Shown here one piece after another: positions 1 through 64,000 of a stretch of DNA of 64,000 nucleotides. This DNA comes from Verpa conica. Lineage: Eukaryota; Ascomycota; Pezizomycetes; Pezizales; Morchellaceae. A program made the translations under genes and the position numbers. The stretch spans positions 496,001-560,000 of the forward strand of contig JAUFSD010000025.1 of NCBI GenBank assembly GCA_033030425.1. The letters run 5' to 3'. The notes under the pieces were generated by a model, which was given only the letters and a program-made list of their open reading frames with translations, had not been told where the DNA came from and did no database searches. The first letter of the stretch is position 1, and every line of letters starts with the position of its first letter.

Positions 1-341
1 AGTTCCCGGCATTCTAAGCCCTTCTTTTTTTGGAGTCTCCAGGGAGCTTTCCCAAGGGACTCTTTAGAGTTTCTAATTTCTATCATATTTTCTCTATAAA
101 GTGTCTGATCATTCGCAACCCTATAATCCGCCAAGCTATACGTCGCTATCATTGATGATAATTGAACCCCGCAGCGAACTACCAATTGAAAAACTAGGCC
201 TAGTCGCACGTTCAAAGATGAAGTTAGATATTATCTTTGTACCTATTGATTGCAAAGTTAAGCTTCTCTATCTCCATAATTCGGAAAGTTCAATACAGAG
301 ATGCCTAATCTAAGCCTAGTAGTTTTCCTCCCTACGCCTTG
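1..341. other. Intergenic, nothing recognised
   Basis: This stretch lies downstream of the PAQR gene on the minus strand. I see no coding pattern, RNA gene or repeat in it. Its only open frame (101-313, +) resembles no family I know. Confidence 0.5.
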
Positions 342-1548
342 CTAAGCGCAGATCTTTCCTCCAGAGCCATTGTGCAAATAATGGCATGACCTAACCAACC
401 CAATCAAGTGCGAAGTCGCCGCTGCAACGACGAAAAAGTGGAATATCTGATGACTACTCCCCCAAATATCAAACCTCCCTGGTGCCCACTTCTCAGGTAT
501 CCTCGCTGCATATATCCCCGCGCCTAAAATATACAGTACTCCCTCAAGAAACATCCAACTCAGTCCCATACGCTCCTCTAATGCCGTGTATCCATATATC
601 TTCAACCCATGAAATACGGGGATTATACTAGAACTCCCCATTGCTACAAACATCCCCGCCCTAAAGGGCCGCCACGCAGGTGTTCGAAACGTCGGGATCG
701 TAGATATACCCGCGCATCCAATCCCCAAGACCAAGATCTATATCGCCCCTAAGTTAATTACCCCTACACCACCACCACCAGAGAACGGCATACCATAGAC
801 CAATAAATCCACATCAACCCTTCATAACACCAAAACCCGTAATAAACACTTGGCATAAAGCTTCCCATGATGAGTACTACAATTCCTAGGTAGTCTAATT
901 TATTTCCGAATTTTGCTACATTGTGAGAGTGATTGGATATGGTATGATATGTTGCTGACATGCCAAGACATACCGCTACTGAAGTAAAGAAAATACTGAA
1001 TGCAATTGCATCAGTAGTAGTATACTTAAGAGAGATAATTGTGTAAATATAGAACCCTAGACAGGGGAATATGAGGGCGGGAAGAAGGTGGGAGTATATG
1101 TTGACTGGGTAATGTTAGTTTGTGGAGCTAGGGGTGTTTCCTATTATCCAAAGGTTTATAGGGGTACCGGTTTCATTGTGGAGGTAGCTAAGCGATGTGA
1201 AGCACCTGGTGAACGAGAATGTTTCTGGCCTGTCAACTCGACTTGCCTCAGCTCATACTTTCAGATAGATATTTTGATATCGTTGGCGTCAAACCTGTAC
1301 CCCGAGATTATATAGTGATTATCCCTATTACTAGTTATTATTGCCCTACTTTATTATGTAGGCTTGCTCCTTACTGTTGCCATAGAGCTATAGCTCTCTC
1401 AAGAGACACATTTAACTCGTGCACCCTTCAAAATCAAGTACCATTGACTCAGGCTAACATACGCAACTCATCCCAAAATACCGTCAGTGCCTTTTCGACT
1501 TTCTTCTCTGCGCTTCCCAGGGACTCATAAAACACTAAAGTTAGCCCA
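342..1548 (-). CDS. PAQR / HlyIII-type seven-helix receptor (ADIPOR/Izh family)
   Basis: Membrane protein of the progestin/adipoQ receptor family, whose fungal members act in lipid and zinc homeostasis as probable Zn-dependent ceramidase-like enzymes. Exons read on the minus strand: 1463 to about 1548, 1375-1387, 1295-1324, 1168-1229, 794-1104 and 342-737. Phases agree at every junction. The spliced frame gives WDELPLWQQDN, then IISGYR, HNETVNIYSHLLPAL, SATYHT, FRTPAWRPFRAG and a C-terminal SSHQIFHFF...TSH; these are family signatures, including the histidines that bind zinc. Introns are short; the 5' one ends in a 13-nt exon. The N-terminal exon upstream of about 1548 is unresolved, so the start codon is not assigned. 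Family identity is secure; the 5' model is not. Confidence 0.88.
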
Positions 1549-2132
1549 GTACAACTCTCTTTATAAAGTTCCAAGGCTATTTACCCCAATAGCTATCCCC
1601 ATAGTAGTTTGCTGATTTCTTTGACGAACTTTCATATTTGCAAGGTGTTGGTTGTGAATTATTGAAGTAGCAGATAATCATGATGCCAACTATAGAAACG
1701 TTGGGGGCTCCATGTACTTATAATTCATTCATCATTCATAGAAATGTTGGGACGAATTGCCAACCGTTGAATGGGCGCAAAATGCATGGCCACGTGTTGC
1801 CGCCGCGTCGTTGCCCCATACCCTAAGTCGAACCTAGAGCGAGTGATTTTATGTGACCCTGGGATACTTTCCTGGCGGGCTACTACATAGTTGGGGAGGT
1901 AGTATGCTAATGCATAGTCTCGTTCCCAGCCCAATGGTTGCTTTTGCTGCGCAGCCACCGTAGGTGACGCAGCAAGCTTCGCCGTAGGGGATTGGCACGA
2001 GACTATAGCTAGAGTATATAGAATCTAGTCATTCCAAAACTAAAACAACTTTTATCACTATTAGTCCCACTCATTTTTACCAGCCTTGAGTGCTTCACAC
2101 TATGTAATAAACAAGTTTTTTTTACAAAATTA
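1549..2132. other. Intergenic upstream of the PAQR gene
   Basis: Probably holds the unresolved first exon and promoter of the PAQR gene; an in-frame tract continues to about 1590 behind an AAATAG acceptor-like site. Otherwise I see no gene. The open frame at 1725-1958 (-) looks like chance. Confidence 0.4.
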
Positions 2133-2696
2133 AATGATATATATGTTCTGGCCCGTTCGGGGGACGCTGCCTATCGGGGAGACGTCTCCTGGACGTGCCA
2201 GCCTGTTGGGGGGATATCCCTCCAATGGGTGGCTATAAATCAGTTTTATAGGGCATCCCCTCAATGGGCTACCCATTGGAGGGACACACTACGTACCTTG
2301 AACAGGTAGACAGCTACTTTACCCTATTTTACCCAAGTACATCGCTTATAAAGCACCCATATTTATCAGATAACATTTAACTATTATTTGCTACAAAAAA
2401 GCACCCACAATATAAAAATCTCTAGAGACAACAATACATGGTATAAAATCACAAAAAATCTTAAAATAATCTCAGGATAGGCTGATATTTTTCTGACTAC
2501 TAACTTAATTTATTTAGGATTATCTGTATTAATTGAGCCATGATTTGTCACCTACCCATATGGGGGACACTGGTATCCCTTCAACAGGTAACCCATTCAG
2601 GGGATTCCTACCTGTCTGCTCCCAGGCCGGCCCGTTCAGGGGACGTCCTCCCGATAGGCAGGTCCCCCCAACGGGCCAGAACATATATATTTCATT
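2133..2696. repeat. Foldback / MITE-like element with about 100-bp terminal inverted repeats
   Basis: The left end (ATATATGTTCTGGCCCGTT, from about 2138) reappears inverted at 2664-2692, and the match continues inward through TGCCTATCGGG to about 100 bp with small gaps. Short hairpins of the CCAATGGG/CCCATTGG type fill the middle. No coding frame spans it. The edges are approximate and I could not fix a target duplication. Confidence 0.7.
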
Positions 2697-4416
2697 CTAC
2701 AGAATTTTAGATTGAAACTACAAAAATCCACGTTTACTTTTGGTTTTCTTATTATGAAAAACACTATTTCTAGGGCAAAATATACATCACTTAAGTCCAT
2801 CATCCTATGTACGTACGTGCAGACCTACAGACCAATTAAGCATCACACTTTAACTTTATATAGGCAAACTTGGCTGCCATCAAATTTATCTAAAGAAAAA
2901 CTACGATTCAAAATACTAGCTCCAAAGTATAAAACTAGAATATGTGTATAGAGATAAATATAAGTATTGCTGTTATTTCCTAGCACCTACGTACAATATA
3001 TTATATCCTAGTTTTTTTTTTTATAAAAAAAAAGTATAGTCTATGTCTTCCATGCCCCTCCATGCCCAGGATCTCTCAGTGCTATACAATGACTACATTT
3101 TCTACTAGCTCAATACCAAGATCTTAATACGAGATATATATAGAAATTAGTAGTAATTGTTATGGTGGGAGGGGTGGTGGGGAGAACCTACAAATATGAG
3201 GGTACGGCTACGTATATTTATACATGGAGATTGTTGAAGCTATAGCTAGAACTAACTAATTTATTACTTCACTTTGGGTAGGGTACCATCTATCTATATA
3301 TAATTATCAATATTTCTCAAGTCCATGCTTGATAGCTAGCAGAAGGACATCATTCTCTATAGAGATATCTTACTAACTAGCGCATTGCCCTTATTTACAA
3401 AACTACTTTCAGCATGTTGAAATTACAAAGAGTAATGACGGCATGCTAAGCTAGCTAGTGACACTTCATAAATCGTTACATTGCAACGTCGCCGAGGGAC
3501 TCGTGTCTAAGCGGTTGCAAAGCTGGAAGAGATTTACTTGTATATATACTTACCAAATATATTTTATTCAAAATCAATATAGCTAGCCTCTTTGGTCTCA
3601 CTTGGCTACCGCAGTTATCAATCCTCAGCCGGCAACTGGAATTACAACGTGCACATAGTAGTTAATTAAATAAGCTAAAAGAAATCACAAGAAATTTCAT
3701 GTTTTTACTATCGAGCAGCCACCTAGAATAAAAATATGCTATTTAAATATGCTCAGTCACGTCAAGTAAGTCACGAAAAAAATTTGAGCCCAGTACAAAG
3801 ATGACCACTAAGACTCTTTCTTATTAGTATTGGTCATCTATGGTATCCACGTTAGGGGCCCAGCCGGCCGCTACTAGAGTACTAGCAATAGGTAAGACTT
3901 CAGTACGAGAGAGGGGGGTAGGACTAATGCCGTATAGTTAGGATCAGTGATAAATCTAGACTTTTAAGACATTCTATAATCAATATAGCCAGTTTAGTTC
4001 TTAGTTGATTAGAATACTATATTAATATAAAGTTATATGTATTTATACCTTTTTTTCTTTTATTACTCATGTAGCTAGTATATATCGGTAGCTATAACTA
4101 CAGTGTAAACAATTATGTAAGTCAATATTTAAACCATTTTTTAAGCTATTAGGTGCTACCCGCTCTTATTCTAACCAAAGTACTTTGTGGCTTGCATAAC
4201 TTGGGGGTAAAACAGTTGAGAGTACCCGTAAAACACTGAATATTACGTGAGATAGCGAGAAGCGTAGCCAGTACCCCTTGCCATGCACTATTCACAAACC
4301 TCGGCAGTTCGAGAATATTTCTCTTTATACAGTACACTACCGGCCCGGTAGTCGAGAGTATATAGATAGGTATATATAAAGAGAAATCTATATTTATATA
4401 TATTACCCCTATATCT

Positions 4417-4573
4417 CTAGAGGACAACTATAAACGACTATCACTGAATGACTACCCCTACTAAATGACTTTCGAATAAACGACTAGTCATTTAGTGGAG
4501 TAAATTCTCTTATTCCTAGGAGGTAGGGGAGAGGTATTAAAGTGCATCTGAGGTAGGAGTAGTTGTCCTCTAG
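4417..4573. repeat. Short inverted-repeat element, probable MITE relic
   Basis: A perfect 14-bp inverted repeat, CTAGAGGACAACTA at 4417-4430 and its complement at 4560-4573, bounds 157 bp. The interior has repeated TAAACGACTA-like motifs, found again near 4785-4830. No clear target duplication, so the transposon call is weak. Confidence 0.35.
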
Positions 4574-5054
4574 GATTTTTTCCTTTTCTTTTTTCATCAC
4601 TTAGGACCTCTAAGTCCTAGCCCTAACCCTTGGAGATTGTGCTAAGACTTAAGTTATTGGCTTTATGAGATTGAAAATGCTTGTAAGATATAATCAGTTT
4701 GTATGGCCTAATTTCTAGGGGCTCAAAGGCATGAATAGGTTGGGGATTCAATCCCCCCTCTATTATTTTTTGCTCCCCCCAATAAACGACGATTATAGAC
4801 CACTTAGTCGTTTATTAGTCGTTTATCCTTTACTCATAGAGTATATGCCAATAAAGCCCTCCTACCCCGTTTTCACGATAAATCTCTTAAACAGTCATTT
4901 ATATATATAGTATATATATATGTAGCCTTATATATATATCTAAAATGCCTCCTTATATTACGAGATAAACTATTTTATATAGATTAGGGTGCCTCTTAGC
5001 AGTATATGATAGTACTATATATATAGCTAGCTATAGCTGAAACGGTTACATATA

Positions 5055-5235
5055 CGGTTCTGGAAGTCTTAAAGGTGTACCAAACGAAAAATATGAGACG
5101 CTCTTGGTGCTGAGAACGAGAACGAGAACGAGGGTACCTAAAAATTAAAGCCCTCCAAGTTTCAATCGTAATCCTAGTGCCAAGAGCGTCTCATATTTTT
5201 CTTCGTTTGGTACACCTTTAAGACTTCCGGAACCA
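5055..5235. mobile_element. Hairpin MITE (about 60-bp inverted arms, TA target duplication)
   Basis: Arms of about 60 bp starting CGGTTCTGGAAGTC (left) and TGGTTCCGGAAGTC (right, inverted) run through GTGTACCAAACGAA to GAGACGCTCTTGG. TA stands on both flanks (5053-5054, 5236-5237), as for Tc1/mariner-derived MITEs. The 181-bp element is non-coding; a GAACGA triplet repeat lies in the loop. Confidence 0.7.
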
Positions 5236-7585
5236 TACCTAATTGATAGTTTGGTCTTTACATTATGTACGTAGCCACATGCGACATTTTTACACCTAGG
5301 ATCAATAAAATTATGCATTTAAGGGATAAATAAATCATTCTGTTAAATTAAATATTAAATAGTATGACGTATGTAGCTATAAATATCGGATTAAGGTTAA
5401 TATCAGCAATTCTCTAGCTCAAGAAAAACTAGATAGTAGCTCTAAAAAAGTACTTTATTTGTTTAATGGACCCGGCAAAATCCCAATCCTATTGGTCAGA
5501 TCCCTAAGCCATTACCTAACCAAAATTGGTCAGACTCTTGGGCAAATTGGGAACTCTAATTAGTTGTGGGATAAATTCATAGGCCAAAAAGAAGTCAAGA
5601 ATACTAACAGATCAGTCACTCCGTGCGCCATCGAGGGTGAGTGAGAAACAAGAAGGCTACTAGAACTATAAGTATTAGTGGTTACCCACTAAAGTTGAAA
5701 TTTTCTTAGTCTAACTACGCATTGCCTTTAATAAATTCAAGGAGAATTATTTTAGCTCTAGTATAGCTTCCAGCAGAATTTTTGTGGGAGTGTTGTGTGT
5801 AAGACGATTCACCTCCTTGGCGAAGATTCCAGCATCAGTATTAGCTGCAAAACCCCTATTCATAACGCAAATTTCCACAATAATTCTACGGGAAACTATA
5901 TAGTAAAATCACCTATAAAGATATTTAAGGAGTGGCACTATACTCTTATAGGGTATTTCTCCTTACAATCGCGATACCAAGAGAGTACCAAGCTAGGTAA
6001 TAACCCACAGGCATGAAAGGCTCTTAATTAGATAAGCATATATATTATTAGGGGACTAATAAGTGCAACCTTTGTTACAACAAAGACTCTTGGGTAGGTA
6101 GTGTAAGTAGTGAATAGACCCAAGTACCAGCTAGAGTACTCTGTGAGCATCCTAGTGCTTCTAAAAAAGCTCCCAGGATTACGATTATAGTTAAAGAGTG
6201 GTATAGTAACATTCTGTAAACATTACTTGTATTCATAGGTTATGAGCGTCGGTTATTTCTGTCCTTCGTCAACACCAAGGCCTATCCCAGGACATGTTGC
6301 TGTACCAAGTATATATTATTGGCTATCAGTATCGATTACTAGTAGTCGATAATATATATGACAGTGCAGTCCTCGAGTAAGCTTGAATAGCTAATATTCC
6401 TATAAAATAGGGGTAGATTACTACTTTTTTCTTTTCCAATACCCTTTGCAGAATTAGTAATTTTAGCCTAGGGGTGACCGAAAAAATGAGCTTTTCAGCT
6501 TTTGCCCAAGTGATATAGTTAAAATATTAGGATATACAGCCATGTTGGCAAATGATTGGCGAATGGTGGGCGGCATATGTACGTATAATTGGCTGCATAA
6601 ATGAAAAATATCCAAGTGAGATAACCATTTTCAAAGAAACTTCTATGGCTTAGAAAAAAACAGGGGAGAGAGGTATCTTGTATATATAAAGTACTAGCAA
6701 ATAGAGGAAATAACAAGTTAGACAAATTCCCTATATCTTTATCTACGGCTCTAGATCAGATTCAGGGAACCGCGGAAGATTTCCATTAAGTCCCGTAACC
6801 TATGGTGGATGGCAGCAACCAGTCCGCCATAATCGAAGTAGCGAAATTAAGGCCAAATCTCCCCACACTAAAATTTGCCTAAAAACTAATGAGCTGGCAA
6901 GTATACTTGAATTAATTTGTACTTTAGATAAGAAAACTAACCTCTAAATAGCTATGGAGCCCACTAGTGAGTGAGAGAAGAGTGGAAACAAGGTTTTTTA
7001 CACATAAACTTTTGTGCTGGGACCCAACTGGGATACCTCCGGGTTCTTTCTGGTTTAGAGATCTCTAAAAAGTTAACTTAGGAACCCCCTAAAAAACTTT
7101 ATAGTCCTTACTAACAGTTATTAGAGTTCTCTAAGGCTCCATAAGACCTGAGTGAAAAATTGTCTGTAGCAAAGCATAATTTAATCTTTCAGAAAAATCA
7201 CTTCCAGGGCCCTTCTTTTTTGTCCTTGAGGATCTATAGCTATTCGGCAGTGTATTTACCTGTTAGAAGCCTAAAGTAATTATAATCTATTTGTTTGCTT
7301 ATCGATTTTTGGGGAGATTTTTGGTGTGGGGGGGGTTTGACCTTTCGCTTTCACAGTTATAGAAAACTGATTATTACCGTCCGCCGTATAACCTGGGACT
7401 TATATAATTTTCACCGCAGAAGTTTTTTTATTGATAGTTCCTCTCCCCCCCATTTCATATGAGTTCATACTCTCTCCAAGATTCACCTATAACCCTGTCA
7501 AATCGTAAAGAAATAAGTGGATTTTATTTCAACACCCTCCCCAGGGCCGTAACCACTAAGTCCAAAAGTGTCCTAGCCCTCAGTT

Positions 7586-8732
7586 TTAATCCTCCCACGC
7601 TTTGAACGCCTTCTCTACCTCCACCACCAATTTTTCTTGTACAGGCTTTCCCTTTTGCCTCCTCACTGTCACAATCCCCTTCTCTACATCCAGCTCCCAC
7701 CCAACCTCAAATTCCTTCCTCATATCTTCCCATCCCATCCCCATCACTGTCTCTAGATAGTCCAGTTCTAGCGTAAGATATGTCTTCCCCAAACACTTCA
7801 AAGTTTCCACCCTCATTCTCTTCTCCGCATCCTCCAATAGGCGTCCCTTATATAGATCTACCTTCCGCTTTGTTGCCCGAAAACTCCAGTAGTTCCCGTG
7901 AATGAGCGCAATTATGGCTTGTATAACCCGGTAGTCCCTGACGCCAAATTTCTCTTTCACCATGAAAGCTTCGGAGTAGTTCTCCATATGACATGCCAGG
8001 TGTAACATATAATACCCTGCAAATTCCTGTAGCTCTGCCGCTGAGAGTGGGATGACGGGGTGGATGGTGTGTAGCAAGTGTAGTAGCGCTGGATGGTAGG
8101 AATCGGTGTGTTTCATAAGGATTGAAGCGCGGATTATGAATACATAGACCTGATAAGTAAAAGCATCGATCCGGTTCGAGGCCACTATACCTTCGCGAAG
8201 CTTCCGCATCGATAGTAGGATACTAGAAAGTTCGGCATTAGAGGAGTCGGCAAAACGAGCGTTTTTCCCAGTAATAGTTAGGGAGGCGAGGGCGGAGGCG
8301 AGTTTGATGTCGAGAGAGGTAGAAGAATCGGCGGTGCCGCAGAATCTTATGTATTTTTCAACAATAGTTGTGTAATACCTAAAGATATGAGCGGTGTGAT
8401 ATTTCGCAGGTTTGAGGGTGTAGACATGACTGACTTCTCTTGATTTTTTAAGTCTAGCAACCTTTACTTCCGAGACGTCAGTCATTGACCGAGCATATGA
8501 GAAAAGTGGGGTGAGAAAATTAACCCAACCTATTATCCCCTGATTAGGGTCAGCTGTTATTCTTAAATTTATATAGAGTAAACTGACCTTTACTCACGAA
8601 GCCAAATTCATCAACTGCTGGTTTCAACCTGCTAGACCGCCATGAAGGTGTTCGCATTCCTACTCCACTATTACCCCCTCTTCCCCCACGGGCTGATCTA
8701 TCGCCGCGGTTGTTTTTATCGGGGTTTAACAT
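7586..8732 (-). CDS. SAC3/GANP - CSN8/PSMD8/EIF3K-type PCI-fold protein
   Basis: Exon 2 (7586-8539) gives the main 300-residue domain: FTYQVYVFIIRASILMK, HPALLHLLHTIHP, EFAGYYMLHLAC, IALIHGNYWSFRA, TLKCLGKTYLTLEL. This alpha-helical pattern is that of SAC3/Thp3/LENG8-like and CSN8_PSD8_EIF3K proteins, which serve as scaffolds in mRNA export, the COP9 signalosome or the proteasome lid. A 5' exon (8598-8732), starting at an ATG and rich in RGG, joins in phase 0 across a GTGAGT...CTGAC...CAG intron of 58 nt, giving about 362 residues. If that exon is wrong, translation would start at the ATG ending at 8485. The exact ortholog is not assigned. Confidence 0.65.
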
Positions 8733-9176
8733 TACGATGTTGTTATCGAATGAGTCTTAATTGTAGTGGGAAGGTTGAGCGGTGGCATATGATGTGTAGA
8801 CGATACATGCAGCTTACAACCAGATATGGTGGGGGCTCCAAGCATGGTTAAAGATAGACAAGTACGCCAACCGAGAAGCAGTGACGGCATATTTTTATAG
8901 AAAACAAATCTCAGTTCTAAGGTTATATACTCTAAGCGGCTTATTGTCGCGAGATTAGAGTAGGTCGGGAGGCAAATCTAGGCGTGGATTCACTCAGGTG
9001 CAGGTAGGAATAGTATATCAAGTATATATCTAATTATACGCATATGCTCAAGTATAAGAAACAGATATACCCTAGAGAGAACATAATATTCAAGCAACCG
9101 AAAAAAGCAACCGAAAAAGGAAAATCATATCTCTCCATCTGTCGACACGCAATGTAATACAGTACCCAATAACCGG
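8733..9176. other. Intergenic between TMA7 and the PCI-protein gene
   Basis: Holds the 5' region of the PCI-protein gene and the 3' flank of TMA7. The plus-strand frame at 8642-8851 overlaps the RGG exon and is its shadow. Nothing else recognised. Confidence 0.45.
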
Positions 9177-9665
9177 TTATTTCTTCCCAGATTTCTTAAT
9201 CCCACCACCAGACCCCTTTTTATGTATCAGCAGATCATCGTTTAGAATCAGAGCAGTAAAGTACTAGACACGAGGAACACAAACCAATGGTCCCCCTTTC
9301 TTTGCTCTCTCGGCCATGGCCTTGCGCTCGGCAGCCTCTGAAGTAGAAGTCAGTAGCTAACAGAAATGCCTGCATCCCTCTCCCAGATGCCCACAGGTAT
9401 CAAAACACATGAACCGCAGAATTCGTACCTGCTTTCTGTCTCTCTTTGAAGGCCTATAACCGTTGGGTATTAGCCTCCGTCTCCTTGGAATACACTCGTG
9501 AAAACAGAAATGTGCCTTGTCTTCATCGTCGTCCTCCTTCTTCTCCTTCTTTGGTGCCTTCAAAGGCTTCGCTTTGCCGCCTGCGTTTGTTCACGTATTT
9601 TTAGTACGTATAACTTTCTAAAAAGCTGCTAGATATAGAAATAACAAACCCTGACGACCGGTCAT
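9177..9665 (-). CDS. TMA7: Translation machinery-associated protein 7 (TMA7)
   Basis: A small, highly charged ribosome-associated protein. Five exons on the minus strand: 9650-9665, 9516-9580, 9429-9453, 9285-9337 and 9177-9215. Together they encode 65 residues beginning MTGRQGGKAKPLKAPKK, with a central KERQKAEAAERKAMAERAKK and ending SGGGIKKSGKK, the hallmark ends of the TMA7 family; length is as expected (about 64). All phases agree. The second intron appears to use a GC donor (AAG|GCACAT) rather than GT, because no GT donor restores the conserved AFKERQ frame. The last intron is about 70 nt with an AAAAAG acceptor. The ORF-sized pieces are too short for ordinary gene calling. Confidence 0.88.
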
Positions 9666-10870
9666 TTGATTATGATGGTTATGGTGGTAGTGGATATTCA
9701 AAAGCTTGTTTCTTCACGAAATGCGAGATGTAGTTTGGTGGGGCTAAGGTGAGGTTTATCAAGCACCCGCCATCCTGAATTCTGAAGGAAAAGCGGCGCA
9801 ACTAGTACCAGGGCTTCAATACCCGGGTACAGCTGAGACTGGTAGTAACCCTGGCCCAGCTTACTATCCCATGACCCAAAACCTCTAAACTCACCTCGAC
9901 CTCTGATACGCAAATATTCCAAGATAATGATGCTCATAATGTTTCCTCAACCCCCGTTTATTTATCTATTAGGCCATAAATCTACTGCCCGATCGCGAGA
10001 CAATATCTGAATACAGCCGACATGTATTTAATCACAAAATATCATATGATAGTAACTACATGTAATCCTTCTCACGATGGTTAATTACCACTCCCCTAAT
10101 CCTCAAGTTTCCTATTTTCCTTTTTCTACGATGGAAAAAATGTGCTATAACCAATGTAGTGTAACCTAGGCTTCTGCACAAAGGCATTTGCTTTTGTTTT
10201 TTTGTGGCGATAGATTATGCCTTTAGGTCGATCTTGTAGCATATTACGCGGGCTGCACAATGCAGCTCGACTTTTTGATCCCCCAAAGCGAAGTGGAAAA
10301 CGTGCCAAGATAGGCGTGGTATGTCTTTTGAGGAAATTTCGGCATTCCGGCTGGCCTTGTTGTATCTCATGCATGGGTCCAAATTTTCATTTCCTAGTCC
10401 TTCGCACACAAGGTTGTAAACCCTTTGTACCTATGACACCACTCTTCTAGAACCTTGAAAATTAAAATAGGGCGGTATTGTAAATTCCAAAAGAAAATGC
10501 AAGGCGAACGAAATCTAAATGCAGAGTGTAGAATTAGGATACATACCATGTCTAATCTTTGGATACTGAGCTCGATCCCTCCGATCAGGACATACCAACG
10601 AATTTCTTTTTGAATAATGTGTCTTGTGGCATTTATTTCCTATTTCTTGTCTTCTTGGGTCCATTTTAGATGACCCCCTGGATACCCTCCGCTTTCTTTC
10701 TCCGCCATCTCATTCGATTCGTGATTCGTCTAAAGAAATGATTCTCTTTCCTGACTAAACTGCCTTGCTGTGTTGGCACTTAATCTCTATACTAGTCCAA
10801 TGATCTGAGCTGGGTTCAGCTAACTCATCGGATGAGCTGCAGGCGCCGACAGGCTAATTGAACCAGGGTA

Positions 10871-11112
10871 CTTGTAGTTGTCAAGCGTTTCCGGAACAGG
10901 GTGACTGGGAACGCCATGTCGCCCACTGAGATCCATCAAGTGCACAAGGCTTGAGGCAGCAATAGGTTGAATTTTAAGGAACTGAGGACTAAAGAAAGAT
11001 AATCCTTGGTTTTAACCAATAATAAAATCACATAAGCTCACAATGTGAACTTATAAGGTAGGCATGCCGCTCTCCCCATTACCATATTCCGGAAACGCTT
11101 GACGACTACGAG
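10871..11112. mobile_element. TA-flanked MITE, family M1, copy 1
   Basis: Terminal inverted repeats start CTTGTAGTTGTCAAGCG on the left and, inverted, CTCGTAGTCGTCAAGCG on the right; both continue TTTCCGGAA. TA is present on both flanks (10869-10870, 11113-11114). The 242-bp interior is non-coding. A second copy lies at 29605-29803 with the shared inner motif GCCATGTCGCCCAC. Confidence 0.75.
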
Positions 11113-12599
11113 TAGATGCGTCTTCGATAACCAGCTACTATTGATCAGTCCTCGGGCCTTGGTTAATGTCCCGCGTGGACCATGGCTCGGACGAACCAGG
11201 TTCATTCATGAAGAGTATAGTACCCGGAAATGGAGGTGAGTATTTTCACAAATAGACAGATATATTTTACACAGAAAGTCCAATAAAACTTCCCTACCTA
11301 ATACTTACGTCTTCAGATACTTAATGCCTACGTATACTACGAGTACTATGCCGAAACTAAATACTACGGGTTCCTTACTGTAAAAATTATCCGAAACTTC
11401 TTTTTTTTCCCTACAAACCCAACTCGCTACCCCACATTATTTATTACTATCCTGATACTAGATATTCTGGCCTGTATATCAAATTCCTACTCTGTAGCAA
11501 ATTTAACTCTTTTCAGTGGCTTCGGCGTTTGTAATTTGAACATGGAGTTCATCGCCCCGTGTTTAATTAGGTACGTTCTAAGCCCCAGGATATGTGTTAT
11601 TAGGCTATATCTCAAAAAAAAAAATCTGTTGGAGACGAAAAAGACATTTCTATATTATGAAAACGCCCGATATGATAACTCCAAAATCGTAAAAGAAATA
11701 CCCACAGTAATCTGACCTTATGATCTGGGCCGTACCTCGTGTCATCAAAGATTTAAACAAACCTGGATCAAAGGGTGCTTATTTTTGACCCGTAGTTTCG
11801 TAAACCGGGTTGACGAGAATTTCCATCTGCACTGGGACCTGATCTTGTTCCTGGAACCCCGGCATGCCCTACCGGCTACATCCGAGAGAAAAAACTCCTA
11901 GTTCATCTCCCCCTCAATCCCTTTTCTTTTTTTGTGGGGGGGCCGAATCCTCCCCTCTCATTTTTATTTAGTGTTCGTTTTTGTGCTCTTTAGATCTTTC
12001 CTGCACCCCACTACCCAACGCCTTAGACCGATCGTTAAATGTAGTAAGAATCGAACCTCCCCTATTTCCTTAGTGTATGACCGCGTAGTACCTTCCATTG
12101 ACCCTCTTTATATCTTATATTGTATATTGAAAAGCGGACTACTTGAAGATAGTCATAGTCATGGTTGCCCAACTACCGAGTGACAGTTTATGACTCTGAC
12201 AAATAAGATATACTCCAACCACATAGCCTACAGGTAATTTTACTCGGGTATTAACTTATAATTGAGAATTGTCACAACGTCGTTACACCAAAACTACCCA
12301 GGATACAAGATCAAAGATACAATCAAAGCTAAATAAAATCTACCTGGGGTATATGTTGCAATTCTATCATATTCTTGCTCTAGTGGTTTTGCTACCTTCA
12401 TTATTATTACTTTGTTGCCTATGGTGGTTGCGGTCTCGTTCTCAATCATTAATTAGCACCTAAGTGATCACGTGACATTATAGATAAAAGTATAAGGTTT
12501 CAAATCGGGGGGGACATAACGAACTAGACCTGCCCCGCTCTTGGCTCATTACCTGCTAACATCTTTGGTACTAGTGGCCTATTAGCTCGAATCTTTTTT

Positions 12600-13345
12600 C
12601 CACATATAAGCTAGGGTGCTACGTGCCCCGCAGTAGCAAGGTGTCTATATATGTAGGGAAAGTCCTTGCGTTGACCGCGGCCAACTGTGTACATGTGGGG
12701 GCACAAATGCAATGTGCTTTCCGGTATTTTATGGGGATGCTGATCCAGGGATAATTCAGCGAAGTATAGTTGGATGGAAGATGGGGTTTCAGAACCCCGA
12801 TGCACTTGCGGCTCTCGTCAACATGCTGTTCTCGTAAGACAGATTTTTCTACGCGATGTGGTTGCTGTCAAAATTCCTTGGGGCACCGGCCTAGGAGGTT
12901 AGGTCTGGTTCGACCTGGTGGCCCAATTTGAAACCTTCTCAGGCTCTGACAAAAGGCTTCCCTAGTACATGTTGAGAGAACCGTTACTACCTTCCCGGTT
13001 GATTCTGAGATCTGCAGCCTGTTGGTAGTTGAGCTGTTCGGCCCGCGTCAAATCCCGGTAGAAGAAGTTCTTGGCAGTGCCTGGGCCCACTGGTTGCCCT
13101 AACCTAATTAATCCGCTTTTGAGACTTGCATTTTTAAGTTCTTACCTACACCGAGTATCGTATATATTACTTTTGTACAAGTCACCAATTCCCCGCTCCT
13201 CACCACTATACTTGGCAAAAACACAACCTAACTTTGAGGCTTCCTCACAAAGGCCATCGAAATGTATGATACAGTTGTCCTCAAACTCTAAATCACGAGG
13301 AGTGTATTATCTTAGACTAGGTAGCCTCTTCTCGAAGCTATAATG
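12600..13345 (-). pseudogene. Decayed coding stretch, possibly non-LTR reverse transcriptase/RNase H tail
   Basis: Read on the minus strand, discontinuous open tracts give CIIHFDGLCEEASKLGC (near 13270-13340), then RDLTRAEQLNYQQAADLRIN (near 12980-13080) and GSETPSSIQLYFAEL (near 12740-12790). The last two are reminiscent of the region after RNase H in fungal LINE polyproteins (a TRAEQ... segment followed by ETP-H-like cysteine/histidine motifs). Frames are interrupted by stops and shifts. It could instead be an unrecognised multi-exon gene. Weak call. Confidence 0.22.
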
Positions 13346-15837
13346 GATTGCATTATTATAATCCTCGTTCCTGTCTAGCTAATTTAATATATAAGATTTT
13401 ATCTCTTTAACTTAGGGGAATTAGCGTAACCCGACGGCTGACTGCTACTAATCTGACAATCCGATTTAAGTATATATATGATTTTATTGATTAGAGAAAC
13501 TCCAAGAGCCGGCAGTGGATACTCCCACTATATGTAGTTATGAGCCTCGGAATCTTTTACCCGAAGACCTACATGTACTTAAGGAGTATACTACATGTGT
13601 ATACGCATGCACCGTTATATACATATATACAGTAAGTATACAACGAGCTTCGCCCGGAGGACGAACATCCTGCATCAATAATGATTTGGTACCTTACCTG
13701 AGACAAAGTCGCCCACTAATCGCGAGTAAACGCCTATTTTAGACTGATGAAAAGGGGGGGCTGCCGGTGATACCCTTCAACCCTTACCCCGGTTTGCGCC
13801 TGCAGGCAGTAGCCAGGCTGGATTCATACTCTTGTTCTTTTGCCTGATCATGTATCACCTAGCTCGACCTGCCCACGGTAGCCAAATATATTTACTTTAT
13901 TATACTTGCGGTACAATTTTGGTCCTCCGGTCCCTCAAGGGGTTGTACACGGTCCTAGGCTGAAATTACCACTTTGACTCCCATCAGAGACGAAGTGACT
14001 CAGCAGGTGTTATCTTTCATAATTACAGATCAGAATTATTAGAGTAGGGAGCTGCTCTCGTACTCATTACTTATCCTACCTACATCAAGCGTGCCATGCA
14101 ATACTTGCTGAACTTTATCTCATGTTCTACCCCTATTCTCTTACAAGGGCAGTATAGTGGTGGTGGTTTCAAGTCAGTTACTACTCCCCGAATACTCACC
14201 ACCGGTCCATTGTCCAGCCAGGTTCCACTGACAAAATGCCTGTGGCCATGTTGAACCCAGCGCGTAACTCACTCTCTATTGGCCGCCTTGCCCGTCATGT
14301 CGCAACACCGCTGCTGACGACACACTCGACGTTTTTAAACCGCCGACCCTTCCATGGACATGTTTTCGGATTTATCCAGAATCACAAGGTCCGGGACCTG
14401 CAAATCATCTGGCCTCCTCCGTTGAGTCGTCATTGTGCCTTAAAGGCAGGCGCCACGGCTCTAGGCTTGTTTACCTACATAAACCAAGAGCACTGCCTGT
14501 TCGCCCGTTATTTGCCTGACCTGTCTCTTTAGCCTAGCAAGCATCACATATCGTGTTTCCCTTCCCCCAAAAGCAAAGTTAAAAACAAAAACAAGTGCCG
14601 ACAAGTATCGGGAATAACATAAAGCGGCGATAATAATAACAGGGCAGACTTTACAAACAAGGTGGTGGTCACAGCAGCAGCAGCCTTCCTTTCTCACTTA
14701 TATGTAACCGCGCTGCCTTATGACAAGCATATGAATGCCCTCAACTGACAATATCTTGCCCTGTCGTGAGGCTAACCATTTGGTAAATCTTATACGAGAC
14801 GATTAAACAACCGGGCAGCTGGGCTGATAATATAACCCCTCCTGTGCTTTCTCCGAGAGTGTTTACTGTGGCACGAAGGAGCCCATCTCATGTATGCGTG
14901 TGTATGTGCATTTAGTAGATATTCTCTAAAAATCACCAGGATCGGCTAGGAGGCGAATAAGAAAACACTCCCTCCTGTCGCAAAGCTTGAAGTCAACCGA
15001 GACAAGCTTACAACTAGCAACCCCTTCTTCACAAGGGTGACTGATGGCGATGATTGCCACGTAGCTGCCTACCAACGCGGCGGAGGTTGATAAAGATAAT
15101 AACGTAACAAATTATTTTGGTTTGTCCAAACATCTCTATATTTAAGGAGTTTCTTATGAGAGCTGACCTCTTAAATACGGGCATGAGTATACTGCGCATG
15201 ATTGTAACAAAGGAAAACATGTTTTCAAGTACACAAGACCTCCTTTCACCATTCCTGCGCTATCGTGCGGAGAAGAAAAGGAACACTTCCATATGTAATC
15301 TCCGTCACCACTATTCCCCAAGTCTCAAGAAACAAGATGGAGGGGGTTGTAAAAAAAAAAAAAAAACCGAAAATACATGCTTTATATGCAAGACGCCATA
15401 AACCCCCAAAAGTAAATACACGAGAGTGACCACACAAGTCAAACTAAAAAAAGAAAAAAATAAGCTCTAGAAAGTCATTTTCATCGCACGTGAAAGGCCT
15501 ATAATCTTCCACTTGCCAGAAAAGAATAATAGAGGTAAATAAAAACAGAGAAATGTTTGTAAAAAAAAAAAAAAAGACCGATAAAACTCCTTACTACCGC
15601 CAGCGCTATCCATGAAGCAGAAAATAAGAAAATTCAAATCTCAAAACCATATCGCTCCACCTCACTAAAAAAGAAAGTAAACCCAGAATTTTGAACAAAA
15701 TCATAGCACATTCGTGTGTAAAATTATCATTACCCGCTATCACGGTATAGGAGAGTTTTTCCCCCTTCCCCTCTTTTTACTCATGAGATTTTACTCTATG
15801 GTTGAAACCCCCTATCCAGTAGCCGGTAAGGAATCGC

Positions 15838-17206
15838 CTAAAAGACAGGAACGCCTTGTGGAGCCCGGATAATCGACTGCTGTACTTTTTCAACATCGTC
15901 CAAGGCATGGAGAAAATGTGAGTGCCAGTTTTTCTGACTTGGAGGTGAAGGGAAATCTGTGGGGGTAACGGGAACGATAATGGGACTAACATCTCCGGAT
16001 GGAGAGTTAGTCTCGTTATAAAATTGAGAATTGACCGAGGAAGATTCGGACGGGGGTGGTGTTGCAAGGGGCTTAGAAAATAAGAAAGGATTGGGCCTTG
16101 AGGTTTGGGTGGTTTGAGGTGTAGTGGAAGGGGTGGAATCTGGGGTAAAGAGACCGGCAGCTTTGGACTGGAAGGGTGTAGTGGGTAGCTGGAAATGTTC
16201 CGGCTCCACAAGACCTGAGCTGTTAGAACCCTCCGAGAGAGGCGGGCTATCCATAGGACCAGGACCAGTAGTGAACCTATGGCAGGACATGATCCGGTAC
16301 CTCAGTTCCTGGATTGTTATTCTCTTCTGTGGATTGCACTCAAAGATGAGACGAAGAATGGCATCGAGTTCCGAAGATAATGGCAAGATGGTCCTTAGCA
16401 TGCGTGGATCCTTTAGGTATGCACGGAATGTGCTATCTGAAGCAGAGGCCCGTTTCCAAGGGTTCCGGCCACATGTAAGATTCACAAGGATAACTCCAAG
16501 AGACCAGACATCGTTTGGAGCGGAGGCATAGCAGCTTGTATTCCGTGGAGAAGATTGTTGACATTCTATGAAATAATGTTAGTTTTTTAACGTATCTGAA
16601 AATAAACTTATCAATCGTACCAGGAGACATATAAAATGTTGAGCCACATCCAAAGTCAGAAGTGATCGCTTCTGTGGTAGCAAGGCCAAAATCTGCAAGC
16701 TTAACAGTAAGGCCACCGTTGGTAACAAGAACATTTTCCGGCTTAAGATCACGGTGGTAAATCCCCATAGAGTGACAATGTTCTACGGCATCCAGAAGCT
16801 GAAGAAAAACCCGTTTAGCCAGGATATCATTCCCAACGTAGTGGCCGCGTTCGGTGATATTGGTAAAAAGGTCACCTTCCGGGCAATACTCGATGATAAC
16901 ATAGGTGCAATCAGTAGTGTCGAGAACTTTCACCAAAGAAACCACGTTCGGATGGGCGCTGGCTTTGTGGTGAAGTGCAATTTCACGTTGCTGAAATCGC
17001 TTTTGTCGCGCATCTAAACCGGCCTTTGACAGCGCTTTTACGGCGAACGGGGTACAGGTGAAAATATCCACGGCGGTGTAAACGACCCCATAGGCTCCCA
17101 ATCCAAGTATTCCAGTGAGTTCCAGACGCCCAGCCAGTAATTGTCCTATTCGGTCCTCCGGACGGGCAGTGGAAGATGAACTCGAGTTTGACGATGAGTT
17201 GCTCAT
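15838..17206 (-). CDS. Ser/Thr protein kinase of the Ran1/Pat1-Ksp1 group
   Basis: Two exons (16621-17206, 15838-16565) with a 55-nt intron, GTACGA...CTAAC...CATAG, encode 437 residues. After a Ser-rich head, RIGQLLAGRLELTGILGLGA starts the kinase fold. Visible motifs: glycine loop GLGAYGVV, ATP lysine in FAVKALSK, catalytic HRDLKPEN, metal-binding DFGLA, P+1 region GSTFYMSPE (split by the intron), APNDVWSLG and NLTCGRNPWKRA. The last 150 residues are Ser/Pro/Thr-rich and unstructured. The group includes fission-yeast Ran1/Pat1, which restrains meiosis, and budding-yeast Ksp1/Sks1/Vhs1, linked to nutrient signalling. Start at the ATG before SNSSS; the reading frame continues upstream, but the homologous part begins here. 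Confidence 0.9.
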
Positions 17207-20200
17207 TTTGAGGGATTGATGACGAATAATTAAACTTAGAAATAAATAAATAAATAAATAAAATAAAAAAAGTTGATGTAAATTCCTCACAAGGCCGGTA
17301 GATATTAACAGGAATGAAGTGATTGAAGCCGAGGTTGATTAGGTCCAGGGATTATTATCGAACACCACGAGGATAAAGAGTTGGTTGAGGTTTAACCTTT
17401 GGGGCCTGGGGAAATCCTAAGAGGAGATCGAGGAATCAAGGGAGTATATAAAAGATGAGTGATGTCGAAATGATGTTGCCCCAGGTCGATCACGATGACT
17501 TCGCCGGGTGACGGGCGAGACGGGGGGTTAGGGCGAATGTTTATAGGAGCCAACAAGGACTGGTCCTGATGACGAGAGGCTAACTAAAAGCTGAGCCTTC
17601 TACTCCCAGCACACACACCTGCATGGTGTATAAGGTATAAAGCGAGGTGGGGGGTAGTGAATGGGTGAGAGCCAAGAGGATGGGTGACGGGGTAAGTGAA
17701 TGGCGTGGATGTAGGATGTTCTGGTCAGGTATGGTAGGTACTTTCATGGAGGCTAGAGAGTAGGAGGACGCGGCTGCAGCATCGGCGGAGCGATTCGGCC
17801 ATGATAGACGTATTTTATTTTTGGGGCATAATAGGCATTGGCTCCAGCCGCGCATGGATGGTAGCCATGTACTCTACAGAATATGTCCGGACAGTTGTGT
17901 GGGTACCAGACAGCACATAAAGAGCGTACCTACCTAACTAGCACATAATCTCGTTAGCCCTGAGCCAGATGACAAACATGAGAATTGGTCAAGGGGCCAA
18001 CCCCAGGTCGTCTTTGAGGCGGGGCGTAAACCAGAGGGCGCAGACAGCCAGGCCTGCTATGCCAGCGAACAATGACGACTAGGATTATGAGTGAGCGGCC
18101 GCAGTGTGGGCACTAGCAAGGAAAAAGGTTGGTGTGAAAATTAATAATGAATGTTCTATATTTTGGGGGGTCAAAATTGCCCCAAGTTTTTTTGAGGGGC
18201 AACGGCATTTAGGTTCACGTACACTATACATTTCTCACCTGGCGTAGTGCCATTACCGATGCATTACTTCTAAGAAGGCAACAAAGAGGAGAAAACGAAA
18301 GGAACTGTACGAGGCGATAGACAGCTACTGTTGCGCGAGAAAATGAGAGGCGCTCTCCTGTTATGAGTCTGCAGTTGCATGAACTTGACAACCGGCATCA
18401 CATCATACCAACCCTCAAGGAATTTGTATTTTAGAGTAATGGCTGCTCTAACAGTCCTAGAAGGTTCAGGGTATTTAGATCCTGAGTGGGCACAGGTACG
18501 TTTATCGTAGAAAATGACAGCAATACTGTGAATTGCAATTCCAAATATGGTGTTGGATAACATTGCTGCCCCGCGTTGATGGCTGCTGCAAGCGAAGGGA
18601 GACACAAATACCAACCGAGCCACGATGCTCCACAAAAAAACCTTATTAGTCCCTTAGATGGCCGCAATCATGTACATAAGCCCGGTTTCGGTCGAAAATT
18701 TTATCACACAGGAGCCCATATGACCTTTACTCCGAGAGACCCTGGATGCGTGGAGCTGCAACTCCCCCGAGAAACATCTATTCGCGTTCAAGGGCCAAGA
18801 CTAAAATAAGAAAAGTACATAGTTCATCAGATATTGTTATACGTTTTGACACTAGCACTAAAAGTCGAAACTGCGACGCTCCCGAGCAAAATACAACCGT
18901 GATGGGTCCTAGCGAGCCAGCTGGTCGGGAATGAGTGTGGGGCAGGCCGAAAAAGTTGTTTGGGTACTATCAACCTCCGTAATAAATCTCACGATCCCCG
19001 ACCACTCCAAAAGTCTTTGCTCCGTATGATGTGGCTTTCCATGCTATAATGGATTTTCACCTTTGGGTCCCCACTATCCAAATGGAGCCATTGACCCCCC
19101 CTTTAGGTGAATTATTGCGACGGAACTTATTTTTTCTAGGCACAACCCCTTCTTTCACCTAATAATGCTGGCCGCATGCGTTTGGTTAACAACTTTGGAT
19201 TACTCCTGTATCCTCAATCCTGAACATAACGAACTTTGCACCTCCAAGCGACAAAATTTCTTCAATCGAAAAATACCTACGTGGCTCGACTGATGCCTGT
19301 CAAGGCCTCTTCACCGTTCCTAGTAATTCCCACCCCCAAGTGAGTCAACCAACACATTTCCCGATTTCGATGCTGGTATGCCAAATTGAGATCCATGCGT
19401 CACAGAGTGGGGTGCGTTCTTACCGCATCGTGAGCCCCAACAAATCACAACCCTAGCCTCACGGACGCAGAAGGACAAGCCTCTTTGATAGGCTTCCAGA
19501 GTAGGGTTCTCTAGCCTGTCTCGTGTCCGCGTGTCGGAGAAAAAACGTCGGATCAGTCTTTGTCCAAAGCCATGTTCTACTCCCAATCCCACGCAGACTG
19601 AGACGGGAAAACCATCAATCACGGCTGCAGAAATCAGGAATACCCCACAGCTACATTCGAAAGAACGATCAAATAAAATTTTCTGTGCCATGTCTCCATC
19701 GGTCCCGAGGATCGTGAACGGCGTTGAAGATCGCAGGCACACAGAACTATGTAACAAACTTGTTTGATTCGCTGAATGGGGGATCCGATTCTAGCTCGGA
19801 AGTTCCTCGTAGCCAAGATAGATTCAAAACAACGTGCACTGGCCGGATCTTGGTATGCCCGCCACAGGCCAACCCGGCATAGAGCGTTAAATAAATCTCC
19901 CAGTGAAGCCGCCGGGATAGCTAAGCCGTTATTTCTATGTTTGGTTCCACAAATTTACCCGGGCAACACAAAACCATTCGCATAATAAGTGCCGATAAGG
20001 ATGGCCATTGTTATACAGCACACTAGATCGTGATCTCTTATAGCCGTAGAGAGATAATAGTTTCCTTTGTAATCGATACCGCTTACGCGGAATATGAAAC
20101 ATAGAGGTAAGCCAATAAAGATGACTCGCCCCGACTTCTAGTTTGCCACTACAAGAAACTCCAAAGACCGTTCGCGCCAAGCTTCAATATATTTCATAGC

Positions 20201-22452
20201 CATTTCGAGATTCTAGATCTCGCCTGATAGGCAGGGTAATGTGGCTTGAGAAGGCCAATTATGTGCTCACGCTGACGCGCATTGAGAATCAAGGACCCTG
20301 TTTCTGGATATGTTTTTAACCGCATTTAGTAAGAAATAAAATGACCTCGTGATTGACCAAGAAGAAACGGGCCCCTTACAGCCGCGGCCTATTTAAATAT
20401 CACTCGTTGCACAGATTGCGCAGCCGTGACGACAATCCCCTGGCAATCAGTGGCGTCTATTAAGGTGCATCTAATCCAGCACCCAACCTTACAGGGCGAT
20501 GAGGCATGATATCTTTTGGTAACCTTGTATAGGTTTATCGATCAGGTCTTACAATCTCAGACAGCTGTACTACTAGCAAAACATAAATTAGCAGCAATCT
20601 GACAAAACTGGACAAGAAAAATCAACTCCTTTATACCAAATAAATTAATAATTATATTACTCAGGCATTTACTAAATACTCGTAGTGAGAAGAGACACAG
20701 CACTAAAACTCACCAAAATCATATAAAAAGCCAGGTATAAGCTATTTATAGTATCTAGAACCACTGTGATAAATCTATATTGTTATTGTGATTGTGTTTA
20801 CTGTCTTCTCATGTTGTTTTGTTGCTACTACCTCCCACACACATAATTTTGAGTGTCGCCTAAGGTTGCAACCTCCCTACGAGTATTTAATAAACACCTC
20901 AGTATCACCCACCATCAATTCCTCCTGGTTCGTGCATAGCCAGTAACCGGGCTTACCAGCTCTTCTACAGAGTATTTAACGGGGTATAACAGAAGTGATT
21001 GTAACCTATTTGAATTATAGCTCTAATCTGCGCACATTTTTACACTTTGTTAGGTAAATGGATTTGAAATTGCCCTCCTTGTAATGGCTTTAGATTTATC
21101 TTGATCTAGAGCACCTACGGCATCTTTATTAGGTTCTTTATGCAAGTTCGTTTTAGCTACAGACGCTGTATACAGTCTAGTTCATCTCGAATAGAGATCT
21201 TTTAATGGCTCAGTGTGGAAAGTATTTATCGTGTTTCCCTAGAATTGGTTTCCTTGGTACGGAGTTTTCTTCGGGCAAAGTTACTGTTTAAGTACTACAC
21301 CTGAACGAGAGTACATATCACTACCTCAGCTATTACTACAATTTATTTAGATCCTGCTTATACCTAGTTAAACAGTTTATCCCTCAATCTAGTTTCATAA
21401 ATTATGTAGAGAGATAGGGAGGGTGGGCTCCCAAGGCAAATAACTAAATACCTCTATCTCGGAAAACAGACTAGTGACATCTATCGGCCTAATATGTCGC
21501 AACTGTATACTCATTAGACTCGATCCCTTTTTTTGCTAGTTTGCCGTAGGTACTAGAGATTGGGGTGGGGTGTATAAATCTTATTTTTTTGGTTTGTGGG
21601 TTCTGATAGTAGTAGATAGAATTACAAATTTATATAGCTAGTAATATTTGGTACTGATAAATTTCATGTCGATCACTAGGGCAAATACGTAAGCCCCCTT
21701 TCTACTTTATAGTCTACGGCTTGTTTACAAGCCTTTTTACTTAGACCATTGTGATGGCTGTTTTATGTACAGTTGTCATTAGCCATTACTGAATAACTAT
21801 CACTCAATATAACTTTACTATTTACTAGTTAATATCATTGCTACTGAACTACAACAAAGCGATCAGGACTAGGAAATAATGTGGTTTTATCTCAGAAGTG
21901 CAGAAATAAGTTTTTATGCTCTATAAAGCTATGGTTCCGTAAATAGAGAAAGCCGATGTCTAAGAATAGGACTAAGAACAATAAACCTCTCAAGTATTTA
22001 CAGCCTTATAATGAGCTAGTTTAGTTCCACCTTAATTATTCAAGATTGTAACCGTTTCCTGGCAAGGATTTGGAACGTATACATGATTTATTTACAAGAA
22101 ATCGTTTCAAAACCGTACAGAGGAGCGTAGCTGCACACCATGAAGAATAAAAATCGAGCTCCTAGTTCGGTAAGGGAAAAAAGGTGTTGGTTTCGCTGGT
22201 AGCTACGAGCCTGACACTAAATTCGATTCCATTGGGAGGTGAAAACCGGAAGGTGCGTCTAAAGACTCCGAGAGAGCGACATATCAATGCCAACTAAATA
22301 GTAGTGGTCGTGATAACCCAATGATGTACCCATAAAACTAGCTGGCGATTAAGTGAAAGAGTCTCAATGGGTCCGATTAAGGGAAAAAAAATTCTAATTG
22401 GGAGGCCCGGAAAAAAGAAATATAATGATAGACTCGGGAGGAAAAATAACAG
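17207..22452. other. 5-kb intergenic region, no gene supported
   Basis: The part next to 17206 is the kinase 5' region. Open frames at 17580-17855, 18270-18667, 18576-18934, 19320-19816 and 19935-20180 give no recognisable domain on either strand and no conserved splice joins. From about 20500 to 22300 the sequence is AT-rich with stops in every frame. Confidence 0.45.
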
Positions 22453-24192
22453 CTACCTCCTTCCAGCAGCAGCCTTGGCCCTTTCCCTCTCCTTCTTAAC
22501 CTCACTGTAGTCCATAACCTTCCGAGTGCGAAACTGTTGGGCCCGTTTGTACTTGCAATATAGTGAAATAAAATCCTGTTTCGTAAATCGGTAATAGGTT
22601 AGTGATCCTGTGATGTGGGACGAAAAACGCGGAAAAGACAAAGTTATAAATAGGAACACCGGTGGTTTTCCGTTACGAAAGACACCAATATCCTCGTTTT
22701 CGGCCTTTGCCGTAGAATCGGCTGCTCCAATCCAATAAATCTGAATTGTAAAATATATAGGAAAAGGGTAATTCAATAGGAGTGTTTTCGCATAAACATA
22801 CCTTCAAAACAACTGCTATCAAACCACCAACCACATTTCTTACAACACCTTCCGGTAAGCACTTCCTCACTACGTCACCTCCCCAAGCTTTAGGCCATTT
22901 CCCAAGGATATTCTCTCCCACCATCCTAGCCACACTAGGCCATAACAAAGCTCCTAGAATCATGTTTGTAATGTTGCTCCCTTGAACAATGATATTATGA
23001 TTCTCCAGGCGTACTTCTCCATCCCACCCATTTACAACTTCTTCCCTTTGTCCATTCTCGGCAAGCCTTTCCCCTTGAGCATTGTTGATGTTTTCTGGCC
23101 TTCTTTGGTTATTATTATCTTGTTGTTCGGAGCTTTCTAAAGCGTAAGCTGGCGTCACATCTTTAATCCACTGCTCCTCATACGGGCCTATAAGGCGGTT
23201 CCATAGGCTATTATATGATACCCTTAGATACGGCAATAGTGCTAATGTTATAGCAGGTGACGGTGGAAATGAGATGTAGAGTGGGTCAGAATGACAGAAA
23301 AATATCAATGGGAGGACCGGAAGGGCAGATTCGAACGTTCGTGTTCGAGAAGCTACGAGTACAAAAGGAATTAGTGGTAGTCCAATGCCTAGCCCTATAT
23401 CTTTACATTAGCTACATGTAGTTTATAACTGAAGGAATGGCAGCATACTCCAGGTCCAAGAAAATTCGGAATCTGGGCCTAAAAGGACTCGATTTGCATA
23501 TTCAGGTCCACAAACAGCGTATATTGTATTGACTCCTACCAAAAATGGTTAATTTTTTACCTACAAGGACAAAATCTTATCTAGAGCAAATCAGAGGATA
23601 ATTTACCATAGACTGTGCAAGCCACAAATACTACTGAACCTACACCTATAGGAAAACGGTATTAAGGGTCAGCATACATGCCCGAGGGACTCTGATGTAT
23701 TTGTGGGAGGGGCAAACCAGCAAGTATTAAAACTGGTACAGCTTTGCCTACAGCCCTCCCTGCCCCTTCAACCACCTCCAATACCATACTCCTTTTTTGC
23801 TTCAGCCTAATCTGGGTCTTGCACTGAGGGCAAGCAATTTTCCCACCAGAGTTGTTGTTTTCCGACCTTTGGAGGTCTGCGATCCACTCTAGCAGACAGG
23901 ACTCATGGGCTATGAGCGTGCATCTACATGGAGACTTCCAGTCGCTTTTTGGTGCTTCCTCTTCGGTATCGCTTGTGTAGCAGATCCAGCAACGTTTTTC
24001 CTCTTCTTCGATAATTTCTCTTTGTTCTTGTAATGGCACGGAAGATCCAGAGACTCGTGGAGTTAGCTGGATAAGAGATGTTGTTTGGATATCGGTTTGA
24101 GAGGCAGTAGAGTCCACAGATGAGCTGGTTGGCCTGACAAGCTCCCCCCCCGACGCACGCCGGGGCTGGGGGACGACCTGTAAATTCGACAT
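22453..24192 (-). CDS. RING-CH (RINGv, MARCH-type) membrane E3 ubiquitin ligase
   Basis: Five exons (23718-24192, 23607-23645, 23449-23535, 22802-23394, 22453-22740) join in phase to about 493 residues. The first exon holds a C4HC3 RING-CH finger: CWICY, then SPCRC, H-x2-C in HESC, and CPQCK. Hydrophobic segments follow (VLILAG...GSVVFVACTVYG; GLGIGLPLIPFVLVASRT), then a conserved-looking DPLYIS...VSYNSLWNRLIGPYEEQW. The C-terminus is basic (YCKYKRAQQFRTRKVMDY). The layout is that of fungal MARCH5-like ligases, which ubiquitinate targets at organelle membranes. Introns have GTTTGC, GTAAAT, GTATGC and GTATGT donors. An extra intron inside the last exon cannot be excluded. Confidence 0.85.
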
Positions 24193-24308
24193 ATTATGGA
24201 AAGTCTGGAGCCGCTTTAGCAGGAATGAATATTAGGGAGTCTAGAGGCTACTGATGACAACGACAAATGGGTGACGATGATGCTTGATTTCGCGTCAGTA
24301 GTCATGTA

Positions 24309-24409
24309 CTCGGGTGCGAGGGTAAGTCTAGCGACAGGTGGCGGTGCTAGCCAGCAAATTACTGAGTATTGCACCGCCACCTGTCGCCAGACTTACCCTC
24401 ATACCCGAG
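24309..24409. mobile_element. 101-bp near-perfect hairpin MITE with TA flanks
   Basis: The left arm, CTCGGGTGCGAGGGTAAG and on through GACAGGTGGCGGTGC, returns inverted on the right with about three mismatches; the loop is about 25 bp. TA is found at 24307-24308 and 24410-24411. It sits between the divergent starts of the RING-CH gene and the small plus-strand gene, so it may touch both promoters. Confidence 0.75.
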
Positions 24410-24551
24410 TACTGTGTCCGATAAGATGGTATAGATTAGATTTAAATGCAGACATTAAACACATACAAAGGTATTGTCATTATGCGCCTTACGCAAGAAT
24501 AAAATTAATCCCACCTCTGCCCACGATTGTGACCAGGCACCAATCAGCAAA

Positions 24552-25038
24552 ATGCTCCCATCACGAATTCTATTCCAACGGCTCTACAAAGCAAAGAGGC
24601 CATGGCCCCCAGACTTCTCATTGCTGACACAAAAACACCAATTCAGTCTGGAACGGCGATATAGGCGTCGTGCAAAACTGAAATGGGCGAGACCTAGGTT
24701 ACATAAGATTGTGCGTATGGCGCAGTGGGGGAGTGCTGTCTGTCCGTCACCCTTACAAAGGCTTTTTTTTCGCGGTCTTAAATTTCTGATAATAAATTCA
24801 ACAAAAAATAGTTGTCCTATGGTATTCGGTTTTCTGGGCGGACTGGGGAAATAATCCCCACCCATTTGGACCTGTATGTCTGCTACTACCTGTGTATTAT
24901 CACTTTTCGTCTTCTTATTTCATGGTTTTCTAGGTCCGTGAATGGGCCGCAAGTCTGAAAAAATCCTTCTGGTCTACGGCCTCCCCTTCACGTCCCGGAT
25001 TCTCTACTCGACCGAAAGGTCCGTCCTCTTCTGAGTAG
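24552..25038 (+). CDS. Small conserved basic membrane protein, function unknown
   Basis: Three exons: 24552-24732, 24812-24873, 24934-25038; phases agree and the product is 115 residues. Exon 1 reads RPWPPDFSLLTQKHQFSLER and YRRRAKLKWARPRLHK, a very basic block that I recall as conserved in small ascomycete proteins without being able to name the family. Exon 2 adds a single hydrophobic stretch (VLWYSVFWADWG) that could be one membrane helix; the tail is Ser/Pro-rich. Donors GTGCTG and GTATGT, acceptors AATAG and TCTAG. A mitochondrial inner-membrane location would suit the composition, but that is inference. Confidence 0.7.
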
Positions 25039-25828
25039 GGTTGGCATATTCGATGGAACGTCACCAGATTTAGCTATTAAAGGTTCAAGTTCTACTATTA
25101 TTTGGCGTTAATGATATAGAGCTGAGAATGTGGTTAGCCTCACCATATACCTCGTATAAACACCTATCACTTCTGATATAAATACTCAGCCGGAGGGTCG
25201 ACTATAGTAGATAATAACACAAGTTACAAAATATTGCCTACGTGTTAGTCGAGGAGTAATATATTTTATAGGTTGTGAAGCCTTCCATTAATATGGATAC
25301 ATTCTGACTGTGATGATCTACTTTGAAGTAGAGTGTCTAAGACATTGCTGTAATTGTATATTAAAATGAAGATGGACCAAGTATTGATTTTTGCATGATT
25401 TTGGACCTGCGAGTTCGAGCGAATATCCTAAGAACCTACTGGATAATTGAAAGTGATTTAAGGTATTAGAATTAGAGGTAGATAGTAGGGTGTTTCTCTA
25501 GCTACATGTACCCCACTAGCCAAATTATTTGCCGCAATTACATGTATATAGATGGCCACAAATTTTAACTAATGTGTTTTGCCATCAAATCAATGATTAG
25601 GGCTGAGGTGGTGGTGATAGTATATAATTAGACTCTAGAGTTTTGATCGAAGATTGCTCAAGTCAAAGTAATATAATAGTTAAGTTAATGATACTCCTAG
25701 CGGCCTGGGATAACCTGATACCTCTTGTTTATTTGCACTTAGTTTTCGCTCCGCTCTATAATGAACAAAGAGGACTTCCTATGAACTAGGTTCTGTACAC
25801 ACTACCACTTCTTAAAGTAATAAAGGCT
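25039..25828. other. Intergenic, AT-rich
   Basis: Lies between the convergent 3' ends of the small basic protein gene (+) and ATP14 (-). No coding pattern or repeat recognised. Confidence 0.5.
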
Positions 25829-26346
25829 CTAATGGCCATGAGCTTCTGGTTCGGCAAATGTTGCTTCCTCCTCAAACCAGTCCTCCTCTATGGCAGCCTC
25901 TGTTGGCTCACCTGCGGATGCCTGTCCCTCAACCTCAACCTCCTGAGTTTCGTAGGCCTTCAACTCCTCAGCCAAAGATACCCCAGCCTCCTCAGGTCTC
26001 TTTGGGGTAGTAGGAGTGGACCATTTCTTCACCTGGCCTTCACTATCAGAAGCCTTCGCTGCTGGGGACTTGTGGGCCTTCAGTTCACGGAGATATATTT
26101 CCTGAACTAGATCGGCTGGAAGGGAGAAAGTTAGTTCTAGGCCGCTAGAAAACGATAAATGATAGCATGCAAACCTTGACGGGAAATAGTCGGTGTGATA
26201 AAGGTACGGATAAACGTGGGCTGCTGGCGGGCCAGGCAACGGGCGAGTGAGGAGCGCTGGAGAGACTGTTAGATGTATGTAATTTTAAACTAGGTACTGA
26301 AATGGGAGAGGAATTTTACCGAGACTCGGATAGATTGAGCCAACAT
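25829..26346 (-). CDS. ATP14: Mitochondrial F1Fo-ATP synthase subunit h
   Basis: Peripheral-stalk subunit h of the mitochondrial ATP synthase. Exons 26320-26346, 26175-26265 and 25829-26115 give 134 residues, phases consistent. The first two exons encode a mitochondrial presequence, rich in Arg/Ser and lacking acidic residues (MLAQSIRVS ... RTFITPTISRQ). The mature part follows: ADLVQEIYLRELKAHK, then KKWSTP...PKRPEEAGVSLAEELKAYE and an acidic end with DWFEEEATF, as in fungal subunit h. Introns: GTAAAA...CTAACAG and GTTTGC...CTAAC...CCAG. The start is the only ATG that yields the presequence. The frame read straight through the second intron is open, a trap for intron-blind annotation. Confidence 0.92.
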
Positions 26347-27324
26347 GACTGCGGAGGGGTGCGGGACTCAATTATCGGTGGGGAGATGTTTGGTGGCTAG
26401 AGATGGTGTTTCAATCAAATGTTGTTTGGTCTGGGTGCGGTTGAAACCCTATTGATTAGTCATCATAGCTTGGCGTGACTTCACTCACTCTCACTCGGTA
26501 TGGAGAATCTCTGGGATGTTACTAACTGAATAAATGAACTAATTAATCATAAATAAGATGCTACTAACTAAATTCAAGGCCTACGTGTGGTTTTTTTAAA
26601 TAAAGACTGAGGGTAGCCATTGGCAACGCGACATGACGTCGAACTTGGCGGTAAAGGTAAATGCAACGCAGATCACTCGTTGGAATAGCGAGATTGAAGG
26701 TTTCAAGTTTGTGATGGTAAGTATAAGTGATTATTAACAGGATAGTAATTTTAATTTCCTTCTACTTAAGCTATCCTGGAGATGGGGGCTAAAATATCCT
26801 GCATCCCTTAGATTTTTGGTACAAATAAGAAAATTGATTACCATGTATCAAGGACAGCCCCTCTTCCTTTAGCTCTACTTATAAGGAAAATAAATAAGGG
26901 ATATTGAAATTCAGGCCAATCTAGCCTAACTACCTGAGTATATTCAGTCATTGGAAGTCTTGCAACCATGTCCCAGGAATTCCCTGGCTAGAAGATGGCT
27001 AAAAAAATAAGATAGGTAAGGTACAAGAATGTGGAATAAGTATAAGTATATGTTTCCGGATAAAGTCTTTATAAAGGAAGACCGAAAGAGAAAAGCAAAC
27101 TCCAATTCGCCAGGCAAAAAATGAAAGACGGGGGCAAGTGAGCTGAAGGATGAGGATAAGAAAATAGGCAGCCTTAAAAAGCATAATAATACATGGTAGC
27201 TCCCTTACATTTGGCTGCACCCCTCCTCCGGACTTCCAATCCGCGATGCTCTTATTCTCACCATTTTATCTTTGCCACGTTAACATCAAGAAAAGAACCA
27301 ACCTTCAAATAAAAAATGTGATCG
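26347..27324. other. Intergenic with one possible small first exon
   Basis: On the plus strand, 26633-26716 opens with ATG, reads MTSNLAVKVNATQITRWNSE and on to GFKFVM (28 codons), and ends at a good GTAAGT donor. It is divergent from ATP14, about 290 bp away. I could not find a convincing downstream exon, so I do not call a gene. The frame at 26999-27220 (-) is unrecognised. Confidence 0.3.
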
Positions 27325-28661
27325 CTAGTCATCGAGCTCTCCCTCCTCTAGTTCACCGGTCTCATTTCTCGGAAGGGTGGGCGTAGGTTTGTCATCGTTT
27401 AGTTTTCGCCGTGACTCGTCTCCGCTGTCTGTCCCGTTCACGACCGGTAGGTCTTCATTGAGTCGGAGCTTCTTTCTAACAGCCTCATCGGGAACCTCAC
27501 CCTCTTCGGTCCTGCTGCTGTCATCTCTGGGTCTCTTTCCTCCTTCACTGCCCGACCGACTTTCAGTCCTACTGCTTCTTGATCCACTCTCGGGGCTGGC
27601 ATCGCTTACGGCTCTCGCCCGGGTTCTGTTATTGTCATCCCCGTTCTCGGGCGTTGCGACATATTTTACTTCGGTTCGGAGTGGGTTGTTCCTAATGAAA
27701 AGGGTCTTCATGAGTAATTCAAATTCCGCCTCAAAGTAAACGTGATTGTACCAAGCCATTCTAGGTACTGCGTACTCATAGATCATAGCCATGTAATTAC
27801 AGGCTTTTTTAATATCCCTTATTTTGACTCCAATGACATCCCACCACGGCTTTCCCCCTTGATCAGGAAAATCTCTTTCACAATGCTTGGCGGCACAGTA
27901 AAGGGCAGAAGCAGCTATTGTTTTGCTTGGGTATAGCACACATAGCATAGTGAGGGTTGAGTCATTAATAAAGGTCCACGCGATGCGGATGAGCTCGCGA
28001 TCCCGAACGCCCAACTGTTTGGTGATCAACAGAAGCATACTGTAAGGGGGTTCAGTCTCTAGATCGAAGCAGATAGATTCTAGCAGGTAGTCCTCCTTCG
28101 TTAGAATGCAATCTTTCCATTTCCAGAACTCTTTGTCGTCACGATGCACTTGCATGGTGTGGTTTTTCTGCGCTGCACGAACACAGGCGGCGACAAGCTC
28201 GCCGAATTTGCGCATGTTCTCCTCAACTTTAGTTGCAACGAAAAGCGCGGTGGCAGCAGTTTCCTGAAGTCGGAGCATTAGAACCACTGCTTCTAGCGAA
28301 TCACAATGCCCGCCCCAATAAAGGGAGACAAGAAGGGACGAACATAGTAATGGTGTTTCTTGAGTGAGTTTTGCATATAGAAGCGATGTAGGAACATGGA
28401 GGCTGTTGCGAGTGTGACTTGGGGCAACCTAAGCTGTATACCCAATTGCACGATGAAATTGCAACCCTTGCTGCGCTGTTCGCGCTCTGCCTCAGGCGAA
28501 AGTCCATCAAGAACAGAGGGTGTACGGAGAAGCTCTTCCTCAGTGAAGATCCACTGGCTCTCTGAGTCGGGCATTTCTGCGTGGAGGGCTTTAAAGCAGG
28601 AGGAGGAGGAAGAAGAGGGGGGAGGGAGAGAGGAGCGATATGGTGGGGTACTAATGGTCAT
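27325..28661 (-). CDS. Pch1-type cyclin (cyclin T/K-like partner of Cdk9)
   Basis: Two exons (28344-28661, 27325-28263), joined in phase 0 across an 80-nt intron (GTTCGT...CTAATG...CTTCAG), encode 418 residues. The first cyclin fold reads IFTEEELLRTPSVLDGLSPE, GCNFIVQLGIQLRLPQVT, MFLHRFYM, then ATALFVATKVEENMRK; the second follows from DLETEPPYSMLLLITKQLG to ASALYCAAKHC. This matches fungal P-TEFb cyclins (Pch1) that bind Cdk9 and support transcription elongation; Bur2/Ctk2/cyclin-L-type kinship is the alternative. The last 100 residues are charged and Ser/Arg/Glu-rich. I chose the ATG at 28661 (MTISTPP); the next, at 28574 (MPDSES), is also possible. Confidence 0.88.
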
Positions 28662-29985
28662 GCAAGCGTGGAGGAAGAGTAGAGGGAGTAGGGAAGAGTG
28701 AGAGATGGAGTGATAGTGGGGGTGGGTCAGTGGGTAAGCAGGGAGAAGTAATGGTGGTTGTAGCTGTGGCGGTGGTTGGCAGGATACTTGGTGATGGGAC
28801 GGTGATGGCTGAGGGACGAAGAAGGAAGGGAAAGGAAGAGTCGATAGAAGAATCAAGAAGCGAAGATAGGATGATCGGGAATTGGAAAGTTTAAATGGTG
28901 TGTGTGAATCAACTCAGTCTGCTGTGGGTTGGTGGAGGACAGCTACCTCAAGTGATAGGTAGAAAGAAAGGAAAAGAGATTCGAGAATACATAACTTCTG
29001 TATGAGTACAACCTACTCGAAGGCTTCTCCTTCTGTGTCTCTCCTCGAAACCTTCACTCCTGGCCCAGTTCTGTATGCTTACCTTGACGGGTGAAGCGAG
29101 GAGTACCCTCTTGAACTTTCGCCTAGACTTTGGCTCCCGCGCGCGGCTCTTCTGTCGCCGTTGTTCCGTAGTCAGTTATATTAATGCCGGCCATCGTCAT
29201 CCCGATCGGTAAGAACTCCACGATGACCGCACAGGCTACTTGATCGTGATAGAGTGTTCACCGTTTCCTAGTTTACTCACGTACCGGTGTTCTCTACACA
29301 GCAATATTCCCCTCTCCCACGCTGTAGGTGCGCGGCCAAGTCATTATATCGAATTAACTACCTACATAGTGTACCAACGCTCGTTTCATGGTATTTAGAC
29401 AGACGCAATCGTTGCTAGTGATTGCTGTGGTCATCTATATTTGTTCCCTGGTTCTGAAACGGTGCGTTTGCATTTGTGACGCGGACAACTCACGATCATT
29501 AAGAAGAAAAAAACAGAAAAAGGAGTGGACCTGACAACGCGCACGTTTTACAAGGTCAATACGTCACAGGATGCCTAGCTTTCCCCCCCCCAACAAGTAG
29601 AGTACTCGCAGTCAAGCGTTTGCGGAATAGGGTGACGGGGAATGCCATGTCGCCCACAAAATACACGAGGTACAGGACAAAAGGGCTACGGTGATTTGTT
29701 AACCCTAGATCTAGCGAATGATAGAAGCTCGCAATGTGAGCTGGTAAGATAGGCATGTCGTTCTCACAATTACCATATTCCTGAAACGCTTGACGACTAT
29801 GAGTGGAGGCAATTCATCCTCGTCTCCGAAAATTTCGATTCCTCGCTCCCTCCCTCGAGGATCTCTTGGCGTTCCTGGGTCTTGGCGCTCTAGGGCGGCT
29901 CGAAATCCCCATGACATCGAAACTTAGTTATCAGCACAGCAGTTGACACCCCCACACAGTCCATCATCACCTTCACTAACCTACG
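28662..29985. other. Divergent spacer between the cyclin and Mago genes
   Basis: Both flanking genes start outward from here, so it must hold both promoters. The proximal part is CT/GA-rich on the cyclin side. It contains the MITE at 29605-29803. No further gene seen. Confidence 0.5.
29605..29803. mobile_element. MITE family M1, copy 2
   Basis: Ends match copy 1 at 10871-11112: CTCGCAGTCAAGCGTTT on the left, and CTCATAGTCGTCAAGCG inverted on the right, with shared interior tracts (AATGCCATGTCGCCCAC; GGCATGTCGTTCTCAC). The left flank is TA; the right flank is TG, probably a mutated TA. At 199 bp it is about 40 bp shorter than copy 1. Confidence 0.7.
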
Positions 29986-30740
29986 ATGGCTGCCAACAAC
30001 GAGCAGTTTTATTTGCGTTACTACTCCGGTCACTCCGGCCGTTTTGGGCATGAATTTCTCGGTATTACCTCCTACTATAACACGCTGTCGGCTGCGAATG
30101 ACATCTGCTAATAACTAATATCGAAGAGTTTGATTTTCGTGTTCTTGGAGATGGCCGCAGCGCTACGGCTCGATATGCCAATAACTCGAACTATCGTAAT
30201 GACTCTTTGATTCGGAAAGAAAGTATGTTGCTGATGACTCCTAAGAAGTGGTAAGATGGATGTTGACTAACGTGGCATGTAACCTATAGTGTGTGTCAGC
30301 TCTCTCATGATCAAGGAAATTAAACGTATAATTAAGGAAAGCGAAATCATGAAGTACTCATTCTTAAATAAGTTGTGGGAGAAGCAGGTAGACCTAACCC
30401 TACAAATAGAGAAGACGACGCAAAATGGCCTCCGAAGAATAAGGATGGCCGTCAAGAGCTTGAGATCCGTCTTGGGAATGAACATATCTCCTTCGAGGTT
30501 GGTAATTAGTGTCTCAGGCTCTATCCTAACCTTTCTATATATTAGCTAACAGTATCCCTACTCCCAAAGACTGCAAAAATTGGCTCCTTAGTTGACGTAC
30601 AAGAGTCTGCCGATCCTGAAGGCCTCCGTGTATTTTACTACCTCGTGCAGGACTTGAAGGCACTCGTGTTCTCTCTTATTGCTCTTCATTTTAAGGTGAT
30701 CCCCACTGCCACTGCTATTTTTCTGGTTCAGTTGCCATGA
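29986..30740 (+). CDS. mago: Mago nashi ortholog (exon junction complex core)
   Basis: Mago pairs with Y14 in the exon junction complex laid on spliced mRNA. Five exons: 29986-30061, 30127-30222, 30290-30353, 30410-30497 and 30570 on. They give [71 protein letters not shown], then [37 protein letters not shown] and [10 protein letters not shown], matching animal and plant Mago throughout. All phases agree. The usual ending after LHFK is only a few residues. Here AAG is followed by GTGATC, which is either one more donor or read-through to TGA at 30738-30740 (164 residues). The 3' end is therefore uncertain; an ATTAAACC in another frame near 30840 could be the lost tail. Confidence 0.9.
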
Positions 30741-31308
30741 TACTTGTTTCCCACTTGAAGTACTAGTAAAAAGAGGACGAACCCCCCCTTTTTTTTTATA
30801 AAAGAGAAGGCTTTCTTCACTTTCAACTTGTTTTAGGGGCATTATTAAACCATTAACAGAACTCTATCATTAAAGTAAATAATAACATTTTTTATGGTGG
30901 GCAGATTAAGCCGATCTAAAAAGTTACTGGTTACTATCGCATTGGGTGATTGAAGCGCATCGCAGACGAGAGGGTACTTGAATGCTACTAAGGTAGGCTC
31001 TTGGTACTGTCTTTGATAGGTATTTAGAAGGGTGTTATAATTGTTTGGAATTGTTGAGAGAACCTGTATTTATATTATGGAGGCGATGGTGAATAGTTAT
31101 GCTGAAATTTTGTATCCTAAATCGATATTGAGGATGAACAGTACTTATTAACCTATTTCCGGTACGCTTTACTAAACCATGAGCTAGAGGCAAGATTGAT
31201 ATATATCTATATTTAATTGACTCACAGGGAGGGGTGCAGCCTGGTCAGACTTGTACAGATATCATAATCTTGGAAAAAGGATAAAGGGGGAAGGAAATCC
31301 CTAAAGGA
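30741..31308. other. Convergent 3' spacer between Mago and TML dioxygenase
   Basis: May contain the last few Mago codons and its 3' UTR. No other gene, RNA or repeat recognised. Confidence 0.4.
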
Positions 31309-33269
31309 TTACAGCGCCCTTAAGACATCCTGTTTCTTCGAGTTTGTCATCATGAATCTGCTCATAAAATCATCCCTACTGATATAAGCTCCGCACAACG
31401 TCCTTATTCCATCAAACCTCGTCCGTCCATGCAGGACTCTCCAATTATCAAATACCAACGCCTTCCCCGGCACTAACTGCTCCCAATACTCGCTCTCTCG
31501 GCGCTTCAATATGTCATTCCAGCTCCTAATCGCATCATAAAATCCTTCAACGTCCTCCGGATCATTCCACCGATCCATGGTTGCTCTATCATCATTATTC
31601 CACCTTACCTGGAATAGTTCACCACTAACCGGATGGTGGTTCAGTACTGGGAAGGGAGAATAGGGCTGTATGGAAATACCATCATTTCCCGAAGAGTGAG
31701 AGGGTACTCGTGTGTTTGATAGGATCCGGTATGAGGTAGGGTCCTCATCGCGGAGGATCTTCGCGGCACGGAAGCCGTCAACGAGCAGCGTCTGACCACC
31801 GATGCCACCAATGTGGGAGAGGAGGTGGAAAAGCTGGAGCCCAGCAGGGGAGCTGAAGTAGGTGGTGTCCGTGTGCGCCGAGAGTGGGAGGTTTGTATAA
31901 GCGGTGTCCTTGCTTGAGAGATCGGAGGTGAAGGACCAAAAGCCTCCTATTGAGAGTAAGGTGTTTGAGCCTGTGGCAAGAGGGGAGAAAGTTACCGTAG
32001 TGGGTATGACGGATGTGCCCTATTCGCTCTATGAGCTTCTGTGTAGCTTCTGGGTTGGCAGGAACTCCCTCAACATAGCAGAAGCCGTAAATGTGCTTGA
32101 ATTTTTTTGTTAGCTCCCTCTTGTAAGCTAGATGCTGCATAGGGTGCCTCACAATTTTTCTTGTCCATTCAGCCACCCCAGTTTCCGAATTCATTACTAG
32201 TTCATATTGAACTTTGGGTAGGCTCTCTGTGATCTCGGATCCCCAAAGTTTGAATCTTTAGTAGCTTAGCGTATTATTGAACTAATCAGCAGAGATCGTA
32301 TACTCGTGGACTTACTGTGGTGAAAGATATCTCTCGAGTCTTGGATTGTAAGAGTGCAAATGCAACCATTCCCATGTGAAGAAGCTTTTATGACCGTTCT
32401 TCCCTGATGGGCACAATATTAAATATTAGTTTGGATTATCATCCGGTTTGGCAGAAAGAACTACGTAAAAGCAGTCTCACTAACATAATATTTCTAACCC
32501 CATATCGGTTCCTTTGACTAACTCTGGCTTGATATTTTTCGGTATCTACCTCGAACCGAATCAGGATCTCCCATACTAATTCTATCGACTCAGAAGGAAA
32601 ATAGCAGATTTCATCTCTCACAGAAAAAGTATCTAATAGCCGCTGTTTCGTTTCTGGGTGAAAACATTCTCGGCATTGACAGTGGTCCCGAATCCATATA
32701 TGTTGGCTATAAAGTTCGCTATATGATTAGTGATAGGAAATGATTTGTAAGAGCAAGGTGGAGTATGTACGACTTCGTACAAATGTGATGTCTTTCCCTC
32801 CTCCCAAGGGACGGAGATTTTTTTCTCATCAAAAAGTATCTTGTGATGCTCCGACAGCTTCGGACGAGCATCGGCCTTTGTCACGTTATAAGTTTTTAGG
32901 GGTATATTAGACAGTGTATCTGCTAAGCTCGTGACTCCTTTTAGTGGCTTCGTAGCTTCATGCGATAGGTCTGCTGATGAAACTGCCTATTTAGAAAAAC
33001 AGTGGGTTAGGCATGGGTTTAAAAGCTTGACAAGATTCACAATAGTGTATTCTTCACAAAGTTTTGGTGAAGTACATTGCTATAAGCCTTAGAATTGACA
33101 TTAATAAGATAACATTCGTTCGAATTGGTAGGCGACCAGTGTGATCTATAGAAAAGTGTCCGTTTCCTAAACATCTAGATTAGCTATTACTTTCCAAGGG
33201 TAGAGAGGCAACACACGGATTGGGAAAAGGCCTGACGGCACGGAGGTATAAACGAGGAGCAGCGGCCAT
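31309..33269 (-). CDS. Trimethyllysine dioxygenase, mitochondrial (carnitine pathway)
   Basis: First enzyme of carnitine synthesis: 2-oxoglutarate/Fe(II)-dependent 3-hydroxylation of N6-trimethyllysine. Six exons (33191-33269, 32781-32982, 32316-32384, 32153-32255, 31996-32095, 31309-31946) give 396 residues, all phases consistent. The first exon is a presequence (MAAAPRLYLRAVRPFPNP). Then come FFFTWEWLHLHSYNPRL, LWGSEITESLPKVQYELV, GVAEWTRKI, GFCYVEGVPANPEAT, the iron-binding HxD in LSAHTDTTYFS, FQVRWNNDDRA and the distal His in NWRVLHGRTRF. Intron 2 is unusually long (396 nt) and contains spurious open frames. The 57-nt intron 4 is itself open in frame. Gamma-butyrobetaine hydroxylase is the nearest alternative, but the mitochondrial signal and motif context favour this enzyme. 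Confidence 0.9.
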
Positions 33270-33616
33270 CAAATCAAGAAGCGGGTCGGCGAGGGAAGGA
33301 ATGATGTTGTTTCGATCGGAGGTTGCCTTTTAACCTCTGATAATATAGATATATCGGATGACCTCAGAACTGAGCCGATAGGCGTAAAACGGGTACACTA
33401 CATGTAGGTTTCACCAGATCCTAGAACAGGGTATTTTTTCTTTAATCATACTTTATTGAACCCGTAGGTTATGATATATAGAAAAATATATCTCACGATC
33501 AGAACAAATAGAATAAAATAATACAGAGAAAACATAATGAAATCCGGCCCCTGTTCCCTGTTAAATTCTTTTAAAGTCAGAAAATCTTCTTCCAGATCAT
33601 GTCTTAAGTAACAGTC
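33270..33616. other. Spacer at the gene/repeat boundary
   Basis: Promoter side of the trimethyllysine dioxygenase gene, then AT-rich sequence. Recognisable transposon remains begin at 33617. No gene seen. Confidence 0.5.
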
Positions 33617-33822
33617 TGTAGTGGTGGGGCTTTGGGGGTGCCTAGGTGCCTAGGTAGACAGTAGAAATTTGTTACAGTTTCAACAAAACTATTAAGAATT
33701 GACAAGGACTTGTACAGTGACAATATTTGTTCAATAAAATCCTTGGATATGGAAGATCCAAGAAAAAAACCCCAAATTGTTAACTAGAAATGAGATAATA
33801 AGAAATTGTGTAATGAAAGGAA
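33617..33822 (+). repeat. Diverged LTR remnant related to the 682-bp LTR (family L3)
   Basis: Starts TGTAGTGGTGGGGC like the L3 copy at 42253 (TGTAGCGGCGGGGC) and shares GTGCCTAGG-type, ATCCTTGGATAT and AAGATCCAAG tracts in the same order. The far end is replaced by an L2-like remnant. Confidence 0.55.
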
Positions 33823-33957
33823 TGTGAAAATATGGCAGGGTGTAACAGCTTAAAATGTGGGTCTTAATGGTATAATTCAACAGGTACAATGCAGAGAAAG
33901 AAGTGTAAAGCCAAAGAGTCTGTAGAAGCGATAGAATAAACTACTATTATAAAGAAT
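33823..33957 (-). repeat. Diverged L2-like LTR remnant, split by a solo LTR
   Basis: On the plus strand it runs TGTGAAAATATGGCAGGG, GTAACAGCTT, TAATGGTATAA, AAAGCCA, AATAAACTA, matching the start of the minus-oriented L2 copies at 40311 and 62273. It stops at the 1257-bp LTR and resumes at 35220 with AGGCAAG, as in intact L2 copies (AACAGGCAAGCGAG). It is thus the insertion target. Confidence 0.6.
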
Positions 33958-35214
33958 TGTGACGATTTAACCATCGACATGACAAGTCTCAAGTACCTCT
34001 CCATGTAGAGACACCTAAGGATCTCCCTTGAGGCATAGGACTAGCTATCCCATTCCAGTCAATAGATACTAAGGAAAGTCATTACTATGATAGCCCGATT
34101 CCTAAGCGAGCTGGCGAGCTCCTAGGACGGAGCGAAGCTCACCGTCGTCGGTATGCGACAGAGACCGGAGTAATGCGTCTGTGGCTATAGCCACGGGAGA
34201 TACTAGTGCAATGAGACTGAAGCAGTTACCTCCATGAACAGAGTTAAGCTCCTGTTCCTCTAGGAGGAATAATAACAGCTTCGCTGAAGGCCAATCTTAT
34301 GGGAGGCCGAGAGCCATGAAAGGAGAGCAAAGCTACGCTTAGTAGTTAGGGCCGCCAGCAAAATAAATAATTAACCTGGCGGCGTCACGAATCGAACCAT
34401 TGGGGGCTAGGCCTTGTGCGTCGCCCTAAGGTCCTTATGGATCAAGATTACCTCTCCGCCACGACCCCAGGTTGGACTAGGAACGTGGGAAAGGAATCTA
34501 AGCAACGGCAGGAATCACCAGTGGGTTACCCTACTTAGGGGACTCTGTGTTTCTAAACACCCCCGAGGCGCCCCACTGTGCCACCCACCGTCTGCAGAGG
34601 GGGCCCCCCTGAGTTGCTGATTCCCTAACAAAAAGACAAGTTTTGGACCCCAAAAATAACCCCAAAACCGTCAGGAAAATTCGTCCAACCGAACCAAACT
34701 CGGAGGGTATATGGGGGACAGTGCTGCGAATCCATAGGTGCAATCGGATTTGAAATCGGACCATTTTAGCAATAGTTACAGAGCTTTTAATAACCAACGC
34801 TTTTTAGTCGCTAGTCTATCGACCCCGCTAGTTCTTAGGGGCGCTCTAGACTCAGTTGATTTCCAAGCGCGGAGGAATTGTTCCCCCGCTTCTTGGCAGC
34901 CTGCTCGCAATCAAAATCATAGCTTAAACCCGTCCTTCCCCCAGGACAATCATTCTTGCTAGTCAACGAACAACCGTTGTTCAGAGACCCTCATACTCTT
35001 TGCTAAAGACGTTTGTCTTCCCCTGGGAAGCAGAGCCTTTTAAAGTCTTTAGTTGTCTATCCATTAAATCCTTATTCCTGTTTAGCCTAGGGACTGTCGA
35101 CCTTCCGTGTTGACGAGCGGTTCTAAGCCTCACTGCTGAAGCTTCTCGTCAGAAAGGGAGGTTGTTGGTTTTTTTTTGGTACGGCAGTACTCCCCTGGGA
35201 GTGCCCCCGTTACA
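33958..35214 (+). mobile_element. Solo LTR, family L1, copy a (1257 bp, TSD AGAAT)
   Basis: Begins TGTGACGATT and ends CCCCCGTTACA, so it has the TG...CA ends and short terminal inversion (TGTGACG/TGTAACG) of an LTR. AGAAT stands directly on both sides (33953-33957 and 35215-35219). No gag or pol sequence is attached, hence a solo LTR or LTR-like non-autonomous element. The frames at 34414-34620, 34531-34797 and 34738-34962 inside it are chance. It interrupts an older L2-like element. Confidence 0.85.
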
Positions 35215-35726
35215 AGAATAGGCAAGTGATGACATCAGCAAACTAAAATTTGTATCAGGAGGGACAAGCACTGTGTCAGGATACAGGCTTAGAAAATTGT
35301 ACATCAGATGCATCTACACTGTCCTGATAGAACTTCTAGGAGCTCCAGTCTCATGATGTCTCCTGACGTCTTCCGGGAGGCTTCAGAGACTTTGGTGGAG
35401 TCTCCTGAAGTATCCGGTGGAGTCTCCTGGAGCACCAAAACTCTAAAATACTTTTTACTGCAGCTTTGTCTGATGGAGCCCTAATGTAACCGCCCCTGCT
35501 GTGTTACCTTGTTTGTTTTGTTTTACTTGTTTTACATGCGGTTATGGCACTAACCACCTTGGGATATCTTTATTGTTTCTTTGGATCTATTTTACTATGT
35601 TTGGGAACCCCGCCAGAAGCGGAGCAATTGTTTTACCGGGGTGGTACCGGATCGGGATAATTAGTATTTCTTTAGTGTTTTGATCCTGGCATGGATCGGA
35701 GATTAGGGTACCGGGATCAGAGGAAC
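35215..35726. repeat. Older repeat sequence between the two L1 LTRs
   Basis: 35230-35485 (CTAAAATTTGTATCAGG ... TTTGTCTGATGGAGCCC) is repeated at about 38250-38480 with roughly 90 percent identity by eye. From about 35486 (TGTAACCGCCCC) a different sequence starts; it is interrupted at 35727 by the second L1 LTR and resumes at 36985. Confidence 0.65.
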
Positions 35727-36979
35727 TGTGACGATCTAACTATCGTCATGACTAGTCTCAAGTACCTCTCCATAGAGACACCTAAGGATCTCCCTTGAGG
35801 AATAGAACTAGCTATCCTATTCCGGTCAATAGATACTAAGGAAAGTCATTACTATGATAGCCCGATCCCTAAGTGAGCTGGCAAGCTCCTAGGACGGAGT
35901 GAAACTCACCGTCGTCGGTATGCGACAGAGACCAGAGTAATGCGTCTGTAGCTTATAGCTACGGGAGATACTAGTGCAAAGAGACTGAAGCAGTTGCCTC
36001 CATGAACAGAGTTAAGCTCCTGTTCCTCTAGGAGGAATAACAACGACTTCGCTGATGGCCAACCTTAGAGGAGGTCGAGAGCCATGAGACAAGAGCAAAG
36101 CTATGCTTAGTAGTTAGGGTCGCCAGCAAAAATAATTAACCTGGTGGCGTCACGAATCGAACCATACGGGGCTATGCCTTGTGCTTTGCCCTAAGATCCT
36201 TATGGATCAAGATTACCTCTCCGCCACGTCCCCAGGTTGGACTAGGAACGTGGAAAAGGAATCTAAGCAACAGTAGGAATCACCAGTGGGTTACCCTGCC
36301 TAGGGGACTCGATGTTTTCTAACACCCGCGAGGCGCCCCACTGTGCCACCCGCCGTTTGCAGAAGGGGCCCCCCTGAGTTGCAGATTCCCTAACAAAAAG
36401 ACAAGTTTTGGACCCCAAAAATAATCCCAAAACCGTCAGGAAAATTCGTCCAACCGAACCAAACTCGGAGGGTATATGGGGGACAGTGCTGCGAATCCAT
36501 AGGTGCAATCGGATTTGAAATCGGACCATTTTAGCAATAGTTACAGAGCTTTTAGTAACCAACGCTTTTTAGTCGCTAGTCTATCGACCCCGCTAGTTCT
36601 TAGGGGCGCTCTAGACTCAGTTGATTTCCAAGCGCGGAGGAATTGTTCCCCCGCTTCTTGGCAGCTTGCTCGCAATCAGAATCATAGCTTAAACCCGTCC
36701 TTCCCCCAGGACAATCATTCTTGCTAGTCAACGAACAACCGTTGTTCAGAGACCCTCATACTCTTTGCTAAAGACGTTTGTCTTCCCCTGGGAAGCAGAG
36801 CCTTTTAAAGTCTTTAGTTTGCAACCCTTAAAAATCCTTATACCTGTTTAGCCTAGGGACTGTCGACCTTCCGTGTTGACGAGCGGTTCTAAGCCTCACT
36901 GCTGAAGCTTCTCGTCAGAAAGGGAGGTTGTTGGTTTTTTTTGGTACGGCAGTACTCCCCTGGGAGTGCCCCCGTTACA
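35727..36979 (+). mobile_element. Solo LTR, family L1, copy b (1253 bp, TSD GGAAC)
   Basis: Near-identical to copy a over its whole length and in the same orientation: TGTGACGATC ... CCCCCGTTACA. It has its own target duplication, GGAAC, at 35722-35726 and 36980-36984. Because each copy has a different duplication, the two are separate insertions and not the two LTRs of one element. Confidence 0.87.
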
Positions 36980-37341
36980 GGAACATTACAGAAATGGAGG
37001 AATGGTTGTGTCGGGTTATTTTTGATTACTGTTTATCTGTTTTTGGACCGGAGCATGGAATGCCCTGGCTTGTTTATGTATGTTTTTGTTTTAGTATAAA
37101 ACCTGCCGTGTCTAGCTAGTTTTGGGTCGGCAGGATTCAGCTACCTAAGTTAGTTATCAATATATGCAATTGACCGGCTACCTTTAGTTCATATCGGTAT
37201 ATTAGCCTACCGAGTCTAGTCTAGTTAGTCAATCTTTTTGAAATAGCTACTAGGCTTAGCCTGAAACCTTCCCTACCACAATTATCCACTAGGTTAGTGC
37301 CGAGCAGTGCTTGCACTAAACTAGTGTGTGATTGTGTTACA
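36980..37341. repeat. Interrupted old repeat, then inverted-repeat arm 1 (37074-37341)
   Basis: 36985-37073 continues the element split by L1b. 37074-37341 (TTATGTATGT ... GATTGTGTTACA) is found again in reverse orientation at 39341-39610, with scattered substitutions. One end is TGTAACACAATC; neither copy has a convincing target duplication. Confidence 0.65.
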
Positions 37342-38160
37342 CTATTATAGAGCTAACAACCTATTCAGAATCACGAGAACCTCCTCCAGCAAAACCTCCC
37401 TGCCTGCCTGCCCCTGATGGCCCTGGGCCACCAACAAACAATGTACTGGTACAAACACTCCGTGTCCAACGCTTCAATGTGACTCCCCAGAGAACCCCCA
37501 GCGTGACAGCTGCAGCAAAACCCCTCCAGGACCTCTAGCAAGCCTCCAGCAGCCCCCAGGCCACCAAGCAAACAATCTACCCGTCGAGGTACGAACCCCT
37601 CCATGTCGAATGTGTTGATGTGACCTCCAGAGACCCCCAGAGCAACAGCTGCAGAAAGACTCCCCCCAGGACCTCCAGCAAGCCTCCAGCAGCCTCCGGG
37701 CCACCAAGCAAACAATCTACCCATGACGGTACGAACCCCCTGTGTTCTACGCCTCGACGTGACCCCCAGACAACTCCCAGCGTAACAGCAGGCAGGCAGG
37801 CAGGCAGCAAGCAGGGGGCAGGTGGGGAAAGGGGTAAAGCAGCAGTATTTTGTATATAGACTAGAAAATGTACATAGTGAAATGAATAAATTTTTGAAGA
37901 CTCCGAACCGTGACTACCAGCGTGACTACCAGTGTGACTAGTAAAACCCTTCCAGAGACGGCTATAGAGTCCCCTGATGTCTCCTGACACCTCCAGAGTT
38001 GACTATAGGAGTCTTTGTGGCTCTCCTGAGAGTTCTGACAGCTAGCCGAGCGTCTCTGAGACAAACCCCGTCTCTTGATCGTCAAATTCCACCAACTGTA
38101 TCCTAAGCCTCAGATGCATCTGATGCATCTGAGAGAAACCTTCAAGTTTGCTGATGGAGT
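37342..38160. repeat. Short satellite: about three 133-140-bp units
   Basis: The string CCACCAA..AAACAAT recurs at 37428, 37561 and 37701. Each time it is followed by GGTAC(G/A)AAC, a CGAYGTGA-like motif and a CCTCCAG-rich run. The frames at 37371-37990 on both strands are produced by the repeat. 37791-37810 is a GGCA tetranucleotide run. I see no gene to 38160. Confidence 0.6.
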
Positions 38161-38515
38161 TTAAGCGTGTAATACTGAACAAAGTAACATACTGAATTGA
38201 TTCTATAGTATGAATTAAAGTCCAAGATGAAGGGAAAACGGCCACCTATTCATCAGCAAGCTAAAATTTGTATCAGGAGAGACAAGCACTGTGTCAGGTT
38301 ACAGGCTTAGAGAATTATACATCAGATGCATCTGCACTGTCCTGATAGAACTTCTAGGAGCTCCAGTCTCATGATGTCTCCTGACTTCTCCCAGAAGGCT
38401 CCAGAGACTTTGGTGGAGTCTCCTGGAGCACCCAAAACTCTAAGATACTTTCTATTGTAGCTTTGTCTAACGGAGCCCTAAAAGCCCTAACAGCAGCCTT
38501 TAAAGCACTGTGAAA
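38161..38515 (-). repeat. Second copy of the diverged L2-like repeat
   Basis: Its first part parallels the middle of L2 (GTGTAATACTGAACAAAGTA; GGGAAAACGGCCACCTATT against GGGAGAACGGCCCGCTATT). From 38250 it is the second copy of 35230-35485. No coding content. Confidence 0.55.
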
Positions 38516-39340
38516 AACTGGCCTATACAATTGTCCAGGCTACCACCCGTCGAGCTCAGAGCTCAGTTCGAAGGTATAAGATACCCACTACCAAGGTCTC
38601 TTCAGTCAATGGTAGTAGTTGTTCCTTTAAATTGCACAAGAGAGTTATGAACTACGATATCGTCAAGGTTCACTAGAGTTAGTTTGATAGAGCGGAAAGT
38701 TGTTCAGTTGAAGCACGAAAGTCACAAGTAAAGGCTCTTTAAATCTGAAAGGTAAAGGTAGTTCGATAGATTCAAATATATTGATAAGACTCGTTCTTCC
38801 CGTTGATGTTCTGTTTCACGGATAGATATGCAGGGATGCCAGGTGGATACTAAGTGACGGATCATGCACGCAAGGGAATTGGAGTGAGTCGTAGCGACGA
38901 CTCATGCATGAAGGAGAAAAGGGAAGGAGGTGAGGACGGGGTTTTTGGGTATAAATAGGGAGCTTCGCTCCCCTCTTGTAATAGTTTTTCTCTTTCTTCT
39001 TTACGCAACGTTCTCTTCAGTTAGACTCAATAGAAGCTTTCTCTTCTCGCTGCCTCTCTACTATTACATCGCTACGCGATCGCTGAACCCACTGCGACTA
39101 CATCACAAATTCTTGGTATTTTGCTTGCAACGGATAGTTGCCTGGCCATTAAGTTAGTTGTGTCTTGTGGTTACGCTGTCCCTACGCTGTCCCCCTTGAA
39201 ATTCTGGTAAAGAGACAAATCTGCCGACTATTTTATATACCGCGGTTTGGGCTCACGGATTTATTCTAAATCCTAATACAAATGTCTGGGAACCCCCAAA
39301 GACCCTGAAAACCTGCCAAGCAATTACGCCATACAATACA
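38516..39340 (+). repeat. Arm 1 of a large inverted repeat (element X), carrying a 388-bp insertion
   Basis: 38521-38813, 39207-39290 and 39291-39340 match, in reverse orientation, 41704-41998, 41607-41703 and 40943-40992. The only large difference is the insertion at 38814-39201. The arm ends at an ATACA followed by the TGTAACAC repeat of 39341. Confidence 0.7.
38814..39201 (+). mobile_element. 388-bp insertion in element X, TSD TTCTG
   Basis: Absent from the inverted copy of X, where the site reads straight through. Flanked by TTCTG on both sides (38809-38813 and 39202-39206). Ends are TTTCACGG and CCTTGAAA. It contains a TATA-like GTATAAATAGGG followed by CT-rich sequence, so it may be a short LTR or a promoter-bearing non-autonomous element. 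The frame at 38930-39157 lies downstream of that TATA but shows no known domain. Confidence 0.65.
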
Positions 39341-39610
39341 TGTAACACAATCACACACTAGTTTAGTTCAAGCACTGCTCGGTACTATTCTAGTGGATGA
39401 ATTGTGGTAGAGGGAGGTTTCAGGCTAAGCCTAGTAACTATCTCAAAGAGATTGACTAACTAGACTAGACTCGGTAGGCTAATATACTGATATGAACTAA
39501 AGGTAGCCGGTCAATTGCATATATTGATAACTAACTTAGGTGACTGAATCCTGCCGACCCAAAACTAGCTAGACACGGCAGGTTTTATACTAAAACAAAA
39601 ACATACATAA
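39341..39610 (+). repeat. Inverted-repeat arm 2, partner of 37074-37341
   Basis: TGTAACACAATCACACACTA ... AAACATACATAA, the reverse complement of 37074-37341. The two arms bracket 2.0 kb of other repeats, so this is either a large foldback or two opposed insertions of one short element. Confidence 0.65.
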
Positions 39611-40310
39611 TGTTGTAGGCACCCGATAAGAGGAGTATTCTGGGAACCATGAAGACCACTTGTTTGACTATCTAGGTAACTTAATCCCTTGTTCGTTTCT
39701 TAAACGTAACAGGGGTTTGGGGAGAAGCACGTGTGAATATTATTGCTGGCGGCTATCTCCTGCAGGGCGCCCCACTGTGCCACCCACCGGGTGCTGGGGG
39801 GGCCCCTCAGAGTTGCTGTAAACGCATAGTAAAAACACAAGCTTTGGACCCCAAAAGTAACCCCTGGAGCGTCAGGAAAATTCGTCCGTCCGAACCAAAT
39901 CCGGAGGGTATATGAGAGGGCATGATTTGGAGCTGACTGGTGAAAGAATCGAGGAAATCGGATAAGAACTGACGGAGTTGTGCCCTCCGCCAGTCGGGGC
40001 ATGTTTCTTGACAAACTAACGGTATGAAGGAAGGCCCCGCTTCCCAGTACTGCTTGCTGATTAGTACCAAAGGGCTTTGGTGACTCTCTGCCACGAGGGA
40101 ACATGCAAGGACGGAACAGATACGGTGGTTAGTACACTTATCGGCCCGTCCGCAGAGTACAGATTGGTTCACTAACAGCTTTACATGATTGCATTACTCT
40201 AGTACACCTTTGGGCTTGACTAGAATAGACGATAGGGCCGGGACAAAGTGCTTGGACTGGTCGGGATTTGTATAAGTATGGGGGGAATGTATTTGTATTG
40301 GTGTTGTTAC
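39611..40310. repeat. Diverged L1-related element
   Basis: Shares with L1 the tracts GGGCGCCCCACTGTGCCACC, AAGCTTTGGACCCC and GTCAGGAAAATTCGTCC. Matches the window end (63730-64000) more closely: AGGCACC-GATAAGA, TTCTGGGAACC and GAAGACCACTTGTTTGAC. Its right end is cut by the L2 LTR at 40311. No gene. Confidence 0.6.
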
Positions 40311-40926
40311 TGTGAAGAATAGCGGAGTAACAGCTTAGGACGCAAGTCCTAATGGTATAACTCTACAGGTACGGTGCAAAGAAAGAAGCGTAAAGCCAGT
40401 GAGTGGGTGGTAGCAACAGAATAAACTATTACTATAAAAAACAGGCAAGCGAGAATTCTGAGCATGTAATACCAAACAAGATAGCGTAGTAGATTGTTGT
40501 CTATGTCTAGAGAATTACTGTCCCAGAAAGAGGGAGAACGGCCCGCTATTTATACAGAAAGGTCCTTTATCCTCCAACCGAGATAACTATGTAAAAATCG
40601 AGGTGGGAACGCCGTTTAACCTTGAAAACCGTAACAAAGTAAAGGTAACCAAAAGAAATGAGTAATACAATGCTTGTAAGCGAAATGGTGTGTTGAGTAA
40701 ACATAAATGAGCGCAACAAAATATAACTCATAACAAATGGCGCAATACATGTGAGTAATAAGGTATGCGACCTTTCAATAAACATTAGTAGTTATGTAAA
40801 AATGTAATAAATGTAAAAATGTATCAAGAAAACAATCAGACCTGTCGTCGTAATAAAATGTAGCAAATGGAGATAAAATATTATACAAACAAGGAAAGAC
40901 AGACTGAGAATCTCGAAAAAATAATA
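40311..40926 (-). mobile_element. Solo LTR, family L2, copy a (616 bp, TSD GTTAC)
   Basis: Read on the minus strand it starts TATTATTTTTTCGAGATTCT (first base pair mutated from TG) and ends CTATTCTTCACA. GTTAC flanks both sides (40306-40310, 40927-40931). The LTR holds a TATA motif (TATAAATAG) upstream of a pyrimidine-rich stretch, as expected for an LTR promoter. No internal genes are attached. Confidence 0.85.
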
Positions 40927-40931
40927 GTTAC

Positions 40932-42000
40932 TGTGTTGTAAGATTTGTATTGTATGGCGTGATTGCTTGGCAGGTTTTCAGGGTCTTCGGGGTGTTATTT
41001 TTCGAGATTCTCAGTCTGTTTTTCCTTGTTTGTTTAACATTTTATCTCCATTTGCTACATTTCATTACGATGACAGTTCTGATTGTTTTCTCGATACATT
41101 TTTACATTTATTACATTTTTACATAACTACTAATGTTTATCGAAGGTCACATACCTTATTACTCACATGTATTGCGCCATTTGTTATGAGTCATATTTTG
41201 TTGCGCTCATTTATGTTTACTCAACACACCATTTCGCTTACAAGCACTGTATTACTCATTTCTTTTGGTTACCTTTACTTTGTTACAGTTTTCAGGGTCA
41301 AACGGCATTCCCACCTCGGTTTTCACATAGTTATCTCGGTTGGAGGATAAAGGACTTCTTTGTATAAATAGCGGACCGTTCTCCCTCTTTCTGGGACAGT
41401 AATTCTCTAGACATAGACACCAATCTACCATGCTATCTTGTTTGGTATTACATGCTCAGACTTCTCGCTTGCCTATTCTTTATAGTAATAGTTTATTCTG
41501 TTGCTACTACCAATTCACTGGCTTTACGTTTCTTTCTGTGCATCGTACCTGTAGAGTTATACCATTAGGACTTGCGTCCTAAGCTGTTACTCCGCTATTC
41601 TTCACAGGGGGTTCTCAGGCGTTTGTATTAGGATTTAGAAGAAATCCGCGAGCCCAAACCGTGGTATATAAAATAGTTGGCAGATTTGTCTCTTTACCAG
41701 AACATCAACAGGAAGAACAAGTCTTATCAATATATTTGAATCTATCGAACTACCTCTACTTTTTAACTCTATTGCAAACACTTTGCTTGTGACTTCTGAA
41801 GCTTCAACTGAACAACTTTCTGCTTTATCTAACTAACTCTAGTGAGTCTTGACGATATCATTGTTCGTAACTCTCTTGTGCGATTTAAAGAAACAACTAC
41901 TACCGTTGACTGAAAAGACCTTGGTAGTTGGTATCTTATACCTTCGGACTGAACTCCAAGCTTAACGGGACATAGCCTGGACAATTGTATAGGCCAGTTT
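40932..42000 (-). repeat. Arm 2 of inverted element X, interrupted by an L2 LTR
   Basis: Reverse-complement partner of 38516-39340 without its 388-bp insertion, but with an L2 LTR at 40993-41606. Together the arms form a large inverted repeat around 39341-40931. The right end meets Helitron-unit sequence at about 42001. Confidence 0.7.
40993..41606 (+). mobile_element. Solo LTR, family L2, copy b (614 bp)
   Basis: TGTTATTTTTCGAGATTCT ... CTATTCTTCACA, inverted relative to copy a and only 66 bp from it. It splits element X exactly where the other X copy is continuous (a run of G). The flanks are CGGGG (40988-40992) and GGGGG (41607-41611), an imperfect target duplication in a G run. Frames at 40967-41367 lie in the LTR and are not genes. 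Confidence 0.83.
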
Positions 42001-42252
42001 TACAGCGACTCTCTGTCTCCCGTACCCTGGCAGCAAATATCTGCCTTTCTGGACCTTGACTGGACAGCAACTCCCTTTCTTGTGCCCTGGGAGAGAACCT
42101 CTGCCTGCAAGCACCCTTTATATCGATTGATATAGAGTCCCTGCGCTGACCATACATATATAAATAGTGATTAGACAACTTTCCTGCCTTGAGAGACAAT
42201 ACATTCCTCTTCCAGCTCCTGCTCCAGTTCTCGATCCTGTTCTCGCTCCCGT

Positions 42253-42934
42253 TGTAGCGGCGGGGCTTAGGGAGAGTACCTAGGTGACGGGGTACAGCGG
42301 GACTTTGGATGCGTTTTCAGCGGAGCAAAGAAACAACGGCGAGAACTTGGACAGCGACAATGATTCTTCAGTGGAATCCTTGGATATAAAAGATCCAAGG
42401 AAGCAATGGAATTTTTCAATAGAAAAACTTAGGAAACAAGAGATTGCGTAACAAAAGAAAGTCCTCCACGAGGCGGGGTGAAGCCCCGCTTATATACAAA
42501 AAACCCCAACCCTCCGAACCCTATTCCTCTGTCCATGTTACCTAAAGTTGCTTCAACAATTACAAATTCCCTTGGATATACCATATCCTTCTCCTAAGTC
42601 ACTTTCCTATACTAACCCTGTACTAAAGATACAAGTGCCCCTTCGGGACCTTTCGGACGTCCTATTCCCATTCTGTCTTCTCCGACATATGCGCAGAACC
42701 TAAAAAAGCTTAACCCCCAAAATCTGGCATCCCATCAACATCCCGTGTGACGGTGTGGGCCTAAAGAACCCCTTTCGGGACTCCTTCGTAAACGGGCTAT
42801 GTTACGGCGCACGCAATTGGCTTGATCTCCTCGTGGGGGCAATACTGAAGGTGACCCGCTTCCGCAGGCGCCGGTCCAGTTTGGAATCGATCGCTCTATA
42901 CGTTTCCCCGGTACCTCCGAGACTGCCTGCAACA
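42253..42934 (+). mobile_element. Solo LTR, family L3 (682 bp, TSD CCCGT)
   Basis: Starts TGTAGCGGCGGGGC and ends CTGCCTGCAACA; CCCGT flanks both sides (42248-42252, 42935-42939). It lies inside a CTCGCTCCCGTT-type minisatellite, whose register is restored when the element is removed. The ATCCTTGGATATAAAAGATC tract recurs in the older remnant at 33617. Confidence 0.85.
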
Positions 42935-43080
42935 CCCGTTCTTGATCCCGTTCTCGCTCCCGTTCTCGATCCTGTTCTCGCTCCCGTTCTCGATCCTGTT
43001 CTCGCTCCCGTTCTCGATCCTGTTCTCGCTCCCGTTCTCGATCCTGTTCTCGCTCCCGTTCTCCATGCCGTTCTCGATCC
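42935..43080. repeat. Minisatellite, 24-bp units (GTTCTCGATCCTGTTCTCGC-type)
   Basis: About six units of GATCCTGTTCTCGCTCCCGT plus TCTC. It produces long artefactual frames on both strands (42755-43364). The same type of array stands in the leader of the other oxygenase copies (46020-46200, 53300-53565). Confidence 0.85.
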
Positions 43081-43390
43081 TGATCTCGTTCTCGATTCCG
43101 CTCTTGCTCCCACTCCCACTCCCGATGCAGCTCTTGTTCCAGTTCTCACTACTGTTGTTTAGGTTGGTTTCCAGCTCTCTTTCATTAGTTTCTTTTGTGT
43201 GCTCTATTTGCGTGTATGTGATATTGGGTTTAGCAACCCACCCCGGTTTGCTTCACAGACGCAGCGCTCCTAGGCCGCATCAACTCGTACATGTACGGTT
43301 GACAGGGAGTTTCTTTTCAGAGAGCAGTGAAGCGTGGCAATTTGGCCCGCAGGTACGGCTTTGACTCTGAGTCTGACTCGAGTCTCTGCC

Positions 43391-44004
43391 TGTTATTTTT
43401 CGAGATTCTCAGTCTGTCTTTCCTTGTTTGTATAACATTTTATCTCCATTTGCTACATTTCATTACGACGGCAGAACTGATTGTTTTCTTGATACATTTT
43501 TACATTTATTACATTTTTACATATCTATTAATGTTTATCGAAGGTCGCATACCTTATTGCTTACATGTATTGCGCCATTTGTTATGAGTCATATTTTGTT
43601 GCGCTCATTTATGTTTACTTAACAGACCATTTCGCTTACAAGCACTGTATTACTCATTTCTTTTGGTTACCTTTACCTCGTTACGGTTTTCAGGGTCAAA
43701 CGGCGTTCCCACCTTGGTTTTCACATAGTTATCTCGGTTGGAGGATAAAGGACTTTTCTGTATAAATAGCGGGCCGTTCTCCCTCTTTCTGGGACAGTAA
43801 TTCTCTAGACATAGACACCAATTCACTACGCTATCTTGTTTGGTATTACATGCTCAGACTTCTCGCTTGCCTGTTCTTTATAGTAATAGTTTATTCTGTT
43901 GCTACTACCAATTCACTGGCTTTACGCTTCTTTCTTTGTATCGTACCTGTAGTGTTATACCATTAGGACTTGCATCCTAAGCTGTTACTCCGCTATTCTT
44001 CACA
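43391..44004 (+). mobile_element. Solo LTR, family L2, copy c (614 bp, TSD CTGCC)
   Basis: TGTTATTTTTCGAGATTCT ... CTATTCTTCACA with CTGC(C) on both sides (43386-43390 and 44005-44009). The paralogous leader of unit 1 keeps the empty site (GAGTCTCTGCCCTACTCTGC near 46455), which proves the insertion boundaries independently. Confidence 0.9.
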
Positions 44005-44349
44005 CTGCCCTATACTGCACCCTTGCCGTGGGGATAAAGCTTTCTTGGGAAATAAAGGTCCGCTCCTTCGGAGTTGAAATTTGGTGATTGTGACCTGCTC
44101 ACACGCCCTCCTGGTAGAGATTTTAAACACCCATCTTTTTTGATTTGTGGACGTGATTACACCATATACCCTTCTGCTAGAGGTTTTAAAAGCCTACGTG
44201 TGATGGAATCACATACCTGCTGCCTGTTGCTATATGCGCTTGCTGCTACCTGCTACCTGCTACCTGCTACCTACTACCGGTTCTTTATTTAATCTTTTTA
44301 CTTTCTTAGCTTTACCTTAAAAAATATAGACTGACGAGAGAGAAAAAAC

Positions 44350-44844
44350 ATGACTTCTAGTTCCTATCTTGCAAAAGTTCTCCATTTGATTGAGAGTGGT
44401 GCTTTCACCCGTCAAAGTCTTCCTTATCCTATGCCTAGAAGAAGTTCTTTAGAGGCAAAAGTGGAGAATATTTGGAGAGATTGAATGGCTACAAGACAGA
44501 ACCAAGTTGTGGCTATATCACCTATTACCTATCTTAAACTATATGACAGATTTCATGGAGGAGAGACAGGACTGCTAGCATCTATTGCAGAGCATGAAGG
44601 TGCTATTAGAACCTTCTCCTACTATTCTTCTTCTCTTGAGCCTTTAGAAATTAGAGACTCCGAGGGAGTTGTGTTAGGATATAGGTTTAAGATAGAGCCA
44701 GCTCTTCTTAATACATTGAGGGAATCAGATATCTTACTGCCTGATAGAACTCCCAGGAGAAGAGGTGGTGGAGGAGATCCTGAAGCTCGTGGAGTTTTTG
44801 ATACAAGACATTATGCAATTTGGGCAGATTATATGCATAACTAG
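44350..44844 (+). pseudogene. 2OG-Fe(II) oxygenase gene fragment (third unit)
   Basis: About 90 percent identical to the first 160 codons of the oxygenase at 46809. Codon 45, a Trp there, is TGA here (44482-44484). The frame is cut off after ADYMH, before the HxD motif, so no catalytic core remains. Confidence 0.85.
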
Positions 44845-45239
44845 ATTTTAATTAATTTTTTGGAGTTTAGATTAAATTTACGTCACCTTATAGTTATCCT
44901 CTACTGAAGATTTTTATCAAACTAGCAATGGGTGGTGGATACTGGGAGCGCTTGGGTGGCTTGGGTGGCTGGTGGTTACCCGGCCTACCCCTTTGTGTTG
45001 ACAGGCGACATCAGCGTACCTCTCCTGCTTGCTACCCCCCCTATTGCTACCGACAAACACCTATCTACTGCCATATCGACTGGATTTTGCTGCTTGTGAG
45101 TACCCCCCCATTTAGACGTCATTTGCATGCTTCGCTGACCTCCATATCGACCCCCATATCGACCCCCCTGCTGGCCTCAATTCTCTGTCTATTTAGACCT
45201 CTTTTCGCCGCCTTTTCTGACGTCTCTCCGACGCCAACT

Positions 45240-45945
45240 GCCCGCCCGCCCGCCCGCCCGCCCGCCTGCTCTGGCAGCAAACCTCTGCCTACCTGGATCT
45301 TGACCAGACATCGACTGCCTGCTTGCTTCGCCCCAGCAGCAACCCCCCCCCTAGGAACGAACCTCTGCCTCTCTGGACCTCGACCAGACATCGACTGCCT
45401 GCTTGCTTCGCCCCAGCAGCAACCCCCCCCTAGGAACGAACCCCTGCAGCAGATACCTCCTCTGGACCTCGACCGGACAGCGACTGCCTGCTTGCCTGCT
45501 TGCCTGCTTGCTCGGACAGCGAACCTCTGACTATCTGGACCTCGACCAGACATCGACTGCGTGCTTGCTTTGCCCCAGCAGCAACCCCCCCTAGGAATGA
45601 ACCCCTCTGGACCTCGATCGGACATCGACTGCGTGCCTGCTTTGCCCCAGCAGCAACCTCCCCCCCTAGGAACGAACCCCCACCTGGACCTCGACCAGAC
45701 AGCGACTCTCGTACCCTGGGAGAGAACCTCTGCCTTTCTGGACCTCGACTGCGTGCTTGCTTCGCCCCAGCAGCAACCCCCCCCCCTAGGAACGAACCCC
45801 TGCAGCAGAGACCTCTTCTGGACCTCGACCAGACAGCGACTCTCTGTCTCCCGTGCCCTGGCAGCAAACCTCTGCCTTTCTGGACAGCGACTCCCTTTCT
45901 CACGCGCCCTGGGAGAGAACCTCTGCCTGCAAGCACCCTTTGTAT
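45240..45945. repeat. Minisatellite of about 60-110-bp units
   Basis: Repeated GACCTCGACC(A/G)GACA(G/T)CGACT, CCCAGCAGCAACCCCCC, TAGGAACGAACC and CTCTGCC(T) blocks in variable order, starting with a CCCG tetranucleotide run (45240-45264). The long frames here on both strands are repeat artefacts. A matching array lies at 52690-53170. Confidence 0.85.
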
Positions 45946-46019
45946 CGATTGATATAGAATCCCTGCGCTGACCATACATATATAGACAGTAATTAGACAA
46001 CTGTCCCGCCTTGATCTAC

Positions 46020-46205
46020 AACACGTTCTTCCTCCTGTTCTCGCTCCAGCTCGAGTTCACACTCCGCTCCGCTCCCATTCTCGCTCCTGATCCCACTCCC
46101 GTTTTCGCTCTTGCTCTCGATACCGCTCCCGATCCCACTCCTGTTTCCGCTCTCGATCCCGCTCTCAATCCCGCTCTCAATCCCGCTCTCGCTCCCACTC
46201 CAATT
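46020..46205. repeat. CTCGCTCC-type minisatellite in the unit 1 leader
   Basis: Degenerate copies of CTCGATCCCGCTCTC / CTCGCTCCCACTCC upstream of the oxygenase gene, followed by TTTAGGTTGGTTCCCAGC and, at about 46346, a GTACATGTAC palindrome. This order is shared with the fragment at 42935-43310. Confidence 0.75.
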
Positions 46206-46808
46206 ATCGCTACCGTTCTTTAGGTTGGTTCCCAGCTCTCTTTCGTCAGTTTCTTTATGTGTTCTATTTGCGTGTGTGATATTGGGTTTAGCAACCCACC
46301 CCCGGTTCGCTTCACGGACGCAGCGCTCCTAGGCCGCATCGACTCGTACATGTACAGTTGACAGGGAGTTTCTCTTCTTTCTGTGAAAGAAGAGAGCAGT
46401 GAAGCGTGGCAATTCGGCCTGCAGGTACGGCTTTGACTCTGAGTCTGACTCGAGTCTCTGCCCTACTCTGCACCCTTGCCGTGGGGATAAAGCTTTCTCG
46501 GGAAATAAAGGTCCGCTCCTCCGGAGTTGAAATACGGCACCGCTGTGACTTGCTCACGCAACGCCCTCCTGGTAGAGATTATAAACACCCGTCTTGTTCG
46601 ATCTGTAGACGTGATTACACCGTATACCCTCCTGCTAGAGGTTTTAAAAGCCCACGTATGATGGAATCATGCATCTGCTACCTGCTACTTGCTACCTGCT
46701 ACCTGCTACTTGCTGCCTGCTGCCTGCTATCTGCTACCTGCTCTTTACTTAACCTTTTACTTTCTTAGCTTTACTTTAAAAAATATAAACTGACGGGAGA
46801 GAAAAGAC

Positions 46809-47966
46809 ATGACTTCTAGTTCCTATCCTGCCAGAGTTCTCCACCTAATTGAGAGTGGTGCTTTCACCCGTCAAAGTCTTCCTTACTCTATGCCTAGGAG
46901 AAGCTCCCTGGAGGCAGAAGTGGAGAAAATCTGGAGAGATTGGATGGCTACGAGACAGAACCAAGTTGTTGCTATATCACCTATTACCTACCTTAAACTC
47001 TATGACAGATTCCATGGGGGGGAAACAGGACTGCTAGCATCTATTGCAGAGCATGAAGGTGCTATTAGAACCTTCTCCTACTATCCTTCTTCTCTTGGAC
47101 CATTGGAGATTAGGGATTCCGAGGGAGTTGTTTTAGGATACAGGTTTAAGATAGAGCCAGCTCTTCTTGATACCTTAAGGGAATCAGATACTTTACTGCC
47201 AGATAGAACTCCTAGGAGAAGAGGTGGTGGAGGGGATCCTGAAGCTCGTGGAGTTTTTGATACTAGACATTATGCAATCTGGGCTGATTACATGCATGTT
47301 ATGAAGGAGACTAAAGAGATGCATCAAGATCAGCCAGCTTCGGGTACTTGGTTGGCTCAGAACATGGGATTGTTTAAAGCTATGTCTCATGAGCTGAGAA
47401 TGAGGGATCCTGAGCAATATGTTAGGCTTACGGGAGCTGTTACTAAACAGATGCTGAAGTACAAGTCCAGATCAGGAGAGGTTTTGAAGCCTGTTGCTGG
47501 TGCGTGGCATGGAGTCTGTATCAATAGGGGACAGACAGGTGATGTTTCAGCTTCTCATCAGGACTGGATGGATCTACCTAGCAGCTATAATGCAGTTGCA
47601 CCGTATGGTGATGGCTTTACAGGTGGGGACTTGATTCTTTGGCAACTAAAAATGAGAGTTCAGGTATCAATTGGTGAAGGCTTTATGTTTATGGGTGCTA
47701 TTATTGCTCATAAGGTGACTGAGATTACTTCTGGAGTCAGGAATAGTATTGACCTGTTTGTGCATAAGAGTACGTTTGATGTTTTGGATAAAGCTAATGC
47801 TAGGGCTGGTATACCAAAACGGGGAAAGAAAGAGAAGAAAAAAAGGAGAGAGAAGGATTTAAAACAGAGTAGGAAGGAGCATCAGGTAGTGAGAAAGGGA
47901 TTGAGGGAAGATAAAAGGGAAAGGCAACAGGGTTCGGATCAGGTCAAAGGAAAATGTCTCGGTTAA
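46809..47966 (+). CDS. Predicted 2-oxoglutarate/Fe(II) dioxygenase, Helitron-associated (copy 1)
   Basis: Intronless, 385 residues. N-terminal half: a region kept in all copies (SGAFTRQSLPYSMPR; GYRFKIEPALL; RGVFDTRHYAIWADY). The C-terminal double-stranded beta-helix follows from about residue 228: VAGAWHGVCINRGQTGDV, SASHQDWMD with H250-x-D252, YGDGFTGGDLILWQL, and IIAHKVTEITSGVRNS with H301 and, ten residues on, R311. This is the iron triad plus 2-oxoglutarate-binding Arg of the superfamily; layout and transposon context recall fungal TET/JBP-like enzymes, but the substrate is unknown. The tail is Lys/Arg-rich, fit for nucleic-acid binding or nuclear import. Convergent with the Rep/helicase gene. 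The ATG is shared with the paralogous fragment at 44350. Confidence 0.8.
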   Translation: MTSSSYPARVLHLIESGAFTRQSLPYSMPRRSSLEAEVEKIWRDWMATRQNQVVAISPITYLKLYDRFHGGETGLLASIAEHEGAIRTFSYYPSSLGPLEIRDSEGVVLGYRFKIEPALLDTLRESDTLLPDRTPRRRGGGGDPEARGVFDTRHYAIWADYMHVMKETKEMHQDQPASGTWLAQNMGLFKAMSHELRMRDPEQYVRLTGAVTKQMLKYKSRSGEVLKPVAGAWHGVCINRGQTGDVSASHQDWMDLPSSYNAVAPYGDGFTGGDLILWQLKMRVQVSIGEGFMFMGAIIAHKVTEITSGVRNSIDLFVHKSTFDVLDKANARAGIPKRGKKEKKKRREKDLKQSRKEHQVVRKGLREDKRERQQGSDQVKGKCLG

Positions 47967-48106
47967 TTACTTTGTATTTCATGTTAGTGTTTTAGGAGAC
48001 TGTACTGGAGAGAAGAGAGAAGTCAAATTGGTGGAAACAAATTGTACGGTGGCAAATAACTATTATATTTTTCTTTATTTTGTACTGAAGCCAGCTACGT
48101 AAAAAT

Positions 48107-48330
48107 ACAGCTGCCATCTCTACTAATACAGCTATCTCCCCGCTAATACAGCTATCTACGCCAATACAGCTATCTACGCCAATACAGCTATCTACGCCAA
48201 TACAGCTATCTACGCCAACACAGCTATCTACGCCAATACAGCTATTTCCGCCTATACAGCTATTTCCGCCTATACAGCTATTTCCGCCTATACAGCTATT
48301 TCCGCCTATACAGCTAACTCCGCCCAAACA
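48107..48330. repeat. 15-16-bp tandem repeat between convergent genes
   Basis: About 14 units of TACAGCTATTTCCGCC and variants (TACAGCTATCTACGCCAA). Beyond 48330 it degrades into a CAGCTAC-rich tract to about 48480. The frame at 47992-48327 is an artefact. Confidence 0.85.
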
Positions 48331-48526
48331 GCTACCTTCATCAACACAGCTACTTCTACGCCAACACAGCTACAACCGCCAACAAAGCTACTACTGCTAA
48401 TACAAAAATCTCTGTTAGCACAGCTACAATGCCTACTATAGCTGCTGCCACTATTACAGCTACCACCGTTACTACTACTGTTACCTTCACTACTATTGCC
48501 ACATTAAGAGATGATGGATTTAACAG

Positions 48527-51500
48527 TTATATAGCTATCAATGCTTCAAGACGCTTATACTCTTGAATAGCTTCTTGATCAGCTTTGATAGCTAGAGGGT
48601 CAAATGAGCTAATAGCTATATCTTTCCATCGTTTAGCTCTACTTATTGCTGTATAGGCTTGACCAACGCTGAAGACTGTAGCATCTAATGTCAAGCAGAT
48701 TCTATTCAATGACAAGCCCTGAGTTTTATGGATAGTGAGTGCAAAAGCATTCTGAATTGGTAGCTGAGTACGTGAATATGCAATGCCGTTGTGGTGGAAA
48801 TACACAGTGTGCAGCTGTATTTCTACCATCTATATTTCAATGCGTATTAGTAAGTAATTCTATCAAGCTTTATTACTAATACAAATTAATTTGAAGTACT
48901 TACACGTATGCCTTCTATGGTAGGAAATGCTACTGTTGGCAACCCATTATCTCTCAACTCTATGATAACACCACAAGTGCCATTTGATATTCCCAAAGCC
49001 ATCATTATGTTATTAAGAAACATGACTTTAGCACCTGGTTCACAAACCACTTCAGCAGGATAGTTAGTACCCATTTTGAATGTGCGAGAGTTCTGACTTC
49101 CTTCTAGTTGTCTCCCTTCTTCACGGTCTATTGCATATTGTATATGTTTTCGATTGTCCGGTAAAGAGTCAAGCAAAAGACTGTTGATGCTTGTGGCTGT
49201 TTGGCGGAGAGATACTAAGTGGGTTGTAAGATAGGTTTGATCCCGTGTTTGAAAGCTTTGAATTTTTTGATTGATAAGTTGTTGGCTATGAGGGCTAATA
49301 TAACCAAAACGGAGGTCATTTAGCATCTGAAAAAACTCCAAGTCTTCATTCTGACGTATAGAGTTTTTCAGGAACAGAGGGCTAAAGAGTTTCCAAAGAT
49401 TGGAGTGAAAGACTTTTAAGCCGGTAACTGGTGGAAGCTGCAAGAGATCTCCTAGACAGATGACATGGATATTGCCAAAAGGTCTAATATTGTTGTGAAG
49501 ACGGGCAAATAAAGAGGATACAAACTCAAAAAGGTCTGTGTTTACCATTGAAATCTCATCAATAACTATAACTCTGACTTTTTGCAAAATCAGAGTCTTT
49601 TCGGGTGACTGAAATACACTTGACTTAAAGCCACCTCCGTCAGAACCACCTATATGTAGTGCAGAATGGATTGTTTGGCCATTGATATTATTTGCAGCAA
49701 TACCTGTGGGTGCAAGAAGGAGATATGGAAGGTGTTGACTTGTAAACCATTGTTGAAGGGCACGCAACAAGTATGATTTCCCTGTACCAGCAGGACCAGT
49801 GATAAAAAGCTTAACACTTGGGCTTGTAGGGCGGGTTCCAGTAATAGCTTGAGTTATTTTGCTGTAGGCTTGATACTGTTCAGGCTGGAGATCAAAAACA
49901 ATAGCTTGGTTGAGGGCGGGAGGAGGTAGATGTTGCAACTCTAGGAGTTGGTTATTGATAATGGCTTTAACTGACTGGCTTGTTGTTGCTGTTATAGTAT
50001 CGATAAGTTCCAAATAGATATCTGATAGGTGAAGACGTGTGAGTTGAATTTCTTGCTTGTACGTTGAAAGGAGTTGGTGATAAAGTCTGGGGTGCCTGGC
50101 TAACAGATGTTCTTTATAGGAACTGTATTGCCCATGGCCTGCAATCTCATCATCTGATCTCCAAGAATCAAGTTCGAGAAGCTTGTAGAAGAAAAAAGAT
50201 TCACCATCTGCAAGTCTTCGGTAGGCAGTTCTGATTAATATAAGCTATGAGAGTATTAGTATTGAACCAGTAATGAGCAGGTACAGGAAAGAATAACCTT
50301 TTGACGGGCATAGACAAAGCTGCCAGTATTATCTTTCCAGAATTTAGTTTTGCTTCTACGTTGATGACGTTCTATTTTATACTGGGAATGATATTTGAAG
50401 TAGGTTAATGATTCGAAGGGGTAGCCAAAGGGTCTTGCAAAGTACTTGTCAATGGCATCTGGGTAGTAAGGTGAGTCTCCGTCTTCTTCTTGTTCTAATA
50501 GCCAAGCAGGTTTGACTACAGAGATGCGTTCTGTTGGAGTAGACGTTGGAAGATAAATGCAACCACTTGACATTTGAAATATAGGAAAGCTAAGAAGTAG
50601 GACCATGCATTCCATGGAACCCATTCTACGTGACAGTAAATGAGATAATGTATGATCGTTGCTCTGGATATTGACAAGGGATTTAGGTTCAGCTTTGGTG
50701 ACGTATTTTGAAATATACTTTGCCAAACCACCTGAAGTGCAGTATTGTACGTTGCAATGAGCTTGCCAGAGCAGTAGGAGCTGGGGTGAATAAGGAACAA
50801 CATAACGGTCTGCTTCTGTCAACCTCCGGTAGGTATATCTGATCTCTCCGTGCTTTTGATAGGTTACTAATGAAAGTTCTGCAGGAAAGCCTTTACGGCA
50901 AGGACCAGTCATTGTATCATCTCTACCACAAAGCCTGATATCACAACGGTGAATCTGGTGATCAAGTACTAGCTGATATAGCTCAGGCTCCAGTACAGTA
51001 TCAGGGATATCAGCACGGATAAAATTGATTTCAATCAACTCTTGTTGAGTCTTCTCCGTCCATAAAAGTGAGTGAGTATGGATTGCACCTCTTAACTGGA
51101 ATTCATGACGTTCCACCAACTCCCGCAACTGACCAAAGCCAGAAACCTTATGCTCTCTAAAGTATGCTGTCTTTACCCAATGCCATCTTTCATAATAGTA
51201 CTGAACAGCATCCCATGGGCGGTTTGAAGGAAGAGTATCATGATTACCTGACTGGAGTAGAATCTGCTGATATTGAGACCAGCGTTCTGAGAAGGTTGTG
51301 GTAACAAATAGAGTAGGGATTCCAAATGTTTGAAGCATGCAGCGGACCTTTGCTTCTGCTCCAATAAAGAAAGAATCACCAGTACGTATAAACTTGGGAA
51401 CAGTTGTTGTCAATTCTTCATTGACTATTGACCATGGACCATACTGACTTGGTTGTAGGAGTTGAGTTATGGTATATCTCTGATCAGCTGAGCGCTGGGC

Positions 51501-52275
51501 TTGACCTTTAGTCAGACGGATATTATTTTGAAAGATACGGGAGGCTTCAATCTCCATATATGTCCATGCTGACCAATAGTGATCATCACGGAAGTGAGAA
51601 ATCACTGAGTTAAGCTTCAGCTTTGCATCTGCAAGGCGGGTGTTGTGGTAAGGTGTTCTGTCTTCCTTTGCTGGTAGAGTCCACTGACCGTAGCCCCAAG
51701 GATACAATACTGGAAACAATAGAGGTTCTATTGCAGGATCTGAGCGGGATAGTCCAATAGGACTACTAGGAGATGACTGATTTGGAAGAGAGCCAACAGG
51801 TAAGCGGAAGTTACGGTGGTCTTCATTTGTTGTATCTGGTGGGTAATTGAAAGAATTTAGGATAATATCTGGACGGTTCAATGGTCTTGATTCTTCTTGA
51901 CTACTTAAAGTGGAAAGGGATGCTGTTGGTAGAGAATGCAGTTGAAGTTCAGTTCTGACATCATAACGGAGAAATAGTGGATTGTGCTGGAGAAGCCAGC
52001 TGCGGCAAAGCTCCAGCTGGTGAGTATCATGTCCTCCGTCAAATACATTTCTAGAGCTCTCTAGAAAAGCTCCAATACAGCCACTAAAAAGTGCAATAGC
52101 ACGAGGATTTTTAGACAAGCTCATTTTGCCTGCAATATACTATTAGTGAGGTTTACAGAAGGATAGTAAGTAAAAGAATTACCTGTTACTGTTCTGTAGG
52201 TTGAATATGGGTTTATATGCTCCGAATGACTGACGGTTCTTCCTAAGTTTGTTTGTAGAGAAATTGGACTAAGAA
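48527..52275 (-). pseudogene. Helitron Rep/Pif1-helicase gene, unit 1 (first exon truncated)
   Basis: Exons 52183-52275 (remnant), 50298-52124 (running to the acceptor at about 52129), 48904-50244 and 48527-48829; phases agree and all three main exons are open (about 1156 residues from the internal Met). Rep domain: HUH motif in RGAIHTHSLLW (about residue 350 of the second exon) and the two-Tyr motif KYISKYVTKAE. Helicase: Walker A GPAGTGKSYLL, Walker B VIVIDEISMV, GDLLQLPPV, and a C-terminal ALTIHKTQGLSLNR...VGQAYTAISRAK. These nick and unwind DNA in rolling-circle transposition. The first coding exon, complete in unit 2, is cut at 52275 by the start of unit 2, so a full-length protein cannot be made. 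Confidence 0.85.
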
Positions 52276-52559
52276 CTAGCAATGGGTGGTGGATACTGGG
52301 AGCGCTTGGGTGGCTTGGGTGGCTTGGGTGGCTGGTGGTTACCCGGCTTACCCCTTTGTGTTGACTGGCGACGTCAGCGTACCTCTCCTGCTTGCTACCC
52401 CCCTATTGCTACCGACAAACACCTATCTACTGCCATATCGACTGGTTTTTGCTGCTTGTGAGTACCCCCCCATTTAGACGTCATTTGCATGCTTCGCTGA
52501 CCTCCATATCGACCCCCATATCGACCCCCATATCGACCTCCCTGCTGGCCTCGATTCCC

Positions 52560-53170
52560 TGTCTATTTAGACCTCTTTTCGCCACCTATTAGGACCTCTA
52601 TTCGCCCCCTATTAGGACCTCTATTCGCTGTCTATTGGGACCTCTTTTCGCCGCCTATTGGGACCTCCATTCGCCGCCTTTTCTGACGTCTCTCCGAGAC
52701 CGACTGACTGCCTGGACCTCGACCAGACAGCGACTCTCTGTCCCCCGTACCCTGGCTGCGAACCTCTGCTTTTCTGGACCTCGACCGGACAGGGACTGCC
52801 TGCTTGCCTGCTTGCCTGCTTTCGGACAGCGAACCTCTAACCACCTGGACCTCGATCGGACAGCAACTCTCTGTCTCTCGTGCCCTAGGAGCGAACTTCT
52901 GCCCACCTGGACCTCGACTGCGCGCCTGCTTTGCCCAGCAGCAACCCCCCCCCCTAGGAACGAACCTCTGCCTACCTGGACCTCGACCAGACCTCGACTG
53001 CGCGCCTGCTTCGCCCAGCAGCAACCCCCCCCCTAGGAGCAAACCTCTGCCTACCTGGACCTCGACCGGACCTCGACTGCGCGCCTGCTTCGCCCAACAG
53101 CAACCCCCCCCCCTAGGAACGAACCCCTGCAGCAGAGACCTCCTCTGGACCTCGACCGGACAGCGACTGC
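52560..53170. repeat. Minisatellites in the unit 2 leader, part 1
   Basis: 52560-52685 is a 22-bp-type repeat, CCTATT(A/G)GGACCTC(T/C)ATTCGCC. 52690-53170 repeats the GACCTCGACC.GACA.CGACT / CAGCAGCAACCCCCC blocks also seen at 45260-45945. All long frames across it are artefacts. Confidence 0.85.
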
Positions 53171-53299
53171 CTGTCTCCCGCGCGCTGACAGCAAACTTCT
53201 GCTTATTAGAGACTGACTCTTGTCTGCAAGCACTCCATATTGCCCATATATCGTTCCTGCGCTGACAATATACAGACAACAAATTGACGGTGTCTCTAT

Positions 53300-53565
53300 C
53301 TTGATCCTGTTCTTGACCCGTTCCCGTTCTCGACCTGTTCCCGTTCTCGTTCTCGACCTGTTCCCGTACTCGATCCAGTTCCCGTTCTCAATCCGGTTCC
53401 CGACCTGTTCCCGATCCTGTTCCCGACCTGTTCCCGTTCTCGACCTGTTCCCGTTCTCGACCTGTTCCCGTTCTCGACCTGTTCCCGTTCTCAATCTAGT
53501 TCCCGTTCTCAATCCGGTTCCCGACCCGTTCTCGATCCTGTTTCCGCCAGTTCACATTCTCGACC
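53300..53565. repeat. CTGTTCCCGTTCTCGA minisatellite
   Basis: About 15 units of 15-16 bp, (CTCGACCTGTTCCCGTT)n with variants, occupying the same leader position as the CTCGCTCC arrays of the other oxygenase copies but with a diverged unit. Confidence 0.85.
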
Positions 53566-53624
53566 TCTTTTCACAAGCAATATAAGGTTAGTTTTTCCCG
53601 TTAGTTCTTTATGTGCGTTTTCAA

Positions 53625-53820
53625 CAGTGCGAGTGCGAGTGTGGGTGCGGATTTGGGTGTGGGTGTGGGTGCGGGTGCGGGTGCGGGTGCGGGTGTGGGT
53701 GCGGGTGCGAGTGTGGGTGCGGGTGCGGGTGCGAATGCGAGTGCGGGTGCGGGTGCGGGTGCGAATGCGAGTGCGGGTGCGGGTGCGGGTGCGAATGCGA
53801 GTGCGGGTGCGAATGCGGGG
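53625..53820. repeat. GCGGGTGCGGGT microsatellite-like array
   Basis: Roughly 33 hexamers of GCGGGT/GCGAGT/GTGGGT. The G-rich strand runs with four-per-turn G clusters, so it could form quadruplex-like structures; that is inference. It explains the odd Cys/Gly, Val/Arg and Ala/Gly frames at this place. Confidence 0.9.
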
Positions 53821-54206
53821 GTGAGGACTCTGGTCCATACGTTCACTTTACATAAAACGGTAAACTCCATAGACCGCTTTCGGCTGTACATGTACAGTTG
53901 ATTGGGAGTTTAACGGTAAAGTGTGGCATTTCGGTTGGGAGGATACGGCTTTTTTAGCCCTATTCTGCAGCTCACGGGAGTTGTGCCGGAACGCCTAGGT
54001 GGAGGGCTTGCCACACGTTCTTCCCAGCGAGGGGGGGGGCTCGAGGGAGTTATACCGATCCCCTAGGTGGAGGGTTGCCACACATTCTTCCCAGCGAGGG
54101 GGGGAAACTCGCGGGAGTTATACCAATCTCCTATATGGAGGGCTACCATATATTAACCTGACCAACTATTAGTGAAAGAGAAAGGCTAACGGGAAATCCT
54201 TTAGAT

Positions 54207-55526
54207 ATGAATTCTACTCCTGGTTCACCTAGTTCTCTCAGTTCTCTTACCTCTCTTGGTTCTCCTACTCCTCCCGGTTCACCTATTCCTCCTGGTTCAC
54301 CTATTCCTCCCGGTTCACCTTACAGTTCACCCACTCTTCCTGATTCCTCTACTGTACCAGATAGCTTCTACTACAACGGTAGAGAGAACTCCAATAGGGT
54401 TAAGCATTATATTGATACTGGAGCTTTTACCAGACAGAGTCTTCCATATCCTATGCCTAGAGGAAGTTCTCTAGAAACTGAGGTTGAGAAAATTTTTGTT
54501 GCGTGGCAGGAGACTAGAAAGGATAAAACTGTTTTACGGTCTCCTATTTCTTATAATCTCTTGCTGGAGAGATCTAAAGGAGAACCAGGACTTATGCCAG
54601 AGATTGCTGAGTATGAGAAAGCTATCAAAAGCTTTACTTGGTGTCCTTCGAGCTTGGGAACCTTAGAGATTAAAGATAAAAGAGGGCATCTTTTGGGATA
54701 TCGGTTCAAAATTCCTCAGAATCTTTTAGAGACTTTGAAGGAATCTGATTCCATGTTGCCTGTGAAGGCAGCTAGGAAGCAAGGAGGTGGAGGACAAGTT
54801 GAGGCACGAGGAGTTTATGACAATAGGCATTATGCTGTTTGGGCAGACTATAGCAAGAGGATTAGACAGAGTAAAGAGATGGAGAAAGATGAGCCAGCTG
54901 CTGGGAATTGGGTTGCTACGAATAATGATTTATTCAAAGCTATGACTCACGAACTGAGGATGATTGCTCCAGATCAGTATGTGAGGCTTACTGGCAATAT
55001 TGGTAAGTTTATGAAGAGGTTTACTAATAAAGCTGGTGAGCCTTTGAAGCCAGTTGCAGGAGCGTGGCATGGTGTTTGTATTAATAGGGGGCAGACTGGT
55101 GATGTGTCTTCTAGCCATCAAGATTGGATGGATCTGCCTAGTTCCTACAATGCAGTTGCACCGTATGGAGATGGCTTTACTGGAGGGGACTTGATTTTAT
55201 GGCAGTTGAAGATGAGAATTCAGTTGTCTATTGGGGAGGGATTTATGTTTATGGGAAGTATAATTGCTCATAAAGTGACTGATATTACAGGAGGCGTGAG
55301 AAACAGTATTGACTTGTTTGCTCACAAGAGTACTTTTGCTGTTCTGGATAGGTATAATGAGAGAAATGGAAGAGGGAGATATGGGAAAAAGGCGGGAGAG
55401 CTTAGAATGGAAAAAGGAAGGAAGGAAAAGAAAAAAAAGAATAGGTTAGGGAGAATGGGACAGAGAGATGAGAAAAGAGAAAGGCAAAGTGCGTTGGGAT
55501 TGATTAAAGGGAAGTGTGAGGGTTAG
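54207..55526 (+). CDS. Predicted 2-oxoglutarate/Fe(II) dioxygenase, Helitron-associated (copy 2)
   Basis: Intronless, 439 residues; diverged from copy 1 but collinear. It has an extra N-terminal Pro/Ser/Gly repeat (GSPIPPGSP type) of about 55 residues. The core reads VAGAWHGVCINRGQTGDV, SSSHQDWMD (H304, D306), YGDGFTGGDLILWQLKMR and IIAHKVTDITGGVRNS (H355, R365), so the iron and 2-oxoglutarate residues are kept. The tail is Lys-rich. The order of conservation, strongest around the active site, suggests selection on activity. The leader has the GTACATGTACAGTTGA palindrome block (about 53886) as in copy 1. Its 3' end faces the Rep/helicase 3' end across a 17-bp minisatellite. Confidence 0.8.
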   Translation: MNSTPGSPSSLSSLTSLGSPTPPGSPIPPGSPIPPGSPYSSPTLPDSSTVPDSFYYNGRENSNRVKHYIDTGAFTRQSLPYPMPRGSSLETEVEKIFVAWQETRKDKTVLRSPISYNLLLERSKGEPGLMPEIAEYEKAIKSFTWCPSSLGTLEIKDKRGHLLGYRFKIPQNLLETLKESDSMLPVKAARKQGGGGQVEARGVYDNRHYAVWADYSKRIRQSKEMEKDEPAAGNWVATNNDLFKAMTHELRMIAPDQYVRLTGNIGKFMKRFTNKAGEPLKPVAGAWHGVCINRGQTGDVSSSHQDWMDLPSSYNAVAPYGDGFTGGDLILWQLKMRIQLSIGEGFMFMGSIIAHKVTDITGGVRNSIDLFAHKSTFAVLDRYNERNGRGRYGKKAGELRMEKGRKEKKKKNRLGRMGQRDEKRERQSALGLIKGKCEG

Positions 55527-55749
55527 TTTTGTTTGCTTTATATTTTTTGTTTTCTTTCTCTACTATGTAACAATTGCAATTGCAATTTTTTGCACGATAC
55601 TATTATTGGTATAAGTACTTTTGCTATGACTATTATTACAACTACGAGAACAATACCAGCATGAGAAACACGAACACTACTACTACAAACTCTAGTATTG
55701 CTACTACTACAGCTACCGGAGTCATAAAGCTAACACAGCAACTGTATTA

Positions 55750-56180
55750 ATGGAGCAGCTATACTATCAGATTCATGATGCTACCAGATCTACCGTACTA
55801 CCAAACTCACTATACTACCACCATTCAACCAAACCACCAAGCTACCAGCTCTACAACGCTACCAGATCCACAACGTTGTCAGATCCGCAAAACTACCAGA
55901 TTCACAACGCTCCCAGATTCACAACGCTACCAGATTCACAACGCTACCAGATTCACAACGCTACCAGATTCACAACGCTACCAGATTCACAACGTTACCA
56001 GACTTCCCACTTCTATCACTCAATTGGAGTTACTAAGCTGCCGGAGCCACCACGCTGCCAGAGCCACCACGCTGCCAGAGCCACCACGCTGCCAGAGCCA
56101 CCACGCTGCCAGAGCCACCACGCTGCCAGAGCCACCACGCTGCCAGAGCCACCACGCTGCCAGAGCCACCACTATTCTAC
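55750..56180. repeat. 17-bp minisatellites between convergent genes
   Basis: Two successive arrays with 17-bp units: CAACGCTACCAGATTCA (about 55865-56000) and CCAGAGCCACCACGCTG (about 56040-56170). Because 17 is not a multiple of three, all frames stay open and give 17-residue protein repeats; these are artefacts. Confidence 0.88.
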
Positions 56181-56240
56181 CGCCACTATTAGTTTCATTT
56201 TCACTATAATAGCTATATCAATACATGATAGATTTAATAC

Positions 56241-59200
56241 TTAAATAAGTGTTAAAGATTCAAGACGTTTATACTCTTCAATAGCTTCTTGGTCAGCTTT
56301 AATAGCTATAGGATCGAATGAGCTAATAGCTATATCCCTCCACCGTCTGGCTCTACTTATTGCCGTATAGGCTTGACCAACACTAAAGATTGTGGCATCT
56401 AATGTCAAGCAGATTCTATTCAATGACAAGCCTTGCGTTTTATGGATAGTAAGTGCAAAAGCATTTTGAATTGGTAGCTGGGTGCGTGAATATGCAATGC
56501 CGTTGTGGTGGAAATATACGGTGTGCAGCTGTATTTCTACCATCTATATTTCAGTGCGTATTAATAAGTAAGTCTATCAAGCTTTAATACTTATATAAAT
56601 TGATTTGAAGTACTTACACGTATGCCTTCTATAGTAGGGAATGCTACTGTTGGCAACCCATTATCTCTCAGCTCTACGATAACACCACAAGTGCCATTTG
56701 ATATTCCCAAAGCCATCATCATGTTATTGAGAAACATGACTTTAGCACCTGGTACACAAACCACTTCAGCAGGATAGTTAGTACCCATTTTGAATGTGCG
56801 AGAGTTCTGACTTCCTTCTAGCTGACTTTCTTCTTCACGGTCTATTGCATATTGTATATGTTTTTGACTGTCCGGTAAAGAGTCAAGCAAAAGACTATTA
56901 ATACTTGTAGCTGTTTGGCGGAGAGATACTAAGTGGGTAGTAAGATAGGTTTGATCTCGTGTTTGAAAGGTTTGGATCTTTTGATTGATAAGTTGTTGGC
57001 TATGAGGGCTAATATAACCAAAGCGGAGATCATTTAGGAGCTGAAAAAAGTCCAAGTCTTCATTCTGACGGATAGAGGTTTTCAGAAACAGAGGGCTAAA
57101 GAGTTTCCAGAGACTGGAGTGAAAGACCTTTAAGCCGGTAACTGGTGGAAGCTGCAAGAGATCTCCTAGACAGATAACGTGGATATTGCCAAAAGGTCTA
57201 ATATTGTTGTGAAGACGGGCAAATAAAGAGGATACAAATTCAAAAAGGTCTGTGTTTACCATTGAAATCTCATCAATCACTATAACTCTAACTTTTTGCA
57301 ATGACTGAGTTCTTTCAGGTGACTGAAATACACTTGTCTTGAAGCCATCACCGTCAGACCCACCAATATGCAATGCAGAATGAATTGTTTGACCATTAAT
57401 ATTGTTTGCAGCAATACCGGTAGGTGCAAGAAGAAGATATGAGAGGTGTTGACTTGTGAACCATTGTTGAAGGGCACGCAACAGGTATGATTTCCCTGTA
57501 CCAGCAGGGCCAGTGATAAAAAGCTTAACACTTGGGCTTGTAGAGCGGGTTCCAGTAATAGCTTGGGTTATTTTGCTGTAGGCTTGGTACTGTTCAGGCT
57601 GGAGATCAAAAACAATAGCTTGATTGAGGGCGGGAGGAGGTAGATGTTGCAACTCTAGGAGTTGTTTATCAATAATAGCTTTAACTGACTGGCTTATTGT
57701 TGCTGTTATAGTATCGACAAGTTCCAAATAGATATCTGATAGGTGAAGGCGGGTGAGTTGAACTTCTTGCTTGTATGTTGAAAGGAGTTGGTGATAAAGT
57801 CTAGGGTGCCTAGCTAATAAATGCTCTTTATAGGAACTGTATTGCTCGTGGCCTACAACCTCATCATCTGATCTCCAAGAATCAAGCTCGAGAAGCTTGC
57901 AGAAGAAAAAAGATTCACCATCTGCAAGTCTTCGGTAGGCAGTTCTGATTAATATTGGCTATGAGAGTATTAGTATTGCATCAGTAATGAACAGGTAGAG
58001 AAAAGAATAACCTTTTGACGGGCATAGACAAAGCTGCCAGTATTATCTTTCCAGAATTTAGTTTTGCTTCTACGTTGATGACGTTCTATCTTATACTGGG
58101 AATGATATTTGAAGTAGGTTAATGATTCGAAAGGGTAGCAAGAAGGTCTTGCAAAGTACTTATCAATAGCATCTGGATAATAAGGTGAGTCCCCATCCTC
58201 TTCTTGTTCTAGTAGCCAAGCAGGTTTGACTACTGAGATGCGTTCTGTTGGAGTAGAAGTTGGAAGGTAGATGCAACCGCTTGACATTTGAAAAATAGGG
58301 AAGCTAAGGAGTAAAACCATACATTCCATAGAGCCCATTCTACGGGATAGTAAATGAGACAATGTATGATCATTGCTCTGAATATTGACCAGAGATTTAG
58401 GTTCAGCTTTGGTGACGTATTTTGAAATATACTTTGCCAAACCACCTGAAGTGCAGTATTGTATGTTGCAATGAGCTTGCCAGAGTAGTAGGAGCTGGGG
58501 TGAATAAGGAACAACATAACGGTCTGCTTCTGTCAACCTGCGGTAGGTATATCTGATCTCTCCATGCTTTTGATAGGTTACTGATGAAATTTCTGCAGGA
58601 AAGCCTTTACGGCAAGGACCTGTCATTGTATTATCTCTACCACAAAGCCTGATGTCACAACGGTGAATCTGGTGATCGAGTACTAGCTGATATAGTTCAG
58701 GTTCCATTACAGCATCAGGGATATCAGCACGGATAAAGTTGAGTTCAATCAACTCCTGTTGAGTCTTCTCCGTCCATAAAAGTGAGTGAGTATGGATTAT
58801 GACCTCTTAACTGGAATTCATGGCGCTCCACCAACTCCCGCAACTGACCAAAACCAGAAACCTTATGCTCTCTAAAGTATGCTGTCTTTACCCAGTGCCA
58901 TCTTTCATAATAGTACTGAACAGCATCCCATGGACGGTTTGACGGAAGTGTATCGTGATTACCTGACTGGAGTAGAATCTGTTGATATTGAGACCAGCGT
59001 TCTGAGAAGGTTGTGGTAACAAAAAGAGTAGGGATTCCAAAGGTTTGAAGCATGCAGCGAACCTTTGCTTCTGCTCCAATGAAAAAAGAATCACCAGTAC
59101 GTATAAACTTGGGAACAGTTGTTGTCAATTCTTCGTTGACTATTGACCATGGACCATACTGACTTGGTTGTAGGAGTTGACTTATGGTATATCTCCGATC

Positions 59201-60591
59201 AGCTGAGCGTTGGGCTTGACCTTTAGTCAGACGGATATTATTTTGAAAGATACGGGAGGCTTCAATCTCCATATATGTCCAGGCTGGCCAATAGTGATCA
59301 TCACGGAAGTGAGAAACTATTGAGTTAAGCTTCAGCTTTGCATCAGCAAGACGGGTGTTGTGGTAAGGTGTTCTGTCTTCCTTTGCTGGTAGAGTCCACT
59401 GACCATGGCCCCAAGGATACAATACTGGAAACAATAGAGGTTCTATTGCAGGATCTGAGCGGGATAGTCCAATAGGACTACTAGGAGATGACTGATTTGG
59501 AAGAGAGCCAACAGGTAAGCGAAAGTTGCGGTGGTCTTCATTTGTTGTATCTGGTGGGTAATTGAAAGGATTTAGGACAATATCTGGACGGTTCAATGGT
59601 CTTGATTCTTCTTGACTACTTAGAATGGAAAGGGATGCGGTTGGTAGAGAATGCAGTTGAAGTTCAGTTCTGACATCATAACGGAGAAATAGTGGATTGT
59701 GCTGGAGAAGCCAGCTGCGGCAAAGCTCCAGCTGGTGAGTATCATGTCCTCCGTCAAATACATTTCTAGAGCTCTCTAGAAAAGCTCCAATACAGCCACT
59801 AAAAAGTGCAATAGCACGAGGATTTTTAGACAAGCTCATTTTGCCTGCAATAAACTATTAGTGAGGTTTACAGAAGGATAGTAAGTAAAAGAATTACCTG
59901 TTACTGTTCTGTAGGTTGAATATGGGTTTATATGCTCCGAATGACTGACAGTTCTTCCTAAGTTTGTTTGTAGAGAAATTGGACTAAGAAAGACACGAGA
60001 CCGTTGAGCCAATACTAATAATACTTCAGGCCATGGACCAGCTGATAGAGGTTCTTTAGGCTTAATCTTGCAATGAATACAAACAGCAATCTGAATACTG
60101 TCACCTTTTAACCTCTCCGTAGTAGGAACACCAAACACTTCAGTCAATGGGTATGGTTGACTGGCATTCTTAGTGATCCAGTGTATATGACGTGGAAGCA
60201 GTAGGATTGAACAGAAAGAGCATGGTGTACTGGGGAAAGCTTTATCGTATGTTGATCTAAAAAGTTGAAGAACTTTTTTAAAAGCTAGGCTAGGAGAATA
60301 TACAGTATTCTGAGGAGCTGATTGAGGTGGAATAGAAGACGGTAAAGAGAGATGATTTACTTCTGCTGGAGCTAACTGTGATGAGTTTGGTTGGACTATT
60401 CCTCGGGAGCTTTGATTGTTATGCTGAATAAAGGAATAGGTGGTGAATAAAGCTCTGGTGTCTTCAGTTTCAATATTAGAAGTAACTGAAATAAGATGAT
60501 GGTTTTGTATGTTGCCGTTTGCACTGGATCTGTCTCTGTTTATAAGATTTGCATCTGACTGTGGAATATAGGAACGGAATCGATAAGACAT
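56241..60591 (-). pseudogene. Helitron Rep/Pif1-helicase gene, unit 2 (frameshift at HUH motif)
   Basis: Exons 59898-60591 (start at the ATG of MSYRFRSYIPQSD), 58012-59844, 56618-57958 and 56241-56543, close to 1390 codons. The first exon holds a Cys-containing segment (CSFCSILLLPRHIHWI; IAVCIHCKIKP) absent from unit 1. Exon 2 is one base longer than in unit 1: near 58795 the codons for the HUH motif are altered and shifted, so the frame ends soon after. Downstream, KYISKYVTKAE, GPAGTGKSYLL, VIVIDEISMV and the C-terminal SF1 motifs are intact. The helicase exons differ from unit 1 by few substitutions, so the duplication is young compared with the two oxygenases. Confidence 0.85.
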
Positions 60592-60713
60592 TATAAACCC
60601 TGAATACCATAAAAAATTCCCCTGATTAGCTATCAAAGAATACCAATAATTTCCACCGGAAAGTAAAAAGAAACCCCAAAATATAAAACTAAATACAATT
60701 TCTGTCCCTATCT

Positions 60714-61774
60714 TCAAGCTTTGCCCTTTCCTTTTGCCTTCTTCGTATTATGATACTTTTTTTTTGAAGTAGAGTCTACTAATCCCAACTCATCTTCATC
60801 ATCCTCAGAAGTCTCCAACATATCAATCTCTTCAAACCCATGATCGTTGCTACCAGAAGTCTCTGTAGCTGGTATAATGAGGCTGTTGGCAGGAGTAGAT
60901 GGTGTTTGTATGCCACCACTATCTCCGTCAGAATTGGAAACTGATTGTTTCTTCTCTATAGATTGTATATATACGTTAATTATTGCTTTAAATAATTCAG
61001 AGAGCTGGATAATCTTACGGAAGCTGCTGAACAGATTTCTGCTAGACTTTATACTGTTCGGAGAAGAAAAGGGTGAGGTCACACTACTATCAGGATCTGG
61101 TTTGATAGTTTTGATTGGGCTGGTAGATGCTGTAAGTGGACCCAGCAGTACTTTGCGTTTTGATTTGGGAGTTTGAAATATAGAAGCCTTGTCTTCTTTA
61201 GGAACCAAATCCTGTGAGAAGCTGATGGCCAAAGAAAAACCATAAGCTGTATTCACCATATAAAGTATTAGTACTGATGGGTATCAACTTAGAGGGTTTA
61301 CATACCACGATCAATATCAGTTTCATAGATATACTTGAAAGCTATATCTAATGTTTTTCCCGACTGCAGATAGGTGACTAATTTGGCAAATAATGGAACT
61401 TTGGTATCTATGAGAAAGGTAACCGTACACTATACTAGTTAGTATTTCCTTTATTTTACTTAACTCTGGCTTATACTTACAACAACATCCTCTCTAGCCT
61501 CACTATTATACTGATACATCTGGCCTTGAAAGTGGGAGAGACTTGTATCGGGCATTTTGACCAAATCAGAGAGCATAGTAACAGTGGAGGTGCAGTAGGC
61601 ATCGTTGGCAATAGATTTATCAATAGAAGTATTATGAAAGAGCTCAGTATTACGGATGAGTGAATACTAAATAGGTATTAACTTCAAAAGCAATTTAAAG
61701 AGAAATAGAAAGCTGGATTTGTATGTGCTTACCACGGGAGTCTTTCCAGCAGTGAAAATAACTGTTCCATTGAA
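60714..61774 (-). CDS. Helitron accessory gene, unknown (possible ssDNA-binding/OB-like)
   Basis: Lies just upstream of the Rep gene on the same strand. Exons 61733-61774, 61481-61666, 61306-61429 and 60714-61246 join in phase, with TACTAATAC-type branch sites. Readable segments: FNGTVIFTAGKTPV, LIRNTELFHNTSIDKS, TVTMLSDLVKMPDTSLSHFQ, TVTFLIDTKVPLFAKLVTYL, DRAYGFSLAISFSQ. The last 130 residues are low-complexity, with an acidic stretch (EEIDMLETSEDDEDELG) and a Lys-rich end. Position, beta-rich head and charged tail would suit a single-strand-DNA-binding helper, as RPA-like proteins do in some plant Helitrons; this is inference, no motif proves it. The first exon and start codon are unresolved, perhaps near 61830-61900. 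Confidence 0.5.
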
Positions 61775-62107
61775 CTATAGAATAGGGAGTATAGCTGATA
61801 AATGTAGTTTTAAAATGAATTTAGAGTCTACCGTTGATAAAGAGTATTAGAAGTTTGTAAGTTAGGCTTCTATTCTGATTGTATTGTTTGCTCTTAGTAT
61901 GTATATATTGAATCAACTGTATAAAAAGTAATTGTACCAATATATATAGCAATGCAATAGGTATACCTACTATATAATAGTACGTAACATAGACACAACA
62001 CACTAAAATTGATTGTGAACCTAAAGAGGAAATAAACTACAAATGGAGCATAGTCTGTGTTTCACAGTACCCACTCATCCACCCACACGATTTTTATTAG
62101 GTTTAAC

Positions 62108-62194
62108 TACTTCAGTAGCCTAATGGTTAGATTGTTGCTTTTGGCCGAACATCATCTTTCTCATAAAGTTACAGGTTCAATTCCTGTTGCACGC
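62108..62194 (+). other. tRNA-like relic (A and B box present, acceptor stem lost)
   Basis: TAGCCTAATGGTTAGA fits a pol III A box, and ACAGG-TTCAATT-CCTGT is a perfect T arm with B box GGTTCAATTCC. The anticodon loop would be TTTTGGC (anticodon TTG). The 5' ACTTCAG cannot pair with the 3' TGCACGC, so this is a pseudo-tRNA or the head of a tRNA-derived SINE rather than a working tRNA. Confidence 0.4.
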
Positions 62195-62272
62195 ATGGAT
62201 GTAGATCACGTCCACTAAAGTCTAGTGGCTAAGCTGCATACAGGCTTGGGCGCTGGTTTATAATCTGAAAGA

Positions 62273-62887
62273 TGTGGAAAATAGCAGAGTAATAGCTTAG
62301 GACGCAAGTCCTAATGGTATAACTCTACAGGTACGATGCACAGAAAGAAGCGTAAAGCCAGTGAATTGGTAGTAGCAACAGAATAAACTATTACTATAAA
62401 GAACAGGCAAGCGAGAAATCTGAGCATGTAATACCAAACAAGATAGCGTAGTGAATTGGTGTCTATGTCTAGAGAATTACTGTCCCAGAAAGAGGGAGAA
62501 CGGCCAGCTATTTATACAGAAAAGTTCTTTATCCCCCAACCGAAATAACTATGTGAAAACCGAGGTGGGAACGCTGTTTGACCCTGAAAACCGTAACAAA
62601 GTAAAGGTAACCAAAAGAAATGAGTAATACAATGCTTGTAAGCAAAATGGTGTGTTGAGTAAACATAAATGAGCGCAACAAAATATGACTCATAACAAAT
62701 GGCGCAATACATGTAAGCAATAAGGTATGCGACCTTCAATAAACATTAGTAGTTATGTAAAAATGTAATAAATGTAAAAATGTATCGAAAAAACAATCAG
62801 TACTGCCGTCGTAATGAAATGTAGCAAATGGAGATAGAATGTTATACAATCAAGGAAAGACAGACTGAGAATCTCGAAAAAATAACA
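62273..62887 (-). mobile_element. Solo LTR, family L2, copy d (615 bp, TSD AAAGA)
   Basis: On the minus strand TGTTATTTTTTCGAGATTCT ... GCTATTTTCCACA. AAAGA flanks both sides (62268-62272 and 62888-62892). It stands between the accessory gene and the diverged oxygenase relic. Confidence 0.88.
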
Positions 62888-63121
62888 AAAGATTCCAGTA
62901 TAATATAAATCTTTAAACACACAAGAAAAATAAAATTCATGTGTGTACTACTAACAGTGAGGAGATTTTGCAAAAAAAATAATCTGCTTACTAATATATT
63001 ACTAAGCGCCAAGCCTTAGTAGTGGTGGCCAAATTTACCCCGCCCAGTTCCCCCCACAATATATATACCTCTTTCTTTCCCCTTCTTCTTCCCTCTATTC
63101 CTTACTTCTTCCATCAACGCC

Positions 63122-63729
63122 ATGGATTCACCATCCTCTTCTTCCAATTCTGTTGCCTCTAATAGCCAATCTGCTATTCCTACTACTTCTCGGCACTTTG
63201 ATACAGCCAATCGCCAACTTGATTACCTACGTAAACAAGGCGTATACAACAACTCCTATCATACCTTTACCCGTGGTCCCAGACATGGTATTAAACGTAT
63301 TCTGCACCGCTGGACTGAGACTCAACAAAACCTCCAAACCACCATCTCCAAAATCAATTATACCGACCTCAAAAACCTTAGTAAAACCAAAAGACTGCCA
63401 GCACACTATTAGAGTAGATTGGAAGAGTTTCAAAGAATCCCTACCGCTTCCAATCATCACCAAATCTTAAACCACAATCACAATATCCTGGCTTATAGAT
63501 TTCGTGTCCCTCCTAATCTAATCACCGTACTCTCCCAGAGTCAATCTCTTCTTCCTCAGTCAACTACAACTGCCACTATTCGTGGAAACTTTAACCATCG
63601 CCATTACGCTCTCTGGGCTGATTACAGCAAAAATATTTTCTACAGCTCTGAATACAAGCGGAATCTCTCTCACTTCCAGCAATTCCTTGACACCAATCAA
63701 GATCTATTTAGATATCTATCTAATTATTA
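63122..63729 (+). pseudogene. Diverged 2OG oxygenase paralogue, N-terminal part only
   Basis: From the ATG of MDSPSSSSNSV the frame runs to a TAG at 63410-63412 and continues in the same frame to 63729. Despite low identity it aligns with the N-terminal half of copy 2: AYRFRVPPNLITVLSQSQSL against GYRFKIPQNLLETLKESDSM, and RGNFNHRHYALWADYSKN against RGVYDNRHYAVWADYSKR. It is cut at about 63729 by L1-related sequence before the catalytic core. A TATA-like ATATATATA lies near 63060. Confidence 0.78.
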
Positions 63730-64000
63730 CAGGCACCTGATAAGAAGAGTAGTTCTGGGAACCCTGAAGACCACTTGTTTGACTGTCTAGGTAATTTGAT
63801 CTCTTGTTTGTTTCTTGACGGGGCAGGGGTTTGGGGAGAAGCGCATATGAATATTATTGCTGGTGGCTATCTCCTGTGGGGCGCCCCACTGTGCCACCCA
63901 CCGGGTGCTGGGGGGGCCCCCTAGAGTTTCTGTGAATGCATAGTAAAAACACAAGCTTTGGACCCCAAAAATAACCGCTGGAGCGTCAGGAAGATTCGTC
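63730..64000. repeat. L1-related element, 5' part, running off the window
   Basis: Matches 39615-39890 (GGCACC-GATAAGA, GAAGACCACTTGTTTGACT, GGGCGCCCCACTGTGCCACC, AAGCTTTGGACCCC). Inserted into the diverged oxygenase relic; the far end and target duplication lie outside the window. Confidence 0.65.

Follow-up and report, generated by a model that had tools for sequence, protein, structure and literature searches.

The window, a stretch of 64,000 nucleotides of Verpa conica DNA, contains two tandem Helitrons, each carrying a TET/JBP-like dioxygenase gene. The dioxygenase is an integral, selected part of the Helitron, lying between shared termini and carried with them into AA (TT) targets, and at least one reassortment of TET against Rep segments has taken place within this one Helitron family. 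We consider it probable, overall, that this is a Helitron family with its own TET/JBP-like dioxygenase, whose TET types were reassorted through recombination and whose enzyme would oxidise 5-methylcytosine and thereby ease silencing.

Element layout and Helitron class

An earlier note on this DNA had placed the two tandem units within 44922..61830, with a third unit as a fragment and a fourth as a relic. The tandem arrangement was borne out and both remnants were recovered, while the unit limits were corrected as follows.

44920..52273, minus strand (Rep-gene strand): Helitron unit 1, carrying TET type A and a clade I Rep/helicase; identified by its left terminus and by homologous copies elsewhere
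44920..45169, minus strand: left terminus of unit 1, the 3' end on the Rep strand, ...GCTAG-TT
48125-48404: 18-bp array of unit 1
52274..62106, minus strand: Helitron unit 2, carrying TET type B and a clade I Rep/helicase, with both termini
55841..56172, no strand: 17-bp minisatellites of unit 2, between TET-B and helicase
61776..62106, minus strand: right terminus of unit 2, the 5' end on the Rep strand, TTAAACC...
44350..44838, plus strand: TET-A fragment of the third, decayed unit (unit 0), by sequence match
63100..63733 (about), plus strand: relic of a more distant TET type, running on past the window end

Unit 1 lacks its right end (the Rep 5' end) and adjoins unit 2, which starts at an AA within unit 1. 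About 650 bp found in other copies are missing from unit 2 at 61775/61776, and a complete copy of the family measures 10.2 kb. The left terminus of unit 1 is 92.5-100% identical across 12 copies. Nine empty sites read AA where filled sites read AACTAG...GGTTTAA, defining precise termini with no long target duplication, a 2-bp duplication being indistinguishable at these insertions from element-borne A's.

The earlier claim of a convergent minus-strand Rep/Pif1 gene opposite each oxygenase was confirmed by Helitron_like_N and PIF1 exons scoring above cut-off.

48886..50013, minus strand: PIF1-type helicase exon, unit 1 (PF05970, 106 bits, cut-off 25.9)
50256..52124, minus strand: Rep (HUH) exon, unit 1 (PF14214, Helitron_like_N, 48.4 bits, cut-off 28.9)
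56591..57727, minus strand: PIF1-type helicase exon, unit 2 (PF05970, 112 bits, cut-off 25.9)
57970..59839, minus strand: Rep exon, unit 2, split over the overlapping frames 57970-58752 and 58745-59839
59836..61259, minus strand: unit 2, open frames upstream of Rep; nine units were aligned over the homologous region

In unit 1 the Rep exon has an HUH-like motif from about 51080 and a Y2-like motif from about 50717, both read downwards, and it matches the Rep domain of the bat Helitron Helraiser (7lcc) with an E-value of 1.1e-15. Together with the Pfam matches, this combination of HUH Rep and PIF1-type helicase places the elements in the Helitron superfamily. To our knowledge, Helraiser has no dioxygenase. 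A Pfam scan of the 59836..61259 frames gave nothing above cut-off.

Within the superfamily, the family is a non-canonical Helitron. Its target was AA/TT in the three insertions tested, in contrast to the A|T insertion of canonical Helitrons; the 3' CTAG end is present and the 5' TC is absent. Folds of either end were no better than shuffles (z -0.36 to 0.70), though a 5-bp hairpin was drawn near the right end, and a possible short subterminal inverted repeat corresponds to a 19-column inverted match that was equalled by 1 of 300 shuffles. The TT target, the lack of a 5'-TC end and the possible subterminal repeat recall Helitron2/Helentron elements as described in the excerpted sources (PMC4067079, PMC5148889), whereas the 3' CTAG end is that of canonical Helitrons and the frames scanned with Pfam contained no endonuclease domain. 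The Rep motif RGAIHTH differs from both signatures, GSP and GLP, given in the available text of PMC4067079. Kojima 2025 (PMC12730594), in its accessible sections, places the Pezizales elements in Helitron1, in contrast to the AA/TT target found here.

Active site and predicted fold of the dioxygenase

46809..47966, plus strand: TET/JBP-like dioxygenase type A, 385 aa (ORF; H250, D252, H301 and R311 by alignment to type B)
54207..55526, plus strand: TET/JBP-like dioxygenase type B, 439 aa (ORF; H304, D306, H355 and R365)

Both open reading frames are uninterrupted, in agreement with the earlier description of intronless plus-strand genes encoding HxD...H-x9-R. The two proteins share 64% identity, and conservation does peak at the active site: 37/40 and 35/40 positions are identical in two active-site blocks, against 14/40 in the tail and 19/39 in an N-terminal block. 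Each protein reads HQD at the first part of the triad, and by alignment both possess the metal triad HxD...H and the 2OG-binding Arg that characterize TET/JBP enzymes, the distal H and R aligning with their NgTET counterparts. Across 28 aligned proteins D306 (28/28 rows) and H355 are invariant and Q305 and R365 occur in at least 90%; the first H of the triad is replaced by R in P0014, P0019 and P0020.

The predicted 2OG-oxygenase fold is closest to TET/JBP proteins, with CcTet as the best structural match; AlkB/FTO and prolyl-hydroxylase were ruled out as the top fold because TET/JBP structures were nearer. In the profile search that the earlier note had proposed, Pfam Tet_JBP stayed below its gathering score in both window proteins (13.0 and 11.6 bits, cut-off 34.9), for which reason we use the name TET/JBP-like. 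For both proteins an unrelated Pfam family equalled or outscored Tet_JBP (E 0.016-0.06), namely AAA_lid_9 for type A (E 0.06, as for Tet_JBP) and DLL_N for type B (E 0.016, Tet_JBP 0.16), and both matches were taken as chance. A profile search against the PDB (E up to 10) returned 12 sequences headed by NgTET (0.003, 0.004); ten cytolysins among them (E 0.05-1.2) were likewise regarded as chance matches. Widening the TET family profile gave 24 proteins, none of them new among the best 7995 candidates scored. The protein trees, from which the short P0022 was excluded, gave no firm order for the A/B split relative to the split from a TET of another source (P0001): the grouping of P0001 with type A had support of 67/49, and AU p was 0.15 when P0001 joined B and 0.43 when A joined B.

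CcTet belongs to the AG-type TETs of Kyakuja and Zisupton (KDZ) elements and is thus a fungal transposon-linked TET (PMC12730594, in part). Its identity to the present proteins is about 10%, and KDZ elements form another transposon class with a DDE transposase, whereas the partner of the TET gene here is Rep/PIF1. The TET+ Helitrons of Pezizales in the available text of Kojima 2025 (PMC12730594) likewise have a TET/JBP-like dioxygenase gene inside a Pezizomycetes Helitron, with the same proposed role and with a weak sequence link and a clear structural link to CMD1, NgTET and CcTet. The PE type of that study has an HxE hallmark, whereas both proteins here have HxD and are therefore not filed under it.

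Genomic distribution and selection

The genome contains at least 39 TET matches, grouped by hand into 28 loci. A Rep match lies within 12 kb at 21 of the 28, where about 0.3 would be expected under random placement, so the outcome that the earlier note had named as fatal to its proposal, an oxygenase found mostly as single-copy host genes away from Rep, did not occur in this one genome. Between diverged TET copies dN/dS was 0.04-0.13, the purifying range; this comparison covered 10 of 13 extracted genes, with A_C4, B_C22 and B_C10 set aside for frame breaks or stops.

These data bear on a rival view in which the Helitron captured the oxygenase gene as a passenger, and the gene spread by hitch-hiking while doing nothing for the element. 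Helitrons do capture genes (PMC4289320, in part), several TET copies are broken (4/13 extracted genes), B_C19 is interrupted by an LTR, and Rep matches are missing from the surrounding 12 kb at 3/9 B loci and 4/8 distant-type loci, of which the C7 copy does have helicase sequence alongside. Such hitch-hiking is nevertheless quite improbable given the low dN/dS, the single terminal stop retained in 9/13 extracted genes (A 6/7, B 3/6) and a related TET at C23 that adjoins a Rep of only 63% identity.

Reassortment of TET and Rep segments

The A and B TETs are two old lineages, whereas the elements that carry them are far more similar in their termini and Rep/helicase genes. Each TET type is present in each Rep/helicase clade, a distribution that requires, beyond a single split, at least one reassortment of TET and Rep segments. 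Of 14 units of types A and B (two from the window, 12 fetched), 10 entered the TET and HelRep trees; the fetched sequence lacked HelRep for A_C22, B_C10 and B_C19 and covered it in part for B_C7, so these four were left out, and the relic unit 0 is in no tree. The earlier notion of a stable partner accordingly holds for the usual presence of a TET gene in the family, and fails for which TET is present. The exchange would have proceeded by recombination between co-resident copies, and the minisatellites that flank the TET gene on both sides are its likely edges. The right edge of the A/B difference lies near those of unit 2, its position varying within type B as well.

The same discordance could have arisen between two old Helitron families that each kept their own TET while Rep/helicase and termini were repeatedly replaced by gene conversion; we hold this to be a substantial minority possibility. 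The right-hand region is indeed more alike across clades (95.5-98.6%) than HelRep, and in comparisons of B_C15 with clade II A copies dS was 0.17-0.20 for the helicase and 0.04-0.08 for Rep; these differing distances and the similar right-hand region indicate that several segments recombine. However, such replacement is the same reassortment viewed from the opposite side, the data being silent on which segment moved, and the termini, which the transposase should recognise, accompany the Rep side.

Under reassortment of the TET segment, the dioxygenase may be an exchangeable specificity module. The two old TETs would serve as alternative cassettes among Rep lineages, each under purifying selection. 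The benefit would lie either in a match of each TET to particular methylation marks, sequence contexts or silencing states of the host, or in a switch that reduces homology-based recognition. This remains speculative and, on present evidence, rather unlikely.

CpG depletion and proposed function

Three DNA-methyltransferase matches (C5-methyltransferases) were found in the host genome. CpG observed/expected was 0.20-0.31 in all 13 TET copies; the two HelRep segments of the window gave 0.43-0.46, compared with 0.69 across the window as a whole and, at three host loci 3-4 kb long, 0.73-0.78. Unless codon use explains this depletion, the element is not free of CpG decay, which speaks against complete protection in the shielding role that the earlier note had proposed for the element or its single-stranded intermediate. 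CpG was the context with the most frequent singleton C-to-T changes in HelRep, TET-B and R5 and also in a 614-bp LTR control; in TET-A, with only 2/22 sites, the CpC level equalled the CpG level. The comparison showed no protection from CpG decay, with a ratio of 2.3 in the LTR control, itself without CpG depletion (0.98), and 1.3-3.5 in the Helitron segments. RIP was considered as a possible main force: CpA was in 1.9-fold excess in HelRep and flat (0.8-1.0) in TET-A, TET-B, R5 and LTR.

The earlier proposal that the oxygenase modifies DNA, RNA or chromatin stands as regards a 2OG-Fe(II)-type enzyme integral to the element; among these substrates, the predicted TET/JBP-nearest fold favours DNA. 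The enzyme would oxidise 5-methylcytosine, with CpG in the element's own DNA as the most likely site, and would thereby loosen methylation-based silencing, permit Rep/helicase expression and let transposition proceed. The enzyme might instead combine a TET-type fold with a different main reaction, having 6mA, thymine or the single-stranded DNA of the rolling-circle intermediate as its substrate or performing a CMD1-like transfer. This is an unlikely alternative, though one that deserves consideration: the closest matches of the predicted structure include 5mC oxidases, the host has C5-methyltransferases and the element's CpG depletion resembles that of methylated DNA.

Significance

The presence of a TET gene in Pezizales Helitrons has already been published (Kojima 2025, PMC12730594, in part); no further report besides that paper and a citing review appeared among the matches listed from open-licence PMC papers. 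A 2026 review, in its available portion, describes the transposon TETs of Basidiomycota and Pezizomycetes as yet to be functionally characterized (PMC13297926). Kojima 2025 also discusses passive TET transfer between transposon superfamilies; reassortment of two TETs within one Helitron family, shown here, was not found in the accessible text of that paper (PMC12730594). A literature search yielded no other polymorphic anti-silencing transposon cassette among the matches listed (open-licence PMC papers), and we know of none.

Transposon-borne TET enzymes represent a natural counter to DNA-methylation silencing, and this genome offers a good test set. Its closely similar elements carry one or the other of two TET types, each type retains readable frames, the termini are precise, empty sites are available and the host has three DNA-methyltransferase matches. 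Reassortment of TET and Rep within one Helitron family bears on gene movement between transposons and, if the two TETs do act as alternative specificity modules, the family would hold a polymorphic anti-silencing cassette in a transposon.

Insertion and termini of the TET-bearing units

ORF and Pfam scans of the window (G000:C25:496001-560000; genome 45.8 Mb, 25 contigs) upheld the two oxygenase ORFs of the earlier note and the Rep/PIF1 gene that faces them. The layout is convergent: TET/JBP-like (TET) genes run on the plus strand, the helicase and Rep genes on the minus strand:

43391-44004: solo-LTR-like element in decayed unit 0 (614 bp, TG...CA, 5-bp direct repeat CTGCC)
44920-52273: unit 1 (A_W1)
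45137-46742 and 52499-54144: GC-rich minisatellite arms, left terminus to TET gene, length varying by copy
46809-47966, plus strand: TET-A ORF, 385 aa
52274-62106: unit 2 (B_W2)
54207-55526, plus strand: TET-B ORF, 439 aa
55750-56244: 164-aa ORF, mostly 17-bp minisatellite, probably not a gene
62107-62272: multi-copy repeat adjoining the right side of unit 2, by eye resembling a tRNA-derived SINE; ARAGORN found no tRNA in it

The 614-bp LTR has 15 copies longer than 560 bp (window and loci L012-L031), several within Helitron units.

Twelve more A or B units, all on other contigs, were compared with the window (copies are named by TET type and contig). The left terminus (AACTAGCAATGGGTGG...) is present at 12 places and the right terminus (...ATTTTTATTAGGTTTAA) at nine, and flanks differ around the shared termini among six copies examined. 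Element-free copies of the flanking repeats, six for A_C1a and three for B_C15, all carry AA at the insertion point (two insertions). Shared termini, unlike flanks and AA empty sites therefore place the dioxygenase gene inside the mobile unit, which reads TTAAACC...GCTAGTT on the Rep strand and spans 10.2 kb in A_C20a. An AA of unit 1 is the start point of unit 2; within the window, the right part that unit 1 lacks was not found beyond unit 2.

The presence of TET genes in Pezizales Helitrons is already published: Kojima 2025 (PMC12730594) describes them in five species and proposes an anti-silencing role. As described there, that enzyme bears HxE, whereas the window enzymes bear HxD, and the AA/TT target found here also differs from that description. 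PMC5148889 and PMC4067079 assign AA/TT to Helentrons and AT to canonical Helitrons. Because of HxD and the AA/TT target, we did not file the enzyme as PE type (the HxE class of Kojima 2025) or the element as Helitron1.

Reassortment of TET and Rep segments

The A and B TET genes share 65-67.5% DNA identity (dS 1.4-2.4); identity between the elements carrying them is 92.5-100% for the left terminus and 95.5-98.6% for the right part. HelRep, the Rep/helicase segment, forms two clades, 88-89.5% alike, each containing both types:

Clade I: A_W1, A_C20a, B_W2, B_C22, B_C23
Clade II: A_C1b, A_C20b, A_C4, A_C1a, B_C15 (sole B unit)

TET type requires two changes on the HelRep tree, forced by the starred branches. 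AU tests rejected A as one clade on HelRep (p 7e-6) and clade I on TET data (p 1.3e-4). In comparisons between clades, Rep has a dS of 0.41-0.48 and helicase one of 0.36-0.48, compared with 0.17-0.30 for TET-A and 0.27 for TET-B; TET lineages therefore passed from one Rep lineage to another after the Rep split. Helicase and Rep disagree in B_C15, so recombination extends beyond TET.

The left edge of the A/B difference lies somewhere in the minisatellite arm. At the right edge, adjoining minisatellites, identity between A and B units climbs from ~0.5 to ~0.9 across ~180 bp; B_W2 and B_C15 differ from each other here too, and minisatellite turnover thus blurs the edge. Collectively, these sequence comparisons indicate reassortment of TET and Rep segments and are compatible with either segment having moved. 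Among the literature matches listed, there was no prior report of TET-type reassortment inside one Helitron family.

Enzyme identity

Pfam Tet_JBP matches are sub-threshold (13.0 and 11.6 bits, cut-off 34.9), and an unrelated family scores no worse for either protein. The 2OG-oxygenase identity suggested earlier was supported by a predicted structure: type B, modelled with AlphaFold2 (pLDDT 78.9, pTM 0.72), matches CcTet, NgTET1, TET2 and CMD1 ahead of other listed 2OG enzymes. A profile of 28 homologues found NgTET (E 0.003), whose distal His and Arg fall in register. Across these 28, neither the metal-ligand Asp nor the distal His varies; Arg replaces the first His in three (P0014, P0019, P0020). 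Homologues with a named source come from Tuber borchii and T. aestivum.

Other TET/JBP-like genes of this genome have presumed active sites HYD (L038, L040; contigs C16, C5), HRD (L032, L034, L037; C4, C11, C11) and HKD (L035; C23). More distant types (L033, L036, L039, and C23:805132 beside C23:807890) share the HQDW motif. One adjoins a Rep 63% identical, marking a sister Helitron family.

Retention and selection

At least 39 matches were grouped by hand into 28 TET loci, and surroundings were read for 15 (14 units and the unit 0 relic). The proposed partnership of oxygenase and Rep held in this genome: a Rep match lies within 12 kb of 21 of the 28 loci (A 11/11, B 6/9, distant types 4/8, the last partly owing to neighbouring A/B units), and TET lies within 12 kb of 28 of 32 Rep matches. 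A single terminal stop is reached in 9 of 13 extracted TET genes (A 6/7, B 3/6). The dN/dS comparison called for earlier gave 0.04-0.13 among diverged A copies and 0.09 for B_W2 versus B_C15; among close pairs, values are scattered and run as high as 0.58.

Host methyltransferases and predicted role

Three C5-methyltransferase matches in the host exceed the cut-off. The nearest named relatives of L009 are Morchella and Maublancomyces (Pezizales) methyltransferases, with 76-78% identity across one third of the query; its whole-length matches, to unnamed proteins, reach 63%. These relatives make Pezizales the probable order of the host. L011 matches 7r76 (E 1.6e-52), listed as Rad8, which we take to be fungal Dnmt5, and L010 is presumably DIM-2-like; when single-exon pieces of L010 and L011 were scanned, Pfam gave no match.

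CpG observed/expected is 0.20-0.31 in TET copies and 0.43-0.46 in window HelRep, compared with 0.69 for the window, 0.98 for the LTR and 0.73-0.78 for three host loci. Such low element CpG is what a long history of CpG methylation would leave, though codon use may contribute. Host C5-methyltransferases together with element CpG depletion thus make a substrate on the element itself plausible. The mutational record of the element shows no escape from CpG decay, and the likeliest predicted role of the TET enzyme is that it would give the element temporary or partial relief from silencing.
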